Assembly (NCBI GenBank): GCA_905479105.1
Contig: CAJQLE010000004.1
Location: forward strand, 124,001-188,000
Reading direction: 5' to 3'
DNA length: 64,000 nucleotides
DNA from: an uncultured Flavobacteriales bacterium
GTDB lineage: Bacteria; Bacteroidota; Bacteroidia; Flavobacteriales_G; Salibacteraceae
Both the position numbers and the translations under genes were made by a program. The notes below the pieces were generated by a model. It worked only from the letters and a program-made list of their open reading frames with translations. It did not search any database and was not told the DNA's origin. Shown piece by piece: positions 1 to 64,000 of the stretch. Position 1 is the stretch's first letter. Each line of letters starts with the position of its first letter.

Positions 1-2
1 TT

Positions 3-1592
3 AAGGAAGTTCATCCTAAACTTGTTTGTTTTTCGGTTCCATTTCCTGGTAATCTCTACAGCGCATTCAAATCTGCCAATTACATAAAGAAGAATTATCC
101 TTTAATTTCTATTGCAATGGGCGGAGGGTTTCCGAACACTGAATTACGTTCACTGAAAGACCCTCGTGTATTTGAGTTTTTGGATTTTATAACCTTGGAT
201 GATGGCGAATTGCCGATTGAATTGCTTTGCGATAGGGTTTTGAATAATAATCTAGATGCTTCTCTGAAGCGAACGTTCGTTCTCGAAAAAGGGGGAGTTA
301 AGTATCACAATAATTCCATCTTAAGCGATTACAAACAAAGTCAAGTAGGAACTCCTGACTACTCAGATCTTTTATTGGATAAGTATATATCGGTAATTGA
401 AATAGCCAATCCCATGCATAGTTTATGGAGCGATGGAAGGTGGAATAAACTGACCATGGCTCATGGCTGTTATTGGGGTAAATGCACCTTCTGTGATGTT
501 TCATTAGACTACATCAAGATCTATGAGCCAATTGTGGCTAGTACACTTGTTGATAGGATGGAAGAGTTGATCGCACAAACCGGAGAAAAAGGATTTCATT
601 TTGTGGATGAAGCTGCACCACCGGCTTTGATGCGCGAACTGGCTTTAGAAATACTTAGAAGAAAATTGAATGTCACATGGTGGACGAATATTCGCTTTGA
701 AAAGAGCTTTACGCAGGATTTATGTAGACTTCTTAAAGCCTCTGGTTGCGTAGCCATATCTGGCGGGCTTGAGGTAGCTTCAGATAGACTTTTGGCATTG
801 ATTCAGAAGGGAGTGACAGTGGAGCAAGTTGCTCGTGTCACTAGTTATTTTACAGAAGCAGGCATTATGGTGCATGCTTATCTCATGTATGGTTATCCAA
901 CACAAACCGAACAAGAGACTATAGATAGTCTAGAAATGGTTCGTCAGATGTTTGAATTAGGAATTATACAATCTGGCTTTTGGCATCAATTTGCTTTGAC
1001 AGCTCATAGTCCAGTTGGACATAACCCAGATGCCTATGGAATCATTCCATTACAGGAGGAAATTGAATTTGCGAATAACGATATTCAATTTACTGACAGC
1101 ACTGGAATCGATCATGATAAGTTCAGTTTTGGATTGAAAAAATCACTATTCAATTATATGCACGACATGTGTTTTGATTTTAATCTTCAAGAGTGGTTTG
1201 ATTTTAAAATACCGAAATCAACAATTTCACTTGATTATATTGAGCAAAGTTTGGAGTCAAGGGATCCTCTGGATATAAAATCAAATGCAAAATTGATATG
1301 GATAGGCACCAGTCCCATAGTTAACGAATTCAAGAAAAGTAAGAAGGGGAAAGAGCAGCCTTATCTTCAAATGACCTTCAATTCTGTGAACGATAGTTTA
1401 GAGTTAGCCCTTCCAAAGCTAGAAGCAGAATGGTTATTGAACATTCTAGCGTCCTCTAGTGCATTATCACAGCCTTTAAAAACCATGGGGAGTGTTAAGA
1501 GTGACTATGAAAACCGATTTCCAAATTTTGAATCTTTTTGGTCTTCTGATGCTCTGCAAGATTTGAGATATTTTGGATTATTAAGCGTATAA
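3..1592 (+). CDS. B12-binding radical SAM protein (5' end outside window)
   Basis: The reading frame is open from the window edge, so the gene starts upstream. The part before the first internal ATG (117) reads as the end of a cobalamin-binding domain, with a GGGFPNTE segment followed by a stretch like the usual linker to the SAM domain. The radical SAM cluster motif is GCYWGKCTFC, with spacing CX4CX2C instead of the textbook CX3CX2C; this spacing is seen in some B12-dependent radical SAM families. A GGLEVAS segment follows, as expected for SAM binding. The substrate cannot be told from sequence; relatives are methyltransferases or rearrangement enzymes. The next gene on this strand is 190 bp away. 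Confidence 0.85.
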   Translation, partial: KEVHPKLVCFSVPFPGNLYSAFKSANYIKKNYPLISIAMGGGFPNTELRSLKDPRVFEFLDFITLDDGELPIELLCDRVLNNNLDASLKRTFVLEKGGVKYHNNSILSDYKQSQVGTPDYSDLLLDKYISVIEIANPMHSLWSDGRWNKLTMAHGCYWGKCTFCDVSLDYIKIYEPIVASTLVDRMEELIAQTGEKGFHFVDEAAPPALMRELALEILRRKLNVTWWTNIRFEKSFTQDLCRLLKASGCVAISGGLEVASDRLLALIQKGVTVEQVARVTSYFTEAGIMVHAYLMYGYPTQTEQETIDSLEMVRQMFELGIIQSGFWHQFALTAHSPVGHNPDAYGIIPLQEEIEFANNDIQFTDSTGIDHDKFSFGLKKSLFNYMHDMCFDFNLQEWFDFKIPKSTISLDYIEQSLESRDPLDIKSNAKLIWIGTSPIVNEFKKSKKGKEQPYLQMTFNSVNDSLELALPKLEAEWLLNILASSSALSQPLKTMGSVKSDYENRFPNFESFWSSDALQDLRYFGLLSV

Positions 1593-1622
1593 TAAGAACA
1601 CTCTTCTGGGATTAAATGAGAC

Positions 1623-1653
1623 AAAAAAAAGAGCCAAACTATGTTTGACTCTT
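1623..1653 (-). terminator. Rho-independent terminator read on the minus strand
   Basis: An 11-bp stem (1629-1639 with 1643-1653, loop of three) is followed on the minus strand by a run of eight U. The single mismatch is a G-U wobble only in the minus-strand RNA, so it points toward lower coordinates. No ordinary minus-strand gene lies upstream of it, only the short frame at 1680-1751. Confidence 0.65.
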
Positions 1654-1679
1654 GAGGAAATCTATAATACGTTGCTTTA

Positions 1680-1751
1680 TTAACTCTCAAACGTCCACTC
1701 AGCTCCATTATCAGCCTCCAGCTTAAGTTCTTTTGATTGAGAGAGTGTCAT
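1680..1751 (-). CDS. Possible 23-residue peptide or small RNA gene
   Basis: An ATG at 1751 opens a 23-codon frame encoding a polar peptide that ends in EWTFES, and its stop is 27 bases before a good minus-strand terminator. I do not recognise it. The support is positional: an otherwise orphan terminator and a gap between two plus-strand genes. No clear TAnnTTTG box is visible upstream. It could equally be a small non-coding RNA or a decayed gene end. Confidence 0.3.
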   Translation of the reverse strand: MTLSQSKELKLEADNGAEWTFES

Positions 1752-1765
1752 GATTTTCTAATTAG

Positions 1766-1780
1766 TATGTTAGTAACATA
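1766..1780. promoter_or_regulatory. 15-bp perfect palindrome next to the VIT1 start
   Basis: TATGTTA-G-TAACATA ends three bases before the ATG at 1784 and lies between that gene and the possible minus-strand short gene. Position and symmetry fit a dimeric repressor operator. The regulator is unknown. Confidence 0.4.
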
Positions 1781-1783
1781 GAA

Positions 1784-2467
1784 ATGGAGAAGCATTATGT
1801 GATGCGAAGTGGCTGGCTCAGAGCTGCGATACTCGAGGCAAATGATGGTATTTTATCAACGGCAAGTATTGTGATTGGTGTCGCGGCTGCAAGTGACACT
1901 CGAGATCCCATTATACTGGCAGGCGTTGCCGGTTTGGTAGCGGGGGCGCTTTCGATGGCTGCAGGTGAATACGTTTCAGTGAGTTCACAATCCGATTTGG
2001 AATTTGCTGATTTAAAGCGCGAAGAAACAGAGCTCAAAGAAACGCCAGATGCCGAACTCATTGAATTGGCTAAGATATATGAAAAGCGAGGTTTGTCGAA
2101 GAAATTGGCGTTGCAGATTGCTGAAGAACTCACAGAATATGACGCTCTTGGCGCTCATGCCAGAGATGAGTTGGGTATTAATGAGATAAGCCAAGCTAAA
2201 CCTTTTCAAGCAGCTGCAGCTTCTGGTGGAGCTTTTGTATTTGGAGGGGTATTACCCGTAATTGTCGCCATGTTTGGAGACGTAGACTCGATGGTCTTTT
2301 TACAATATGTATTCACTACAATCTTTCTTGCTCTTTTGGGTTCAGTTGCTGCAAAAACAGGTGGGTCAAATATTGCGAAGGCGGTTCTTAGAATTACATT
2401 TTGGGGAACCGTAGCTATGGGCGTTACTGCCTTTATTGGCTATCTCTTTGGTATAAACTTGGCTTAG
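1784..2467 (+). CDS. VIT1/CCC1 family Fe/Mn transporter
   Basis: This is an inner membrane transporter of the VIT1/CCC1 family, which exports Fe2+ or Mn2+ from the cytoplasm. Seen: an N-terminal WLRAAILEANDGILSTASI segment typical of the family, a glycine-rich helix pair, the GEYVSVSSQ motif that follows TM2, an acidic cytoplasmic stretch (about residues 70-140) that would be the metal-binding domain, and three C-terminal membrane segments. Length (227) is normal for bacterial members. A 15-bp palindrome sits just before the start. It converges on the NRAMP-like gene with a four-base overlap of the stop codons, so two metal transporters stand tail to tail. Confidence 0.88.
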   Translation: MEKHYVMRSGWLRAAILEANDGILSTASIVIGVAAASDTRDPIILAGVAGLVAGALSMAAGEYVSVSSQSDLEFADLKREETELKETPDAELIELAKIYEKRGLSKKLALQIAEELTEYDALGAHARDELGINEISQAKPFQAAAASGGAFVFGGVLPVIVAMFGDVDSMVFLQYVFTTIFLALLGSVAAKTGGSNIAKAVLRITFWGTVAMGVTAFIGYLFGINLA

Positions 2468-3774
2468 AAAAATTGCTTCCAAACGTAGAACCCTGCGAAT
2501 CCCGATAGAAATATTATTCCCAATATCGAGGTTGTAATCATCAAGATGGATGGTTTGTATTTTGCCTGGATGTGTTTGCTAGTGACCAGTCTTAAGTTCG
2601 CGATTGCAATAAAGGGAGCGATTACAAATGAAATGGTTGTGGCTAAATCAATCAGCTGCCTAAACTGATTCATGAAAAATAATATGATAGAAAATGCTCC
2701 TATTGAAATGAGTGCAATGGCAATTCTATAACCCTTGGGAGACGATGATTTGTGAGGGTTAAAGGTTGGATTTAAAATCAATTTGGTGGTGTGATTTAGC
2801 GCTCTAGAATATCCATCGAGAACCCCAATAGATGTCCCAAACATGATAGAAAATGAAGCCAGTGCAATAATAAAGTAGCTCCATTGTCCAATCGATGAAG
2901 AATAAAGGTTGACGATAAAGTTCGCAAACGCTGAACTTCCTTCGGGCATTTCTATTCCGGTGCCATAAATAAGATAAGCCCCAAGTGTGAGGAAACACAA
3001 TGAAAGTCCAGCTGTAATCCAATAGCCCCAATTGAATTCCGATATTATTTGCTTGAAAGTTGGAGCATTTTCTGGATCTTTCATTTTTTCAAGTGTCCAT
3101 AGGCTATTCCATGCAGAAAGGTCCAAAGCTGTGGGCATCCAGCCCATCAATGCAATTATGAAAAATATGCTTTTGTCACTGAAAAGACTTGGTTGGATGA
3201 AGCCTTCAATCATTGGTGCTCTTCCGTGAAAAAGCGTCAAAGCGAAGGCAATTAAAGTTGATAAAAGGAGAATTACACCCACTACTTTTATAATCTCAGT
3301 TAACGTGCTAAATTTCCCAAAATAGAGTAAGCCAAAACATATTGCAAATACGAGAAATGACGGAAGTAAATGAAGAGCAGGCCAATGATCACTAATGCCA
3401 AAGAGGTTGTCCATGAAGCCAGCAGTCACAAAGACGACTGCAGCGCTAACGAAAAACATTGATAAGACAATCACCAGAAAGTAAAGCCAAAGAGGAACTT
3501 TGCCAAGACGTTTATAACCGTCAATTAAGCTTTCACCTTGAGCGGCTGCATAGCGCGATCCAAACTCGAAAAACGGAAATTTAAATACGTTGACGGCTAT
3601 AATTATTCCTACTAAGGCAAATCCAAATTCAGCGCCAGCTCGTGTGCTTTGCACCAAGTGGGATACACCTATCGAAGTGCTCGCAAAAAGCAGTCCCGGC
3701 CCTATTGATCGATTTATAGCTTTCCAGTTCAATACTGTAAATAAATATTTCAGGGAAAGATATAAATAAGTCAA
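2464..3774 (-). CDS. Divergent NRAMP-like transporter
   Basis: This is a polytopic membrane protein of about 11 helices in the NRAMP (SLC11) fold. TM1 begins GPGLLFAST and continues to a TRAGAEFGF segment that matches NRAMP spacing. However, the metal-binding DPGN of TM1 is replaced by GVSH, and the MPH of TM6 appears as MPT in GWMPTALDLSAW. In classical NRAMPs these residues bind Mn2+/Fe2+, so the substrate may differ. Bacteroidota have a clade with this TM1 sequence, usually labelled Nramp family; I know of no tested substrate. The gene overlaps the convergent VIT1 gene by four bases. Confidence 0.8.
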   Translation of the reverse strand: MTYLYLSLKYLFTVLNWKAINRSIGPGLLFASTSIGVSHLVQSTRAGAEFGFALVGIIIAVNVFKFPFFEFGSRYAAAQGESLIDGYKRLGKVPLWLYFLVIVLSMFFVSAAVVFVTAGFMDNLFGISDHWPALHLLPSFLVFAICFGLLYFGKFSTLTEIIKVVGVILLLSTLIAFALTLFHGRAPMIEGFIQPSLFSDKSIFFIIALMGWMPTALDLSAWNSLWTLEKMKDPENAPTFKQIISEFNWGYWITAGLSLCFLTLGAYLIYGTGIEMPEGSSAFANFIVNLYSSSIGQWSYFIIALASFSIMFGTSIGVLDGYSRALNHTTKLILNPTFNPHKSSSPKGYRIAIALISIGAFSIILFFMNQFRQLIDLATTISFVIAPFIAIANLRLVTSKHIQAKYKPSILMITTSILGIIFLSGFAGFYVWKQFF

Positions 3775-3944
3775 TACTGCGTTATGCCTTCAGGTATTTC
3801 TATCTATTTCTAAATCATCAATTTTTGCGAGCTATTGATCTTTGATTTTCTTGTCACTAGAATAAGATGTATCACTTGATATTTGTGTCTAATGGGCCGT
3901 CAAATTTGAAAAAGCCTTATTTTCCGTCTTCAAACCCATCCATA

Positions 3945-4370
3945 ATGAATCCGATTTTAAGAAATGTCTTGGCTGCAGTTTCAGGTCTCGTTGTTGGCAG
4001 CGCTGTAAACATGAGCCTAATAATGATCAGTGGATCTATAATCCCGCCTCCTGAAGGCGCTGATATGACTACTATGGAAGGCCTTTCGGCTTCAATGCAT
4101 TTGTTTGAGCCAAAACATTTTATCATGCCTTTTTTAGCGCATGCGCTTGGCACATTCTTAGGGGCGTTGGTGGCTTCCTTTATTGTGATTAGTCACAAAT
4201 TGAAATTTGCAATGGCCATAGGAGGTTTCTTTTTTATTGGGGGCGTAATAAATGTATACATGTTGCCAGCTCCGATGTGGTTTAATGTGACTGATCTCTT
4301 TTTGGCATATATACCAATGGCGTGGTTGGCATGGAAACTTGTATCGCTGAAAAAATCAATTGAATCATGA
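3945..4370 (+). CDS. Conserved four-helix membrane protein, unknown function
   Basis: The start is placed at the ATG at 3945 because the family-like, hydrophobic part begins there (MNPILRNVLAAVSG); an upstream ATG at 3867 would add 26 unconvincing residues. The protein has about four membrane segments. A periplasmic loop rich in Pro and acidic residues (IIPPPEGADM, then EPKHF) lies between TM1 and TM2, and a PFLAHALGTFLGAL segment opens TM2. I recall similar hypothetical proteins in Bacteroidota but no known function. Its stop overlaps the next start as ATGA, so the two are probably translationally coupled. Confidence 0.65.
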   Translation: MNPILRNVLAAVSGLVVGSAVNMSLIMISGSIIPPPEGADMTTMEGLSASMHLFEPKHFIMPFLAHALGTFLGALVASFIVISHKLKFAMAIGGFFFIGGVINVYMLPAPMWFNVTDLFLAYIPMAWLAWKLVSLKKSIES

Positions 4371-4786
4371 AGCCAATCTTAGACCCAAAAGAAAGTCCCA
4401 AGAAAACGGCAATCAAGGCTGTTTTAGGAAATTCTTTTCAGTTTTACGATGACCTAGAGAAGATTATTAATCACTGCAAGAAGGAATGGGTTTTCTTAAA
4501 AGGAACTGGCTGGGTGCTTTTTGTGAATAATGGCAAGAAGGATTTGTTTTATCTCATTCCTCAGAGTAATTATTTTCTAATCAGCTTAACTTTCTCTGAA
4601 AAGGAACGAAAGGAATTTTTGAAAGATCAAGAGTTACAATCTCTTCACGCTGATATTGAAGGCACCAGTAAGTTCTCAGAAGGATATGCAATGCAATTTG
4701 CAATCAATGATGAAGAGGTTTTTGAAAGGTTTAAATCTTTACTCTTATTGATGTATATTGACCCCTTTAAATCGCATTTCATTTAA
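4367..4786 (+). CDS. DUF3788-like cytosolic protein
   Basis: A soluble 139-residue protein without a signal peptide. The layout resembles DUF3788: an N-terminal helix, a KGTGWVLFV segment, a LFYLIPQSNYF beta pair, and a C-terminal EGYAMQFAIN strand followed by a helix ending LLLLMYIDP. DUF3788 proteins have no established function. The ATGA overlap with the membrane protein upstream suggests one operon of two. Confidence in the family name is moderate. Confidence 0.6.
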   Translation: MKPILDPKESPKKTAIKAVLGNSFQFYDDLEKIINHCKKEWVFLKGTGWVLFVNNGKKDLFYLIPQSNYFLISLTFSEKERKEFLKDQELQSLHADIEGTSKFSEGYAMQFAINDEEVFERFKSLLLLMYIDPFKSHFI

Positions 4787-4909
4787 TTAAGGCAAACCAA
4801 TTAATGCGCTTAAATCAAGTTGATTGGATCCAATAAATTTAATTATCTGCGGATTTAAACTGGTTAGTTTGAAGCCGATAATCACGCAATAAACTCTAAA
4901 TAAGAAGGT

Positions 4910-5536
4910 ATGGATATTCAACAGATTTTTGAGAACAACAAGAAGTGGGTCGATGAAAAATTAGGCCTAGACAAGGACTATTTCAAAAACTTGTCAGAAG
5001 GACAAAGTCCAGATATTCTATATATAGGTTGCTCTGATAGCAGAGTTACTGCGGAAGATATTATGGGTGTTCAACCTGGTGAGGCATTTGTTCATCGCAA
5101 TATTGCCAATATGGTTCCTAATACTGACTTGAATGTGATGTCAGTTATAGAATATGCCGTAAAATATTTGAGTGTTAGTCATATTGTTGTTTGCGGCCAT
5201 TACTACTGCGGTGGTGTGAAAGCTGCTATGCAGTCTGCCGACCTCGGAATATTAAATCCATGGCTAAGAAACATTCGAGATGTTTATAGAATTCACCAGG
5301 CGGAATTAGATAAAATCACTAATGAAGAGGAAAAGTATAAGCGTTTAGTTGAGCTAAACGTTCAAGAACAGTGTGTTAATGTGATTAAAACATCAGTGGT
5401 GCAAACGGCCTATCGTCAAAGAGAGATTTCTGTTCACGGATGGGTGTTTGATATTAATTCAGGAGGATTAATTGATCTAAATATTAACTTCCCTAAGTTG
5501 CTTGAGCACATTATGGAAATATATCATCTCGACTAA
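4910..5536 (+). CDS. can: Beta-class carbonic anhydrase
   Basis: Catalyses CO2 + H2O to HCO3- + H+ in the cytoplasm. The Zn ligands of the beta class are present: Cys41 and Asp43 in CSDSR (with Arg45 pairing to the Asp), and His97 and Cys100 in CGHYYCGG. Length (208) fits bacterial Can. It has no signal peptide. It converges on a SulP-family transporter with a four-base stop overlap; SulP transporters and carbonic anhydrases are often linked or fused, so the pair probably supplies bicarbonate. Confidence 0.93.
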   Translation: MDIQQIFENNKKWVDEKLGLDKDYFKNLSEGQSPDILYIGCSDSRVTAEDIMGVQPGEAFVHRNIANMVPNTDLNVMSVIEYAVKYLSVSHIVVCGHYYCGGVKAAMQSADLGILNPWLRNIRDVYRIHQAELDKITNEEEKYKRLVELNVQEQCVNVIKTSVVQTAYRQREISVHGWVFDINSGGLIDLNINFPKLLEHIMEIYHLD

Positions 5537-7176
5537 TTTTTGAATATAGTCTCAAAATAGGGGGTTTTGTGATTGCCATCTTTTGACACTTTTTTAAGAA
5601 AGTAATCCAAGTGATCTTTATTGACTTCATGGAAGTCTCCTTTTATCTCAATCGAAATATCGTTTTGTTTTGCCTTGACAATAAAGTCATCGATAATCTC
5701 AATCACATCGGGATGAATATAATGGGTTGAAGTTGCGTCAATGATCACAGCACTTTGATTAGGAATGGCATTTAAAGCCTGTAAGATGCTTGCTTTATTC
5801 AGAAAAGTAACGTTGTCTGAGAGAATGATTTCTATTGGTTCTCCATCACCAAATGTTTCAGTATAACTAAATGGAGTGTTGAAATTCTTCCTTAGAATCA
5901 TGAAAAATCCAACAGCCAATCCAATTCCAATACCCATTAAAAGGTCGGTAAATACAATTCCTAGAAAAGTAATTAAAAAGGTAATTAACTGATCCCTTCC
6001 TTGTCCTGCCATTTCTTTAAAAATTGATGGTTTAGCTAATTTATATCCTACCATAATCAAGATTGCGGCTAAGCTAGAAAGAGGTATCATGTTTAGAATG
6101 TCGGGGAGTAAAAAAACGCTAATAGCAATAAATAGTCCATGGATCATTGCGGCTAGTTTGGTTTTCCCACCTGACTGCATATTTGCTGAACTTCTCACTA
6201 TAACTTGGGTGACAGGCAAACCTCCGACCAGTCCGGATGCGATGTTGCCGGCACCTTGTGCAATTAGTTCTCGGTTAGTTGGTGTTACATTTTTTTCTGG
6301 ATCCATTTTGTCTGTTGCCTCTACGCACAGAAGAGTTTCTAGACTTGCTACCACTGCAATAGTAAATGCAATGATCCATAAGTCACTATTGAAAAGCATA
6401 CTCCAGTCTGGAGTAGTAAAAAGACCTGAAAATCCTGTTTGATCTGTCATTAATGGAATACCTACCATTTCATCCTTTTCGAAACTGAAAATATCGATAT
6501 CCAAACAAATACGCGTGAATAGAATGCCGGCAGTAACGACAACCAAGGGACCTTGAATAATATTGAAAATTTTTATTTTCTTCATGAAATTTTGCTCCCA
6601 AAGAATTAGAACAAACATGGAGACGCTTGTAACCAACAAAGCGGCTGGATTTATATCTCCAAATGCAATCATTAATTCCGTAAAGGAATTTTCCCCATCT
6701 TTTTGCCAGAATCCATCAAAGCCTTCAGCAATAACGTCATGGCCTAAGGCATGAGGAATTTGCTTTAGAATTATTATTACACCGATTGCAGTGAGCATTC
6801 CTTTGATAACTGAATTTGGGAAATAGTATCCTATGATTCCTGATTTTGCGAAGGCTAATCCTATTTGAATTATTCCTGCTAAAACTACCGCAGAAAGAAA
6901 CAATGGAAAACCTCTCTCCATATCAAAAATCCCATTTGCATCAGTTCCCAATCTAATTATTGCATCAGCTACAATTACTGTTAGACCAGCAGCTGGACCA
7001 CTGACACCAATTTTGGATCCACTTATAAGGCCCACAACAATGCCACCTACTATTCCAGCTATAATACCTGAAAATAGAGGTGCTCCTGAGGCTAGGGCTA
7101 TTCCTAAACAAAGAGGGACTGCTACTAAAAATACGATAAGACCCGCAGGTAGGTCATTGCTAAAATGCTTAAACAT
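5533..7176 (-). CDS. SulP/SLC26 anion transporter with STAS domain
   Basis: A membrane transporter of inorganic anions (sulfate, or bicarbonate as in BicA). The N-terminal DLPAGLIVFLVAVPLCLGIA is the SulP TM1 signature, followed by about 12-14 helices containing the PVTQVIVRSSANMQSGGKTK segment. A cytoplasmic STAS-like domain fills about residues 430-547. The neighbouring carbonic anhydrase makes bicarbonate the best guess for the substrate; this is inference. Length is as usual for the family. It is the last gene of a run of minus-strand genes, separated by 71 bases from the one upstream. Confidence 0.9.
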   Translation of the reverse strand: MFKHFSNDLPAGLIVFLVAVPLCLGIALASGAPLFSGIIAGIVGGIVVGLISGSKIGVSGPAAGLTVIVADAIIRLGTDANGIFDMERGFPLFLSAVVLAGIIQIGLAFAKSGIIGYYFPNSVIKGMLTAIGVIIILKQIPHALGHDVIAEGFDGFWQKDGENSFTELMIAFGDINPAALLVTSVSMFVLILWEQNFMKKIKIFNIIQGPLVVVTAGILFTRICLDIDIFSFEKDEMVGIPLMTDQTGFSGLFTTPDWSMLFNSDLWIIAFTIAVVASLETLLCVEATDKMDPEKNVTPTNRELIAQGAGNIASGLVGGLPVTQVIVRSSANMQSGGKTKLAAMIHGLFIAISVFLLPDILNMIPLSSLAAILIMVGYKLAKPSIFKEMAGQGRDQLITFLITFLGIVFTDLLMGIGIGLAVGFFMILRKNFNTPFSYTETFGDGEPIEIILSDNVTFLNKASILQALNAIPNQSAVIIDATSTHYIHPDVIEIIDDFIVKAKQNDISIEIKGDFHEVNKDHLDYFLKKVSKDGNHKTPYFETIFKN

Positions 7177-7247
7177 GTGATTTTATTTGAAATAGAAATG
7201 AGGACTGAATTAACTGAATAAATATCGAAACCTTTTGTTTCTTGAGC

Positions 7248-7541
7248 TTAAGTCAATTCCGGAGGGGGAGAGTCTACTTCATAAAAATGATTTGACTTGT
7301 AATCGTTTTCTGATTTCTTTTTTGAAGACTTAGATACAAAGAACTCAGGTATACTCTGTCTAGGGTCAAGATCTAAAAAAATAGCCTCGATCGGAAAGTC
7401 ATCTTCGAGAATTTGCTGAATTTCTTCATTGAACTCAACCAAATATGAATCTGATGAACAGCACTCAATACTAAAGTTCAATGTGCAAAATATGAGGCTA
7501 AAACCGAATAAAAAATTAATGGTGGTTTTTGAATTCATCAA
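7248..7541 (-). CDS. Small secreted or anchored protein, unknown
   Basis: A 97-residue protein with an N-terminal hydrophobic segment (about residues 8-25) and a CC pair just after it, which could be a signal peptide or weak lipoprotein signal (the residues before the Cys are not a classic lipobox). The rest is acidic and ends in a proline-rich tail. A TATCTTTG -7 box lies only five bases before the ATG, so the message may be leaderless. I do not recognise a family. Confidence 0.5.
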   Translation of the reverse strand: MMNSKTTINFLFGFSLIFCTLNFSIECCSSDSYLVEFNEEIQQILEDDFPIEAIFLDLDPRQSIPEFFVSKSSKKKSENDYKSNHFYEVDSPPPELT

Positions 7542-7545
7542 GAGT

Positions 7546-7553
7546 CAAAGATA
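7546..7553 (-). promoter_or_regulatory. -7 promoter box TATCTTTG
   Basis: Exact match to TAnnTTTG on the minus strand, five bases before the ATG at 7541. With the usual distance to the start site, transcription would begin at or next to the start codon. A well-spaced -33 TTG is not obvious. Confidence 0.35.
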
Positions 7554-7607
7554 TTGAACCTTTTTGCAAAAGCTATATTTATAAATACTATTTGGAAAAT
7601 TAAGCAT

Positions 7608-7631
7608 AAAAAAAGCAGGCCTAGGCCTGCT
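7608..7631 (-). terminator. Terminator of the secreted protein gene at 7655-8401
   Basis: An 18-base perfect palindrome (7614-7631, AGCAGGCCTAGGCCTGCT) is followed on the minus strand by seven U. It lies 24 bases after the stop of the gene ending at 7655. Confidence 0.8.
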
Positions 7632-7654
7632 CCTTTATGATTGTTTTATTTAGC

Positions 7655-8401
7655 TTACAGCTTCTTAGCAGATTTTGCAGCTATCTTTTTTAGCTTTTTG
7701 TTTAAATCTTCAATGACTTCTGCTGTTGCATTTTCACAAAGTGGCAGAAGCTTATCAGGCGACATAATAGGGATGCCAGCTACTATGCCAACACTCTTTT
7801 TTGAATTGGCCGCTTTTCTAATTTTAAAAACTTTCTTTCCTTCTTTGTTATACAATCTCACACTAACGTAAGCCTGAATTCCAGCTGTAAAAGGCACCGT
7901 CTTTTTTACAAATGCATATTCAAGGTTTACAAACATAACGCCATCCACATCTTTGAAAATATCGAGCATAGCTAATTCATTGCTATTCTTTTTCAGAAGC
8001 ACATTGTCTGCCATAGGCTTGTAACCTTCATACGTTAAGTAGCGCTGAAAAAATCTATTTCGATCTTCATCATTAGATTCCCCATGGCGACTATCATATG
8101 CCTGATAATCAGCATTATTTATAACATCTTCTTCAGCCATTAATTCAAAAGGAAACTGAGAAGCGTATTCCTTGAAAAATGTTTCATGAAAGTTGTCCAA
8201 AACGGGTTGCAAGTTGAAATTCTCATCTTCTGATAAAGAACCAATCGCGGCAACCAATCCGGCACCACTGCCAAGTTCGCTAAAATCGATGTGCTTATCA
8301 GCATAAAAGGTTACTACAGCAACTTTCTTTTGAGCAAATACGCTCGTACCTAGGAATAGGGCGATAGCAGTTAAGCCTGCAATTCTTTTAAATGTGTTCA
8401 T
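7655..8401 (-). CDS. Secreted protein of unknown function
   Basis: A 248-residue protein with a clear signal peptide cleaved after about residue 23 (ALFLGTSVFAQ). The mature part starts with a KKVAVVTFYADK strand and has mixed alpha/beta character, ending in a lysine-rich tail (KKIAAKSAKKL). The opening resembles periplasmic proteins that sense or report on oligomer assembly, but this is not enough to assign a function. It has its own strong terminator and is probably periplasmic or outer-membrane associated. Confidence 0.7.
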   Translation of the reverse strand: MNTFKRIAGLTAIALFLGTSVFAQKKVAVVTFYADKHIDFSELGSGAGLVAAIGSLSEDENFNLQPVLDNFHETFFKEYASQFPFELMAEEDVINNADYQAYDSRHGESNDEDRNRFFQRYLTYEGYKPMADNVLLKKNSNELAMLDIFKDVDGVMFVNLEYAFVKKTVPFTAGIQAYVSVRLYNKEGKKVFKIRKAANSKKSVGIVAGIPIMSPDKLLPLCENATAEVIEDLNKKLKKIAAKSAKKL

Positions 8402-8460
8402 TTAGTGTTTTTTTATGAATGAGGCGCGAAAATAGCTTAATGCAAATGATTGGGGTTTAT

Positions 8461-8802
8461 TTATGCTTTGCGCACAAACTCAGATTTTAATCCCATAGAG
8501 CCAAATCCATCGATCTTGCAAGCAATGTTATGATCGCCCTCAGTCAATCGGATATTTTTCACTTTAGTGCCAGCCTTCACTGGTTGTGGCATACCTTTTA
8601 CTGGAAGGTTTTTAAGAACTATAACACTGTCGCCATCAGTTAGTGGAGTTCCGTTTGCATCCGCAATAACCGCTTCAGCAGGTTCTTGTGTCGTATCGTC
8701 AGGATTCCATTCGTGACCGCACTCGGGACACATCAATAGTTCTCCGCCTGTCGAATAAGCAAATTCTGAACTGCAATTTGGACAAGGATTATTTTCAAAC
8801 AT
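8461..8802 (-). CDS. yjdM: PhnA/YjdM zinc-ribbon protein
   Basis: The N-terminal zinc ribbon has CPNC and CPECGHEW, and a C-terminal SH3-like domain contains [15 protein letters not shown] and ends [16 protein letters not shown], as in the PhnA/YjdM family. Despite the old name it is not needed for phosphonate breakdown; its role is unclear. The start is placed at the ATG at 8802, because the upstream TTG at 8829 falls inside a perfect TATATTTG -7 box. The resulting 113 residues match the roughly 111 of E. coli YjdM. Confidence 0.88.
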
Positions 8803-8826
8803 AAATGGTAATTGATCAAGTTTTTC

Positions 8827-8834
8827 CAAATATA
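8827..8834 (-). promoter_or_regulatory. -7 promoter box TATATTTG of yjdM
   Basis: Exact TAnnTTTG match on the minus strand, with a TTG 14 bases upstream of it. A start site a few bases downstream gives a leader of about 20 bases to the ATG at 8802 and rules out the TTG at 8829 as start. Confidence 0.5.
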
Positions 8835-8870
8835 ACCATGCCTTTTTTCAAGAAGAGTTCATTTCTTAGT

Positions 8871-9827
8871 TTATAGCCACCACCAGTCTATGCCCATTTT
8901 AAGGTGAAGCTCCTCCATTAAGCTCTGAATTTTCGCTCTCTCATTTGCTTCTGGGAAAACAGCAATTAAAACCTGAGGAGAGCCAAGTGCCTTGAGTTTA
9001 GAAATATTTTCCAATTGAATATGATCAAAGGCTGAACCGTGAGATTCAATGCAGTCGATAGTCAGTTTCGATTTTTGATTGTTACCCATTACCGCAAGAG
9101 GACGATTATTATCTCTCGTGATTTTGAAAAACTGGTTGATTTTCAGTTTGAAAAAAGCTTCTTGCTGATAATCTTTGGAGTTTCGTGATGTTCTTTCAAT
9201 GTGTTCTCTCCAAAGATGGGTGATCGCATCGGCCCCAAGAATAGAAATCCCACGATTATACCAATGGAACGCGAGCGCATAGTCTTCTGGATAAACGTTT
9301 TCCTCAAACTCTACGTTATTGCGGTGAGTCAACCAATTGGCGCTGGATATGACGCATTCACGATACATCCAATCCCAATAATCATTCCTATCAATGCGTT
9401 TATTCAGCCATGTTTCATAATTCTTGTATCCATCTGAGACGGGTTGATCTGAAAAGTACTTGACCTTTCCAGAGGCTACGGCATTTTTATTCCAACTCAA
9501 TGCTGAGATCAATGTTTCTAACTTGTTGGCAGGCATGATGTCATCCGCATCCATTCTTGTGATCCATTCACCAGAAGAAAGTTGCAATGCCATGTTTAAT
9601 GCATCAATTATCCCATTGCCATTATTGTTATAGTGTTTAATGCGGCCATCCTTTTTTGAATACTCTTCAAGTATTTCTGTTGTGTGATCTGCGGAATGGT
9701 CATTAACGACAATTAATTCCCATGAATCATAAGATTGTTTGATAACTGATTCAAGGCATTCTTCAATCCACGATGAAGCATTTTTTGCAGGCATTATTAT
9801 AGACACCAATTCTGATCGATTATTCAT
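8871..9827 (-). CDS. Family 2 glycosyltransferase
   Basis: A GT-A fold transferase. SIIMPAKNASSWIEECLESV opens the domain, IVVNDHSADHTTEIL is the nucleotide-binding strand, and RMDADD contains the DxD metal motif. The GT2 domain covers about residues 1-220. The last 80 residues form an additional alpha/beta piece ending GIDWWWL, which I do not recognise. The sugar and acceptor are unknown. It is transcribed away from the oxygenase/epimerase/glycosyltransferase genes next to it and may belong to the same glycan pathway. Confidence 0.85.
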   Translation of the reverse strand: MNNRSELVSIIMPAKNASSWIEECLESVIKQSYDSWELIVVNDHSADHTTEILEEYSKKDGRIKHYNNNGNGIIDALNMALQLSSGEWITRMDADDIMPANKLETLISALSWNKNAVASGKVKYFSDQPVSDGYKNYETWLNKRIDRNDYWDWMYRECVISSANWLTHRNNVEFEENVYPEDYALAFHWYNRGISILGADAITHLWREHIERTSRNSKDYQQEAFFKLKINQFFKITRDNNRPLAVMGNNQKSKLTIDCIESHGSAFDHIQLENISKLKALGSPQVLIAVFPEANERAKIQSLMEELHLKMGIDWWWL

Positions 9828-9901
9828 TGCTCGAAAGATTGATTATGTCCATAGTTAGTTGGGTCGATTAAAGGTTCACCTTGCATTCAAAAATAAGCTG
9901 A

Positions 9902-10513
9902 TTGATAAATCCAATATTCGGGAAAATTGCCGAGCAAATTCTCTCTCAGTCAATTGCGATTAAAGATGATGTTCTTTATTCATTTGTGCTTGATGCATTG
10001 GCTCAAGAGGCGCTCACTGAATATCGTCAAGGAGAATTCAAAGATGCTAAGTTTGGAAAAGGAATTGCAAAGCAGCGTATATCTGAAGTAAGGGGTGATA
10101 AAGTGTTCTGGCTCAATAAGGTTGATGCCTCAGCTCGCCTTAAAACATATTGGAATTGGGTAGAAGGTTTACAAGACTATCTGTCTGAATATTTCAGAAT
10201 ATACCTTGAGCGTACCGAGTTACATTTTGCAGTCTATCCAATAGGTGCGTTTTATTCGCCACATGTGGATCAATTTAGAGATCAAGGAAACAGAGTCTTT
10301 TCCCTCATTCTTTATTTGAATAAAGATTGGAAACCTGCTGATGGAGGTCAATTGAGGGTTTATAATGACGATGGCACCTTTTATGATATTCAACCTATCC
10401 ATGGTAGGGTGGTTTGTTTTAGAAGTGATCAAATTCTACATGAAGTTTTAGAGGCGAATAAGCCTAGAATCAGTCTTACTGGCTGGATGAGAAGGGATGC
10501 TTTTACGCTTTGA
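9902..10513 (+). CDS. 2OG-Fe(II) oxygenase, SM-20/prolyl 4-hydroxylase type
   Basis: Uses Fe(II), O2 and 2-oxoglutarate to hydroxylate a substrate. Iron ligands His121 and Asp123 (PHVDQFRD) and His180 (ILHEVL) and the 2OG-binding Arg189 (PRISLTGW) are present; residues 105-200 match the SM-20-like double-stranded beta helix. The frame has no ATG before position 190. A TTG at 9902 directly follows an in-frame stop, so translation must start there or at a later alternative codon such as the GTG near residue 29. The substrate could be a protein or a glycan-pathway component. Confidence 0.85.
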   Translation: MINPIFGKIAEQILSQSIAIKDDVLYSFVLDALAQEALTEYRQGEFKDAKFGKGIAKQRISEVRGDKVFWLNKVDASARLKTYWNWVEGLQDYLSEYFRIYLERTELHFAVYPIGAFYSPHVDQFRDQGNRVFSLILYLNKDWKPADGGQLRVYNDDGTFYDIQPIHGRVVCFRSDQILHEVLEANKPRISLTGWMRRDAFTL

Positions 10514-10578
10514 GTAAGGGTCAATTCACATGTGCTCAATACATTAATGATTTGATTTTACGAATGTTTCAATAAAAC

Positions 10579-10586
10579 TACTTTTG
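10579..10586 (+). promoter_or_regulatory. -7 promoter box TACTTTTG of the epimerase gene
   Basis: Exact TAnnTTTG match 16 bases before the ATG at 10603, with a TTTG 24 bases further upstream. It implies a leader of about 12 bases. Confidence 0.4.
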
Positions 10587-10602
10587 AGGCAAATTCTTAC
10601 AC

Positions 10603-11598
10603 ATGAAGGCATTGGTTGCCGGTGGAGCTGGTTTTATCGGAGCTCACGTAACAAAGCATTTGCTTGACGCGGGATATGAAGTTGTAGTTCTTGATGACCT
10701 TTCCGGAGGGTTTGAAGACAATTTTGATAGTCGCGCTCTTTTTATCGAAGGTTCGGTTGAAGATGAAAAGCTGATTCAAAAGCTCTTTGATGCCCATAAT
10801 ATTGATTACGTATTTCATTTAGCAGCATATGCCGCGGAAGGTTTAAGTCACTTCATTCGAAGGTTTAATTACGGCAACAACCTAATTGGAAGTATTAACT
10901 TAATCAATGAGTCAGTAAAGCATAAAATCAAGTGTTTTGTTTTTACATCATCCATCGCGGTATATGGCGAACAAGAACCTCCAATGAGAGAAAACATGCA
11001 TCCTCAGCCGGAAGATCCTTATGGTGTGGCGAAATATGCTGTCGAGATGGATTTAAAATGTGCGCATGAAATGTTTGGATTGAACTATATCATTTTCAGA
11101 CCGCACAACGTTTACGGTGAGTTTCAAAATATTGGAGACCGATATCGCAATGTCGTTGGCATCTTCATGAATCAATTGATGAAAGGTGAAAACTTAACTG
11201 TTTTCGGGGACGGAAAGCAAACCAGAGCTTTCAGCTATATCGATGATGTGGCTCCCGTTATAGCACAATCTGTCGAGTTTAAAGAGGCTTACAATGAGAT
11301 TTTTAATATTGGAGCCGACCAAGAATATACAGTGGTAGAGTTAGCGCAAGCGGTGATGAATGGAATGAATGATACAGGTGAATTAAAGCATCTTCCGCCT
11401 CGCAATGAAGTTGTTCATGCCTATGCTGATCATTCCAAGGTGAAATCTATTTTTAATGTTAGCGAATACACACCGCTGCAAGAAGGAATTAATAAAATGG
11501 CCTCTTGGGCAAAAGAAGTTGGTTCAAGAGAAAGTTCGCGATTTGAGAATATTGAAATCATGGAGAACTTGCCACCGGCTTGGAGAACGGATAATTAG
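10603..11598 (+). CDS. NAD-dependent sugar-nucleotide epimerase/dehydratase
   Basis: Extended short-chain dehydrogenase. The NAD-binding GGAGFIGAHV is at residues 6-15, DDLSGG follows beta-strand 2, and HLAA and FTSSIAVYG (catalytic Ser/Thr) lead to the YGVAK active-site pair. A C-terminal sugar-nucleotide domain contains FGDGKQTRAFSYIDDV. This order is typical of UDP-glucose 4-epimerase relatives; the exact sugar cannot be fixed. It starts a two-gene unit with the glycosyltransferase three bases downstream. Confidence 0.88.
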   Translation: MKALVAGGAGFIGAHVTKHLLDAGYEVVVLDDLSGGFEDNFDSRALFIEGSVEDEKLIQKLFDAHNIDYVFHLAAYAAEGLSHFIRRFNYGNNLIGSINLINESVKHKIKCFVFTSSIAVYGEQEPPMRENMHPQPEDPYGVAKYAVEMDLKCAHEMFGLNYIIFRPHNVYGEFQNIGDRYRNVVGIFMNQLMKGENLTVFGDGKQTRAFSYIDDVAPVIAQSVEFKEAYNEIFNIGADQEYTVVELAQAVMNGMNDTGELKHLPPRNEVVHAYADHSKVKSIFNVSEYTPLQEGINKMASWAKEVGSRESSRFENIEIMENLPPAWRTDN

Positions 11599-11601
11599 TC
11601 A

Positions 11602-12693
11602 ATGGTGAATCGTAAGATCCTATTTATAGCTCAGCATCGGCTCAATAGATCGCCTTCTCAGCGCTTTCGTTTCGAGCAGTATTTATCTCTTTTCGAAGCC
11701 AATGGATACGATTGTGAACTGTCTTTTCTGATCGATCAAGAGGATGATAAAGTCTTTTATTCAAAAGGTAATATTGATAAAAAGGCGCTCATCGTAGCCA
11801 AAAGCTTTAAGAAAAGACAAAGAGATGCCTCAAAAGCAGATTCGTATGACATCATATTTGTTCAGCGAGAGGCTTTCATGACAGGCACAACCATTTTTGA
11901 AAGGAAATTTGCGAAGAGCAAGGCGAAGCTTGTTTTTGACTTTGACGATAGTATCTGGTTAAGCAATGTTTCCGATGCTAACAAGGCCTTGAATTTTTTA
12001 AAGAATGCCCAGAAAACAGCAAAGATCATTTCTGTATCTGATCATATTATTGCCGGTAATGGTTACCTGGCAAATTATGCCAGAACTTATAATGAGAATG
12101 TTTCAATAATCCCTACAACGATTGATACAGAGCTTTATAAGGCTATTAAGGGAAAGAATGATGCGGAGGTTGTTACGATCGGGTGGAGTGGCAGCATAAC
12201 TACCATTCAGCATTTTAATCATGCAGTTACTGTTTTGAAAAGACTCAAGCAGAAGTACGGAGATCGAATTAGAATTTCCGTTATTGGGGATGGTAATTAT
12301 CGGCATGATGAGCTTGATATTAAAGGCAAGGTATGGAGCGCAGCAACAGAAATTGAAGACCTATGTGATATGGATATTGGCCTTATGCCGCTGCCTGATG
12401 ATGAATGGGCAAAAGGAAAATGCGGGTTGAAAGGCTTACAATACATGGCACTAGAGATACCTACGCTGATGTCACCTGTAGGTGTGAATACAGAGATTAT
12501 TAATTCTGGCGAGAATGGTTACTTACCTCAAAATGAAGATCAATGGTTCGATATGCTTTCAGAGCTTATAGAAAATAAAGACATTCGAGAAAGAGTTGGA
12601 AAGGCAGGTAGGAAGACGGTTGAAGATAAGTTTTCAGTAAAATCAAATGGCGAAAAGTACCTCTCTTTATTCGAGGCTCTAATAGAGTCTTGA
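11602..12693 (+). CDS. GT-B glycosyltransferase
   Basis: The N-terminal half begins with KILFIAQHRLNRSPSQRFR and has a FDFDDSIWL segment. The C-terminal half has GWSGSITTIQHF, the usual start of the nucleotide-sugar domain, and GLKGLQYMALEIP, in the place of the donor-binding motif of family 1/4 transferases. It lies three bases after the epimerase stop, so the two likely act in one glycan pathway. Donor and acceptor are unknown. Its last bases carry the promoter for gcvT. Confidence 0.85.
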   Translation: MVNRKILFIAQHRLNRSPSQRFRFEQYLSLFEANGYDCELSFLIDQEDDKVFYSKGNIDKKALIVAKSFKKRQRDASKADSYDIIFVQREAFMTGTTIFERKFAKSKAKLVFDFDDSIWLSNVSDANKALNFLKNAQKTAKIISVSDHIIAGNGYLANYARTYNENVSIIPTTIDTELYKAIKGKNDAEVVTIGWSGSITTIQHFNHAVTVLKRLKQKYGDRIRISVIGDGNYRHDELDIKGKVWSAATEIEDLCDMDIGLMPLPDDEWAKGKCGLKGLQYMALEIPTLMSPVGVNTEIINSGENGYLPQNEDQWFDMLSELIENKDIRERVGKAGRKTVEDKFSVKSNGEKYLSLFEALIES

Positions 12694-12709
12694 TTCGTCC
12701 ACTTGGTGT

Positions 12710-12717
12710 TACATTTG
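12710..12717 (+). promoter_or_regulatory. -7 promoter box TACATTTG of gcvT
   Basis: Exact TAnnTTTG match just after the glycosyltransferase stop, with a TTG 17 bases upstream. The surrounding TTACATTTGCGC is identical to that before the small lipoprotein at 56415. The leader to the ATG at 12738 would be about 16 bases. Confidence 0.55.
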
Positions 12718-12737
12718 CGCCCGCAACAAATCACATT

Positions 12738-13820
12738 ATGAAGAAAACAGCCCTTTACGACAAGCACATTTCCTTAGGTGCGAAAATGGTTCCATTTGCA
12801 GGATATGACATGCCTGTGCAATATTCTAATTTGGGTGCTGAGCATCTGAATGTTAGAGAAAATGTTGGAGTTTTTGATGTTTCTCACATGGGTGAGTTTT
12901 TCTTAAGTGGTGATGGAGCATTGGATCTCCTTCAGCGCGTTACTTCCAATGATGCATCTAAATTGACACCTGGAAAAGTGCAGTACTCGTGCTTGCCAAA
13001 TAATGATGGCGGCATTGTTGACGACCTTCTTGTGTACTGTCTTGGAGAAAGTGAATACATGTTAGTTGTTAATGCATCGAATATGGAGAAGGATTGGGAT
13101 TGGATTCAGAAATTTAATACTCAAGGCGTAAACATGGTCGATAAGTCCGATGATTACTCGCTGTTGGCTATTCAAGGACCAAAAGCAACAGCTGCCATTG
13201 AGTCTTTGACTGATCTAGACATTGCGTCAATGCCTTATTATACAGTACAAGTTGGCAAATTTGCTGGAGTAGACGATGTGATTGTGGCTACTACGGGATA
13301 CACAGGTTCAGGTGGTTATGAAATCTATTTCAAGAATGATGTAGCAGAAAAAATATGGGATGCTGTTTTTGAAGCAGGAAAAGGACAAAATATAATGGCT
13401 GCTGGACTTGGTGCTAGAGATACATTGCGCATGGAAATGGGCTTTTGTCTTTACGGTAATGACATCAATGATGAGACATCACCTTTAGAAGCCGGATTGG
13501 GTTGGATTACGAAATTTACCAAAGACTTTACCAATTCTGAGGCTTTGAAAGCTGAAAAAGAAGCTGGAATTTCACGCAAATTGGTAGGTTTCGAGGTGTT
13601 GGAAAAAGGTCCTATTCCACGACATGGATATGAGATTCAGAATAAGGAAGGTGAAGTTATTGGAGAGGTGACTAGCGGAACAATGGCACCTTCATTAGGC
13701 AGAGCTATTGCTATGGGATATGTAAATAGACCTTATTTTTCTGAAGGCTCAGAAGTCAATATCATTATTCGAAACAAGGTGCTTCCAGCGCGGGTAGTGA
13801 AGTTTCCATTTTTGAAGTAA
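12738..13820 (+). CDS. gcvT: Glycine cleavage system T protein (aminomethyltransferase)
   Basis: Transfers the methylene group from aminomethyl-lipoyl H protein to tetrahydrofolate, releasing ammonia. The start at 12738 (MKKTALYDKHI) is chosen over upstream in-frame codons because it fits the family N-terminus and lies behind a good -7 box. Seen: GVFDVSHMGE, SNDASKLTPGKVQYS, the ARDTLRMEMG segment that carries the folate-binding acidic residues, and the C-terminal SGTMAPSLGRAIAMGYV. The 360 residues are as expected. The other gcv genes are not next to it. Confidence 0.95.
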   Translation: MKKTALYDKHISLGAKMVPFAGYDMPVQYSNLGAEHLNVRENVGVFDVSHMGEFFLSGDGALDLLQRVTSNDASKLTPGKVQYSCLPNNDGGIVDDLLVYCLGESEYMLVVNASNMEKDWDWIQKFNTQGVNMVDKSDDYSLLAIQGPKATAAIESLTDLDIASMPYYTVQVGKFAGVDDVIVATTGYTGSGGYEIYFKNDVAEKIWDAVFEAGKGQNIMAAGLGARDTLRMEMGFCLYGNDINDETSPLEAGLGWITKFTKDFTNSEALKAEKEAGISRKLVGFEVLEKGPIPRHGYEIQNKEGEVIGEVTSGTMAPSLGRAIAMGYVNRPYFSEGSEVNIIIRNKVLPARVVKFPFLK

Positions 13821-13888
13821 TTACTTTATTTCTTGCTTAATTCTTGATGTCGCGAGTTTCCTTGCGTTTGGATTAGTTATTTTCGATC

Positions 13889-14857
13889 ATGCTCAAAAAG
13901 CTTGTCTTTTCGCTTGTGCTCTTGACTTTTCCAGCATATGTATTTTGTTGGGGATTCTTCGGTCATAGAAGTATTAATCGCATGGCTGTGTATACCTTAC
14001 CCACAGAGTTGATGGTGTTTTATAAGGACAACATTGAATTTGTGACTTCCCATGCAGTAGATCCCGATATGCGCAGGTATGTTGTGAAAGAGGAGGCTGC
14101 TCGACACTATATTGATATCGATCATTATGGAGAGAATCCATTTGATGAAGTTCCGCGCGAGTGGGATGACGCGGTAGAGAAGTTCACAGAAGATACGCTT
14201 CAATCGTATGGTATTGTTCCGTGGTATGTGGAAGTGATGTACCGGAGATTAATTTATGCCTTTCGTAACAAGGACTATGCTTATGCGTTGAAAGTATCCG
14301 CTGACTTAGGTCATTATATTGCTGATGCGCATGTTCCCTTGCATACCACTGAAAACTACAATGGGCAGCTCACAAACCAGAAAGGAATACATGGCTTTTG
14401 GGAATCACGTTTACCTGAACTATATGCTGAGGACTTTGACTTTTTTACCGGGAAGGCGAAGTTTATTGACTCTCCGCTGAATCATATTTGGGATGCAGTA
14501 GAGGCAAGCAGTGGCGCTGTTGATTCGGTGCTTTTATTTGAGCGTGAGCTTACCAAGACTTATCCTTCTGACAAGAAATATGCATTTGATCAAAGAGGAA
14601 ATTCTACCATTAAGACCTATTCACGCGATTTCTCTCTAGAATATCATTTGAGCATGAACGGTATGGTAGAGCGTAGGATGAGGTCTTCGATTATTACCAT
14701 AGGAAGCTTATGGTATTCTGCTTGGGTTGAGGCCGGAAAGCCCGATTTCAAGGCTGGTTTTAATCCTGTTGATTTGGAGAAGTTCGAGGAAGAAAGAAAA
14801 GAGTTAGAGGCTCAACGATCGGTCAATCCAATATTGGGGCGTGAGCATGATGATTAG
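13889..14857 (+). CDS. Secreted zinc phospholipase C/S1-P1 nuclease-like enzyme
   Basis: A signal peptide ends at about residue 20 (FPAYVFC) directly before WGFFGHR, so cleavage would expose Trp as the first residue, which provides backbone zinc ligands in phospholipase C and P1 nuclease. Zinc-ligand motifs continue with HYIDIDHYG, GHYIADAHVPLHTTENY and HGFWES. Bacteroidota proteins of this length are usually named zinc-dependent phospholipase C family. Lipid or nucleic acid as substrate cannot be told. It is likely periplasmic or secreted. The stop overlaps that of the convergent WD40 gene by four bases. Confidence 0.85.
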   Translation: MLKKLVFSLVLLTFPAYVFCWGFFGHRSINRMAVYTLPTELMVFYKDNIEFVTSHAVDPDMRRYVVKEEAARHYIDIDHYGENPFDEVPREWDDAVEKFTEDTLQSYGIVPWYVEVMYRRLIYAFRNKDYAYALKVSADLGHYIADAHVPLHTTENYNGQLTNQKGIHGFWESRLPELYAEDFDFFTGKAKFIDSPLNHIWDAVEASSGAVDSVLLFERELTKTYPSDKKYAFDQRGNSTIKTYSRDFSLEYHLSMNGMVERRMRSSIITIGSLWYSAWVEAGKPDFKAGFNPVDLEKFEEERKELEAQRSVNPILGREHDD

Positions 14858-15753
14858 TTTTGATCGACTTTCCAAATGATAATACTTCTATCATCACTGC
14901 AAGAGGCAAATTGATTGTCGTCAAGCATCAATAAACCATTTACAGAATTGAGGTGACCTCCTTTTTTAGCCCGATCTAGGCGAATTGGGGTCTCATTAAA
15001 CTCTAAATCCCAAAGCTTGATTGTTTTGTCTCTGCTGGCTGTTGCGACCCAACCAGACTCTTGATTAATGATAATGTCGTAGATAGCATAATTATGTGCG
15101 GGTATTTCCTTGATTAAGCTGAATCCTTTATTGCTATCCCAAATTCTGAGAAAAGCGTCTTTTCCTCCGGTTATCAAGTTTCCAGAGGGCAGAAAAGCCA
15201 AACTATTGCACGATTCTTCATGTGCTTCAATCTCAAATATCACTTGATGATTTTTATTTTCTGTGATTATGCATTTACCATCACCACAAGCGAAAGCAGT
15301 TAATGATGCATCTGAGTTTTGAGTAGCTCTTCTTATCTTTTGATTTGAAAGATTTAAGTGCCATAATAAACTCCAGTCTTCTGGATTCCAAACACTCACA
15401 CTTCCATCGGCACAGCAAGCATAAACTCGACTATTTGTATGGTCATTAAATAAATGGAAGATTCCTTTGTCATGGAGCTTTAGGTGCCGCAGCTCTCTTT
15501 TTGTTTCTAAGTCGATAACATGCATTCCTCCATTGCTTGTTCCTATAACAAGCTTGTTATCGAGATTAAGAAGACTGTATACCGTAGATTCTGTTCGAAC
15601 GGCAAATGCATTTGTTTCTGCACGTTCGAGATTCCATTCCGCTACAACGCGATCACCTCCAGCGCTGAAAAGTGCATTAGTAGTTCGACCATGAGCTAAA
15701 GCATAAAGAGCCCCGCTGTGGGCAGTTAATTGATGAAGCTTCTCGGCATTCAT
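14854..15753 (-). CDS. WD40 repeat protein (beta propeller)
   Basis: A cytoplasmic 299-residue protein formed almost entirely of WD40 repeats, probably one seven-bladed propeller. Recognisable repeat ends are VAEWNLE, VSVWNPE, LRIWDSN, IKLWDLE and IIIWKVD; the last two repeats have the GH...D core. No enzyme domain is attached. It starts immediately after the stop of the pterin dehydratase gene, so these and the thioesterase likely form one operon. The binding partner is unknown. Confidence 0.88.
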   Translation of the reverse strand: MNAEKLHQLTAHSGALYALAHGRTTNALFSAGGDRVVAEWNLERAETNAFAVRTESTVYSLLNLDNKLVIGTSNGGMHVIDLETKRELRHLKLHDKGIFHLFNDHTNSRVYACCADGSVSVWNPEDWSLLWHLNLSNQKIRRATQNSDASLTAFACGDGKCIITENKNHQVIFEIEAHEESCNSLAFLPSGNLITGGKDAFLRIWDSNKGFSLIKEIPAHNYAIYDIIINQESGWVATASRDKTIKLWDLEFNETPIRLDRAKKGGHLNSVNGLLMLDDNQFASCSDDRSIIIWKVDQN

Positions 15754-16002
15754 TTAACTGAGCGCATCTATGGCTTCTGCGAGTTTCCGATCTTTTTCAG
15801 TGATGATATTACCTGCTTCATGAGTACTGAGCACAATGGATACACGATTATAAACATTGCTCCAATTTGGATGATGCTGATGCTCTTCAGCCAATTCCGC
15901 CACTTCGGACATAAAGCTCCAAGCTTCTTTGAAATCAAAAAACTCGAAGGTGCATGTTAATGCTGATTTACCATCTCCTAGGTCTTGTTCTGTCCAACTC
16001 AT
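15754..16002 (-). CDS. phhB: Pterin-4a-carbinolamine dehydratase
   Basis: Dehydrates 4a-hydroxytetrahydrobiopterin formed by aromatic amino acid hydroxylases. The active-site motif EEHQHHPNWSNVYNRV is intact, with the three His of the family. At 82 residues it is slightly short at the N-terminus compared with the usual 95-105, but the fold core is complete. It sits between a thioesterase (29 bases upstream) and the WD40 gene (no gap). No aromatic hydroxylase is visible in this window. Confidence 0.9.
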   Translation of the reverse strand: MSWTEQDLGDGKSALTCTFEFFDFKEAWSFMSEVAELAEEHQHHPNWSNVYNRVSIVLSTHEAGNIITEKDRKLAEAIDALS

Positions 16003-16031
16003 AATTTAAATTTTAGGCGAAATTAAAGCGT

Positions 16032-16469
16032 TCATTTTGAGATTTTATCTTTTGATAATACTGCCATCGTTATGCGGCTGATACAAACCATTTTGCCTTC
16101 TTCATCTTTTATTTCGATGCTCCACACTTGAGATGATTTCCCGCGATGAATTGGTCTTGCTGTTCCTATAACTTTTCCTTTTGTGGCAGGCCTTAGGTGA
16201 TTTGCGTTGATTTCCATTCCGACACAGACAAACTTTTCTGGATCAATTGTCAGGTGAGCACCAATGCTACCCAAACTTTCTGCCAAGGATACGGAAGCGC
16301 CACCATGCAGAATTCCGTAAGGTTGAACTGTTCTATGATCAACCGGCATATCACCCTTAATGAAGTCATCTCCAAGTTCAATAATTCGAATGTCTAGGGA
16401 TTCTAAAAGTGTTCCTTTCCTCATTTGATCCGCTTGAGCAGCGTTTACTTCTTTAAACCAAATAGCCAT
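16032..16469 (-). CDS. Hotdog-fold acyl-CoA thioesterase (PaaI/MenI-like)
   Basis: A single hotdog domain. HRTVQPYGILHGGASVSLAES contains the HGG with active-site Glu (AES) typical of 1,4-dihydroxy-2-naphthoyl-CoA and phenylacetyl-CoA thioesterases, then GMEINANHLRPATKGKV and GKSSQVWSIEIKD. The length (145) is right. A role in menaquinone synthesis (MenI) is plausible for Bacteroidota but the neighbours do not prove it. First gene of a probable three-gene operon, divergent from ispE. Confidence 0.85.
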   Translation of the reverse strand: MAIWFKEVNAAQADQMRKGTLLESLDIRIIELGDDFIKGDMPVDHRTVQPYGILHGGASVSLAESLGSIGAHLTIDPEKFVCVGMEINANHLRPATKGKVIGTARPIHRGKSSQVWSIEIKDEEGKMVCISRITMAVLSKDKISK

Positions 16470-16587
16470 AATGTATCAATGATCTTAACTTCAAACTTAG
16501 TCAATGCGCATTGGATGCGTGTCACATAAAGTTTCAAATTAATTTTTCAATGGTGCGTGTATAAAAAGTTGAATCTTCGCAACACGA

Positions 16588-17445
16588 ATGGTAGTGTTTC
16601 CAAACATAAAAATCAACTTAGGCCTCTATATCACAGGCAAAAGACCCGATGGATATCACAATATTGAAAGTATATTTTATCCAGTCCAGTGGAAAGAGAC
16701 TTTAGAAATTACTGATAGGCAAGAAGGATTAGAGGCTTTTCCTCAACTTCAATCATTAACGGAAGTTGGAAAGGTTCGATTTATGAGTTATGGTATTCCA
16801 ATTCCGGGAAATGCAGATTCTAACTTATGCATCAAAGTTTATCAATCATTGGAAGAATGGTTTAACCTTCCATCCATTGATATGCATTTATTGAAGACGC
16901 TTCCGATTGGTGCAGGACTTGGAGGAGGAAGTGCGGATGCTGCTTTTACTTTGAAAGCACTCAAGGATTATTTTCAACTCAGATTGTCAGATGTAGAGGC
17001 AAAAGATTTATTAGCAAAAATTGGAAGTGACTGCCCATTTTTTTGGGAGAATAAGCCAATGTTCGTATACGGCCGAGGAGAGAAGATGCGACCGATAGAT
17101 TTAGATCTTAGTAAGTATTTTGTATTGATTGTCAACCCTAATATTCATATTTCTACGAAAGAAGCCTACTCGGGTGTGAAACCTTCAGCGCCTGCCATCG
17201 ATTTAGAAATGATGCCGAGCATTGGAGTAGAAGGGTGGAAGGATGTTTTAGTAAATGATTTTGAGGCAAGCGTTTTTCCTAAGTATCCTATTATCAAAGA
17301 AATAAAAGAGAGGCTTTATGCTAAAGGAGCTTTATATGCTTCTATGACTGGAAGTGGCTCAACGCTATATGGAATTTTTGAGGAGTCACCAAGCGATTTG
17401 GAGTTTTCTCAATATATAACCTGGAATGGAAAGCTTACTTTTTAA
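16588..17445 (+). CDS. ispE: 4-diphosphocytidyl-2-C-methyl-D-erythritol kinase
   Basis: GHMP kinase of the non-mevalonate isoprenoid pathway, phosphorylating the 2-OH of CDP-methylerythritol. It starts MVVFPNIKINLGLYITGKRPDGYH (family N-terminus, with the Lys and Asn of the substrate site), contains the ATP loop LPIGAGLGGGSADAA and the SDCPFFW segment, and ends with a MTGSGSTLYGIF motif 3. The length is normal. It overlaps the end of the convergent CpeT-like gene by 11 bases. Confidence 0.95.
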   Translation: MVVFPNIKINLGLYITGKRPDGYHNIESIFYPVQWKETLEITDRQEGLEAFPQLQSLTEVGKVRFMSYGIPIPGNADSNLCIKVYQSLEEWFNLPSIDMHLLKTLPIGAGLGGGSADAAFTLKALKDYFQLRLSDVEAKDLLAKIGSDCPFFWENKPMFVYGRGEKMRPIDLDLSKYFVLIVNPNIHISTKEAYSGVKPSAPAIDLEMMPSIGVEGWKDVLVNDFEASVFPKYPIIKEIKERLYAKGALYASMTGSGSTLYGIFEESPSDLEFSQYITWNGKLTF

Positions 17446-18040
17446 TGAATATGTGGGCACCTATTGTTGAACCCCATACTTGATGTCCGTCTTCCGTCCA
17501 ACCACGATCCCAACTTATTAATTTGTCTTTGTACAACTCCACTTCATTTGTTTCCAAAGCAGCACCTCGCCAGGTATTTGGACACCTAGCCGCTGTAGCT
17601 CCTCTGAACGCTTCTTTTGCATAGTGCATTCCAATGCCACAATCCTCTAAAAGTGAGAGATCTTCACTTGAAAGGTATTCTAATATCGTTGGTTTTTTAT
17701 TGGCGCCTATGTATTTCTCTTTATCAGGTATATCGTAAATGTAACTTACATATTTGCCTTCACTCAATTCCACTAATTGGTAAATACGCTGACGATAAGG
17801 TTGCTTCAAATTATTGGAGTTAGCCCGTTCCATATATAGCCAAACTTCTTCTGTTTTATTTTCCCAAATGCGTGCGACCTTCAGACTAATGTCAGAGAAA
17901 TTCGTGTCTTCTTTCGCTTGAGCTTTTGACGTGAATTCACCCGTCATGTATGAAGTAAGCATTTCAAGCGAGGGCGACTGTGCAGAGCTGTTTAATGAGG
18001 TCAGAAAAAGGAGACTAAATGCTATGAGCCTAAAATTCAT
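17435..18040 (-). CDS. CpeT/CpcT-like protein with signal peptide
   Basis: The mature part matches the CpcT/CpeT chromophore lyase family (PF06206): YMTGEFTSKAQA at the start, YRQRIYQL in the middle, then a C-terminal run with RCPNTWRGA, ISWDRGWT and QVWGSTIG. Cyanobacterial members attach bilins to phycobiliproteins; this organism type has none, so the ligand must differ. A signal peptide (residues 1-20) puts it in the periplasm, unlike the cytoplasmic cyanobacterial enzymes. It is eight bases downstream of the large conserved gene and probably shares its transcript. Confidence 0.78.
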   Translation of the reverse strand: MNFRLIAFSLLFLTSLNSSAQSPSLEMLTSYMTGEFTSKAQAKEDTNFSDISLKVARIWENKTEEVWLYMERANSNNLKQPYRQRIYQLVELSEGKYVSYIYDIPDKEKYIGANKKPTILEYLSSEDLSLLEDCGIGMHYAKEAFRGATAARCPNTWRGAALETNEVELYKDKLISWDRGWTEDGHQVWGSTIGAHIFIKK

Positions 18041-18048
18041 GAGACAAT

Positions 18049-19464
18049 TTATTCTTTCTCAGCCAGTTCTTTCCAGCCAAAAAGCTTGCCTTCTTTAATC
18101 ATATTACCCACAATACTTGGAACCATATATTCCCAGCCATCTTCGCAATCCTTGATTTTCTTGACTACGTGATCAGAGAAAATGTGAAGTATATCTTTAT
18201 TAGAGCATCTGATTTGTTCTATTTTCCCATTCATCCTTAGATAATCAATAAGAAGATTAATGGAAGGATCCTCAAATTTTAAATCATCTAAAGTTTTCAA
18301 AGTTTCTCCATCTTCCTGAAGAGAAGGATATACATATACTTTGACATTTCGTCCGAATAGAATCCCGTATGCTTCTAGCAGTCTGCCCTTGAGGCGATCA
18401 TAATATTTATCGTCAAAAATTTGAATGAGATTCTCAACTCCTAGAATGACACCCACTTTCCGATTTCTAACAGAATCACTTAAGTAGGAGACAAGCGTAT
18501 AATATTTCTGATAGTTTGAAATAAGAACAGTGTATCCTAAGCTTCCTATAATATCTACGCGGTCCAAGAAATCTTTCTCATCAATTCTACCTTCGGCACT
18601 CAGATCTTTTAATGTCAGTTCAAATAATACTTGAATGCGATCGACATCTATATCCTCTTCTTTTCTGAATTCTTTCAAACCCATTTTAAGCATGTCGAGA
18701 TTTACATGAGTCAATGGGCGAAACCTTCCTCTCAGTACCAATATATTCTTTTTGTACAGAGCTTGAGAAGCCTGCAGAACATCGCCATTTGGACCAAAGA
18801 GCGCTGCATCTGTCATTCCATTTTTAACCAAAAGCAAACTTAAAATACGATTGTCTACATGCTCAAATTGAGGTCCTGAAAGTCTGAACATATCTATCTC
18901 AATTCGCCCATGCCCTAATCCATCAAGCAGGCTGTTGAGCATCATTTCGGGATTGTCACTGTAATGGTAAGCAGCGTAGATTAGATTGACGCCAACCCTT
19001 CCTAATGCTTTTTGTTGCAAAAGACCATCGTTGTCATGCATGATGACGTGAAATACACACTCGTTTGGTGGGGTGTTAGGCTTCAGTTGAAATCTGAGTC
19101 CAAACCAACCGTGACCTTTGTTGGTTTTGTAGTAGTTTAGGATCTCTACGGTGTTAACGAATGAGAAGAATCGAGTGTCTCCTTTTCTGTGCTCGAGTTT
19201 ACCAAGTAGATTTGAATACTCTTTATCGAGCATCGTAATAAGACGCGGCTCAGCAACATATTTTTTCGAAGCTCCGTAAATGGAGTCAGAAATCTTCATG
19301 TCATACGCAGAAGTAGTTAGAGCTATAGTTCCAGAAGCTCCACCTGCCGCAAAAAAATTAGCTGAGACTTCTTGACCTGCTCCAATTTCAGCGAACGAAC
19401 CGTAGATACTTCCGTCTAGGTTCAAGGTTAAAGCCTTCTCTCTAATTCCTATTTCTCTATTCAT
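18049..19464 (-). CDS. Conserved 471-residue protein, function unknown
   Basis: A soluble protein starting MNREIGIREKALTLNLDG and containing YGSFAEIGAGQEV, GGASGTIA, IEIDMFRLSGP, LVLRGRFRPLTHVN and ELTLKDLSAEG. I recall closely similar full-length proteins in many Flavobacteria and other Bacteroidota, with inconsistent names (some as nicotinate-nucleotide adenylyltransferase, which I cannot support from motifs). There is no signal peptide or transmembrane segment. The many conserved Gly, Asp and Arg suggest an enzyme. It is followed at eight bases by the CpeT-like gene. Confidence 0.75.
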   Translation of the reverse strand: MNREIGIREKALTLNLDGSIYGSFAEIGAGQEVSANFFAAGGASGTIALTTSAYDMKISDSIYGASKKYVAEPRLITMLDKEYSNLLGKLEHRKGDTRFFSFVNTVEILNYYKTNKGHGWFGLRFQLKPNTPPNECVFHVIMHDNDGLLQQKALGRVGVNLIYAAYHYSDNPEMMLNSLLDGLGHGRIEIDMFRLSGPQFEHVDNRILSLLLVKNGMTDAALFGPNGDVLQASQALYKKNILVLRGRFRPLTHVNLDMLKMGLKEFRKEEDIDVDRIQVLFELTLKDLSAEGRIDEKDFLDRVDIIGSLGYTVLISNYQKYYTLVSYLSDSVRNRKVGVILGVENLIQIFDDKYYDRLKGRLLEAYGILFGRNVKVYVYPSLQEDGETLKTLDDLKFEDPSINLLIDYLRMNGKIEQIRCSNKDILHIFSDHVVKKIKDCEDGWEYMVPSIVGNMIKEGKLFGWKELAEKE

Positions 19465-19602
19465 ACTTTATGCTATTTCACGCGATTGTCAAATCTACAT
19501 GCTTAGATTTATTTGACGTGTTCTATTCGACAAAGGTTAGGCCTCAAACGATAGGTCAAAGAATTTGTTTGTTAAAGATTTCCACATGAATGCCGTTAAA
19601 CG

Positions 19603-19630
19603 AAAAAAGCCCCGATTTCGGGGCTTTTTT
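19603..19630. terminator. Bidirectional rho-independent terminator
   Basis: AAAAAAGCCCCGA, a short loop, then TCGGGGCTTTTTT. It is 17 bases beyond the stop of the PKD protein gene at 19647 and can work on both strands, which separates that gene from the one at 18049. Confidence 0.85.
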
Positions 19631-19646
19631 CATGGTTTAATGTATT

Positions 19647-21935
19647 CTATTGCTTCACAATCGGAAGTTTAATTGAAGCGTTGTCTCTTGTGATAATTTC
19701 AATGAAATACAGTCCTTTGGAAAGGCTAGATAAATCCATTTCTACTCCATTTGAAATACTGTTAAATGTTGTGTTAATTTGAGATCCATCTATAGAGAAC
19801 AGCTGAAAGCTTTCTATACTTGAGTCATCCGTGAACGAAAGTCTCACCAAACCCGAAGTTGGGTTCGGAGATAAAGTATAGTTTGTAGCATTTAATTCGC
19901 TGATTCCAACAGTTAGATCTACCAATTCAACATCTAAGCAATATGGTGCACTAGCGCCTAGTCCATTCGTTGCTGTTAAACATACGTTGTATGTGCCGCC
20001 TGTAGCTGGATAATTGAATGACGGGTTTTCATCGGTAGAGGTTTCATTATTAATATCAAAGTCCCATTGATAAGTTGCGGGACCTGGATTGCCCACTAAA
20101 GATAAGTTTGTGAATTCTACTGAATTACCTGCTAATGTTTCACTCGAGAATAGAGCAACAGGGAGCTCATTAGCAACAGTTACTGAACCACAAACAGAAT
20201 CTGTTCCATACTGATTAGTAGCAGCTAAACAAACAGTGTATTCATCAGCAAAAGCATAGTCATGAGTCGGGTTTTGGTTGGTGCTAGTTGAGCCATCTCC
20301 AAAATCCCAAAACCAAGTTGTAGGAGAGTTGAATGAATTATCAGTAAATACAATGGTTGGGTCATTCGCATCATCATAGGTGTATGACGCCAATGGAACA
20401 GCATTTACTATTGTCACATTTGATGAATAAACTGCACTTGTTCCGATAATATTCGAGGCAGTTAAACTAACCGTATATGTTCCAGGTGATGTAAATAGAT
20501 GCGTTGGATTTTGAAGTGTAGAAGTTGTTCCATCATCAAAATCCCAAGCCCAAGAAAGGGGGAAATTACTTGATAAATCAGTAAAATCAATGGATGGATC
20601 ATTCGTATTATCAAAACTAAAAAGAGCTGTTGGTGGATTTATTGGGTTAGTCGTAATTGCTCGGAAGTGATAAGTGGTCGTTGTATTAGCGGTCCAATTA
20701 CTTCCATTGTAAGTGGCGGCTCTGCCATTTCCCCCCGTTGTTTGAGTAATCCATGCTCCACCAGTTGGCACTTCAAATCCAATAAAAATATCACCGGTTA
20801 GGCTGTCTAGTTGATTGGCATAAGGTCTTAAATCAATTCTGGTCATTCTCTGAGGCTCAAGCAAATTTGCTTCAGGGAACATCATAATCGGTGTGATTAA
20901 ATCTGTACCTGGACTACCAGCGTTATTTGACCAAATATGAACCTCAATGCTATCATTTGGATTGTTCACGTCCGTATAATTTCTAATCAAAGCTGTGGTG
21001 AGCGTGCTTAAACCGCTTCCTAAAGAAACTCTGTTGGCAGCGCCACTAGTGAATGTGGATGAGAAATTTACAACATTGTCTACTACACCATTATCGTGAT
21101 TGATGTAATTCCCAGCAATGTATTGGTAGATAGTTGATGTAGCTGAATTAAGCTGAGCAGAATTATCTATTGCATCAATTACATAATCTACATAAGCACC
21201 AGCTGTTTGAGGAGGAATTGCAAATGTGTAATCATTGCCGTTGGTATCTATCGGTGAAATTATTGTTGGAGGTCCTATATTATCTACTGTATAAGACATA
21301 CTTACACTTGATAATCCTGATATGTCAGTAATCGTTGCGGTCCTGAAATTTGTGTCTGCATCGCCTTCAAAATGAGGAGCTGGATTATGGACAATAAGAG
21401 GTGGAGCATTATCCACTGTAGAACTTGTAATTCTCATACTATCAATGAATATTCCATCGGATTGATAACCTTGATCAGTATAAAGTCTATATCTAATTTT
21501 TACCTGACTATTCCCGACAAAACCACCTATGTTGGCAGAAAAATTTGCCCAAGTAGCAAGATTGTTTTCACCATTAAAAGTTGTGACTACTGTCCATGAA
21601 GCTCCATTATTAGCGGATGCTTCTAAGTAACAATAGTCAAAGCCATTTTCAATATCATACTTAACTCTGAAATGAACATTTGCATCAAGTGCAGTCGTTA
21701 AATCGAAGCTCTGAGTAATCGTTGCGTATGTTGTTTGAAGATTCAGATACAGTCCACCAGGACTGTCGGTTAGAGAATTCGAGCCATTGTAAACCTGAGC
21801 TGTGCTTGTACCCCATTGACCTGTGAGCGTCCAAGCGGATAAGCCACTGTCAAAGTCATCGGAGAAAACGGTGGTTTGTGCAATAATAAATTGGGTTAGG
21901 AGCAAAGCCCCTAATAGAGTAAATATTCTTTTCAT
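19647..21935 (-). CDS. T9SS-secreted PKD-repeat protein
   Basis: The start is placed at the ATG at 21935 (MKRIFTLLGALLLTQ), giving a proper signal peptide cleaved near AQTTVFSDDF. Residues about 20-170 form a jelly-roll like domain of the MAM or choice-of-anchor type. Three PKD domains follow at about 440-670, each with a WDFDDG or WDFGDG type motif; the second and third carry Cys pairs that could form disulfides. The last 75 residues are a type A T9SS sorting tail starting LSPNPTSG. It is probably a cell-surface adhesin or glycan-binding protein. Confidence 0.88.
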   Translation of the reverse strand: MKRIFTLLGALLLTQFIIAQTTVFSDDFDSGLSAWTLTGQWGTSTAQVYNGSNSLTDSPGGLYLNLQTTYATITQSFDLTTALDANVHFRVKYDIENGFDYCYLEASANNGASWTVVTTFNGENNLATWANFSANIGGFVGNSQVKIRYRLYTDQGYQSDGIFIDSMRITSSTVDNAPPLIVHNPAPHFEGDADTNFRTATITDISGLSSVSMSYTVDNIGPPTIISPIDTNGNDYTFAIPPQTAGAYVDYVIDAIDNSAQLNSATSTIYQYIAGNYINHDNGVVDNVVNFSSTFTSGAANRVSLGSGLSTLTTALIRNYTDVNNPNDSIEVHIWSNNAGSPGTDLITPIMMFPEANLLEPQRMTRIDLRPYANQLDSLTGDIFIGFEVPTGGAWITQTTGGNGRAATYNGSNWTANTTTTYHFRAITTNPINPPTALFSFDNTNDPSIDFTDLSSNFPLSWAWDFDDGTTSTLQNPTHLFTSPGTYTVSLTASNIIGTSAVYSSNVTIVNAVPLASYTYDDANDPTIVFTDNSFNSPTTWFWDFGDGSTSTNQNPTHDYAFADEYTVCLAATNQYGTDSVCGSVTVANELPVALFSSETLAGNSVEFTNLSLVGNPGPATYQWDFDINNETSTDENPSFNYPATGGTYNVCLTATNGLGASAPYCLDVELVDLTVGISELNATNYTLSPNPTSGLVRLSFTDDSSIESFQLFSIDGSQINTTFNSISNGVEMDLSSLSKGLYFIEIITRDNASIKLPIVKQ

Positions 21936-21940
21936 AGCAT

Positions 21941-21948
21941 TAGGTTTG
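21941..21948 (+). promoter_or_regulatory. -7 promoter box TAGGTTTG of the csaA operon
   Basis: Exact TAnnTTTG match 20 bases before the csaA ATG. A near match on the other strand (21952-21959, TATTTTCG) would serve the divergent T9SS gene, so both promoters share a 33-base interval. Confidence 0.45.
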
Positions 21949-21968
21949 TCTCGAAAATACAAATCATT

Positions 21969-22304
21969 ATGGATACGGCTTCTTGTTCTCATTTTAATTC
22001 TCTAGATATTCGTGTTGGCGTTATTTTAAAGGCGGATGTTTTTCCAGAGGCAATGAAGCCTGCCTATGTTCTAACTATTGATTTTGGTAAGGAATTGGGC
22101 ATGCTAAAATCGAGTGCGCAATTGACTGAACTCTATAAACCAAATGAATTGATAGGAACGCAGATCCTAGCTGTGGTTAATTTTCCCCCCAAACAAATCG
22201 CCAATTTCATGAGTGAATGTTTAGTATTAGGTGTCTACTCGAAAGAAGGCGTAGTTTTGCTTTCAACAGAACGACCGTGTGATATCGGTGATAAATTAGG
22301 TTGA
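21969..22304 (+). CDS. csaA: CsaA-type tRNA-binding chaperone
   Basis: A 111-residue protein made of one tRNA-binding OB fold. Seen: LDIRVGVILKADVFPEA, a KPAYVLTIDFGKELG strand pair, SSAQLTELY, then IGTQILAVVNFPPKQIANFMSE and LGVYSKEGVVLLSTERP. This matches Bacillus CsaA, a dimeric export-related chaperone that also binds tRNA. It opens a tight three-gene operon: one base separates its stop from the next start. Confidence 0.92.
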   Translation: MDTASCSHFNSLDIRVGVILKADVFPEAMKPAYVLTIDFGKELGMLKSSAQLTELYKPNELIGTQILAVVNFPPKQIANFMSECLVLGVYSKEGVVLLSTERPCDIGDKLG

Positions 22305-22305
22305 A

Positions 22306-22878
22306 TTGAATATTAGAGATTACTGGAAGAAGCAATGGGTGAAAAACCTCATTTTCTTCAGTCTTATGGCCGTTTTTTTCTTTACAGGTTTTCCTAAGTG
22401 GGTAAATATTCAGTTTACACGATTGAATCTTGAATCTCCTGATGAAATTGTAAAGATTGAATCTTCTCAACCGAGTTTGTATGACCATCAAATATTGATT
22501 GAAAATCACGAAGGAGAGCAAATTCAACTTTCTGATTTTGAAGGAGGGGCAGTGTTTATTAGCCTATGGGCTAGCTGGTGCGTGCCATGCATTGCTGAAT
22601 TTTCTTCTTTAGAAGTTTTGGCAAAAGAGATCCCAGATATATCGATCGTTGCCTTGAATATTGAAGATCAAGAAACGTTCAATTCATTCCTTGATAAAAA
22701 CGATTATAATCTTCCGTTTTACTTGCTGCGAACTCCGCTTCCCTCCCAGCTAAATGCGCCTGCCATTCCTGCAACCTTTATTTTGAATGAAGAAGGCAAG
22801 GTTATTTTCAAACATTTCGGTGCTGTTGATTGGTCTTCTGAATCAACAATAGCTAAGCTTAATAAAATTCTGATTTAG
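22306..22878 (+). CDS. Membrane-anchored TlpA/ResA-like thioredoxin
   Basis: The N-terminal anchor is at about residues 13-30, followed by a thioredoxin-like domain with the active site WASWCVPC and the cis-Pro loop PAIPATFIL. TlpA/ResA proteins reduce disulfides in the periplasm, for example in cytochrome c maturation. There is no ATG near the anchor; TTG at 22306 gives a good cytoplasmic leader (MNIRDYWKKQW). It lies between csaA and an ATP-grasp-like gene with gaps of one and two bases. Confidence 0.88.
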   Translation: MNIRDYWKKQWVKNLIFFSLMAVFFFTGFPKWVNIQFTRLNLESPDEIVKIESSQPSLYDHQILIENHEGEQIQLSDFEGGAVFISLWASWCVPCIAEFSSLEVLAKEIPDISIVALNIEDQETFNSFLDKNDYNLPFYLLRTPLPSQLNAPAIPATFILNEEGKVIFKHFGAVDWSSESTIAKLNKILI

Positions 22879-22880
22879 TA

Positions 22881-23777
22881 ATGTATTTTCTAGATAACTA
22901 TAAACGTGGAATTTTTAATCGCTACAGAAAAGGCATGCCTTGGCCAGAAATGTTTTCTAAAGACCTCGCAGCTTGGTTTGGGATAGTGGTTGATAAAATG
23001 AAAAATGGTACTGTTAAGACTTTACTGGTCTATCCGCATTATCCAAGCAGGGGAAGTACGATATATAGAATCGCGAGGCATCTTGGGTTCCAAGTGACGA
23101 ATAAAACTAAACGGAATTCAGATCTGGCAATTTATTGGGAATATAATACAGTAAGGAATGAATTCAAGGCTTTAGAAAGGATTGAAGACCAGCAGGTTAT
23201 TAATCTTTATAATCGAGATATCTCAAAAGATGCCGTTGATTATGCCATGCAGGAAGCATTTGGTTATTCAACCAAAATTGATCCTGAAAAGCATTCAGGT
23301 GTGGCTGTACAAAAAAGTCTCAAAAATGCCGTTCATGATGGTCGAAAGGTAGAGTGTCCAGTTCCGAATGAGGAGGGTTTTATCTTTCAAAAATTCATCG
23401 ATAGCAGTGTCAATGATAGAGAAGTAATGGACCTTCGAATTCCTTTGATGAAAGGAGTTATCCCGTTTTTATATCTCAATTATAGAAACAATAATGAGCG
23501 ATTTAAAAATGTACCTGATCGAGCTGTGCTTGCCGAGAATGTAGATGATTGGCTCAATGAAAATGAAAAAGAACAGTTGAGTAAATTTTGTAAAGTGTTC
23601 AAGTTTGACTTTGGTGAATTGGATGTTTTGCGCGATGCTGTTGACGGTAAGATATATATTGTCGATGCGAACAATACTCCTCAAGGGCCTCCTAAACACT
23701 TGCCTGAAAACGACAAAAAACGAGCGGTTGTTTTATTGAGTAATGCCTTTCAGCGGGCTTTTATACCTTCTGATTAA
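22881..23777 (+). CDS. ATP-grasp-like protein
   Basis: About 300 residues. The C-terminal half has FKFDFGELDVLRD followed by IYIVDANNTPQGPP, the acidic and Asn metal ligands of an ATP-grasp active site. The N-terminal part has VYPHYPSRGSTIYRIARHLG and resembles the preATP-grasp region of enzymes acting on cell-surface polysaccharides. Substrates are unknown. The operon with csaA and tlpA is tight. Its 3' end overlaps the convergent response regulator gene by 17 bases. Confidence 0.7.
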   Translation: MYFLDNYKRGIFNRYRKGMPWPEMFSKDLAAWFGIVVDKMKNGTVKTLLVYPHYPSRGSTIYRIARHLGFQVTNKTKRNSDLAIYWEYNTVRNEFKALERIEDQQVINLYNRDISKDAVDYAMQEAFGYSTKIDPEKHSGVAVQKSLKNAVHDGRKVECPVPNEEGFIFQKFIDSSVNDREVMDLRIPLMKGVIPFLYLNYRNNNERFKNVPDRAVLAENVDDWLNENEKEQLSKFCKVFKFDFGELDVLRDAVDGKIYIVDANNTPQGPPKHLPENDKKRAVVLLSNAFQRAFIPSD

Positions 23778-24885
23778 TGAACTCAGCTTGCATAATTTTG
23801 GAATGAAGAATATCTTTCTTTACAGGTTTCAATAAGTAGTCGTTTAAACCTCGAATACTGTAAAATTCTGTTTTTTGACCTTCACTATTTGCACTTAGCG
23901 CAATGATTGGGAAATTATTTCCGTAGCGTTTTCTGAGCTCTGTTGTGCATTCATAGCCGTCCATTCTTGGTAGTTCTATATCCATTAAAACACAATTATG
24001 TTTTTTTGGGTCATAAAGTTCAAGAGCTTCTATTCCGTTTTCTGCAATATCCGAAGTCCAACCAAAATTTTGAATCATCATTTGAGTAACCATTTGATTC
24101 AGCTTATCATCTTCAACAATTAGAATATGATATTTTTTTTGGACTTCATGAGATAATTGATCAATTGATTTAGGTTCATAGTCATAAGCTGCCTTCCATT
24201 GGTCATATAATCCTATTCTAATTGTATGCTCGTCAATTTTTTCAATTTCAGGCTCAATGCCTCTTAACCGGATCAGCTTTCTGGATAATTCGAGGGAAAG
24301 AGATGAAACAAACTTGCTTTTTGATACTACGGCTCTTTGATTCTCAGACAAACAATTCATGAGTGTTTTTTGCGAAAGCGAGCAATTCTTGGCTTCAATA
24401 TTAATGTCTATGAATTGAGTGCCAGCGGTGATTTGTGATAAATGGAGAATAATGCTCAGTGCAGTCGATTCATGTTGCAAAAGCAATACCGAGATGCCGT
24501 GAATCATATCGGTTATATGATTACTGTCGCCAAAGTTTTGCGGACTTATTTTAGGATCTTTATTGAGAGTGTATTTAATTAAGGGAAAGTCAACTTTTAG
24601 TATGGCAACCAATACCTCAAATGTTTCGTGAGTATTAAATACACTAGATGTTTCACTAACCAAGTCTACTTTAGGATCTATGACCTTGCCAAAAGCTCGA
24701 ACTTTTCGCGTCATACGATCAATTTCGTTCTGCAACCCCGTCACATAGTCCAATTGTTTTTTTGTTAGAGTCTCTTCTTCAAGGGCATGCATATATCCTT
24801 GAAGAGTGTTAAGCGAACGCCTTAATTCTCGATCAAATTTCTGAGCTACCTCTAAAGAGCTTTTATTGTTGTCCGATTCGTTCAT
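23761..24885 (-). CDS. Degenerate sensor kinase fused to a receiver domain
   Basis: The start is placed at the ATG at 24885 (MNESDNNKSS); a longer frame would add only antisense-like residues from the peptidase gene. Residues 10-60 align with a HisKA helix, but the phospho-accepting His is Arg19 (DRELRRSLNT instead of SHEIRTPLN). The following ATPase region lacks a recognisable N box Asn and DxGxG. The C-terminal receiver (250-374) is intact: Asp259/260, the phospho-site Asp302 in MDIELPRMDG, and Lys353 in LLKP. It likely receives phosphate from another kinase. It overlaps the upstream peptidase gene by 23 bases. Confidence 0.8.
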   Translation of the reverse strand: MNESDNNKSSLEVAQKFDRELRRSLNTLQGYMHALEEETLTKKQLDYVTGLQNEIDRMTRKVRAFGKVIDPKVDLVSETSSVFNTHETFEVLVAILKVDFPLIKYTLNKDPKISPQNFGDSNHITDMIHGISVLLLQHESTALSIILHLSQITAGTQFIDINIEAKNCSLSQKTLMNCLSENQRAVVSKSKFVSSLSLELSRKLIRLRGIEPEIEKIDEHTIRIGLYDQWKAAYDYEPKSIDQLSHEVQKKYHILIVEDDKLNQMVTQMMIQNFGWTSDIAENGIEALELYDPKKHNCVLMDIELPRMDGYECTTELRKRYGNNFPIIALSANSEGQKTEFYSIRGLNDYLLKPVKKDILHSKIMQAEFINQKV

Positions 24886-27073
24886 CGATGTATGAAAGTA
24901 CTTTTTGCATGAGGTGAAGATTGTCTTTACCTCCCCAATTATGTTCATGACCGGGGTAAATGAAGTAATCCAATTGAACACCATTGTCTACGCAGCTTTC
25001 AACGAATGCTTGACTGTGCTGCCAAAGCACAACATTATCCATAGTTCCATGAATCACTAGCAGGTCATCTTGAAGTTTTTTTGCTTTGTCAATGAGATTA
25101 GCTTTTAAATAACCTTCTTCATTGGTTTGTGGAGTATCCATGTATCTCTCCGTGTACATTACTTCATACATTGACCAATCACAAACAGGGCCTCCCGCAA
25201 CTCCGGCTTTAAAAAGCCCGGGAAAAGTCAACATCATATTCATCGTCATAAAACCACCAAAGCTCCATCCATGGATGGCCATTCTATCGGAATCAACATA
25301 TGATTGAGAAATAAGGTAGTCTACAAATCTTTTTTGGTCGTCCATTTCATTGGTTCCTAGTTTTCTAAAGGTAGATTGTTCAAACTCAATCCCTCTATTA
25401 GCAGAACCTCTGTTGTCAATTGTAGCAACAACATATCCTTGTTCAGCCATCCAATACATCCATAAAGGTGCGCCTGCCATAAATTGATTCGTAACTAATT
25501 GAGCATGCGGACCGCCATAGAGATAAAGAAGAACTGGATATTTTTTACTGGGATCGAAGTTTGAAGGTTTGATTAACCTCGCGTAGAGAAGGTCGCTGTT
25601 TCCATTTTGGATGCTGAATATTTCGGGTTTGCCAATATTATAGTCATCTAAAGGGTTTTCTGGAGCGTGGATAACACTAAGCTTTTTACCCACAGCACTC
25701 CAAATAGACGTCTCCAAAGGAGTTTCGATGCTTGAGAAATCTTCAATTAAATATTTCCCATTCTTGCTGAGTTTTGCTGTGTGAAATCCTAGGCGATCAT
25801 CAAGTATTTTAGTTCCAAGCAATTCAAAATCTAAAATGTAGGTAAATCGATGGGTAGCATTCCTTGTATTATCGCTTTTGTCAAAACTTTGCGTTGTTTC
25901 TCCAGTACCTCTCAAGAAAAGGTAATTCTTAGTATCATCAAACCCAATGATTTCTTTAACTTCCCAATTGCCTGTGGTCAAGTGTCTAATTAAATTCCCT
26001 TCTGTATTGTACAGATAGAGATGATTGAACCCTTCTCGCTCACTCATCCAAATGAACTGATCATTATTGTCGGGAATAAACCACAATTGATGCTCAGGTT
26101 CTACATATTCGTTGTCTGCCTCCTCAAACAGTGTTTTACTTAAACTTCCCGTTGATGCTTTATAACGGTTTAGTTGCAGCTGATTTTGATCTCGATTCAA
26201 TAAACCGATGTACACCTCATCGCTTTTTGGAGACCAAGTGATGGACGTCAGGTACTTGTCTTTAGGTTCGCCTGTTTTCATGTAAACCGTAGTTGATTTT
26301 TGAGGGTCAAATACGCCCAGTGTCACATGATGACTCGTTCTCCCTGCCATTGGATATTTAATACTTTGTAAACTGGCTGGTTGGGTAGAAATGTCAACCA
26401 AAGGATAATCTTCTACCATCGTTTCGTCCATTCTATAAAAGGCAAGCTTATTATTATCAGGAGCCCAAAATAGTCCGCCTTGAATTCCAAATTCGCTCCG
26501 GTGAACAGCCTGACCGTAAACAATGCTTGGTTTTCCGTCAGATGTAATTTGAATTTGAGTTCCGTTCTCCATCAAATAATAGAGGTTGCGATCAAGCACA
26601 AATGCACATGCGCTAAAATCATCATTGAATGTGATATCGTTAGCCGTTTCTGGGAGGGTGAAGGATAAAATCGCTTTTCTCGATTTAACATCAATTTTAT
26701 AGTATTCGGATTTTAATGAAATCCAAAATTCATTATCGTTAATCCAATTGATTTTCGGAAACTTTTTAAACTCCGGATTGGATGAGACAGAGAAGTATAG
26801 TTCAACCAGTGATATAAGGTTTACGGACTCATTCATAGCCATATCGTTCATCACTAAAACCTGACTATCGTCTAATTCCTTGATGTAGCAGTATGCATCA
26901 GTATTTGGAATCCATTGCAGTTGATTTAATTGTTTTGGATATAAGTCTGAATATTGCTTCAATACAGCATCACTGAGAGTTAGTGTTTTACTTTGGCTTA
27001 ACGCTAAATAGGATTGACTGAGAAGGACAGCTAATATTACTCCAGCTGCTTTATGAAATGAGAGAATGCTCAT
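24863..27073 (-). CDS. S9 prolyl dipeptidyl peptidase IV-like
   Basis: Exopeptidase cleaving Xaa-Pro dipeptides in the periplasm or outside. A signal peptide covers residues 1-26. A beta-propeller domain fills about 40-490 and includes EYVEPEHQLWF and SEREGFNHLYLYN. The alpha/beta hydrolase domain has the catalytic Ser604 in HGWSFGGFM, Asp679 in HGTMDNVV and His711 in YPGHEHNWG. The 736 residues fit DPP IV of Bacteroidota. A TACATTTG -7 box lies about 43 bases before the start. The hybrid sensor gene follows with overlap, so they are cotranscribed. Confidence 0.92.
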   Translation of the reverse strand: MSILSFHKAAGVILAVLLSQSYLALSQSKTLTLSDAVLKQYSDLYPKQLNQLQWIPNTDAYCYIKELDDSQVLVMNDMAMNESVNLISLVELYFSVSSNPEFKKFPKINWINDNEFWISLKSEYYKIDVKSRKAILSFTLPETANDITFNDDFSACAFVLDRNLYYLMENGTQIQITSDGKPSIVYGQAVHRSEFGIQGGLFWAPDNNKLAFYRMDETMVEDYPLVDISTQPASLQSIKYPMAGRTSHHVTLGVFDPQKSTTVYMKTGEPKDKYLTSITWSPKSDEVYIGLLNRDQNQLQLNRYKASTGSLSKTLFEEADNEYVEPEHQLWFIPDNNDQFIWMSEREGFNHLYLYNTEGNLIRHLTTGNWEVKEIIGFDDTKNYLFLRGTGETTQSFDKSDNTRNATHRFTYILDFELLGTKILDDRLGFHTAKLSKNGKYLIEDFSSIETPLETSIWSAVGKKLSVIHAPENPLDDYNIGKPEIFSIQNGNSDLLYARLIKPSNFDPSKKYPVLLYLYGGPHAQLVTNQFMAGAPLWMYWMAEQGYVVATIDNRGSANRGIEFEQSTFRKLGTNEMDDQKRFVDYLISQSYVDSDRMAIHGWSFGGFMTMNMMLTFPGLFKAGVAGGPVCDWSMYEVMYTERYMDTPQTNEEGYLKANLIDKAKKLQDDLLVIHGTMDNVVLWQHSQAFVESCVDNGVQLDYFIYPGHEHNWGGKDNLHLMQKVLSYIDERIGQQ

Positions 27074-27115
27074 TGGCGATAAATGGATTAGAATCGGTTA
27101 TACTCTTGTGTCTCC

Positions 27116-27123
27116 CAAATGTA
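27116..27123 (-). promoter_or_regulatory. -7 promoter box TACATTTG of the DPP IV gene
   Basis: Exact TAnnTTTG match on the minus strand, 43 bases before the ATG at 27073, in the short gap after the GIN-domain gene. Confidence 0.45.
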
Positions 27124-27133
27124 GCAATCTTGT

Positions 27134-27853
27134 TTACAGATTTGCATCAACTACCTCTCCTTCACCTTTAATCAGAATAACTTCAGGGTTTCCTCGATAT
27201 CTTACAATAGTTGGTCTTTTGAAATCAATTTCTAGGTAGGTATTAGCATAAACCTCAATGATGCCTGATCCGCTAGTGCCTATTCTAACCGAGTCTGAAA
27301 ATAAATTGAAAGCACTTAACTCCCCTGATCCTAAGCTAACAGCAGTAAGGCATTGTGCTTCACCAGAGAGAATTATGTTTCCTGAAGAAGAGGAATTGGT
27401 CTTTATCTTTTGAGAAGATAATAGAAGGTCGATATCTCCGAGACCCGAGTTGTCAACTGAAATAGTGTCTTGCTCAATGAGTTGAGCAGACTTTATTTTT
27501 CCAGCTGAAGAGAATTCAATTACATCGATATTGTTTAGAGTAGCATTTAGCAGCAGGGTTTCTTGATCTTTGAAACATCCGTTCATCCTTATCGTGACAT
27601 CGTTGCTAGTGTTCTCAATAAGAAGCGCATCATATAATTCAGCTTGTGCAATTATTTCTAAGGATGCTGAAGCGAGTGAATCTTTTTCAATTGTCATTTC
27701 TGCCGGTGTAGAAAGATTGAAGCTCTCTGCGCCTTGTAAAGAACGAAAATACTCCTGCCTAGGGCCGTCAATTCTCTTGCAACGATTTCCGCAAGAGGAC
27801 ATTGAGAGCGTCATAATTAATATTGACCCGAGGATTATTTTTATTTTCACCAT
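27134..27853 (-). CDS. GIN-domain (DUF2807) lipoprotein
   Basis: A lipobox LSMSSC gives a lipid anchor at about residue 21. The mature protein is a repeating right-handed beta fold as in the DUF2807 putative auto-transporter adhesin head GIN domain: repeats rich in Ser/Gly such as NSGLGDIDLLLSS, NSSSSGNIILSG and GTSGSGIIEVY. Function in the envelope is unknown. There are five Cys in the mature part. It is 60 bases upstream of the peptidase gene on the same strand, which has its own -7 box. Confidence 0.85.
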   Translation of the reverse strand: MVKIKIILGSILIMTLSMSSCGNRCKRIDGPRQEYFRSLQGAESFNLSTPAEMTIEKDSLASASLEIIAQAELYDALLIENTSNDVTIRMNGCFKDQETLLLNATLNNIDVIEFSSAGKIKSAQLIEQDTISVDNSGLGDIDLLLSSQKIKTNSSSSGNIILSGEAQCLTAVSLGSGELSAFNLFSDSVRIGTSGSGIIEVYANTYLEIDFKRPTIVRYRGNPEVILIKGEGEVVDANL

Positions 27854-27927
27854 TGCAAATATCGTAGAAGGAACGACTAATTCTCATCAACCTTTTACCT
27901 TCACATCAAAGATTTCAAAATAGTAGA

Positions 27928-28515
27928 ATGCTCAGACTCAAGTTGCCCACAGACCCTAGATGGGTCAATATTGCAGAGAAAAACATTACGGAAATACTTA
28001 CGGATCATGCCTTTTGCGAGCAGAAAGCCGCGAGTGCTGCAATTTCAATAATTGTTCAGTTTCCTGAGTATCCTGATCTTGTTGATGCCATGACGGATTT
28101 GGCGAGGGAAGAAATGGAACACTTTCAACGCGTGCATGATCAGCTTAAGAAACGTGGACTCCAACTTGGCTATGAACGAAAAGATCCTTACGTAGGTGAT
28201 TTGAGGACATTTTTTAAGGATAAAAGTGGAGGACGAAAGCAATATTTAATCAATACACTTTTGCTTGCTGCAATGATCGAAGCTAGGAGCTGCGAAAGGT
28301 TTAGAGTTCTTTCGGAGAATATTGCAGATGAAGAATTGTCATCATTTTATGCGGAACTTATGAAAAGTGAAGCTATGCATTACACCATGTTTTTAGCTTT
28401 TGCGAGAAAGTTTGGCGCAGATCAAATTGATGTCGATGCGTTATGGGATTCTTTCCTTGAGTATGAGGCTGAAGTGATGCTCAAATACGGGAAAACTGAG
28501 CAAATTCACGGGTAG
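27928..28515 (+). CDS. miaE: tRNA 2-methylthio-N6-isopentenyladenosine hydroxylase
   Basis: Diiron enzyme that hydroxylates ms2i6A at tRNA position 37. The four-helix bundle with iron ligands is visible: the first Glu in DHAFCEQKAAS, EEMEHF (ExxH) at about 70, EARSCERF at about 115, and SEAMHYTMF (ExxxH) at about 150. It is 195 residues, as for MiaE. It is not linked to miaA or miaB here. Its stop lies three bases from that of the convergent C45 gene. Confidence 0.93.
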   Translation: MLRLKLPTDPRWVNIAEKNITEILTDHAFCEQKAASAAISIIVQFPEYPDLVDAMTDLAREEMEHFQRVHDQLKKRGLQLGYERKDPYVGDLRTFFKDKSGGRKQYLINTLLLAAMIEARSCERFRVLSENIADEELSSFYAELMKSEAMHYTMFLAFARKFGADQIDVDALWDSFLEYEAEVMLKYGKTEQIHG

Positions 28516-28518
28516 TTA

Positions 28519-29514
28519 TTATGACACCAAATGTCTGGAAGCACTTTCTTTCAGAGTGATGCTCATTTTCTTTTCTTCGAATTTGTCAAATGATTGATGA
28601 AGTGATTTCCCTGGCCAGTAATAAGTAACACTTCCGTTAATTGGGTCATAGCAGGCCGTATATAGGGTGCCGAAAGCTTTTTCAAATGCAGTATTATATA
28701 AGGGAGGCTTTAGAAACTTATTTATCATTGATTCTTTATGTTCAAAAGGGTTTATTACGGCATATTCTAAGATATTTCTTCTCTCTACAGTTCGTGTCAT
28801 GGCGGCATAATCTGGCCATGTAATTTCTTCTTGATGATTTGTGCCTACAGGCGAGTAGGTAATTTGATTTTCCTGACCTGGTATAAAGTAAATCGTAGCG
28901 AAATTTAAATGCTTATCCAATAAGGTGACATTGTAGGCCATGTGCACATTAAGGTCTTTAATTTTTTTTATAGCCTCTTCAGTTGTAGAACACGTTTCTA
29001 GGCAATATCTTACTACAAGTGGAATACCAAACCCGGTATGTGTGATCCTTCTTCCACCAAAAGTTAAGGAGGCCGAAAGCCCATCAGCGTTCATTCCATC
29101 TAATAGCCCCCAATTGCAATCGCTCATGCCGATTATGGGTTTTAGCCAATTAGTTTTTAGCACTAAACCTTCAAAATACTTTGGACTGTAATCGTAGTTT
29201 CTTATTAACCCTGGAGAATCTTTTGTCCATGCAACTTGACTGCAGCCGCTCATATATGGCGGAGGACAATACATAGAAAGATATCTTGCGACTAAATCTG
29301 AATCTCCTGCCATTGAGCATAGATGTTCGTATGTCTCCATCATTTCCGGAAAACTCTCTTCCAAAGCAGCAGATGATGTGAGGTATCCAGTTCGAGCCTT
29401 TAAACCCTCTTTTAGGAACCACTTTTTATAAGTAGGCCAGGTTTTAGCGAATAATTGACCCCATTTAGAGTCATCTTCACTAAGGTCGATATTATTGATA
29501 TTTACGAAAATCAT
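28519..29514 (-). CDS. C45 family self-processing amidohydrolase/acyltransferase
   Basis: An Ntn hydrolase of the acyl-CoA:isopenicillin N acyltransferase family. The nucleophile is probably Cys91 in MSGCSQVAW, with self-cleavage at Gly90-Cys91. Supporting segments are LIRNYDYSP, IGMSDCNWGLLDGMNADGLS and TTYACYDP-like FGTLYTACYDP, in family order. The true substrate in such bacteria is unknown; N-acyl amino acids or peptides are possible. The promoter box overlaps an inverted repeat, which hints at repression. Confidence 0.85.
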   Translation of the reverse strand: MIFVNINNIDLSEDDSKWGQLFAKTWPTYKKWFLKEGLKARTGYLTSSAALEESFPEMMETYEHLCSMAGDSDLVARYLSMYCPPPYMSGCSQVAWTKDSPGLIRNYDYSPKYFEGLVLKTNWLKPIIGMSDCNWGLLDGMNADGLSASLTFGGRRITHTGFGIPLVVRYCLETCSTTEEAIKKIKDLNVHMAYNVTLLDKHLNFATIYFIPGQENQITYSPVGTNHQEEITWPDYAAMTRTVERRNILEYAVINPFEHKESMINKFLKPPLYNTAFEKAFGTLYTACYDPINGSVTYYWPGKSLHQSFDKFEEKKMSITLKESASRHLVS

Positions 29515-29520
29515 ACAGCC

Positions 29521-29545
29521 CCCAAATGTAAATAGAGCATTTGGG
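29521..29545 (-). promoter_or_regulatory. Inverted repeat overlapping the C45 gene promoter
   Basis: CCCAAATG (29521-29528), nine bases, then CATTTGGG (29538-29545), a perfect 8-bp inverted repeat. Its left arm overlaps a TACATTTG -7 box read on the minus strand (29523-29530), which lies eight bases before the ATG at 29514. This fits an operator, or a 5' hairpin if transcription starts further upstream. Confidence 0.45.
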
Positions 29546-29681
29546 TCTGAGTCATGCTTTGTTGATGCGGATGATTCATAGATTCAACGGATTAATAATC
29601 TGTAATTCAAATGGTGGTTAATTCGTGGTAAACTTAAAGCTAAGTCTTGCAGAAGGGCAGCGCTATTCACATTCATAAAGC

Positions 29682-29689
29682 TATTTTTG
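29682..29689 (+). promoter_or_regulatory. -7 promoter box TATTTTTG of the DUF349 gene
   Basis: Exact TAnnTTTG match 18 bases before the ATG at 29708. The remainder of the 193-base gap from 29515 shows no other structure besides the inverted repeat at 29521-29545. Confidence 0.4.
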
Positions 29690-29707
29690 CCGCTTAATTA
29701 GGTATCG

Positions 29708-31477
29708 ATGTCAAAACAAGAAATCGTAGATGAACTTCAAAGTTGGATAGCGGATGAAACTTTCATTCCAAATCGCGACCGCATTGATCAGTATCAAACG
29801 GCATTTAACACTTTGAAAAGTGAATCCGAGAAGGTTCAGCTAGAGGCTTTTAATGAGGCTAAGGCGGAAGAAGATGAAACCGAATTTGAATATAAAAATG
29901 AACCGGAAGATGCTCGATTTGAGGAATTGTTGTCTATTTATCACGATAAGCGAAAGGCTTTGGATAAGCAAAGAAGAGAGCAGGAGGCTTCTAATCTAAG
30001 TGAAAAACAAGCCTTAGTAAGCGAGTTGCAGTCATTAATTCAAGACGAGGAAAATATAGGGAAAGCCTATAAGAGGTTTAATGCGATTAAGCAGAAGTGG
30101 AATGAGATGGGACCAGTGCCTAACGTTCAGCGCAGAGAGCTTCAAGCAGAGTATAGTAGATTGATTGAGTTGTTTTATTACAACATCAACATATATCGTG
30201 AGTTGCAGATTAATGATCTTAAAAAGAATCAAGAACTGAAGCAACAAATCACTGAAAAGATAGCCCTTCTAGAAGAAGAGAAGTCCATCAATCAAGTGGA
30301 TACACTCATTCATCAATATCTTGACGAATGGGATCAAGTTGGTCCTACTTTTCAAGAAGAATGGGAGAAAATTCGCGATGATTTCAAAACTGCAGTAAGC
30401 AAAGTCTTCGATAGAATTCGCGAACATCGTAAAGAGGTTAAGGGTGAACACGATGGGCATTTTGCTCTGAAGAGAGAACTTGTGTCCAAGGTGGAGGAGA
30501 TTTCTAAAAAAGATCTTACAGAGGTCAGGGATGTTCAATCATGGACGAAAGAGGTAATTGATATCCAGAAGCAATGGAAGAAAATTGGTTATGCTGGTCG
30601 AGGTAAGAACGATAAAGTATGGCACGAATTCAGACAAGCCTGTGATGCCTATTTCGCGAAGCGGGATGTTTTTCTAAAAGAAAGTAACGCGGAATTTAAA
30701 AACGCTAGAGATAGAAAGCAGGTTTTAATCGATAAAGCGAAAGAAATATATGAAGGTGAAGATCATGTAATGGTCGCCAATCAGCTAAAAGGACTGCAGA
30801 GGGAATGGAAAATTGCAGGTAAGTTGCTTCCCCAAGAGGAGTACAAACTCTTTAGAGAATTCAGGAAATATTGTGATCAATTCTTTAATCGAAAAAAGAA
30901 GGAAGAAGAGGCATTTGTTAAGGAAGCTAAAGAAAATCTTGCATCGAAAGAAGCCTTATTGACAAAATTTGCTGACGATTTAAAAGCAGGAATTAAGGAG
31001 AAAGGTGAAGCCGCTATTTCTGAATGGCGAAGCGAATGGTCGGCAATAGGAAATGTTGAACATAAATTAAAGAGCAAGATTGATAAGGCTTTTGAAGAGA
31101 TAATAGGTAAAGCGTATGAATCTCTAGGAATTTCCAAGAAAGATTTGGCTAAAAAACGATTTGAAAGTAAGCTTGAAATGCTTGCTAGTGATGATAATGC
31201 GGATGATGCACTTATAGAAGAGCGCAACAGAATTGGTCAGAAAATAAGAGAGACTCAAACGAATTTGGCCCAAGAAGAAGGGAAGTTGGACTTTTTCAAG
31301 TTTTCAAATGATTCGAACCCTTTGAAGGCTGAATTACTGAAGAGAATTGAAGCTGTAAATATTGAAATATCCGAACTTAAATCCCGCAAGAAGCAAATAG
31401 ATCTGACCATTAAAGGAAAGAAAAAGGAGGCTGAAGAATCTACAAATGCTGCTGAAAATGAAGAGGTTGATGGTTAG
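29708..31477 (+). CDS. DUF349 coiled-coil protein
   Basis: A 589-residue cytoplasmic protein, largely helical and very rich in Lys and Glu. It contains at least four DUF349 units, recognisable by an IKQKWNEMGPVP, YLDEWDQVGPTF, IQKQWKKIGYAGR and LQREWKIAGKL pattern (W, five or so residues, G) spaced by 70-75 residues. The C-terminal 80 residues form a long coiled coil. DUF349 proteins are common in Bacteroidota and Actinobacteria; none of this length has a clear role that I know. The stop overlaps that of a convergent lipoprotein gene by four bases. Confidence 0.88.
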   Translation: MSKQEIVDELQSWIADETFIPNRDRIDQYQTAFNTLKSESEKVQLEAFNEAKAEEDETEFEYKNEPEDARFEELLSIYHDKRKALDKQRREQEASNLSEKQALVSELQSLIQDEENIGKAYKRFNAIKQKWNEMGPVPNVQRRELQAEYSRLIELFYYNINIYRELQINDLKKNQELKQQITEKIALLEEEKSINQVDTLIHQYLDEWDQVGPTFQEEWEKIRDDFKTAVSKVFDRIREHRKEVKGEHDGHFALKRELVSKVEEISKKDLTEVRDVQSWTKEVIDIQKQWKKIGYAGRGKNDKVWHEFRQACDAYFAKRDVFLKESNAEFKNARDRKQVLIDKAKEIYEGEDHVMVANQLKGLQREWKIAGKLLPQEEYKLFREFRKYCDQFFNRKKKEEEAFVKEAKENLASKEALLTKFADDLKAGIKEKGEAAISEWRSEWSAIGNVEHKLKSKIDKAFEEIIGKAYESLGISKKDLAKKRFESKLEMLASDDNADDALIEERNRIGQKIRETQTNLAQEEGKLDFFKFSNDSNPLKAELLKRIEAVNIEISELKSRKKQIDLTIKGKKKEAEESTNAAENEEVDG

Positions 31478-31680
31478 TTTTTTTCACATATCCAAGGACC
31501 ATTCCCAATGGTATCTGTTTCAAGCTCATTAATAAGGCCCGAAATATCTCGATCTTTTCCGCATACATTTTGACTCGTTTCTCCAAAATCATCGGTTTGC
31601 ACTGTGCATTTATAGCATTTGTAGCATGATGAAAGTGAGAATATCAAACAGGTCAAAATAATTATTGAGCAAGACTTCAT
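31474..31680 (-). CDS. Cys-rich small lipoprotein (family member 1)
   Basis: 68 residues. A signal with lipobox LSSC puts the lipid on Cys19. The mature part begins CYKCYKCT, with Cys22 and Cys25, then Cys40 and Cys65 close to the C-terminus (GPWICEKN). The same pattern, lipid Cys-X2-Cys-Tyr-X-Cys-Ser/Thr, a middle Cys and a Cys three to four residues from the end, recurs in three genes at 56-60 kb. There are four Cys besides the lipidated one, enough for two disulfides or a metal site. The residues after the lipid Cys are basic, not the acidic surface-export signal. Function unknown. Confidence 0.75.
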
Positions 31681-31685
31681 GGTTA

Positions 31686-31693
31686 CAAAAATA
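31686..31693 (-). promoter_or_regulatory. -7 promoter box TATTTTTG of small lipoprotein 1
   Basis: Exact TAnnTTTG match on the minus strand, only five bases before the ATG at 31680, so the message could be leaderless. No matching -33 element is visible. Confidence 0.3.
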
Positions 31694-31740
31694 AGATTAG
31701 GAAATCTAACGCTGCACTATACATTATATTCGCCATCCTT

Positions 31741-32451
31741 ATGAAATTATCAATTGTAATTCCCGCTTACAACGAGGCTAAAACAATACACCTCATACTG
31801 AACAAGGTTTTGGCAGTAGTTATGGATAATGGTATTGATAAAGAAATCATCATCGTTGATGATGCATCAACAGATGAAACTCAGGGAGCTATCGAATCGT
31901 TTATCGATCAAAACAACGATAATAAGATCAAGTACTTTAAACAGCCTCACAATAAGGGCAAAGGAGCTGCAATCCGCAGGGGTTTTGAAGAAGCTACCGG
32001 AGATGTAATTGTGATTCAAGATGCTGATTTGGAGTATGACCCAGAAGAGTACAATATTCTCATCAAACCTATTTCAAAAGGAGTAGCGGACGTAGTTTAC
32101 GGAAGTCGTTTTGTAGGCGGTAATCCACATAGAATCTTATTTTTCTGGCATAGTATAGGCAATAAAATTTTGACATTCTTGTCAAATTTATTTACTGACT
32201 TGAACTTGACAGACATGGAGACTTGCTATAAGATGTTCAGGCGAGATTTGTTAGAGCATTTTACTCTTGAAGAAAATAGATTTGGCATCGAGCCTGAAAT
32301 AACCGCCAAATTTGCTCGAATCAAAGACATCAGGATCTATGAGGTTGGTATTTCTTATTATGGCAGAACCTTCGCTGAAGGTAAGAAGATCAATTGGCGA
32401 GACGGCTTTCGTGCAATTTATTGTATTCTGAAATACAATCTTTTTCGCTGA
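31741..32451 (+). CDS. Polyprenol-phosphate type GT2 glycosyltransferase
   Basis: Relative of dolichol-phosphate mannose synthase. [43 protein letters not shown] and the metal motif [12 protein letters not shown] are followed by [10 protein letters not shown] and [10 protein letters not shown]. It ends [17 protein letters not shown], the usual end of soluble members without C-terminal helices. It likely transfers a sugar to a lipid carrier at the inner membrane. The family-like C-terminus is complete, so its last 62 bases truly overlap the convergent hydrolase gene. Confidence 0.9.
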
Positions 32452-33277
32452 TTGGAATAACCTTAGCTTCTTCAGAAGTGATCTTTTTTTCTTTCAACCA
32501 TTCAAATAGCATTCCGTTAAAACTCTTGTGATTGTCAAAATTGCAAGCGTGGCCCGTATTCGGAACCGTATATATACTTGCTCTTTCCTGAAGTTCCTTT
32601 TTTAAATAGAATGAGTGGTAATGAATAACTGGTGAGTCATATTGTCCATTAATTAGCATTACAGGATAATCTCCAGTTTTTAAATTCTGTTTTCTGAAAG
32701 TGTGAACTGCAGCATATATTTTTTTGATTTCTGTTCGCTCAATCATTTGAATACTTTCCCGAATTTTCTGCCTTGTAACAGGACCTCCGAGCCATTTATT
32801 GCCACGCATAAACCATGTCATCATAAAAGAAAGCTTTAAAAACTGTTTGATGGTGAGTTTTCCAAAAAGCCACATGGCAAGCCATTTTGGAAATAACACT
32901 GCTGTTATCGTTTTTTCAAGAAGGCTTAACCTCATTGATGCAGAGCTACCCACAAGCACTATACCTTCAACTCTATGCGGATACTTTGAGGCCACACATT
33001 GCGCTATCATCGCGCCCAAAGAGAGACCTATGATCGTGAATTGTGTGATATTCAATTCATCGAGCAGTGAGATTACTGTTTTAGAGAAACCTTCAACGTG
33101 ATACTCTTCTGTTGCTTGGGGAGTAGATTTTCCGTGTGACGGAAGGTCAATGGTGATTATCTGATAATATTTTGAAAACTCTGTTTTCTGATGCATCCAT
33201 ATTTCAGAATTAATAAATGCACCATGCACAAAAACAAGTGTTTTTCCTTTACCCGATATGTTACAATTCAGCCCCAA
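32390..33277 (-). CDS. Alpha/beta hydrolase
   Basis: A cytoplasmic hydrolase. The oxyanion [10 protein letters not shown], the DLPSHGKST strand, nucleophile elbow GLSLGA (Ser near residue 95), Asp in LINGQYDSP and His in NTGHACNFD are all present, with a helical cap between. No ATG lies before residue 28, so a TTG at 33277 must be the start. The last 30 residues, after the usual end of the fold, are read opposite to the glycosyltransferase C-terminus and may be a neutral extension. The substrate is unknown. Confidence 0.85.
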
Positions 33278-33357
33278 TTCTTTGCAAAATACTCAATCGA
33301 AAAAATTACGCTTAATTAATCTTATGATAATGAATAAGAACGTCTTTTGAAGTTCTA

Positions 33358-33684
33358 ATGAGAAGTGCAGTTATCAATAATACGCGAAGTCAAGAAACTT
33401 TTTCAGTTTTGAGCAAAGTAATTCAATCACAAGGCTTTGTGTTCCTGCATTGCGATAATCACAATTTCGAGATAGAAGCAATTGTCGAATCAAGATTCAA
33501 GTTTGCAAAACATCTTAATGCTAGGTTAGTCGAACTTTCTCTAGGAACTGAATTAATAGTCGAGGTGCGCTATATTGGATTAGAAATAAAGCGCAAAAGA
33601 AGCAATGATAAGCTGGAGATAGATCTCGTTAGATCATTTCTTGCTGCACTGAATGATAGAAAGTCAAGAGCTGGAGCGGCTTAA
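33358..33684 (+). CDS. Short hypothetical protein
   Basis: 108 residues, no signal peptide or membrane segment, with a basic C-terminal half (LEIKRKRSNDKL). I recognise no family. It is supported by being an intact frame that fills the space between an alpha/beta hydrolase and ilvE, and by the exact four-base stop overlap with ilvE that several true pairs here share. An alpha/beta pattern with alternating hydrophobics in the middle suggests a folded domain. Confidence 0.55.
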   Translation: MRSAVINNTRSQETFSVLSKVIQSQGFVFLHCDNHNFEIEAIVESRFKFAKHLNARLVELSLGTELIVEVRYIGLEIKRKRSNDKLEIDLVRSFLAALNDRKSRAGAA

Positions 33685-34745
33685 ACAGAAATATTCCAAC
33701 CGTGAGTATCTGGGTCAATGCCCTTTTTAATTCGTAATAGTTTTTGACCGATCGAATTAGAAATTACACGAGACTCCTTAGATGGCAAATCATATGTGTT
33801 TCCTTCAAATGTTAGCTTCTCCACTTGAGCTGTCGTTGCAGCGGTTCCCACTCCGAATAGTTCTTTCAGGTCACCTGATTTAATTGCCTCAATGACTTCG
33901 GATACGCTGATCGATCGCTCTTCAACCTCGTAACCAGCCTCTTTTGTCAATTCGAGAAAGCTCTTGCGTGTGATTCCTGGAAGAATAGTTGATTTTAGCG
34001 GTGGCGTTATGAGCTTATCATCGATGACTACCATCATATTCATTGTCCCCGCCTCTTCTAGATACTTATGCTCTTTTGCATCCGTCCAGATTAATTGATC
34101 AATACCTTCTTTTTGCGCTAGCATTGCCGGGTACATAGCAGCTCCATAATTACCTGCTGCTTTCGCTGCACCAACACCGCCTATTGCTGCTCTGGTGAAT
34201 TCGGTTTCAATTTTAAGGTGCAATGGTTTTACATAATAAGGACCAACAGGAGCTGTTATTATCATGAACATATAGCTCTCAGAAGGTTTTACACCGAGCA
34301 GGGCGTCCGTTGCAAAAAGAAATGGACGAATGTAAAGTGCACTTTCAGAATTGTTGGGTACCCAGTTTCGATCGAGATCAATCAACTGACGCATTCCGCC
34401 TAGAAATATATCTTTTGGAACCTCTGGCATGCACATTCTTACGGCAGATGCATTCATTCGCTTCCAATTTTCTTCTGGACGGAAAATAAGAACTTCATTA
34501 TTTTCACTTTTAAAAGCTTTCAGGCCTTCAAAAATTGATTGTCCATAATGAATCATAGAAGAAGCAGGTGATAAGCTTATATTTCCATATGGTTCAATGC
34601 AAGCCCTTGACCATGCACCGTTTTCATATTTTGCAATTAACATATGGTCGGCAAATACTTTTCCAAATGGGAGGTTATCGAAGTCCACTTGGCTCAGTTT
34701 TGATTCTGACGTTTTAGTAATCTCTATATCAAGGGTGTCAATCAT
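33681..34745 (-). CDS. ilvE: Branched-chain amino acid aminotransferase
   Basis: PLP enzyme for the last step of Leu/Ile/Val synthesis or their first breakdown step. The start is the ATG at 34745 (MIDTLDIEIT); an earlier ATG at 34802 would add 19 residues without family match. Seen: FADHMLIAKYENGAW, HYGQSIFEGLKAF, RMCMPEVP, KAAGNYGAAMYP with the PLP Lys, EEAGTMNMM and a GTAATTAQVE phosphate-binding segment. It is the long class (354 residues), downstream of batE on the same strand with a 92-base gap. Confidence 0.93.
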   Translation of the reverse strand: MIDTLDIEITKTSESKLSQVDFDNLPFGKVFADHMLIAKYENGAWSRACIEPYGNISLSPASSMIHYGQSIFEGLKAFKSENNEVLIFRPEENWKRMNASAVRMCMPEVPKDIFLGGMRQLIDLDRNWVPNNSESALYIRPFLFATDALLGVKPSESYMFMIITAPVGPYYVKPLHLKIETEFTRAAIGGVGAAKAAGNYGAAMYPAMLAQKEGIDQLIWTDAKEHKYLEEAGTMNMMVVIDDKLITPPLKSTILPGITRKSFLELTKEAGYEVEERSISVSEVIEAIKSGDLKELFGVGTAATTAQVEKLTFEGNTYDLPSKESRVISNSIGQKLLRIKKGIDPDTHGWNISV

Positions 34746-34837
34746 GTTTATACGATGCTTTAAAGTTGAAACAAAAGTAACTCTTAAAGCTCGGAAATTC
34801 ATCGGATTGAGAGAGATAATCGCTTATTTTCTGACAG

Positions 34838-35605
34838 TTATATCTTCTCGATCGACTGACTTTGCAACCAGCCTGAATTCCCATCACTTAATCGAATCCG
34901 AGTCCAATCGCCATCTGTGTCTATAATTTCTACTTTCAATCCCTCATGAATAACAAATTGATCCATGGCGTTAAGGCCCGGTTCACTTTTAATATTCACT
35001 GTTGGTGAAAATACAATTGCTTGATTTAAGTTTAATTTATTGAAGGCTGAATTAGTCAATAATATCACCACAATAGAAGCGCCTAGAACGAATCCACCTC
35101 CTAGAAGGCCTAATTGTTTAACTTTTCTGTTGTTTGAAACACCGAATAGCGTGAATAGTGCTGCTGCGGCAAATAGCAATAAAATAAAAAGCACAGACCA
35201 GGTTGTCACTGAAAAGGCATATGTAATCGATTCCCACCATTTCGTAAAGAATACATTTTCGAGTGGCGTGATTTTATCCGTGATATATGTGTTCGTAATT
35301 TCAAGGTTGTATTTTATGTCTTCATCATTTGGAGAAAGCCGATGTGCACGCTCGAAAAATAGAATGGCCTCTGGAATGTTTCCTTTTTTATAAAAGGTAT
35401 TTCCGAGGTTATAAAACAATTCTGATGAGACCATTCCATTTTGAATGATTTCGCTGTAAAGCACCTTAGCAGAATCATAGTTGCCCGCCTTGTACACTTC
35501 ATTGGCTTTTTCATAAAGGTCTTCATAATGGCCTTCGTTTGCCATGAATTGGCTATTCATTCCAAAAACGCTAAAAATCAATATGATCAAACCTTTACAG
35601 TTCAT
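34838..35605 (-). CDS. batE: BatE: TPR plus SH3 protein
   Basis: Last gene of the Bat (Bacteroides aerotolerance) operon. Signal peptide (residues 1-20), two to three TPR units (YEKANEVYKAGNYDSAKVLY, YNLGNTFYKKGNIPEAI), two membrane segments at about 125-185, and a C-terminal bacterial SH3 domain (VNIKSEPG to GDWTRIRLSDGNSGWL). In the families studied, Bat proteins form an inner membrane/periplasmic complex linked to stress resistance. It overlaps batD by 11 bases. Confidence 0.88.
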   Translation of the reverse strand: MNCKGLIILIFSVFGMNSQFMANEGHYEDLYEKANEVYKAGNYDSAKVLYSEIIQNGMVSSELFYNLGNTFYKKGNIPEAILFFERAHRLSPNDEDIKYNLEITNTYITDKITPLENVFFTKWWESITYAFSVTTWSVLFILLLFAAAALFTLFGVSNNRKVKQLGLLGGGFVLGASIVVILLTNSAFNKLNLNQAIVFSPTVNIKSEPGLNAMDQFVIHEGLKVEIIDTDGDWTRIRLSDGNSGWLQSQSIEKI

Positions 35606-37391
35606 CTTCGAGTTCTTCTATTATTTGTTTACTCGCACTTAGCATTTCTTCTTTGCCTCTTATAATTCCGGGTGCAAAGCGAACCATTTCGCATTCATCC
35701 AAGGCTTTTTTAAGCTTGTCCTGTGTGTCTGATGAGACCTTTTTTGAGTGAAGTGTCTCTTCAATCTTTTCTCTATTGAGCTCAGAAAATGGAATGACTA
35801 ATTTGTCAGATATATAACCAAATAGGGCCAGAGAAATAGCATCATAAAACGGTTCGTTTTCTCCATTCAATAGTTTTGTTGCCTTCGCTAAATGCTTCTT
35901 TGCAATACCTCCAGCTCTCTTGCTTTTCAGGGCATTAAGATCTGAATTCTGTGTTCTGAAAAATCCGAATAAGAATATAGAAGCGCCCATACCAACTAAG
36001 GGCAGGGTAGAGAGGGCGTAGAATAACGTGGATCGATAAAAACCGCTTTCTTTTCTCTTTAATTCAGGTTCATCGATTTTGATAAAACGAATATCCTTTC
36101 CAATAATTTGTACATTTTCCTTTTTAGGTGCAAGATGCGCTGCTCCGCTAGCTACAGATTCGCCATCTGTCCTGAGCACATTGAGGGTAATGGACTCTGA
36201 TGAAAGCTGTTTGTAAGATTTGGTTTTTGGATCGAAATAGGAAAAGCTGACAGGCTTCAATTTAAACTCTCCAGCAAATCTTGGGATAAGCACGTATTCA
36301 AATGTTCTTTTTCCCTTGGTTCCGGCAGCGGTAACGCTAATATCTTGTTTTGTCTTTGGGTCGTAAGTTTCAAAATCGTTTGGAAACTCAATCTTTGGTA
36401 AAGAGATCAATTCAAGGTTGCCTTTTCCTGAAATATTTACCGTGAGATTAATGGCTTCGTTTACGCCAACTTCTGTTCTATCTAAATTGGTATTAAGCTT
36501 AAATTCACCAACAGCTCCAATAAAATCTCTTGGTTGACCTTGCGTTGGAAGACGGGAAACATTGATCTTTTCTTCGTTGCTTTTCACTTCAACTTTTACA
36601 TTCTTATAGCTTCCAAAAAACTGATCAAACATACTTCTACGTTGCTGTTTCTCGGCAACTCGAATCACCATTTCCATGTCCAAAGAAGGAACGGTGATTT
36701 CACCTGATTTTTGTGGCGTTAAAACCACTTTTTTCATTGTAGCAACAGTGTATTGCTTGCCATTGATTGTTTCATTTACTAAACTTCCAGAAGGATCAAC
36801 CTCTAACTCTTGAGCATAGAAACCGTTGAATACAGGTCTAGACGATGCGTAGTTGACGATTTGTGTATTCATGTATAGCAAATAGGTTGCTATGATTTGT
36901 TCACCTACAAAGACCTGTTTTTTATCTACGTATAATTTCAGAAAGAGATCCTCTTTGCTCTCTTTAGAAGTAACTTGGGGGTTGGGTTTACTTTGAGTCG
37001 CGGTGCTTGGTTGGGCCGATGATTGCTGCCTAGAAGGAAGCACTCTGACCTTAATCGATTGTGATTGAACAACGTTACTCTTGAATTTTACGGATGCAGG
37101 TTCAATGCTGAATTCGCCTTCGTTCATTGCTTTGAGAATATAGCTGTAGGAAAGGCTGCTGGAGAATTCACCGTTAACCCATTGCATACTTGACGACTTA
37201 TTTGGGCCACTTAGAACTCCAAAGTTCTCAAAGGATGGAGCACTAAAATTTGAACCATCTCCTTCTATATCAAAAGTCACTTGGAAATTGTCTCCGACAG
37301 AAACAGTACTCCTGTTAATCCTAGCCGTAATGGACTGTGAAAAGACACTAAGGTTTATGATAAGAAGCCATATGATAGAAATTATTCTCAC
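35595..37391 (-). CDS. batD: BatD: membrane-anchored immunoglobulin-like protein
   Basis: A 598-residue oxygen-tolerance family protein (BatD, PF13584). A signal peptide (1-19) precedes SITARINRSTVSVGDNFQVTF, the typical opening; several beta-sandwich domains follow, with KVEVKSNEEKINVSRLP and EFKLNTNLDRTEVGVNEAINL. There is one membrane segment near residue 465 and a cytoplasmic helical tail. It overlaps batC by four bases and batE by 11, so translation is probably coupled. Confidence 0.9.
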   Translation of the reverse strand: MRIISIIWLLIINLSVFSQSITARINRSTVSVGDNFQVTFDIEGDGSNFSAPSFENFGVLSGPNKSSSMQWVNGEFSSSLSYSYILKAMNEGEFSIEPASVKFKSNVVQSQSIKVRVLPSRQQSSAQPSTATQSKPNPQVTSKESKEDLFLKLYVDKKQVFVGEQIIATYLLYMNTQIVNYASSRPVFNGFYAQELEVDPSGSLVNETINGKQYTVATMKKVVLTPQKSGEITVPSLDMEMVIRVAEKQQRRSMFDQFFGSYKNVKVEVKSNEEKINVSRLPTQGQPRDFIGAVGEFKLNTNLDRTEVGVNEAINLTVNISGKGNLELISLPKIEFPNDFETYDPKTKQDISVTAAGTKGKRTFEYVLIPRFAGEFKLKPVSFSYFDPKTKSYKQLSSESITLNVLRTDGESVASGAAHLAPKKENVQIIGKDIRFIKIDEPELKRKESGFYRSTLFYALSTLPLVGMGASIFLFGFFRTQNSDLNALKSKRAGGIAKKHLAKATKLLNGENEPFYDAISLALFGYISDKLVIPFSELNREKIEETLHSKKVSSDTQDKLKKALDECEMVRFAPGIIRGKEEMLSASKQIIEELEDEL

Positions 37392-38134
37392 CAGTCTTTA
37401 TCGATGTTTTTGGTTTTGGCTTGCTGTTTTCTTAGTTTTATTTGAAGCATTTGATCTTCATTCTTGGCGGCTTCAAGCATTTGCTCTGCTTCTCGCGGTG
37501 AAAGGTCCATCGGTTTAGGTTGAGTCTTTTGTTCTTGCTTTTTCTCTTGGTCAGACTTCTCTTTCTGATCTTGTTGATCCTTTTTGTCCTCTTTATCTTG
37601 CTCTTCCTTGTCTTTATTTTGGTCTTTGTTGTCCTCGTTTTTGTCTTTTTTATCCTGCTGATCTTTATCCTGATTCTCCTTGTCTTGATCTTTATTTTGC
37701 TGCTCTTCTTGTTGCTTTTTTAAATTTTGAGCGTAGGCCAAGTTGTATCGTGTTTCGTCTGCTGTTGGATTGGTTCTCAGTGCATTTTTATAAGCGTCAA
37801 TGGCTTCGTCTATCTTTTGATTTTGTAAATATGTGTTCCCTAAATTGTGAAAAGCATTGGCTTTTTTTACAGCATCTGTGCTGTTTTCTGCGGCTCTTTG
37901 ATAGGATGTAATAGCACTTTCAAAATCCTGCTTTCTGAAATTGGTGTTGCCTAGATTCAAGTTTCCTTCATAGATATTAGGATCACCTGAAAGCGCCTTT
38001 TGGTAATAGGACTGTGCTTGGTCAAGATCTCCATCCATATAGGACTGATTACCATGATACAATTGATTTTGATGTTGCGCAAAAGCACTCACTCCAATCA
38101 AACTCAATAGATATGTCGCAACAATAAGTTTCAT
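37388..38134 (-). CDS. batC: BatC: TPR protein with charged tail
   Basis: The start is placed at 38134 (MKLIVATYLLSLIGVSAFAQ), a clean signal peptide; 11 more upstream residues overlap batB needlessly. Three to four TPR units follow (YHGNQSYMDGDLDQAQSYY, NLGNTNFRKQDFESAI, NLGNTYLQNQKIDEAI). After residue 145 comes about 70 residues composed almost only of Lys, Asp, Glu, Gln and Asn, a disordered linker, then a short conserved C-terminal segment starting MDLSPREAEQML. Confidence 0.9.
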   Translation of the reverse strand: MKLIVATYLLSLIGVSAFAQHQNQLYHGNQSYMDGDLDQAQSYYQKALSGDPNIYEGNLNLGNTNFRKQDFESAITSYQRAAENSTDAVKKANAFHNLGNTYLQNQKIDEAIDAYKNALRTNPTADETRYNLAYAQNLKKQQEEQQNKDQDKENQDKDQQDKKDKNEDNKDQNKDKEEQDKEDKKDQQDQKEKSDQEKKQEQKTQPKPMDLSPREAEQMLEAAKNEDQMLQIKLRKQQAKTKNIDKDW

Positions 38135-38139
38135 TTTCA

Positions 38140-39165
38140 CTACGAAGCAAACAGTTTTTCCCACCATATGGATTTGGTATTGGGAATTATTAACTCGATA
38201 ATTAGAAGAATTAACGCTGGAAGCAATAAGAATTGAAATCGATCTTCATAATCAGTATAAATTTTTGTTCCGATCTCCACTTTTTCCATGCGCTCAACCT
38301 CATCAAATATGTAGGCCATTCCGCTTTCTGCATTTGAGGCTCTGATAAATATACCACCTGTGACGGATGCTAACTCTGATAACATCTCTTCATTCAATTT
38401 GGTAACAACAGTATTGCCTTCTTGGTTTTTCTTAAAACCTAATTGCTGACCTCTTGCATAAAGCGGTATCGGAGCTCCTTCCACTGAGCCCATTCCAATA
38501 CTGTGAACTACAACTCCTTTTGAAGCGGCTTCTTCGGCCATTGAAATACTCTCCTCTTCGTGGTTTTCTCCATCCGAAATCACAATAATTGCTTTAGACG
38601 TAGGGCTTTCAAAGTCAAAGGATTTTAGGCATAAACCAATGGCATTGCCGATGTCGGTTCCTTGCGTTGCGATAAGATCGGGTTGGATATTGTCTAGAAA
38701 GAGTTTGGCAGCTGAATAGTCTGTTGTGATGGGCAATTGAACGAACGCTTCTCCTGCAAAAACTACAATTCCAATGCGGTCTGATTTAAGGTAGGTGAGC
38801 AGTTCTTTAAGACTTCTCTTAGCTCGTTCTAGTCGATTTGGAGATAAATCTTCTGCATTCATACTGTTAGAAATATCCAATGCTATCATGAGGTCAATTC
38901 CCTGTCTTTTCAACTCTTCCGTTTTCGAGCCGATTTGAGGATTTGCGATGCCCAAGATGGATGCAACTAATGCTAAGCTATATATAGAAAGTTTCAACCA
39001 AGTTTTTGCCTTACTTGCTAGGGGCATGATTCTATGCTGTAACTCTGAATCAATGGTTGCGCTGAGTTTTTTATTTCTCCCTCGTTGCCAAAATATTTGA
39101 CCCAACCAAAGTAACGGCACGATGAGTAGGAAATAAAGCATGTATGGATGTTCAAACCTAAACAT
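38140..39165 (-). CDS. batB: BatB: von Willebrand factor A protein
   Basis: Inner membrane protein with two N-terminal helices, a VWA domain and a C-terminal helix. The metal-ion site is complete: LDISNSM (DxSxS), the Thr in TQGTDIG and ISDGENH. An ERAKRSLKELL segment follows the first motif as in other BatB proteins. It overlaps batA by eight bases and is the close paralogue of BatA. Confidence 0.92.
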   Translation of the reverse strand: MFRFEHPYMLYFLLIVPLLWLGQIFWQRGRNKKLSATIDSELQHRIMPLASKAKTWLKLSIYSLALVASILGIANPQIGSKTEELKRQGIDLMIALDISNSMNAEDLSPNRLERAKRSLKELLTYLKSDRIGIVVFAGEAFVQLPITTDYSAAKLFLDNIQPDLIATQGTDIGNAIGLCLKSFDFESPTSKAIIVISDGENHEEESISMAEEAASKGVVVHSIGMGSVEGAPIPLYARGQQLGFKKNQEGNTVVTKLNEEMLSELASVTGGIFIRASNAESGMAYIFDEVERMEKVEIGTKIYTDYEDRFQFLLLPALILLIIELIIPNTKSIWWEKLFAS

Positions 39166-40159
39166 GTGATGTGGCGCTTTTAAATATAGTTCTTCTTAGA
39201 ATCAATTCTGCTAGCAATAAGCCTAGTGCGATTAAGGCTAGTGAAAAGAACTCCTCATATTTTTTTTCGTACTGTGTTTCTTCAATGACAGTTTTTTCAA
39301 GTTTGTCAATTTCAGCATAGATAGATTCCAGTGATTCATTATTTGTGGCCCTGAAGTATTGGCCATTAGTCAGCTCAGCGATCTGTGTTAAGGTCTCCTC
39401 ATCGATGTTTACATCCATGTTTTGATACCTGATTCTGCCGAACATGTCAGAAACAGGCATCGGAGCCTGGCCTTTAGTTCCAACCCCAATTGTATAAACC
39501 TTTACGCCAAATGTCGTAGCAATTTCAGCTGCGGTAATCGGAGGGATTGAACCCATGTTGCTTTCTCCGTCAGTCAGAAGAATTACGACCTTGCTTTTGG
39601 ATGTTGACTCTTTTAATCGATTCACTGCGTTCGCCAAGCCCATTCCTATGGCTGTTCCGTCTGTGACCATTCCGTTTTCCAATTGCTCGAAAAGGTTAAT
39701 CAGCTTATCATGATCAGTAGTGAGTGGACACTGAGTGAAGCTTTCACCACTGTAAACAACCAAGCCAATTCTATCGTTTGGCCTATTTTTAATAAATTCT
39801 ATAGCTACCTCTTTCGCAGCTTCAAGTCTGTTTGGCTCAAAATCGCGCGCAAGCATACTACTCGAAATGTCAAAGGCGATAACGATATCTATGCCTTCAG
39901 TTTTTATATCCTGCCAGCTACTGCTTGATTGCGGTCGTGCTAGAGCGACAATGATTGCAGAAATAGCCAATACTCTTAAGACGAATAATGCATGATGAAT
40001 CTTTGATTTCCATCCGGTTTTTCCTTGAAAAAACTGCGAAGTTGAATAACCAACAATAGCTTGACGGTTCCAATATTTAAACACATACCAAAGCACCAAA
40101 AGTGGTATTACCGCTAAAGCCACCAGAAATTCAATATGTGCAAACTCCCAATCAGACAT
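39158..40159 (-). CDS. batA: BatA: von Willebrand factor A protein
   Basis: Same layout as BatB: N-terminal membrane helices (about 10-25 and 55-75), VWA domain with FDISSSM, the Thr of MVTDGTAIG and LTDGESN, and a C-terminal helix. In Bacteroidota BatA and BatB interact with MoxR and the other Bat proteins. It overlaps both neighbours by eight bases. Confidence 0.92.
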   Translation of the reverse strand: MSDWEFAHIEFLVALAVIPLLVLWYVFKYWNRQAIVGYSTSQFFQGKTGWKSKIHHALFVLRVLAISAIIVALARPQSSSSWQDIKTEGIDIVIAFDISSSMLARDFEPNRLEAAKEVAIEFIKNRPNDRIGLVVYSGESFTQCPLTTDHDKLINLFEQLENGMVTDGTAIGMGLANAVNRLKESTSKSKVVILLTDGESNMGSIPPITAAEIATTFGVKVYTIGVGTKGQAPMPVSDMFGRIRYQNMDVNIDEETLTQIAELTNGQYFRATNNESLESIYAEIDKLEKTVIEETQYEKKYEEFFSLALIALGLLLAELILRRTIFKSATSHV

Positions 40160-41102
40160 CGTCTTCTTTTTCTTTGTTTTTTTCTAATGGTATAGGGGTA
40201 GTTTCCTTAACAAAGCTTTCAGCTATCGAGAAGTTCATTTCATTTTCGTTCCCAACTGGATTTTCTTTGGCGAACTTCACCAAGTCAGAAAGGAATAAAA
40301 GTTGTCTCACTTTTCCCACCAATTCTGGACTTAAATCCGGGTTGTGTCTCAATCCATTGATAATTTCATCCGTGGTTTGCTCCAAGGCAGGAATCAGATA
40401 TCGATGTTCAATATATTCCCTTAAAATATCACTCAGCTCAGAATAGTAAAGCTTGATTTTTCCTGCTTGCCAAAGCTTCTCTTCTTTCAATTGTTCTAAG
40501 CGTTCAGCTGCTATTTCATTAGCTGGTCTTTCTGGGATTATAATTTCAGGTTCTACTTTTGGCTTACGTTTGGATAATTTCAGTGCTATTATGGTAATCA
40601 ATGCAATCAAGAAGATTCCGATGGCGATCCATTGCCAATTCTCTTGCAACCATTCTTTGACAGAAAAGGGAACTTGCTCAATGTCCTTGATATCAACAAT
40701 CCCTTTTGAAGTATCAACTTCGATCGTTTGTACGGCAATTAAAAATGGGTTAGACTCTACTTCTTCGCCATTAATAAGTGCAACTCTTGGAGAAATGGGG
40801 AAGTAGCCTGAATCAAAACTGGTGATGGTGTACGTCTGACTGAGAATCCGATACTCGAGTTGAGCTCCTTCAAATGCAGTATCAACTTTACTTCTACTCA
40901 GTATTTCAATTTCTGTGATTAAGGTGTCTTCTATCAAAGGAAGCAACATGGTATCGCCCGAAGCACCTCTAAGAACCACATTCATTTCCATTTGGTCACC
41001 AATCAAGATACTTTCTTTACTGGTGCTAATCGTGAGCGATCGTTCTTGTGAAAAGCCGATAGCTTGAGAGAGAATAAACGATATGAATAAAAGCAGTCTC
41101 AT
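40152..41102 (-). CDS. Bat-operon membrane protein (DUF4381-like)
   Basis: 316 residues: signal peptide (1-17), a periplasmic beta domain related to the immunoglobulin-like parts of BatD, one membrane helix at about 156-176 (WIAIGIFLIALITIIAL), then a cytoplasmic helical domain with LKEEKLWQAGKIKLYYSELSDI, which is the signature of the small membrane protein usually found between DUF58 and batA. It overlaps batA by eight bases and the DUF58 gene by four. Its role in the Bat complex is not defined. Confidence 0.8.
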   Translation of the reverse strand: MRLLLFISFILSQAIGFSQERSLTISTSKESILIGDQMEMNVVLRGASGDTMLLPLIEDTLITEIEILSRSKVDTAFEGAQLEYRILSQTYTITSFDSGYFPISPRVALINGEEVESNPFLIAVQTIEVDTSKGIVDIKDIEQVPFSVKEWLQENWQWIAIGIFLIALITIIALKLSKRKPKVEPEIIIPERPANEIAAERLEQLKEEKLWQAGKIKLYYSELSDILREYIEHRYLIPALEQTTDEIINGLRHNPDLSPELVGKVRQLLFLSDLVKFAKENPVGNENEMNFSIAESFVKETTPIPLEKNKEKEDDV

Positions 41103-41974
41103 CGTTTTGATTCACGTTTTTTAAACAACTGCATCAATGGTTGCACGTAGCTTCTGTTCGTATATAAGTGGGCGTAGTCGATGCCACTTTTGCGCAACAA
41201 GTCTTCGGTTTCTTTCAGTTTTTGATCTCGGTTACGTTTGTAATTCTTGCGTACTTCCTTGTCTGAAGTATCCACCCAAAAAGTTTTTCCAGACTCGAAA
41301 TCCTTCATTGGAACGAGGCCAAGATCTGGAAGTGTTTCTTCCGCAATGTCTTTTGTCAAAAGCGTAACGAAATCATGCTTTCGTTTAGCAATACGAAGGG
41401 GCTTTTCGTAGTCAGAATCCAACATGTCCGAAATCAAGAAGGCGATGCTTCGCTTTTTGGTTACGTTATTGAAGAACCCTAAAGCTTCTTTGATATTCGT
41501 TCCAGTGCCTTCTGGTTCAAAGTCAATCAACTCACGAATGATACGGAGGATATGACTTTTGCCTTTTTTAGGTGGAATGTATTTTTCGATGCGGTCGCTG
41601 AAAAAGATAATGCCAATCTTGTCGTTGTTCTGAACTGCTGAGAAGGCTAAAACAGCGGCTACTTCGGTAATCATCTCGCGCTTAAGCATTGATTTTGAAC
41701 CGAAGTTTTCAGAAGCACTTACATCCACGATCAACATCATGGTGATTTCTCGTTCTTCTTCAAAAACCTTCACGTAAGGATGATTCAAACGAGCAGTTAC
41801 GTTCCAATCGATACTTCGAATGGGATCACCGGGCATATATTCGCGCACTTCGCTGAACGCCATTCCTCTTCCCTTAAAGGCAGAATGATATTCTCCCGAG
41901 AAGATTTGGTTGCTTAAACCTCTCGTCTTGATCTCTATTTTCCGTACTCGTTTTAGTAATTCTGACGTCTCCAT
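41099..41974 (-). CDS. DUF58 protein of the Bat operon
   Basis: A cytoplasmic VWA-like protein. GEYHSAFKGRGMAFSEVREY followed by PGDPIRSIDWNVTARL is the DUF58 signature. The degenerate VWA domain retains VDVSASE (DxSxS). DUF58 proteins are partners of MoxR ATPases. Length (291) is normal. It is 58 bases downstream of moxR and overlaps the next gene by four bases. Confidence 0.92.
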   Translation of the reverse strand: METSELLKRVRKIEIKTRGLSNQIFSGEYHSAFKGRGMAFSEVREYMPGDPIRSIDWNVTARLNHPYVKVFEEEREITMMLIVDVSASENFGSKSMLKREMITEVAAVLAFSAVQNNDKIGIIFFSDRIEKYIPPKKGKSHILRIIRELIDFEPEGTGTNIKEALGFFNNVTKKRSIAFLISDMLDSDYEKPLRIAKRKHDFVTLLTKDIAEETLPDLGLVPMKDFESGKTFWVDTSDKEVRKNYKRNRDQKLKETEDLLRKSGIDYAHLYTNRSYVQPLMQLFKKRESKR

Positions 41975-42032
41975 TTCATTGCTTTGCGTTCACTTTTCAG
42001 TCTTTAGGGTAAAATCTGATTGATTCACATGA

Positions 42033-43031
42033 CTATGGCACTTCAACCTTGTTTAGGATTTCATCTATGATGTTTTCTGAGGTGATATTTTCAGCTTCTG
42101 CTTCATAGGTCAATCCTATACGGTGCCTCAACACATCTTTACTGATGGCTCTCACATCTTCTGGGATCACATAACCTCTTCGTTTGATAAATGCATAAGC
42201 TTTTGCAGCTAAGGCAAGATTAATGCTTGCTCGAGGAGATCCTCCGAAATTGATCAAGTCTTTGAAATGCGCCATTCCATAGTTCTCAGGGTTTCGTGTG
42301 GCAAATACAATATCAATGATGTATTGCTCAATCTTCTCATCCATGTATACTTCTCTGACAACTTGACGAGCCTTTAAGATATCATCTGTAGAAAGGATTT
42401 TTTGTGGAGTAGGAATTTCTGTTTGTGAAATATTTTGTCTGATGATCAGCTTTTCTTCTTCCATATTTGGATAGCCTAAAACTACTTTCAACATAAAACG
42501 GTCTACTTGAGCTTCAGGAAGAGGATAAGTTCCTTCTTGCTCAACAGGGTTCTGAGTCGCTAAAACCAAAAATGGATTGGGAAGTGGGAATGTTTCATCA
42601 CCTATAGTCACCTGCTTTTCTTGCATAGCTTCGAGCAGTGCACTTTGCACTTTCGCTGGTGCTCTATTGATCTCATCCGCCAAAACGAAATTGGCAAAAA
42701 GAGGTCCTTTTCTTACGGTGAATTCATCTTTCTTAACCTGATATATCTGCGTACCAATAAGGTCGGCAGGCAATAAGTCGGGCGTAAATTGAAGTCGGCT
42801 AAAATCAGCGTGAATAGTTGAAGCCAATGATTTTATTGCCAAGGTTTTTGCCAGACCAGGCACACCTTCTAAAAGAATGTGGCCGTTGGATAGCAAGCAA
42901 ATTATCATTCGATCGATCATGTATTTCTGCCCAATGATCGCCTTATCCATCTCTCGATTGATTAGATCAATGAATGCACTTTCCTTTTCAATCTTTTCAT
43001 TTAGAGCTCTTATGTCAGTTGCAGTTTCCAT
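42033..43031 (-). CDS. moxR: MoxR-type AAA+ ATPase
   Basis: First gene of the Bat operon. Walker A GVPGLAKT, Walker B VLADEIN, and the MoxR-specific RAPAKVQSALLEAMQEKQVT and NPVEQEGTYPLPEAQVDRF (sensor 1 and arginine finger region) are intact. Length (332) is normal. MoxR ATPases act as chaperones for VWA proteins such as BatA/B. The 181-base gap to the divergent pyrophosphohydrolase gene holds the operon promoter; I see no exact TAnnTTTG box in it. Confidence 0.94.
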   Translation of the reverse strand: METATDIRALNEKIEKESAFIDLINREMDKAIIGQKYMIDRMIICLLSNGHILLEGVPGLAKTLAIKSLASTIHADFSRLQFTPDLLPADLIGTQIYQVKKDEFTVRKGPLFANFVLADEINRAPAKVQSALLEAMQEKQVTIGDETFPLPNPFLVLATQNPVEQEGTYPLPEAQVDRFMLKVVLGYPNMEEEKLIIRQNISQTEIPTPQKILSTDDILKARQVVREVYMDEKIEQYIIDIVFATRNPENYGMAHFKDLINFGGSPRASINLALAAKAYAFIKRRGYVIPEDVRAISKDVLRHRIGLTYEAEAENITSENIIDEILNKVEVP

Positions 43032-43212
43032 GTAATTGGGTTTTCAACAATTTGATTCGTTTGATCGAACGCGAAAATGTTAATAAACGTGTCTATTTGG
43101 AGCACAAGCGCTGTTAAACAATGTTAAGAACTATTCACCTCTGTATGCCTTGATAAGTCTAGGTTTCCGTTACTTTTCCGAACTCAAAATTTTGAAATTT
43201 TAACGTAGAAAT

Positions 43213-43629
43213 ATGGCTGAAAACAATCTTTCCGATATGAAGCTTTCTGAGGTGATAAATCACGTCAAGGATTTTCATAATGCATTCAAGATCAAGAACA
43301 ATGAATCCCCAACTATTGACATTGATGACAAGTCAATTTTACTGCGCTACAAACTGATGCGTGAAGAGAACGAAGAGTATTTAGAGGCAGCGCAAGAGGG
43401 TGATTTAGTAGAAGTAGCAGATGCCCTTGGCGACATGCTTTACATTTTGTGTGGAACAATCTTGAGCCACGGAATGCAATATAAGATTGCAGAGGTGTTT
43501 GAAGAGATTCAAAGAAGTAATATGAGTAAGCTTGACAAAGATGGACAGCCTATCTATCGCGAAGATGGAAAGGTGATGAAGAGCGATCTTTACTTCAAAC
43601 CAAACATTCAGAATATTTTAGACAAGTAA
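43213..43629 (+). CDS. MazG/PRA-PH-like NTP pyrophosphohydrolase
   Basis: All-alpha NTP pyrophosphatase superfamily. The EExxE motif is in LMREENEEYLEAA and the second metal motif in VEVADALGDMLYIL (ExxD). The C-terminal part, SNMSKLDKDGQPIYREDGK, matches a branch annotated as phosphoribosyl-ATP pyrophosphohydrolase-like or as nucleoside triphosphate pyrophosphohydrolase. No his genes are near, so a house-cleaning nucleotide role is more likely. Cytoplasmic, 138 residues. Confidence 0.85.
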   Translation: MAENNLSDMKLSEVINHVKDFHNAFKIKNNESPTIDIDDKSILLRYKLMREENEEYLEAAQEGDLVEVADALGDMLYILCGTILSHGMQYKIAEVFEEIQRSNMSKLDKDGQPIYREDGKVMKSDLYFKPNIQNILDK

Positions 43630-43633
43630 GGGG

Positions 43634-44119
43634 TTAAATGGAATCTCTTAAGTGTAGCATTTTGATGGCTGTCACTGCGGCTTCGGTTCCTTTGTTGCCA
43701 TGGATTCCGCCACTACGCGCGCGAGATTGTTCCATATTATCATCCGTCAAAACTCCGAAGATTACAGGAAGGCTGTGTTTGAGAGAAACATCTTTTACTC
43801 CTTGAGATACTGCTTGGCACACATAGTCAAAATGCGCTGTTTCTCCTCGGATCACAGAACCTAAGCATATTACTGCATCAGCTTTGAATTGCTCGATGGC
43901 CCATTGAGCGCCAAGCGGGAGTTCGAAGCTGCCGGGAACGTGATAAGTTTTGATATTGTGTCCTGGAACATCTGCATTGATCAATAAATCCATGGCTCCA
44001 TCGTGCAAGCCATCCGTGATTTCCGCGTTCCATTCGGCTTTTACAATAGCAATTTTCCAATTTGCATTGACCTTAGGTAGATCATCAAATTCAGAAAGAT
44101 TTTTATTGATCGTTGCCAT
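43634..44119 (-). CDS. ribH: 6,7-dimethyl-8-ribityllumazine synthase
   Basis: Condenses ribityl-aminouracil with dihydroxybutanone phosphate in riboflavin synthesis. Seen: IVKAEWNAEITDGLHDGAM, VPGSFELPLGAQ, the catalytic GSVIRGETAHFDYVC (His) and GVLTDDNMEQSRARSGG. Length (161) is normal. Its ATG overlaps the stop of the TPR gene as TAATG, so the two are translationally coupled; other rib genes are not close. Confidence 0.95.
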   Translation of the reverse strand: MATINKNLSEFDDLPKVNANWKIAIVKAEWNAEITDGLHDGAMDLLINADVPGHNIKTYHVPGSFELPLGAQWAIEQFKADAVICLGSVIRGETAHFDYVCQAVSQGVKDVSLKHSLPVIFGVLTDDNMEQSRARSGGIHGNKGTEAAVTAIKMLHLRDSI

Positions 44120-44799
44120 TATTTTCCAGAAAGTCCCTCAGCGCGTGCAATGAATTTTTCGATCTGTTGACCTTCATTGCTGTTTGGGAATTCCGCTTTG
44201 ATTCGAGTGAAAAGCTCTAAAGCATCACCATAATCGCCTACTTCTTGATGAGCTCTTGCAGCTTTCATCAAGTAAATAGGTGTTGTAAGATCATTGGCAG
44301 TGTGTCCATAGGCGCTCGTATAATAACTAATCGCCTTATCTACTTCACCCAATTCCATGTAAGCGTCACCAGTTGCTCCTAGAGCTACTGCACACACCAT
44401 GATATCGCTGCAGTCGTAATCTTCTAAGTACTGAATTGCTTCTTCGTATTGACCCAATCTCAAATATGAAACACCAGCATAATAGTTTGAAAGATTTGCT
44501 GACTCAGTAATTCCATAGTTATCAATGATATCTAATAAACCATAAGCAACATCATTTCCATACAATGCTTGATCAAGGCTGTCATTGGCGAAAGCTTTCT
44601 GCGCCTGCCACATTTGCTCTTGAGCCTCTGCCTCTTGAGGCTGAAGATAAAAATTCTTGTAAGCGAAGTACGATACCATCATTAGTACAATTGCACCAAT
44701 AATTATCGTCAGACTTTTTTGGTTTTCTACAACCCAATGTTCTGTCTTCGAGTAAACTTCTTCTACGTCTACTATTATTTCTTCCTGATCTTTAGCCAT
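44119..44799 (-). CDS. Membrane-anchored TPR protein
   Basis: The start is the ATG at 44799 (MAKDQEEIIVDVEEVY), behind a TATATTTG box; an upstream ATG at 44826 lies within that promoter region. Residues about 25-50 form one membrane helix (SLTIIIGAIVLMMVSYFAY), followed by a periplasmic domain of four to five TPR units (YYAGVSYLRLGQYEEAIQYL, GATGDAYMELGEVDKAISYY). The layout resembles YfgM/YbgF-like proteins. It is coupled to ribH by stop-start overlap, an arrangement I believe common in Bacteroidota. Confidence 0.82.
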   Translation of the reverse strand: MAKDQEEIIVDVEEVYSKTEHWVVENQKSLTIIIGAIVLMMVSYFAYKNFYLQPQEAEAQEQMWQAQKAFANDSLDQALYGNDVAYGLLDIIDNYGITESANLSNYYAGVSYLRLGQYEEAIQYLEDYDCSDIMVCAVALGATGDAYMELGEVDKAISYYTSAYGHTANDLTTPIYLMKAARAHQEVGDYGDALELFTRIKAEFPNSNEGQQIEKFIARAEGLSGK

Positions 44800-44823
44800 T
44801 GTTACCCTTAAAAAATGAGGCTG

Positions 44824-44831
44824 CAAATATA
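44824..44831 (-). promoter_or_regulatory. -7 promoter box TATATTTG of the TPR-ribH operon
   Basis: Exact TAnnTTTG match on the minus strand, 24 bases before the ATG at 44799. The divergent recF box lies 45 bases away. Confidence 0.45.
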
Positions 44832-44840
44832 TTTTTTTTA

Positions 44841-44860
44841 AGACAGTTCACACACTGTCT
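44841..44860. promoter_or_regulatory. Inverted repeat between divergent promoters
   Basis: AGACAG, eight bases, CTGTCT: a perfect 6-bp inverted repeat between the two divergent -7 boxes of recF and of the TPR-ribH unit. It could be an operator for either gene. There is no U run adjacent, so it is not a terminator. Confidence 0.35.
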
Positions 44861-44876
44861 TCTTGTGGTCAAATTC

Positions 44877-44884
44877 TACCTTTG
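44877..44884 (+). promoter_or_regulatory. -7 promoter box TACCTTTG of recF
   Basis: Exact TAnnTTTG match seven bases before the recF ATG at 44892. With usual spacing only two to four untranslated bases remain. The nearest TTG upstream is too close to be a normal -33 element. Confidence 0.4.
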
Positions 44885-44891
44885 AACACTT

Positions 44892-45995
44892 ATGCATTTA
44901 TCTGAACTCAGCATTGTTAATTTCAAGAACATTCAAGACGCCAATTTCGAGTTGTCTGAAAAGGTTAATTGCTTTCTAGGAAACAACGGAGCCGGCAAGA
45001 CTACAGTGCTTGATGCGATTTATTACCTATCGTTTTGTAAGAGTTTTTTCAACCCAATTGATTCTCAAAACATCCGTCATGACGAAGGATATTTTGTTTT
45101 GGATGGGAAGTTTTTTTTAGACGGGGAGTCTGAAAGAATTTTTTGTGGATTGAAACGCAATGAGAAAAAGAAGTTCAAACGCAATCAAAAACAATACGAT
45201 CGACTTGCGGATCATATAGGAGTTATTCCATTGGTGATGATAGCACCTTCAGATACAGCTTTGATAAGAGAAGGCAGTGATATGAGGCGGAAGTTTATGG
45301 ATGGAATCATCTCACAATACAACAAAGCTTATCTCGATACTTTATTGCATTACAATCGCCTGCTAGCGCAACGAAATGCCATGCTCAAACACCAATGGGC
45401 TGAAGGAAAGTATGATACGACCAGTTTAGAGGTGTTTGATGAGCAACTGCATGCACATGGTACAGAATTGCATCTAGAGCGAAAGCGATTTCTAGAAGGA
45501 TACTTACCTATATTTTCTAATTTCTATCAACTTATTTCTGGTGGGGCAGAGGAAGTGAATATTGTTTATCAAAGTCAACTTTCTGAAGCTCCGTTGTTGA
45601 ATTTATTGACGGAGCATAGAAAAAGAGACTACCGAGCTCAATACACTACACAAGGCATTCACAAGGACGATCTTGAATTTACTATTGGCGAATATCCAAT
45701 GAAGAAGTTTGGCAGTCAGGGCCAGAAGAAAAGCTTCGTGACAAGCCTTCGATTGGCGCAATTCGATTATCTAAAAGAATTAAAACAGCGCAAGCCGATT
45801 TTACTGTTAGATGACATTTTTGATAAGCTCGATGACAACCGCGTAGCTGCATTAATGAAGTTGGTGAGTGAAGATCATTTTGGACAAATTTTCATTACCG
45901 ATGCCAATTTGCATCGAGTGCCTGACTTGTTCAAGGATGAGAATGTTCCGTTGAAAAAATTTGTGGTCGAGAAAGGATCAATTGATCAACTTTGA
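44892..45995 (+). CDS. recF: DNA repair and replication protein RecF
   Basis: SMC-like ATPase loading RecA at gaps. Walker A FLGNNGAGKTT near residue 35, ABC signature in KFGSQGQKKS, and Walker B PILLLDDIFDKLDDNR near the C-terminus. Length (367) is normal. It is followed at three bases by a DUF721 gene; recF with a DciA-type gene is a known arrangement linked to replication. dnaA/dnaN are not in this window. Confidence 0.95.
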   Translation: MHLSELSIVNFKNIQDANFELSEKVNCFLGNNGAGKTTVLDAIYYLSFCKSFFNPIDSQNIRHDEGYFVLDGKFFLDGESERIFCGLKRNEKKKFKRNQKQYDRLADHIGVIPLVMIAPSDTALIREGSDMRRKFMDGIISQYNKAYLDTLLHYNRLLAQRNAMLKHQWAEGKYDTTSLEVFDEQLHAHGTELHLERKRFLEGYLPIFSNFYQLISGGAEEVNIVYQSQLSEAPLLNLLTEHRKRDYRAQYTTQGIHKDDLEFTIGEYPMKKFGSQGQKKSFVTSLRLAQFDYLKELKQRKPILLLDDIFDKLDDNRVAALMKLVSEDHFGQIFITDANLHRVPDLFKDENVPLKKFVVEKGSIDQL

Positions 45996-45998
45996 TGC

Positions 45999-46310
45999 AT
46001 GGCGCGCTACGATCAAAATAAAAGAAAGACCAACCAGGAGAGTTTGGGTCAGGTAATCGATCGTATGCTGAAAGTGTATCGCCTGAAAAGCGGACTCACA
46101 GAAATTAAACTGAAAAGTGATTGGGCGGAGATAGTTGGTCCTGCTGTTGCTGGACGAACTGATGATATTATCTTGAGAGGTGGTAAGTTGATCTTGAAAT
46201 TAAGCTCTGCGGCATTACGCCAAGAATTGCATTACCAACGAGAAGACATAGTAAGGAATGTGAATGCACATTTGGGTGAAGATCTGGTTAAGGAAGTGCT
46301 TCTTCAGTAA
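45999..46310 (+). CDS. DUF721/DciA-like protein
   Basis: 103 residues with a DUF721 domain: LGQVIDRMLKVYRLKSGL, SDWAEIVGPAVAGRTD, LILKLSSAALRQEL and LVKEVLL in family order. DciA proteins of this domain interact with the replicative helicase DnaB in bacteria that lack DnaC. Here the protein is little more than the domain. Operon with recF; the 3' end overlaps the convergent SGNH gene by 23 bases. Confidence 0.85.
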   Translation: MARYDQNKRKTNQESLGQVIDRMLKVYRLKSGLTEIKLKSDWAEIVGPAVAGRTDDIILRGGKLILKLSSAALRQELHYQREDIVRNVNAHLGEDLVKEVLLQ

Positions 46311-47208
46311 TAGCTTTTAAGGTAAATCCAATTTTCTTAGAAAGTCTACGTGCGTCTGCAGGTCTTAGATGACTTCCATCATAAGTTTCATAATCAGCAT
46401 CCTTGATAATGAGCCAATGGCCACCATGCGCTTCGAATAAACTCTTTATACTCGTTTCATTGTAGCCACTTAAAGAGTCTTCTAAAGAACGCATTTGCAT
46501 TGTTGAAGGAGGTCTAAACCCTATTACTTTAATGTTTTCTTGGCTCAAGCTATCTATCCAATTCATAAAGTCGTTTATGGCACTTGAATCAATTATGTTA
46601 TTGTCAAACACTTTTGAATAGTTTGAAATTGCAGCTAATGAATCTGTTTTCAAGTTATCAGATTCAGCCCATCCATTTGAATGGAATCGTTCAAAATGAC
46701 TTTTAGTTGAGCGTTTAAAAATCTTTTTGATGGAAGTGAACTGTCTAGGTTCAAAAAAACGGCTAATCGGACTCAAATAGATTGTTTTTAATTGATCAAA
46801 TTTCGAAGTCGCTAAAATTTCATGAAAATGACCATTCTCCAATGCATCTGGCGTTAAACTATGGGGAGTTATGCCTAAAACTATCGCCTTATGATTACCC
46901 CTCATTTCTAGCTTAGAAAGAATAAAAGAGCGATAAGCTCTATCAAATCCTCCGCTTGAATATCCAAGATTGAGTGCTGTAAGATTCGGCTCTAAAACAA
47001 CGGTAACATCTTCAGGCGAAACACCTCTGTATGCCCGTGAGTCACCAGCGATGATCACATTATATTTTTTAGGTGTAAACGTTTTGGTGACCCAGAATAT
47101 TTCTCGATTTAGCTTTAGATTAGAGGGAAGCGGCAATAGCCACCCCAATATGCCCAATAAAACTGCGCTGGATATTAGAGCAACTGATATTTTACGGTTG
47201 GGGCTCAC
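46288..47208 (-). CDS. SGNH/DltD-like acyltransferase partner
   Basis: An N-terminal membrane anchor (about 8-28), then an SGNH-like domain: nucleophile motif IIAGDSRAYRG, an NLGYSSGGFD block, and the final YDGSHLRPADARRL holding Asp and His. In DltB/AlgI systems such proteins accept or deliver acyl groups outside. It starts with GTG at 47208, directly after the MBOAT stop codon, so the two form one operon and likely acylate a surface polymer. Similarity to named DltD or AlgX is weak. Confidence 0.75.
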   Translation of the reverse strand: MSPNRKISVALISSAVLLGILGWLLPLPSNLKLNREIFWVTKTFTPKKYNVIIAGDSRAYRGVSPEDVTVVLEPNLTALNLGYSSGGFDRAYRSFILSKLEMRGNHKAIVLGITPHSLTPDALENGHFHEILATSKFDQLKTIYLSPISRFFEPRQFTSIKKIFKRSTKSHFERFHSNGWAESDNLKTDSLAAISNYSKVFDNNIIDSSAINDFMNWIDSLSQENIKVIGFRPPSTMQMRSLEDSLSGYNETSIKSLFEAHGGHWLIIKDADYETYDGSHLRPADARRLSKKIGFTLKAITEEALP

Positions 47209-48627
47209 CTAGAATTGGAAGTAAATAAATTGAGCACCTTCTCCTCTAAATAAGATGCATGAAATAATACTCAGACTTACAAAGGCGATGTCAAGATTGC
47301 TCTTTTTGTACCAAATTGATAATTGAGGTTGCTCTTTTCGCATATATATCATTGATTCAATGAGTATAGCTATGCATAAAACTGTAATGGCATTTTCAAA
47401 TTTGTGAATGAAACTCAAATCGATTGAATTGAAACTGAAGAGTTTGATTACAATCAGGTTTGCCTGTGAAACATCTTCTGATCTGAAGTAAACCCAAGCC
47501 ACCAATGCTTGAATAAAAATGATAGGAATGAGCAAAACTTTGAGATTTGATTTACTCCATTTTTTATTCCATTTGGTGAGGCGTTCAATGCTTGAGAATG
47601 CCGCGTGCAAAGCCGCCCAAACGATTAAGGTGTAATTGGCACCATGCCATAATCCTGATAGCAACATGGTTGCCCATAAAGCAAATAAGCCTGCTAGCAA
47701 TCCATTTCGGCTTCCTCCTAAAGGAATGTAGACATAGTCTCTAAACCATGTTGAAAGCGATATGTGCCAACGTGTCCAAAACTCTCTCATACTCGCAGAG
47801 ATGTATGGATGGTTGAAATTCATTTTGAAATGATATCCCATGTATTTAGCTAGTCCTCGCGCTATTAAGCTGTATCCGCTGAAGTCACAATAGATCTGAA
47901 AGGAAAAAGCGATCATTACCATCCACCAATAGGCGCTTCCATCAAATGGACTTTTTCCTTCAAAAGCCGAATCGATGAAAAGTGAAAGGTTATCAGCTAT
48001 GACAACTTTTTGAAACATGCCGTAGGCTATGAGTTTAATGGCATTCCATCGCTGCAATGAATTCGTTCTTCGATCTTGAGCAAGCTGTTGAATGAGGTCT
48101 TTTGCTCTTACAATAGGACCAGCAACCAATTGCGGGAACATCGCCAAGTAGCTAAAAAAGTGAAGGATGTTTTTTGTGGGTTCGAGGCGGCCACGATAAA
48201 TGTCAATCGTGTAGCTCATCGATTGGAATGTATAGAAACTGATTCCAACCGGAAGAATTAAAGCAAAATCAGGAATGTTGCTCACCAAATCGGCATTGAT
48301 TCCGATAACACCGAAAAGGTCTTCTAAAGTCGATGCAAAAAAGACGCTATACTTAAAAACACTCAACGAGCCCAAGTTTCCAATCAACGACATAATTAGA
48401 AAGAGCTTTTTGTGTTTTGATTTACTCATCAATAACAATCCTGCAGCATAGTCGATCAATCCGCTACCGACTATTAAGAACAAAAAACGCCAATCCCACC
48501 AGCCATAAAACACAAAAGACATTACGGTGATAAAACTCCAACGCGCGGTGTCTTTTTTCCTAGACAAAGGCCACAATGCAAAAAAGAGGATTGCAAATAC
48601 GAGGAATTCTAAAGAGTTAAATACCAT
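47209..48627 (-). CDS. MBOAT O-acyltransferase (AlgI/DltB family)
   Basis: Polytopic membrane protein of 472 residues. FLVFAILFFALWPLS opens as in AlgI; the central signature LPVGISFYTFQSMSYTIDIYRG, the FSGYSLIARGLAKYMGY block, and the catalytic His in LLSGLWHGANYTLIVWAALH are all present. It transfers acetyl or other acyl groups across the membrane to a polysaccharide or similar polymer. It is followed without a gap by the SGNH gene. Confidence 0.93.
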   Translation of the reverse strand: MVFNSLEFLVFAILFFALWPLSRKKDTARWSFITVMSFVFYGWWDWRFLFLIVGSGLIDYAAGLLLMSKSKHKKLFLIMSLIGNLGSLSVFKYSVFFASTLEDLFGVIGINADLVSNIPDFALILPVGISFYTFQSMSYTIDIYRGRLEPTKNILHFFSYLAMFPQLVAGPIVRAKDLIQQLAQDRRTNSLQRWNAIKLIAYGMFQKVVIADNLSLFIDSAFEGKSPFDGSAYWWMVMIAFSFQIYCDFSGYSLIARGLAKYMGYHFKMNFNHPYISASMREFWTRWHISLSTWFRDYVYIPLGGSRNGLLAGLFALWATMLLSGLWHGANYTLIVWAALHAAFSSIERLTKWNKKWSKSNLKVLLIPIIFIQALVAWVYFRSEDVSQANLIVIKLFSFNSIDLSFIHKFENAITVLCIAILIESMIYMRKEQPQLSIWYKKSNLDIAFVSLSIISCILFRGEGAQFIYFQF

Positions 48628-48749
48628 AGGCTAAAGTGCTGCGAATTTAATTCGATTGCCCGTTTGGAATGATGCGCAATTAACAATCCATGTTCAAACA
48701 TTAAATCTTATCTCAAAATTTGAGTACTTGAATGACTCAATTTTGAAGC

Positions 48750-49982
48750 ATGGCACTCAATTACATTTGGATTGCATTTTTCTTGGTTGCATTTGTTGTT
48801 GCCATTCTTAAGTTGATTTTCTTGGGAGACACCCAAGTCTTTGGCGATATGGTGCAAAGCACATTTGATATGGCCAAGGTGAGTGTAGATATTTCCATCT
48901 ACTTGATCGGAGTGATTTCGCTTTGGCAAGGTATTATGAAAATAGGCGAGGAGGGAGGAGCCGTCAATTATCTAACCCGCATTGTATCGCCTTTTTTTAC
49001 CAAACTGTTTCCCGAATTGCCAAAGAATCATCCAGCCATTGGTTCTATGATGATGAATTTCTCCGCCAATATGTTGGGGCTTGATAATGCAGCTACGCCT
49101 TTAGGCTTAAAAGCGATGCAAGACCTTCAAAGCACTAACCCAAAGGAAGAAGAGGCTTCAGATGCCATGATCATGTTCATTGTTCTGAATACATCTGGCT
49201 TAACAATAGTGCCCGTAAGTGTAATGGCAATTAGGGCAGCACAAGGCGCTGCCAATCCAGCTGATGTGTTTCTGCCGATCCTTTTGGCTACATATTTTGC
49301 TTCATTGGGTGGATTGATTGCCGTGGCTATCAAACAACGTATTAACTTATTTCAACCGACCATATTGGCATGGTTAGGAGGGATTACTGCAATTATTGCT
49401 TCTGTGCTTTTCGCTTTTTCAACGATGAATGATCAAATGGTGAGCATCATCAGTAATGCAGCGGGAAATGGAATTATTCTGGGCATAATTGCGGCATTCT
49501 TGCTGATGGCTTTGCGCAAGAAGATCAATGTCTATGAAACCTTCATTGAAGGAGCTAAAGACGGGTTCAGTATTTCTATAAAGATCATCCCATATTTGGT
49601 TGCCATCTTGGTTGCCATTGGTGTTTTCAGAGCAAGTGGAGCCATGGATTATATGGTGAGCGGAATGGGTTGGTTCTTTGCTTTATTTCTTGAAGACACA
49701 CGATTTGTAGATGCCTTACCAACGGCCTTGATGAAACCATTGAGTGGCAGCGGTGCGAGAGGCATGATGGTAGAACAAATGACGGTTCATGGAGCCGACA
49801 GCTTCATTGGACGCATGGCAAGTGTTTTCCAAGGTTCAACTGAAACTACATTTTACACTTTGGCGGTTTACTTTGGTTCAGTTTCTATTCGCAAAACCCG
49901 CTATGCATTGGGTGCTGGATTGTTTGCCGATTTGTGCGGCATCATCGCGGCCATAGTCATTACCTATATTTTCTTCGGGTAG
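48750..49982 (+). CDS. SpmA-SpmB fusion, nucleoside-recognition (gate) domain protein
   Basis: A membrane protein with two gate domains. The N-terminal half (1-200) matches SpmA: FSANMLGLDNAATPLGLKAM and FIVLNTSGLTIVPV. The C-terminal half (240-410) matches SpmB: GAKDGFSISIKIIPYLVAI, SGSGARGMM and STETTFYTLAVYFG. In Bacillus they are separate spore maturation genes; non-sporulating Bacteroidota commonly carry this fusion, whose transported or sensed ligand is unknown. A small odd palindrome (CTCAAA-A-TTTGAG, 48713-48725) lies before the start. Confidence 0.9.
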   Translation: MALNYIWIAFFLVAFVVAILKLIFLGDTQVFGDMVQSTFDMAKVSVDISIYLIGVISLWQGIMKIGEEGGAVNYLTRIVSPFFTKLFPELPKNHPAIGSMMMNFSANMLGLDNAATPLGLKAMQDLQSTNPKEEEASDAMIMFIVLNTSGLTIVPVSVMAIRAAQGAANPADVFLPILLATYFASLGGLIAVAIKQRINLFQPTILAWLGGITAIIASVLFAFSTMNDQMVSIISNAAGNGIILGIIAAFLLMALRKKINVYETFIEGAKDGFSISIKIIPYLVAILVAIGVFRASGAMDYMVSGMGWFFALFLEDTRFVDALPTALMKPLSGSGARGMMVEQMTVHGADSFIGRMASVFQGSTETTFYTLAVYFGSVSIRKTRYALGAGLFADLCGIIAAIVITYIFFG

Positions 49983-49986
49983 CCGC

Positions 49987-52137
49987 CTATTCACTGATGA
50001 GTTTCATCTCATCCACTAGATGTTTGGCTCCAGCGTATTTATCCATGATGAACAATACATAGCGTATATCTACAGATATATTTCTGCAAATGATCGGGTT
50101 AAACATAATGTCGCTCATGGTGCTTTCCCAAGTTCTATCGAAGTTTAGACCGATCAAATTCCCGTTAGCATCAATAACAGGGCTGCCACTATTTCCTCCT
50201 GAGGTATGATTACTTGCTACGAATGCCACACGCATTTCGCCTGTGCTATGGGCATAACGACCATAGTCTTTCTTTTGATACAATTCTTTCAATCGCGCAG
50301 GAACATTGTACTCAGGGTTGGTTGGATCTTCTTTTTCCATCACACCTTCCAACGTGGTGTAATAGGCGTATTCAGCACCATCAAAAGGTTCGTATCCTTC
50401 TACTTTTCCAAAGGTGATTCTTAGTGTTCCGTTGGCATCTGGCGAATAGGTGCGCTCTGGTAACACCTTCATTTGTGCATCCATCCAAATACGCATCAGA
50501 CTGTCGCTTTTAGTGACATACAGCAATAATCCAGGACGGGTGACATCACTGTAAAATTTCGCGAGTCTCAATGAGAACTCATACGCAGGATCAGCTTCGA
50601 TCTTCTTATAATTTTTCCGTTTGAATCCATCGAAAAATGAATTCAACGATGCTTCATTATTGAAGATACTTTCATCGTAAAGTCGATCAACAAATTCAGT
50701 TAACGATTCTTTATCTGTTTTTAGATTATTCAGAAAATCGAGGGGTTTTTGATCTTCAACGAAGTATTCAATTTGTGCCTTCATGATGTCTCCATCTATT
50801 GAAGTATCGTAGTTTTTGAAGTATCCCGAATTATCTGAGTGTTCTGCAATCCAAGCATCAATTGCCTCATCAGTAATCGTCTCATCCTTACACATTGCTG
50901 CAAGCTCTCTGTACTTTTCAGTAAACCGAAAGATCTCTGGTCCCATGTAATAGAATTCAATGAAATAATTGCGATTCACGCTTAATGGTAATTGCGCATT
51001 TTCTATTTCTTCCATTTCCGCAATCAACGTTGAATAGCTTGATTTCCAATCTGGATTTTCATTGATTCTTTTGGTGAAAAGACTCTCTACAGAGTCTTTT
51101 TTGTCAAGTACTCTGTGTCTCACCAATCCTTTGGTTTGACCGATCCACTTCTTATATGCGTTGCTGATTCTACTCTGTTTAGCAGCATATTGAATCTTGG
51201 TCAATTCATCTTTCCGCATGGCTTCATCAATTACGCTCAGTGATGCTTCACGCATTTTCAATCGCAGTGGATTGACAGTTTCAAGGATGTTTTTGGTTTC
51301 TACTTCGGTGATGTAGTTTTCTGTTGTTCCTGGAAAACCATATACCAAGGTGTAGTCATTTTCTTCTACACCTTGAATATTTACCGGTAGAAAGTGCTTT
51401 GGTTGGTAGGGTCTGTTTTCCTCGCTGAAATCAGCTGGTTTGTTCTCCCTATTGGCATAGATTCTAAAAACTGAAAAATCACCTGTATGTCTTGGCCATA
51501 CCCAGTTATCGGTATCAAAACCGTATTTGCCGATAGACGATGGTGGCGCTCCTACTAATCTGATGTCTGTAAATATTTCGCTGATAAACAGCAAGTATTG
51601 GTTGCCATGATAAAATGGCTTTATGTAAACATCCAAGCCGGTTTCCTCTTTTGCTTTTTCGATGATTTCACCACTTACTTTTTTCAAATGCTCTTTTCGT
51701 TCTGCTTCAGAAGCGTCAACAGAAAGATCAGCTAAAACTAGGTCTGTCACGTCTCTTATCTCCTTTATAATTGAGGCGTCCATTCCTGGGTTAGACAATT
51801 CTTCGGTTAAACTCATCGCCCAAAAACCGTCTTTTAAGTAGTTTTTTTCTAAAGAACTATGAGATTGAATTCGGCTGTATCCGCAATGATGGTTAGTCAA
51901 TAATAATCCTTGATCACTCACTAAAACGGATGTACACCCTCCGTTAAAATGAACGACAGCGTCTTTGATGGAAGAGTTGTTTATGGCATATAAGTCATCT
52001 AAACTAACTTTCATGCCCATACTTTCCATATTGCCAGAAACCAATTTATTGATCATCCCTGGAACCCACATTCCTTCTGTGGAACTTGCCTGTAAAGAGA
52101 TACTTAGGGTGATAAGTAGAAGAAACTTTTTTATCAT
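49987..52137 (-). CDS. S46 family dipeptidyl peptidase (DPP7/DPP11)
   Basis: A chymotrypsin-fold exopeptidase of the periplasm, removing dipeptides in asaccharolytic or protein-degrading Bacteroidota. A signal peptide (about 1-19) is followed by GMWVPGMI. Catalytic His is in LLTNHHCGYS, Asp probably in the FDTDNWVWPRHTGDFSVFR block, and Ser652 in TSGGNSGSP. An Arg sits 16 residues after the Ser in GLNFDRTWE, about where DPP11 enzymes have the Arg that reads acidic P1 residues and DPP7 has Gly; DPP11-like specificity is therefore inferred. Length (716) is normal. Confidence 0.92.
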   Translation of the reverse strand: MIKKFLLLITLSISLQASSTEGMWVPGMINKLVSGNMESMGMKVSLDDLYAINNSSIKDAVVHFNGGCTSVLVSDQGLLLTNHHCGYSRIQSHSSLEKNYLKDGFWAMSLTEELSNPGMDASIIKEIRDVTDLVLADLSVDASEAERKEHLKKVSGEIIEKAKEETGLDVYIKPFYHGNQYLLFISEIFTDIRLVGAPPSSIGKYGFDTDNWVWPRHTGDFSVFRIYANRENKPADFSEENRPYQPKHFLPVNIQGVEENDYTLVYGFPGTTENYITEVETKNILETVNPLRLKMREASLSVIDEAMRKDELTKIQYAAKQSRISNAYKKWIGQTKGLVRHRVLDKKDSVESLFTKRINENPDWKSSYSTLIAEMEEIENAQLPLSVNRNYFIEFYYMGPEIFRFTEKYRELAAMCKDETITDEAIDAWIAEHSDNSGYFKNYDTSIDGDIMKAQIEYFVEDQKPLDFLNNLKTDKESLTEFVDRLYDESIFNNEASLNSFFDGFKRKNYKKIEADPAYEFSLRLAKFYSDVTRPGLLLYVTKSDSLMRIWMDAQMKVLPERTYSPDANGTLRITFGKVEGYEPFDGAEYAYYTTLEGVMEKEDPTNPEYNVPARLKELYQKKDYGRYAHSTGEMRVAFVASNHTSGGNSGSPVIDANGNLIGLNFDRTWESTMSDIMFNPIICRNISVDIRYVLFIMDKYAGAKHLVDEMKLISE

Positions 52138-52231
52138 AATAATTTACGTTTTAACTAAAAGAGCCGATAATCCTTGCAAAAAAAGGCATATTTGCCAGAG
52201 AACCTAATTGAAACTTCTTATTCAGAGAAAT

Positions 52232-54409
52232 ATGAGATATATCGTTGCAGTGCTATTTGGCGCTTTTGTTTTCACAAGCTCATTTGGGCAGCATAAAATG
52301 CCGGAATTTACCGGAGAAATTGTTGGAAAAGCGGATAGGACCGAAATCCTACAAGCAAAATTTGTTGGAGTTATTGATCGAAGCAATGACGCTGATAAGG
52401 TTTATTGGATGAAGTCAATCAATAAAGTTGCTTCCTACAAGCATGGAACGCCAACTCCATTGGATGAAATTAAGGCAGAACAAAAGTTGTTGCGTCAAAA
52501 TGCTGTAATAAGCGATGATAAAGATGTAGTTTCAAATTCAAGATCTGTCGTTCCTGTGGTTGGAACTAACTTTTTAGGGAACACGCTTGTCAATAGCACT
52601 CCTCCAGATAACTGTATGGCTATTAGCAATGGTGGTAAGATTATTAGCTCTGACAATAGTTCGGTCGCTTTTTATAATGAAAATGGAAGTGCAATTTTGA
52701 CCAATGAAACGCACGAAGATTGGCTGGAGGATGTTGCTGCATCAATTAATGTTACTTCAGGTCTTTTCGATCCGAGAGTTATATACGATCAAGTTGAGGA
52801 TCGTTTTATTTTGGTCATTCTTCATGGCAGTAGTGCATTCACTTCAAAGGTCTTAATTTGTTATTCTCAAACCAACAATCCTGCGGGGAATTGGAATGTC
52901 TATGAAATAACAGGGAACCCTTTTAACGATAATAGTTGGTTTGATTATCCGAATGTTGCAATTTCTGAGAGTGAAGTATTCATCACAGGAAATTTATTTC
53001 AGTCTGGCAGCAATGGTTTTAATGGCTCTGTTGTTTATCAAGTTGACAAAGCTGGCGGGTATGCTGGTACAGCAAATTTGAATTACTCCATTTATAATAA
53101 TATTCCCGGTGGCCAGATTGGGGCCTTTACGCTCGTTCCAGCAGGCTATGGGCAGGATGGCGAATATGGTCCAGGAATATATCTAGTTTCAAGCCATTTT
53201 TTCTCGGGAAACCGACTTAATTTATATGAAGTTACAGGGAACTTATCTTCAAATCCGGCACTCAATTTAATGTCTTCTTTTATCGTTCCGTCTTATACTG
53301 CTCCTGCTGATGCAGTTCAGTTGGGAACCTTTGCTGAGCTAAGCACGAATGACACAAGAATGCAGCACGCTTTTTATCTTAACGGAACCGTACATGCAGT
53401 GCACCATGCGAGCTATCAAAATTCAGGGTACTCAGGAGTAGTATACTACCGAATCCCTGTTGATAACCCATCTGCCAATGAAACGGCTAGGTACGGATCG
53501 GTTGGAGTTGATTATGTATTTCCTTCAATTTCATCCTACGCCCTTGATACTGTAGATAGAACTGTAATGATTGGTTTTTTGAGTGTTTCAAGTAGTATCT
53601 ATCCTGAAATTGGAGTGGTTAATTGTGACAATTTTTTGGAATGGTCTAATCCAACGTTGGTTCGAGGCGGGGATAGTTATACTGATTATTCTTGGTTATC
53701 AGGTACCGAAAGATGGGGTGATTATTCTGACATGCAAAGGAGGCACAATGCTGCAACTCCCACGATATGGATGTCTGGTTGCTTTGGAACCAACGGTAAT
53801 GAATGGAATACTTGGATTGCAGAAATTGGCGGAGATTTTGAACCTGTGCCTTTTCCCGAGGCCTTTTTCGAGTCTGATACTAACCTGATTTATCAAGGTG
53901 AGTCCGTTTTTTTTAGCGATAGCTCTATTAATCAACCTTCATCGTGGAATTGGACGTTTGATGGTGGCAACCCACAAACTTCTTCATCTCAAAATAACTT
54001 GGTAACCTATCAGGATACCGGTTGGTTTGACGTAACACTTGCGGTAAGTAATCAATTTGGTTCTGATACATTGACTAAAGAGTCTTATATCTATGTTTTG
54101 AGCACAGATACCGCTGAACCAGCTGCTGTTTCTGAAATAGAGAAGAAAATGGAAATGAAAGTTTATCCGAATCCTGCTATAGAGTATGATTTGGTGAATA
54201 TTTACATTGAGAATGAAGATTGGGCACAGGTTGATATCAATATCATTGATATTCAAGGTAGAGTGGTTAAGGCAATGTATTCAGATCAGATGAAGCCTGG
54301 AGTGCATAGATTGACATTTAACAAGCTAGCATTGTCTTCAGGACAATATGTTGTGCAAGTCAGAAGAAACGGACAAATCACTAAGAATGAAAAGATTATT
54401 GTTCTGTAG
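52232..54409 (+). CDS. T9SS-secreted protein with C-terminal PKD domain
   Basis: The ATG at 52232 (MRYIVAVLFGAFVFTSSFGQ) gives a clean signal peptide; an in-frame TTG 24 bases upstream is less likely. The main body (about 90-520) has repeating beta segments such as FDPRVIYDQVEDRFILV and WFDYPNVAISESEVFITG, like a beta propeller. A PKD domain (FESDTNLIYQGESVFFSDSS to SWNWTFDGG) follows, then a T9SS tail with VYPNPAIEYDLVNIYIE. It is likely exported to the surface. Its end overlaps the next lipoprotein gene by 23 bases. Confidence 0.88.
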   Translation: MRYIVAVLFGAFVFTSSFGQHKMPEFTGEIVGKADRTEILQAKFVGVIDRSNDADKVYWMKSINKVASYKHGTPTPLDEIKAEQKLLRQNAVISDDKDVVSNSRSVVPVVGTNFLGNTLVNSTPPDNCMAISNGGKIISSDNSSVAFYNENGSAILTNETHEDWLEDVAASINVTSGLFDPRVIYDQVEDRFILVILHGSSAFTSKVLICYSQTNNPAGNWNVYEITGNPFNDNSWFDYPNVAISESEVFITGNLFQSGSNGFNGSVVYQVDKAGGYAGTANLNYSIYNNIPGGQIGAFTLVPAGYGQDGEYGPGIYLVSSHFFSGNRLNLYEVTGNLSSNPALNLMSSFIVPSYTAPADAVQLGTFAELSTNDTRMQHAFYLNGTVHAVHHASYQNSGYSGVVYYRIPVDNPSANETARYGSVGVDYVFPSISSYALDTVDRTVMIGFLSVSSSIYPEIGVVNCDNFLEWSNPTLVRGGDSYTDYSWLSGTERWGDYSDMQRRHNAATPTIWMSGCFGTNGNEWNTWIAEIGGDFEPVPFPEAFFESDTNLIYQGESVFFSDSSINQPSSWNWTFDGGNPQTSSSQNNLVTYQDTGWFDVTLAVSNQFGSDTLTKESYIYVLSTDTAEPAAVSEIEKKMEMKVYPNPAIEYDLVNIYIENEDWAQVDINIIDIQGRVVKAMYSDQMKPGVHRLTFNKLALSSGQYVVQVRRNGQITKNEKIIVL

Positions 54410-54659
54410 TTTTATTTCAATCACACTGGCCTTTGCTTCCTGCTCAGGCAACGGTAAAGCGAGTGCAGGAGGGAATTCAACAGAACCTTCTTCTGCTGAG
54501 CGAACAGAGGTTCTAACCACACCTAAACAAGCTGTTCAAGATTCTGAACTGAATTCTCCAGGATCTTCAGAATCCAACATTGAAAAAGTTCATGAGCATA
54601 GCGGCCCTAATCAAAGTGGATTAGACAGCGTAAAGAACAGCTACCCTAAAAAGAAGTAA
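54387..54659 (+). CDS. Small Ser-rich lipoprotein
   Basis: The start is the ATG at 54387 (MKRLLFCSFISITLAFASC), a good lipoprotein signal with the lipid on Cys19; the mature part of about 70 residues is rich in Ser, Glu and Gly and ends in lysines. It looks unstructured. I do not recognise it. It begins inside the last codons of the T9SS protein gene, so both are probably on one transcript. Confidence 0.6.
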   Translation: MKRLLFCSFISITLAFASCSGNGKASAGGNSTEPSSAERTEVLTTPKQAVQDSELNSPGSSESNIEKVHEHSGPNQSGLDSVKNSYPKKK

Positions 54660-54660
54660 T

Positions 54661-55350
54661 CTAGATAGTGATTACTCCGTTTTGAAGGGTTTCAATTTCT
54701 CCACCTTTTCTTATTAATTTGACAGGTTCTGAAGAGATTATTTCCCATTCGCCTTCTTCAATCTTCAGTGCGCATCCTTCTGGCAGGCATAACACAGGCG
54801 TGTCGTTGATTGCACTGTATTCCAGTAAGCGTTGAAGTCTGCTTTCCCCGCCATGACCAATAATAGTCTTTTCTGTGTAGTGAGGGTTGATTTGCAAATT
54901 GAGTAACTGCAGTCCATTGAATGAAGGAGGCTCAACAATTGGCATGTCATTCGTAGTTTTTATTGATTGACAGGCTACATTAGATCCAGCGCTCCAACCC
55001 ACATAAGGCAAACCTTCTGAAACTCTTTTCTGAATAGGAGTAATTAAGCCATTAACATAAAGTTCATTGAGTAATTTGAAGGAGTTACCTCCTCCTATCA
55101 AAATGGCGGAAGCATTATTCACAGCTTCAACTGGGTCTTTAGCATGATGTATTGAAGTGACTTCAACGCCTATCTCGCTAAGGGCTTTACTGACCATTTT
55201 TTCATATTCGTCATAACTGAAAGTTACAGCAGCATATGGAATAAATAAAGCTGTTCTATTTTCACCTAGAAACTTTTTAATGGTGTTCTTTGGCCAATCA
55301 AGATAAGGTTGACCTGGAATAGTAGAATTGCTAAGTAATAGTAGATTCAT
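54661..55350 (-). CDS. pepE: Dipeptidase E (peptidase S51)
   Basis: Cytoplasmic dipeptidase for N-terminal Asp dipeptides. The nucleophile is Ser120 in GWSAGSN, at the same residue number as in Salmonella PepE; an ILIGGGNSFKLL block and a LQINPHYTE segment match as well. Length (229) is as for PepE. The convergent lipoprotein gene ends one base away. Confidence 0.93.
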   Translation of the reverse strand: MNLLLLSNSTIPGQPYLDWPKNTIKKFLGENRTALFIPYAAVTFSYDEYEKMVSKALSEIGVEVTSIHHAKDPVEAVNNASAILIGGGNSFKLLNELYVNGLITPIQKRVSEGLPYVGWSAGSNVACQSIKTTNDMPIVEPPSFNGLQLLNLQINPHYTEKTIIGHGGESRLQRLLEYSAINDTPVLCLPEGCALKIEEGEWEIISSEPVKLIRKGGEIETLQNGVITI

Positions 55351-55416
55351 TGTTTTTCAGTTATAACTACCTCAAATGTGAAACATTTTTTCACTTTTGA
55401 CCTAAATCCTTTTAAA

Positions 55417-55872
55417 ATGAAAAGTTCATTCATCGCAATTTTAGTCTTCTTTCTTTTTGTCATAGCAGAATCAAGTTCTGCTCAAGAATTCAATGGTAAT
55501 GATATCCGAAATTTGCCTGATGGCTTTCATTCTATTTTTTGGGAAAACGGATCGAAATTTTATGGAGAAATCTTTAATGGGGAATTCAGTGGTTCTGGAA
55601 GAATGATTTGGTCAGACAGCAGTTTTTACGAAGGAAGTTGGCAAAATGGTATGCGTCATGGACGAGGTCAAATGGTTTGGAAAAACGGTAAAGAGTATCG
55701 CGGGAAGTGGAAAACGGATGAAATGCATGGTAAAGGGAAGATGAAATACTCAAATGGCGACCTTTATATTGGCCGATGGAAAGACGGAAAGCTCAATGGT
55801 AAAGGGAAAATAAAATACGAAAATGGAGAGGTTTGGAAAGGTGAATTTGTAAATACAAAACCTCAGAAGTAA
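55417..55872 (+). CDS. Secreted MORN repeat protein
   Basis: The start is the ATG at 55417 (MKSSFIAILVFFLFVIAE), which gives a signal peptide; an ATG 39 bases upstream would spoil it. Residues 45-150 hold about five MORN repeats (YEGSWQNGMRHGRGQMVW, YRGKWKTDEMHGKGKMKY, YIGRWKDGKLNGKGKIKY). MORN repeats can bind lipids or proteins. It is periplasmic or surface exposed. No enzymatic domain is seen. Confidence 0.85.
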   Translation: MKSSFIAILVFFLFVIAESSSAQEFNGNDIRNLPDGFHSIFWENGSKFYGEIFNGEFSGSGRMIWSDSSFYEGSWQNGMRHGRGQMVWKNGKEYRGKWKTDEMHGKGKMKYSNGDLYIGRWKDGKLNGKGKIKYENGEVWKGEFVNTKPQK

Positions 55873-55874
55873 CC

Positions 55875-56297
55875 CTAGTCTCTGGAAATTCTATGAATAT
55901 CGTTGTTCTGCTCTTCGATCTCTTGTTTAACTTGATTCATTTTTTTGGCTAGCATAGCAAAAAGCTTAAAACCTGTTTTATTTAATTCTTCATAAACGTC
56001 TTCATGGCCATCGCCAACTAGAGCCATTTTAAATAAAAGTTCAAACTGATGATCTTTTAGCCATTTCAGCGCATCCCTATTCCCTTCAATGCCATTGATT
56101 AGTGCTAGAAGGTGAGAAGACTTGTTATCAAGTAACCATTTTCTGCTGCGGTCCTCGTTACGTAAGGCGAAATGAAAAAGCCCCAATTCCGAATACCCAT
56201 TCTTCATAAGCCACTCTGTAATCTTCTTGTTTCCAGAGATACTCTCACCCCATGCGACTAAAATTTTTGTGTCGTAATTGAGTCCCTTTTGAGTCAT
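55875..56297 (-). CDS. Small helical-repeat protein, unknown
   Basis: The start is the ATG at 56297 (MTQKGLNYDTKILVAWG), giving 140 residues without a signal; a longer frame would add a doubtful 31 residues. The sequence can be laid out as about four units of 22-27 residues with a conserved WL or WLK helix: KKITEWLMKNGYSELGLF, RSRKWLLDNKSSHLLALI, DALKWLKDHQFELLFKMA, VYEELNKTGFKLFAMLA. This suggests an alpha-solenoid like fold of unassigned type. Convergent with the MORN gene at two bases. Confidence 0.6.
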   Translation of the reverse strand: MTQKGLNYDTKILVAWGESISGNKKITEWLMKNGYSELGLFHFALRNEDRSRKWLLDNKSSHLLALINGIEGNRDALKWLKDHQFELLFKMALVGDGHEDVYEELNKTGFKLFAMLAKKMNQVKQEIEEQNNDIHRISRD

Positions 56298-56354
56298 TTT
56301 ACTAAAAAATATTTTATTCAGAATCGAATGTAGACAAAGCGCAAGAAACAAAAA

Positions 56355-56385
56355 TTTGATGATTTGTATTTTACGGTTACATTTG
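56355..56385 (+). promoter_or_regulatory. Complete promoter of small lipoprotein 2
   Basis: TTTG (56355-56358), 19 bases, TACATTTG (56378-56385). This is the best match in the window to the Bacteroidetes -33/-7 pattern. A leader of about 25 bases rich in A (AATAAATATAAAAA) precedes the ATG at 56415, typical of strongly translated genes in this phylum. Confidence 0.65.
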
Positions 56386-56414
56386 CGCATTGCTAACCAA
56401 TAAATATAAAAAAT

Positions 56415-56603
56415 ATGAAAAAGTTATTCTTTGTTGCTGCTGTTGCAGTTGTCGCTCTTTCTTCTTGTAAAAAAGATTACACATGTACTTACGAAGAGGA
56501 TTTCTTCGGAACTACAATTACATCAACTGCTACATGTACTGCATGTTCTAGTAGTGACGTTGATGATCTTGAGGCTACAGGATACACGTGTGTTGCGGAT
56601 TAA
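56415..56603 (+). CDS. Cys-rich small lipoprotein (family member 2)
   Basis: 62 residues. Signal with lipobox ALSSC, lipid on Cys18. The mature start CKKDYTCT has Asp where the paralogues have a Cys; remaining Cys are 24, 41, 44 and 59. It shares the closing pattern with member 1 (GYTCVAD against GPWICEKN). It has its own strong promoter and terminator, so it may be made at a high level. Function is unknown. It stands 75 bases before the MauE-thioredoxin gene. Confidence 0.78.
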   Translation: MKKLFFVAAVAVVALSSCKKDYTCTYEEDFFGTTITSTATCTACSSSDVDDLEATGYTCVAD

Positions 56604-56624
56604 TTAATCTCCACACGAAAATTT

Positions 56625-56658
56625 AAAAAGGGGGAATCTAGTATTCTCCCTTTTTTTT
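56625..56658 (+). terminator. Terminator after small lipoprotein 2
   Basis: AAAAAGGGGGAAT (56625-56637), five bases, ATTCTCCCTTTTT with a further U run to 56658; the one mismatch allows a G-U pair. It lies between the lipoprotein stop and the MauE-thioredoxin start. Confidence 0.8.
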
Positions 56659-56678
56659 ATGCTCAATAATTATCGCGT

Positions 56679-57575
56679 ATGAAGGTGTTGTTCATTTTGT
56701 TAAGAGTTCTTTTTGGCTTATTATTTATAAGCTCTGGGGTTCTTAAATTATTTCCCTTAGATTATTTTGAGTTGATTTTAGTCGATCAAGTTGGCTTATC
56801 TTGGAACGTAGTGCCTTTTTTTGCTCGATTTGTTATTTGGACTGAAATAGTCATTGGTCTTTGTATAGCGTTTTCTTTCAGGCTTAAATGGAGCTTGATC
56901 TCAAGTTTGATTATGCTCGTAGGGTTTACACTTTATTTATTTTTTCAAGTATTCAATGGCAATGGAGCTGAGGATTGTGGTTGCTTTGGAGAACTAATAC
57001 CGCTGGATGGTCCGTCCAGTATTATCAAAAATTTAATATTTATTCTCATCGGAAGCGGCCTGCTTATTATGAAATCTGCAGCTGCTAAGTGGAGATGGTC
57101 AATCGCGGCTCCAATTCTTTCGTTAATTACTATACCAATAATTGTAGGTTTTTTTCCTCTTCCTGAATATAATTCGGACGCGGATTTTGAGTTGGATATT
57201 GAATTGTTAGAGCGAAGTGAATTTCCTGACTCGCTTCAGTCTATTGCCAATGGTCGTAAAGTAGTTGTAGTAATGTTGGCAAAATGTATTCACTGTGCTC
57301 AATTGGCTTCACTTATTGCTCAATTAGAGCCAGAAGAAGTGAATGATGATTTACGCATTATCGTCATGGGTAAAGACGAGGCCATTGATTTTTTTATTCA
57401 TGAAACGAATATTGAAGATTTTCAAATCTCAAGATCATCTGATCGCGAATTACTCGGTGCAATAGGAGGGACGTTTCCAACAGTGATATTTGCAGATAAT
57501 GGCGAAGTGAAAAGTAAGTGGAAAGGTCAAGATGTAAATATTAAGTTGTTGAATGAATTACTTCAACTAGACTAA
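56679..57575 (+). CDS. MauE/DoxX membrane protein fused to a thioredoxin-like domain
   Basis: Residues 1-130 are four membrane helices of the MauE/DoxX type, including the conserved DCGCFG (Cys100, Cys102). A fifth hydrophobic segment (140-160) leads into a thioredoxin-like domain (about 170-298) with a CIHC active site at Cys203-Cys206 and a GGTFPTVIFA cis-Pro loop. MauE-like proteins move electrons for periplasmic disulfide chemistry. It is placed 43 bases before the third small Cys-rich lipoprotein and is likely in one operon with it; a role in oxidising or reducing those proteins is inferred. Confidence 0.82.
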   Translation: MKVLFILLRVLFGLLFISSGVLKLFPLDYFELILVDQVGLSWNVVPFFARFVIWTEIVIGLCIAFSFRLKWSLISSLIMLVGFTLYLFFQVFNGNGAEDCGCFGELIPLDGPSSIIKNLIFILIGSGLLIMKSAAAKWRWSIAAPILSLITIPIIVGFFPLPEYNSDADFELDIELLERSEFPDSLQSIANGRKVVVVMLAKCIHCAQLASLIAQLEPEEVNDDLRIIVMGKDEAIDFFIHETNIEDFQISRSSDRELLGAIGGTFPTVIFADNGEVKSKWKGQDVNIKLLNELLQLD

Positions 57576-57618
57576 GACTATATTCGTCTCTACATTGTTA
57601 AAGTTGACATTTAGTCTT

Positions 57619-57837
57619 ATGCGCAAGCTTATTTTATTCTCTGTTTCAATTGTATTTCTCGTTTTGGGAAATGGCTGTAAGAAGTGCTATAGATGCACCG
57701 TACTTGATGAAGATGCCTCTTCAATTTATGAGTATCCTGATATTTGCGGTTCAAAAAGTGAGTATAATTCTTACGAGGAGCGATGCGTGACTGAATATGG
57801 AGCGTTTGATTTTACTTGCTCTTGTGCGGAGATATGA
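57619..57837 (+). CDS. Cys-rich small lipoprotein (family member 3)
   Basis: The start is the ATG at 57619 (MRKLILFSVSIVFLVLGNGC); the lipid would be on Cys20 and the mature part begins CKKCYRCT, then Cys43, Cys56, Cys67 and Cys69. It is the most Cys-rich of the four (six besides the lipid Cys). Cotranscribed with the MauE-thioredoxin gene upstream and coupled by an ATGA overlap to the serine hydrolase lipoprotein downstream. Function unknown. Confidence 0.78.
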   Translation: MRKLILFSVSIVFLVLGNGCKKCYRCTVLDEDASSIYEYPDICGSKSEYNSYEERCVTEYGAFDFTCSCAEI

Positions 57838-58961
57838 TTTCCCAAGTTTTAAAAAGCCTTTTTAGAACCCCGATTTTAGGGGGTTTTTTATTTATGCTGA
57901 TGGTGTCTTGCGGCAATCAGTCTGTTTCTGACACAGTTAAAAAAGATATTCTTGAACTTGTTGATACAAGCGGTACAAGCGGCTTAGCAAATCCAGCTAT
58001 ACTTCATTACTTTGATTCTTTGGCTGCAAAAGGAAAGTTTAATGGAGTTGCTCTTTTTTCCAAGATTGCCGAACTTACTGAACTGAGCGAGGGGTTCAGA
58101 GAGAAAAGTAAAGGAGATTCCCTTTTATTGGATGATCAGTTTCAGCTGGCTTCGCTGTCAAAGCCAATAACAGCATTTGGGCTTTTGTATTTAGTCAATG
58201 AGGGTAAGATTGAACTGGACAATCCAGTTGTTAGCTATCTATGGGATTTTCCGTATCCGGATATTACGGTGAGAAGTTTGATGAACCATACAAGTGGCAT
58301 GGGGAACTATATTTATGTTACTGATAGCTTATGGAATGACCCTGATTCTTTCATGTCCAATAAGGATATGTATAATATTCTGCGATGCGAGCAAGTGCCA
58401 ACCTACTATCAGCCCTTCAAACGTTTTAATTATTGCAATACCAATTATGCATTGATTCCAGTTTTGATAGAAGAGGTATCTGGATTAACATTTTCAGACT
58501 TCATGCGAATGAACATTTTTGAACCTCTAGGCATGCTTTCCACTTTTTATTATGATCCTGCCTACGTTCAAGAATATGATGTTCTTGGACATTACCCGGA
58601 TGGGTCAACCAAGAAGCCATTTTATTTAGATGCCATAATTGGAGATAAAAGTCTTTATAGCTCGGTCCATGATTTGTACAAATTTTACGAAGAGGTAAAA
58701 CATCCAACCCTTGTTTCGAAAAGTCTGCTAGATCAATCAATGTCAATTGAAGCCAAAACGGGATCAAATAGCTATTATGGGCTAGGGTGGCGTATTCGAC
58801 CTATGGATGACAGTGATACGCTCATATACCACAACGGCTGGTGGCGTGGATTTCGGTCATATTTTTGGATGTCAAAGAATAGTGATAAGGTTGCAATAAT
58901 ATTGACGAACTCTATTCGAGGGGGCTATTTAAATCAAAAGGAGATTTGGAATTTATTTTAA
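57834..58961 (+). CDS. Serine hydrolase lipoprotein (beta-lactamase class C fold)
   Basis: The start is the ATG at 57834, overlapping the previous stop as ATGA; the lipobox LMVSC anchors Cys26. Penicillin-binding motif 1 SLSK (QLASLSKPITAFG) and motif 2 Tyr-Cys-Asn in FNYCNTNYALIP are present, with LMNHTSGMGNYI between them and YHNGWWRGFRS at the HxG position. Such proteins act as esterases, peptidases or on peptidoglycan peptides; true beta-lactamase activity is less likely. A hairpin with a U run lies within the signal-peptide codons. Confidence 0.87.
   Translation: MISQVLKSLFRTPILGGFLFMLMVSCGNQSVSDTVKKDILELVDTSGTSGLANPAILHYFDSLAAKGKFNGVALFSKIAELTELSEGFREKSKGDSLLLDDQFQLASLSKPITAFGLLYLVNEGKIELDNPVVSYLWDFPYPDITVRSLMNHTSGMGNYIYVTDSLWNDPDSFMSNKDMYNILRCEQVPTYYQPFKRFNYCNTNYALIPVLIEEVSGLTFSDFMRMNIFEPLGMLSTFYYDPAYVQEYDVLGHYPDGSTKKPFYLDAIIGDKSLYSSVHDLYKFYEEVKHPTLVSKSLLDQSMSIEAKTGSNSYYGLGWRIRPMDDSDTLIYHNGWWRGFRSYFWMSKNSDKVAIILTNSIRGGYLNQKEIWNLF
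57866..57889 (+). promoter_or_regulatory. Terminator-like hairpin inside the serine hydrolase gene
   Basis: AACCCC, eight bases, GGGGTT followed by a U run, in the lipoprotein signal codons. It could end a part of the transcripts from the MauE-thioredoxin/lipoprotein 3 operon before the hydrolase, or act as an attenuator. The stem is only six pairs. Confidence 0.35.
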
Positions 58962-58989
58962 ACTCTTTGCTCTCCTTAAGCGTTTACCT

Positions 58990-59595
58990 ATGGTGAATAA
59001 ACCAGAACATCATATTCCTTTTTTTCCGCTCAACATCTTTTTGTTACCCGGAGAGCAAATGCCGCTGCACATTTTTGAGCCGCGTTACAGACAGCTTTTT
59101 AATGAAGCTGAATCAGAAAATGTTCAATTCGGGTTGCCCTTCGAAGATGCTAACTTAAAGCGAGGATATGTCAGTATTTGCCGCCTACTTGAAGTGTCTA
59201 AGCGCTATGCAACGGGAGAATTGGATGTGATAATAGAGTCGCTTACAATAGGTAAGCTAAAGTCATTTGAATCTGCATATCCTTCAAAACTTTATCCTGG
59301 TGGTGTCGTGATTAATGAGAAAGACTCCTATTTGAATACAACTCCAATAGACGAAGTGTCAGAGGCTTTTGAGAAGTATATATCCCTTATAGAAGGAAAG
59401 ATGCCTCTTGATGTCACAGATTTTCGATTGGTTGATATTGCTGCAAGCTTGAAGTTGAGTAGCACTGATAAAATCAAATTAATCGATACTGAAAACGTAG
59501 ACAAGCAGAACTCAATACTTCTCAGAAACTTAAGGTACATGAACCTTTTATTGGATCAGGAGAAAAGTATAGAGAACGGGTTTATTCTTAATTAA
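58990..59595 (+). CDS. Lon N-terminal domain protein
   Basis: About 200 residues with the Lon substrate-binding domain only: HHIPFFPLNIFLLPGEQMPL and HIFEPRYRQLFNEA are the classic opening, followed by FGLPFED and GYVSICRLLEV. No ATPase or protease domain is attached, as in stand-alone bacterial Lon-N proteins (and in part cereblon). Its partner is unknown. Cytoplasmic. Confidence 0.88.
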   Translation: MVNKPEHHIPFFPLNIFLLPGEQMPLHIFEPRYRQLFNEAESENVQFGLPFEDANLKRGYVSICRLLEVSKRYATGELDVIIESLTIGKLKSFESAYPSKLYPGGVVINEKDSYLNTTPIDEVSEAFEKYISLIEGKMPLDVTDFRLVDIAASLKLSSTDKIKLIDTENVDKQNSILLRNLRYMNLLLDQEKSIENGFILN

Positions 59596-59799
59596 CTACT
59601 GAACCCTGCACGTAGCACCTTCATTTTCGCGATCTTCTACCTCCTTACCTTCTGCTGTGCAAAATTCTTCAACATTTTCGCTAACGCCTAATGAGTCACC
59701 AGAGCCATCGGTTAAGAGAAAATCTGTGCTGCATTCATAACATTTAGAACAAGCACTTAATGATGAAGCGAGAACCGCAAGTATTAGAAGCTTTTTCAT
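59596..59799 (-). CDS. Cys-rich small lipoprotein (family member 4)
   Basis: The start is the ATG at 59799 (MKKLLILAVLASSLSAC); the lipid Cys17 is followed by SKCYECST with Cys20 and Cys23, then Cys47 and Cys64 three residues from the end (GATCRVQ). The pattern is that of member 1. It lies 27 bases after bshA on the same strand, so it is probably expressed with the bacillithiol gene. Acidic mature part. Function unknown. Confidence 0.78.
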   Translation of the reverse strand: MKKLLILAVLASSLSACSKCYECSTDFLLTDGSGDSLGVSENVEEFCTAEGKEVEDRENEGATCRVQ

Positions 59800-59826
59800 G
59801 TCTGGAATTTTCAATTTGGTTGCTGA

Positions 59827-60957
59827 TTATTCCAAAGGTAACAGAAGCTTGTTGTAAAGCTCAATGTAATTCGGTAAGATTTGAGGAAGGCTAAATTTCT
59901 CAGCTTGCAGAAGAGCTTGCTTTTTAAACTTGGTCATTAACTCCTTGCTTTCTAGTAGTTTCAGTGCATTGTTGGTCATTTCAGTAGTGTTTCCAACATC
60001 ACTTATAAATCCTGAATAGCCATTTTGGTTAACCTCAGGAAGTCCTCCAGAATTACTTGAAATTACCGGCATTCCTGCTGCCATCGCTTCTAACGCTGCT
60101 AGTCCAAAACTTTCTGTTTCAGAAGGAAGAATAAATAAGTCTCCATTCATCAAAACTTGCTCAACGTCCTTTGTCTTTCCTAAAAAGTGAATGTCACTGC
60201 AAATGCCTAGTTGTCGACACATTTGCTCAACATTATAACGTTCTGGTCCGTCACCGACTAAAAGTAAAACAGCGTTTAATTTTTCTCGAACTCCAGCGAA
60301 AACTTTTACAACGTCTTCAACACGTTTTACTTTTCTGAAATTCGAAACATGCATCAAAATTGGCTGCCCTTTGGGTGCATATCTTTTTTTAATGCTATTG
60401 GGTTTTAAACCTTCATAACGGGTAAGGTTTATGAAGTTTGGAATTACATTAATAAAGCGATTTACATCAAAATGTGTGTTTGTGTCATTTTTCAAGCTTT
60501 CAGAAACAGCAGTGACTGCGTCACTCTTATTGATCGCAAAAGTGATTACTGATTCAAAGGAAGCATCCCTGCCTAAAAGACTGATGTCAGTGCCGTGAAG
60601 TGTGCATACAATAGGCAGATTTATCCCTTCTTCTTTTAGGATTTGCTTTGCCATGTATGCAGCTGATGCATGGGGAATTGCATAATGAACATGCAATAAA
60701 TCAAGTTTTTCGTTCTTTACAACACTCACGAGCTTTGAGGTGAGGACTAGCTCATAGGGAGAATAATCAAAAAGAGGATAGTCTCGAACTACTACTTCGT
60801 GGTAAAAAACATTCTCAGCTAATAAGTCTAATCGAACAGGTTGCGAATAGCTAATAAAATGGACTTGATGGCCAAGAGCGGCCATTTCTATTCCAAGCTC
60901 CGTGGCTACAACACCACTTCCACCATAAGTGGGGTAACAAACTATTCCGATCCTCAT
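59827..60957 (-). CDS. bshA: N-acetyl-alpha-D-glucosaminyl L-malate synthase
   Basis: First enzyme of bacillithiol synthesis, a GT4 transferase joining GlcNAc to L-malate. The start MRIGIVCYPTYGGSGVVATEL is diagnostic for BshA; further FISYSQPVRLD, LHVHYAIPHASAAYMAKQIL, TLHGTDISLLG and the donor site PSETESFGLAALEAMAAG. Length (376) is normal. bshB and bshC are not in this window. A Cys-rich lipoprotein gene follows at 27 bases. Confidence 0.95.
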   Translation of the reverse strand: MRIGIVCYPTYGGSGVVATELGIEMAALGHQVHFISYSQPVRLDLLAENVFYHEVVVRDYPLFDYSPYELVLTSKLVSVVKNEKLDLLHVHYAIPHASAAYMAKQILKEEGINLPIVCTLHGTDISLLGRDASFESVITFAINKSDAVTAVSESLKNDTNTHFDVNRFINVIPNFINLTRYEGLKPNSIKKRYAPKGQPILMHVSNFRKVKRVEDVVKVFAGVREKLNAVLLLVGDGPERYNVEQMCRQLGICSDIHFLGKTKDVEQVLMNGDLFILPSETESFGLAALEAMAAGMPVISSNSGGLPEVNQNGYSGFISDVGNTTEMTNNALKLLESKELMTKFKKQALLQAEKFSLPQILPNYIELYNKLLLPLE

Positions 60958-61027
60958 TTGTGAATTCTACTCAACGCAAAAGAACGACTATTGTTGAGAC
61001 TGAAAGCTTGATTGATGTTAAGATTTA

Positions 61028-63919
61028 TCATTCAACAGCAAGATCTTTCCCATTTTCAATGGCTTTATAAAAAGCATTTTGAATATCAGTTCTGATGTTG
61101 AGTTCTTGAAGCTTTTTATTACCAGCATCAGGATAAATACGGTTAGAAAGGAAAACGAAAACAACGTTTTCACCGGGATCGGCCCAAGTGACTGTTCCAG
61201 TGAAGCCTTGGTGTCCGAAAGCTTCTAAATCTGTACAGCCACATGATGGTCCTGGCGAACGATCTGTTGTTGGTTTATCAAAACCTGCACCTCTTCGGTT
61301 ATCATTTTCACAGAATTGACACTTTGTGTATTCGTCAATTGTTTCTGGTTTGATATACTGTCGCCCCCCGTATACGCCTTTGTTTAAATACATCTGCATT
61401 AAAATTCCGAGATCATTGGCATTTGAAAATAAACCTGCGTGACCTCCAACTCCTCCTAGCATCGCTGCTCCCGGATCATGCACATCACCATGTACCAATT
61501 GATTTCTGAAATTTCTATCGTATTCCGTTGGTGCTATGCGATCTTTGCTGAATTTTTCTAATGGCCGATAACCCATTGTCGATAACCCTAGCGGTTTATA
61601 ATAGGATTGATCTAAGAACTTATCTAGCGGCATTTTACTTTGACTTTCGATGATTCTTAAGGCAAAATAGTATCCAATGTCACTGTACTTGTATTTCTTC
61701 TCAGGGGAGAGTTTGTAATTGAGTATCTGTTGAAACATTTTGTCAGGGTAATCACCTCTTATATAAAACTCGCGCGCCACTCTCAAAGCATATGTTTCGG
61801 ATTGAGCAAGGCTGTAGACATCATATCTTGGAACTCCTTTAGAGATCGTTTTGGTGTAGAATGGAATCCAAGGCGTTAGACCTGCCTGATGCGCCAGTAT
61901 TTCTCTCATTGTGAGTTGCATATAACTCGTAGTATCAACCCATTCAGATAGATAGTCACACAATCTATAGTCTAAATTAAAGCTTCCCTCGTCATTAAGT
62001 TTCATTAATCCAGCCACTGATCCAGCAATCTTTGTGATAGAGGCCAGGTCATATAGGTCACTTTTTAAAACTGCTTTTTCGGTTGAATAAGTATGATATC
62101 CATAAGCTTCATTTTGAACTACAATTCCATCTTTTGCAAACCAAATTTGGCACCCGGGATAAGCCATTTCTGAAATTCCTTTTTTAGCGATAGAATCTAT
62201 TTTTTTCAAATCGAATGAGCTTATGCCAACTTCTTCAGGAATGCCATAGGCCAGTCTAATTTTGTTCGTCTGACTTACACCTTCACTCGTGAAAATGTCG
62301 TCAATATTCCTATTTAATTCTCCCTTAATTGGCCGGCCGCCAAATAATGCTTGAATGCTCAAGTCATCAGAATAATCATTCGAATTATGACCGATTATTG
62401 CTGCGTTTAAGTTAATATCTGTAGATAGAAATCGAAGTGCTTTTGCATTACCATTCCACACCAGCGCTGTGGTTTTCCCAGCAGACACTCTGTCGATTAT
62501 TGACTGGCAATGTTCACTCATTTCAAAGCGCTTTCGCTCAATTTTTTCAAGGCTAGGTTCTGCAATGATTAATGCTAAATTGAATTCGTCAGCATGCTCA
62601 TTATAGCGCTGAAAGTCTGCCTCAAGATTGGCGTAGGTTAATTGAAAGACCTCAGAAGGAGCATATCTAAGTATAAGAGATTCGAGTTGGTCGTTGTTCT
62701 CATTTCCAATTTTAATAAGCGCAATTTTTAATGTATCCAGACCTTCAATTGGAATTAAACCTTTTGAGTTCCTCACCATGACCAAGGCTTCGGAAAACAC
62801 TTGACGATATTTTAGCTCCAATGATCTTTGAATTCTCAAGGAGTCCTGAGAACTGCGAATTTTCTTTTTTCTCTTGAGCCATAATTTTGACTGAAGTACT
62901 TGCTTGCATCGGGTATCAATATCTTCTTCTGTGATCGCTCCTTGATCGAGCAGAGACTCAATTCGATTTATATTTAAATCTAGATCATTATCTATAATAA
63001 AGAGGTCGTTTCCTGCCAAGAAAGCATCAGTAACTCGGTCTTCAATATTGGTCATTCCTCCACAAGTCAAATCTATCCATAAGAGGCCATTGAATCCCAT
63101 TTGCGACCTAATCATATCAATGATTATGGGAGATGCCGAAGCAATCGTATTGAGTGTGCTATCCAAACCTGGAGCGAAGGAGTTTGAAATCATTATTGAT
63201 TGAACACCGCTATTGATTGCAGATTTGAACGGAATGAGATCTGCATTATTCAATGCTCTTCTTTTGGAGTAAATTATTGGAGGTGAAGATTCATAAGCTC
63301 GATTTGTGCTTCCTAAGCCCGGGAAACTACCAGCAACGGTAAGAATACCCGCCATTTTAAAGCCTTCGATTATTGGTAGCGCATTATCGAATACCGATGC
63401 CGCATTATTACCAAGTGACCAGTTACTGGTGTAAGGAGAATCATCGCTTGATTCTATATCTAGCGCTGGACCAATAACAAAATCAAATCCTTTTGCTTGA
63501 AAGGATTCGCCTAAGGAATAAGCATATTCTTTAACTAACTGCTTGTCTTTTATAGCTGCCAATTGAAAAGGAGAAGCAATACTGTAGGCATCATTTAAAC
63601 CTTTGTTATGAATGAGGTCCAATCCAAAAATCAATGGAATATCTGATTTTACAATCTCCTCATTTGACTGATCTTTCAAATCATTTAAGAGATAACCTGA
63701 TGACTGAATTTTACTGTTCTCTGGACTTTTCTTCAAAATGAAGAATTGACCTATTTTTTCTTTTACTGACATCTTGGATAGAAGACTATCTGCTGCGTCA
63801 AGCGTTATGGGCGAAAAAGGTTCGTCTTTATCTGGAAAGGCAGACTTGTCGTTTCCTGAAAAGAAAAGAAGCGTAACAAGCACACCAAGGATTACTACAA
63901 ACTTTCGCTTAAGGATCAT
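61028..63919 (-). CDS. GH3 domain fused to a serine hydrolase (beta-lactamase fold)
   Basis: A 963-residue envelope protein with an N-terminal signal or anchor. Residues 50-350 match the GH3 NagZ-type barrel (ILKKSPEN-like opening, IFGLDLIHNKG), followed by a GH3 C-terminal type domain to about 560. The catalytic loop KHFPGHGDT is GSFPGLGST here, and the SDDL nucleophile segment appears as WIDL, so glycosidase activity is doubtful. The C-terminal serine hydrolase has Ser627-x-x-Lys630 (SITK), Tyr745-Ser-Asp and GHQG, thus an intact active site. The fusion is common in Bacteroidota and presumably acts on peptidoglycan. Confidence 0.88.
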   Translation of the reverse strand: MILKRKFVVILGVLVTLLFFSGNDKSAFPDKDEPFSPITLDAADSLLSKMSVKEKIGQFFILKKSPENSKIQSSGYLLNDLKDQSNEEIVKSDIPLIFGLDLIHNKGLNDAYSIASPFQLAAIKDKQLVKEYAYSLGESFQAKGFDFVIGPALDIESSDDSPYTSNWSLGNNAASVFDNALPIIEGFKMAGILTVAGSFPGLGSTNRAYESSPPIIYSKRRALNNADLIPFKSAINSGVQSIMISNSFAPGLDSTLNTIASASPIIIDMIRSQMGFNGLLWIDLTCGGMTNIEDRVTDAFLAGNDLFIIDNDLDLNINRIESLLDQGAITEEDIDTRCKQVLQSKLWLKRKKKIRSSQDSLRIQRSLELKYRQVFSEALVMVRNSKGLIPIEGLDTLKIALIKIGNENNDQLESLILRYAPSEVFQLTYANLEADFQRYNEHADEFNLALIIAEPSLEKIERKRFEMSEHCQSIIDRVSAGKTTALVWNGNAKALRFLSTDINLNAAIIGHNSNDYSDDLSIQALFGGRPIKGELNRNIDDIFTSEGVSQTNKIRLAYGIPEEVGISSFDLKKIDSIAKKGISEMAYPGCQIWFAKDGIVVQNEAYGYHTYSTEKAVLKSDLYDLASITKIAGSVAGLMKLNDEGSFNLDYRLCDYLSEWVDTTSYMQLTMREILAHQAGLTPWIPFYTKTISKGVPRYDVYSLAQSETYALRVAREFYIRGDYPDKMFQQILNYKLSPEKKYKYSDIGYYFALRIIESQSKMPLDKFLDQSYYKPLGLSTMGYRPLEKFSKDRIAPTEYDRNFRNQLVHGDVHDPGAAMLGGVGGHAGLFSNANDLGILMQMYLNKGVYGGRQYIKPETIDEYTKCQFCENDNRRGAGFDKPTTDRSPGPSCGCTDLEAFGHQGFTGTVTWADPGENVVFVFLSNRIYPDAGNKKLQELNIRTDIQNAFYKAIENGKDLAVE

Positions 63920-63970
63920 ATACTTATTGTTCAGCGTGAAGGTAAGCGAGACTGTGGGTTTAATATAGAA

Positions 63971-64000
63971 ATGGCAGAAGACTTATCCTCAAGCATGTGT
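63971..64000 (+). CDS. Possible start of a gene running off the window
   Basis: An ATG at 63971 opens a frame of ten codons to the edge (MAEDLSSSMC), divergent from the GH3 fusion gene with a 51-base gap. That is too short to identify. Confidence 0.3.
   Translation, partial: MAEDLSSSMC

Follow-up and report, generated by a model that had tools for sequence, protein, structure and literature searches.

A MauE-thioredoxin fusion linked to small cysteine-rich lipoproteins across the class Bacteroidia, a putative disulfide-forming module

The window that we analysed is a stretch of 64,000 nucleotides from an uncultured Flavobacteriales bacterium, and it carries a gene for a membrane MauE domain fused to a thioredoxin domain, set between the genes of two small cysteine-rich lipoproteins, with the gene of a third farther downstream (Table 1). 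The preliminary description of this DNA had placed three lipoproteins of 62-72 residues here and the fusion, recognized by its DCGCFG and CIHC motifs, between the first two; we confirmed these open reading frames and motifs. Its further claim that the lipoproteins share one arrangement of cysteines stood only in part. All three have a lipobox, and the lipid cysteine is followed by 4, 6 and 4 further cysteines in A, B and C, but their pairwise identity is 23-38% and, as judged by sequence comparison, they are three distinct families rather than one. The proposed clustering is likewise sound for lipoprotein B, whose gene starts 43 bases past the end of the fusion gene on the same strand, but not for lipoprotein C, whose gene is on the opposite strand at a distance of 2 kb.

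Table 1. Features of the cluster, with positions in the window.
Feature	Position	Strand	Remarks
Lipoprotein A, 62 aa	56415..56603	+	Lipobox; mature CKKDYTCTY..C..C..C; lipid Cys plus 4; type A family
Intrinsic-terminator-like hairpin, 13 pairs, with T-run	56625..56655	+	In the gap between the lipoprotein A and fusion genes
MauE-thioredoxin fusion, 298 aa	56679..57575	+	5 predicted membrane helices, then thioredoxin domain
DCGCFG motif, residues 99-104	56973..56990	+	Predicted periplasmic loop
Thioredoxin domain, residues 171-297	57189..57569	+	Fold as in Mtb DsbF and ResA (Foldseek, VIA-align)
CIHC active-site motif, residues 203-206	57285..57296	+	Both Cys invariant
Lipoprotein B, 72 aa	57619..57837	+	Lipobox; lipid Cys plus 6; type B family
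Lipoprotein C, 67 aa from its ATG	59596..59799	-	Lipobox; lipid Cys plus 4
Fourth small Cys lipoprotein, CYKCYKC..C..C	31474..31680	-	Lipid Cys plus 4; adjoining redox gene absent

A pattern scan of the window recovered four small lipobox reading frames with at least four further cysteines. Because 100 dinucleotide-preserving shuffles gave only 0.18 such reading frames per window, we do not regard them as products of chance. The LPAM_1 profile scored 16.3 bits for lipoprotein A and 14.8 bits for lipoprotein C, below its cut-off of 20; the lipobox is visible in all, and alignments showed its cysteine to be invariant among homologues of the lipoproteins. No Pfam or NCBIfam model recognized these families above its cut-off. 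For the PG1828 family lipoprotein model (NF050142), which has a threshold of 50 bits, lipoprotein A reached 14.8 bits and those type A relatives that matched reached about 21-25. An AlphaFold2 model of lipoprotein B (mean pLDDT 81) found no match in the PDB, which is no proof of a new fold. Elsewhere in the same genome, more small cysteine lipoproteins were seen at G000:C4:248603, C4:59863 and C1:81312 (L223-L225).

The MauE part of the fusion was identified over residues 1-129 by PF07291 (84.5 bits, 1e-23; cut-off 27). The thioredoxin domain scores under the Pfam sequence cut-offs, yet it is clear in the predicted structure, an AlphaFold2 model with a pLDDT of 87. When this domain was compared with known structures by VIA-align, M. 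tuberculosis DsbF (3ios; Z 13.5) was closest together with ResA, the ResA variants, a CPHC one included, giving Z values of about 12.5. In the model the CIHC motif stands where the first helix begins (helix 204-213), as expected of a TlpA/ResA/DsbE-like thioredoxin fold. All four motif cysteines, the CGC pair and the CxHC pair, are invariant in a 36-row alignment of fusions. The loop that holds the CGC pair averages 0.28 K/R and 3.06 D/E and the opposite loop 2.53 K/R; with the CGC side acidic and the opposite side basic, the charge rule predicts that the CGC pair faces the periplasm and that the thioredoxin domain lies on the same side. The fusion reached 60.5 bits with the model of the BT_3928 family (NF045576), for which the cut-off is 250, and had no match to the VKOR domain PF07884. 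As a separate observation, the MauE part (56679-57065) folds like the animal receptor chaperone NACHO/TMEM35A (PDB 9h9e; Z 12.5 over 116 residues, rmsd 2.5), with the caveat that helical bundles reach such Z values by common arrangement alone. No VKOR or DsbB structure was listed for this part by VIA-align, a result that excludes nothing.

PepE, MORN, beta-lactamase-like and LON-domain genes neighbour the fusion. There was no plasmid match and no relative in the PDB by sequence, and a search for phage and defence families gave no match worth trust. Upstream of the block lies a gene (55875-56390, minus strand) for a protein of 140-171 aa that is conserved in the genus and carries the pattern GxxYDxKxLLAWGESIxGNxKITEWLxKNG; no Pfam or NCBIfam family matched its product above cut-off. 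The fusion itself was found in 13 of 13 genomes of the genus and in 21 of 35 of the family. Within the genus, each fusion gene is followed on its own strand by a type B lipoprotein gene, mostly after 41-43 bases, and is preceded by a type A gene wherever upstream sequence exists. Type B relatives share seven invariant cysteines in alignment, and 20 of the 21 strong ones adjoin a fusion. At loci from four other genera of the family (L016, L018-L023) the outside genes differ and type A is still beside the fusion. Exceptions occur in both directions: the fusion of one family member (L017) has no adjoining lipoprotein, and in one genus (L044) the block retains lipoprotein B and has lost the fusion. 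Across the genus, lipoprotein C keeps a place some 2 kb past the fusion; this conservation is by position only, and its tie to the fusion is weak. Two other arrangements were seen. In a family genome without a nearby fusion, four different small cysteine lipoproteins stand in tandem (L060, 4077-4954), and in several genomes of the genus orphan type A lipoproteins adjoin a gene for a TerC-like membrane protein (L047, L049-L051).

Co-occurrence with MauE-thioredoxin genes had been set by the preliminary description as a test of the association, and loss of the cysteines among orthologues as grounds for refuting it. The cysteines proved invariant in the alignments of both types, five of them across 36 type A sequences, and the test of co-occurrence was positive. 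In a census of 295 genomes the fusion was present in 61, type A in 71 and both in 54 (Fisher p 5e-36). Since the training set of the type A profile used there (A7) overlapped the tested genomes, we repeated the test with a profile built solely from the organism's own family (A3) and left that family out. Type A was then detected in 50/57 genomes with a fusion versus 14/229 without one (p 4e-35), the latter being 14 genomes outside the family in which type A stands without a detected fusion. These counts treat genomes as independent and are not corrected for phylogeny. Type A was located within 1.5 kb of 41 of 65 fusions, on the same strand in all 41, its usual position being about 70-130 bp upstream. 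Most of 27 further fusion loci from other families (L174-L200) adjoin a small lipoprotein with the lipid cysteine and 4 or 6 more, and two distant metagenome-assembled genomes (L077, L090) have the full sandwich of A, fusion and B amid different outside genes. In four genomes (G313, G266, G153, G081) fusion and type A co-occur though their adjacency has been lost. Many type A paralogues are encoded at other sites in the genomes without an adjoining redox gene; a single enzyme with many clients would fit this pattern but is not proved by it. The link between fusion and lipoprotein is real and extends widely. We found no description of the lipoprotein family or of this pairing in the databases and openly available papers that we searched.

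We also considered which part of the fusion is the steadier partner. MauE as the constant partner was rejected, as several genomes have just a membrane thioredoxin next to the lipoprotein. In several genomes where type A was present and no fusion was detected at the cut-off, type A adjoins a membrane protein of 197-232 aa whose terminal thioredoxin domain carries CPxC or CPHC (L201, L203, L204, L210) or CKYC (L045); at L213, also among these genomes, the neighbour is a MauE fusion with CGYC. At L046 the fusion has lost the CGC motif and still has CPFC and the lipoprotein. The thioredoxin is the steadier partner, therefore, because it is kept beside the lipoprotein where the fusion is undetected or its CGC motif is lost. 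At two loci of another family (f53; L206, L207) the genes near type A include an acetyltransferase-like one and one for a protein of 658-707 aa, which has a CHWC motif and may be a further thioredoxin-like partner. The fusions of a sister clade, which have CEHC or CDHC and are common in Flavobacteriaceae, had an adjoining lipoprotein in 0 of 56 cases. On a tree of 105 fusions these sequences form one well-supported group, and the adjacency label changes 8 times over the whole tree. A motif rule setting CEHC against other CxHC motifs was rejected, since essentially one clade is involved and one CEHC fusion (L175) does have lipoproteins. With that exception, absence of the lipoprotein is a property of the clade and the contrast amounts to about one event. 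From these sequence comparisons the fusion and lipoprotein appear to be mostly co-inherited.

We propose that this cluster is a module dedicated to forming the disulfides of these lipoproteins, resembling MauE and its thioredoxin-like counterpart MauD. This is in our judgement the probable reading, held with some reserve, for the chemistry and its direction are inferred and there are no redox data. The linkage supports the earlier inference that the fusion acts on the lipoproteins, but it does not show whether it oxidises or reduces them and does not extend securely to lipoprotein C. In the proposed scheme an exported lipoprotein would arrive in the periplasm with free thiols, and the tethered thioredoxin domain, its CxHC pair oxidised, would donate a disulfide to it. 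Re-oxidation of the thioredoxin domain would then fall to the CGC pair in MauE, which would pass the electrons to quinone or another membrane acceptor, taking the role that DsbB or VKOR fills elsewhere, and the folded, disulfide-braced lipoproteins would proceed to the outer membrane. The layout of the genes suggests unequal amounts of the two products. A terminator hairpin with a T-run was found in 24 of 32 homologous gaps between lipoprotein and fusion, versus 2% of mononucleotide shuffles. Because the terminator stands between the two genes, an abundant client and a scarce enzyme are the natural reading, for which there are no transcript data: the hairpin would stop most transcripts, leaving the lipoprotein in excess, and the enzyme would be supplied by slight read-through or from its own weak promoter.

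The number of cysteines bears on what such an enzyme would do. Non-lipid cysteines were even in number in 106 of 110 non-redundant small lipoproteins, with counts of 2, 4 and 6 all seen; of the four with an odd number, one runs off its contig and one is apparently a spurious antisense reading frame. Among larger cysteine-bearing lipoproteins in the same DNA, the number was even in 19/47 and odd in 28/47. The search pattern demanded at least two cysteines near the N-terminus and so partly selects for a cysteine signature, though not for even over odd. Since the numbers are even, disulfides are favoured over thiol carriers, and the disulfide-stabilised peptides that the preliminary description had listed among several alternatives gain support. 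Its suggestion of surface exposure does not. The LES signal for surface export requires negative charge just after Cys +1 (PMC5080379). The net charge at +2 to +6 was negative in only 22 of 148 of the lipoproteins, mostly being neutral or positive, and the LES charge criterion is not met. As these N-termini are unlike LES, we place the lipoproteins facing the periplasm, as a guess.

Other explanations were weighed against this scheme. The fusion could instead be a reductase or isomerase that takes electrons through its MauE part and reduces or reshuffles lipoprotein disulfides in the manner of DsbC, CcmG or ResA. The CxxC proteins of the TlpA/ResA fold do include known reductases, which is a caveat for a disulfide-forming module, and proteins with 4-6 cysteines may need isomerisation. 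We nevertheless think a reductase or isomerase unlikely, because no electron-feeding partner recurs in a neighbourhood that varies between families, because P, V, I, S or K mostly fills the second place of the motif, where the sister clade that has no lipoproteins carries E or D, and because neither DsbB nor VKOR was found as a source of oxidation. Profiles for VKOR (PF07884) and DsbB (PF02600) each detected nothing in the organism's own genome and a single case among the 35 genomes of the family. Less credible still is that the lipoproteins bind metal or carry thiols and the fusion keeps or recharges those thiols. The invariant C-x-C and two further cysteines could form a Cys4 metal site, and four is also an even number, so that parity alone cannot separate such a site from disulfides. 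That reading, which we consider improbable, fits poorly with the spread of cysteine counts and the six invariant further cysteines of type B, with the lack of an invariant histidine next to the cysteines and, for a carrier, with the fact that one cysteine pair would suffice. It is very improbable, too, that the fusion makes the disulfides of lipoproteins that act as secreted antagonists or are peptide natural products. They are small and cysteine-rich, they occur in several diverging tandem copies (L019, L021, L194), and the Streptomyces mauE genes beside cysteine-rich precursors have been read in this way (PMC7794033). Against this, the lipobox and hence the anchor is retained, recurrent genes for immunity, proteases or export are lacking alongside, and the genomic location is stable rather than mobile. 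That fusion and lipoprotein are functionally unrelated and adjacent by descent alone we can scarcely credit: the adjacency label changes so few times on the tree that the many adjacent loci do represent few independent events, but the pair persists over deep divergence while the outside genes change, co-occurrence outlasts adjacency, and in several genomes where no fusion was detected a thioredoxin still adjoins the lipoprotein.

The disulfide-forming module remains our preferred explanation, and the oxidase function that it assigns to the fusion is inferred only from cysteine parity, motif and gene pairing. The type A paralogues without a redox gene, the type B lipoprotein at L044 and the type A genomes without a detected fusion also count against it. 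A broader version, in which MauE-thioredoxin fusions are a disulfide pathway of the Bacteroidia that replaces DsbB or VKOR and the small cysteine-rich lipoproteins are its dedicated, abundant clients, is tentative and may well not hold. Because nearly the whole family is without a detected DsbB or VKOR, the route to envelope disulfides there is open. Were the proposal correct, MauE, whose role has so far only been surmised, would gain a natural substrate, a protein of about 50-70 residues, and many unnamed small proteins would gain a predicted partner.

Several known systems resemble parts of this arrangement. NACHO/TMEM35A shares the fold of the MauE part but is an animal receptor assembly factor without a thioredoxin domain. 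The BT_3928 family and the CEHC/CDHC fusions of Flavobacteriaceae and Ignavibacteria are homologous to the fusion and have the same domain order, yet they make up a separate clade with no adjoining lipoproteins. VKOR-thioredoxin fusions and DsbB/DsbA would work alike, with one cysteine pair in the membrane protein and another in a periplasmic thioredoxin fold, although their membrane domain differs from MauE. In Streptomyces, mauE homologues (and one mauD) likewise lie beside small genes, here for precursors with at least 8 cysteines in putative RiPP clusters, and the portion of that paper available reports neither a lipobox nor a fusion for them (PMC7794033). Methylamine dehydrogenase genes were absent among the fusion neighbours at the loci examined. 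One published proposal, which speaks for an oxidase, is that MauE makes the disulfides of the cysteine-rich subunit of that enzyme (PMC7794033). The MauE/MauD system of Paracoccus denitrificans (van der Palen 1997, cited in PMC7794033) likewise has a MauE domain and a small cysteine-rich client. MauD is the thioredoxin-like partner there; in the cluster presented here, by contrast, the two redox parts form a single fused protein and the client is a lipoprotein.
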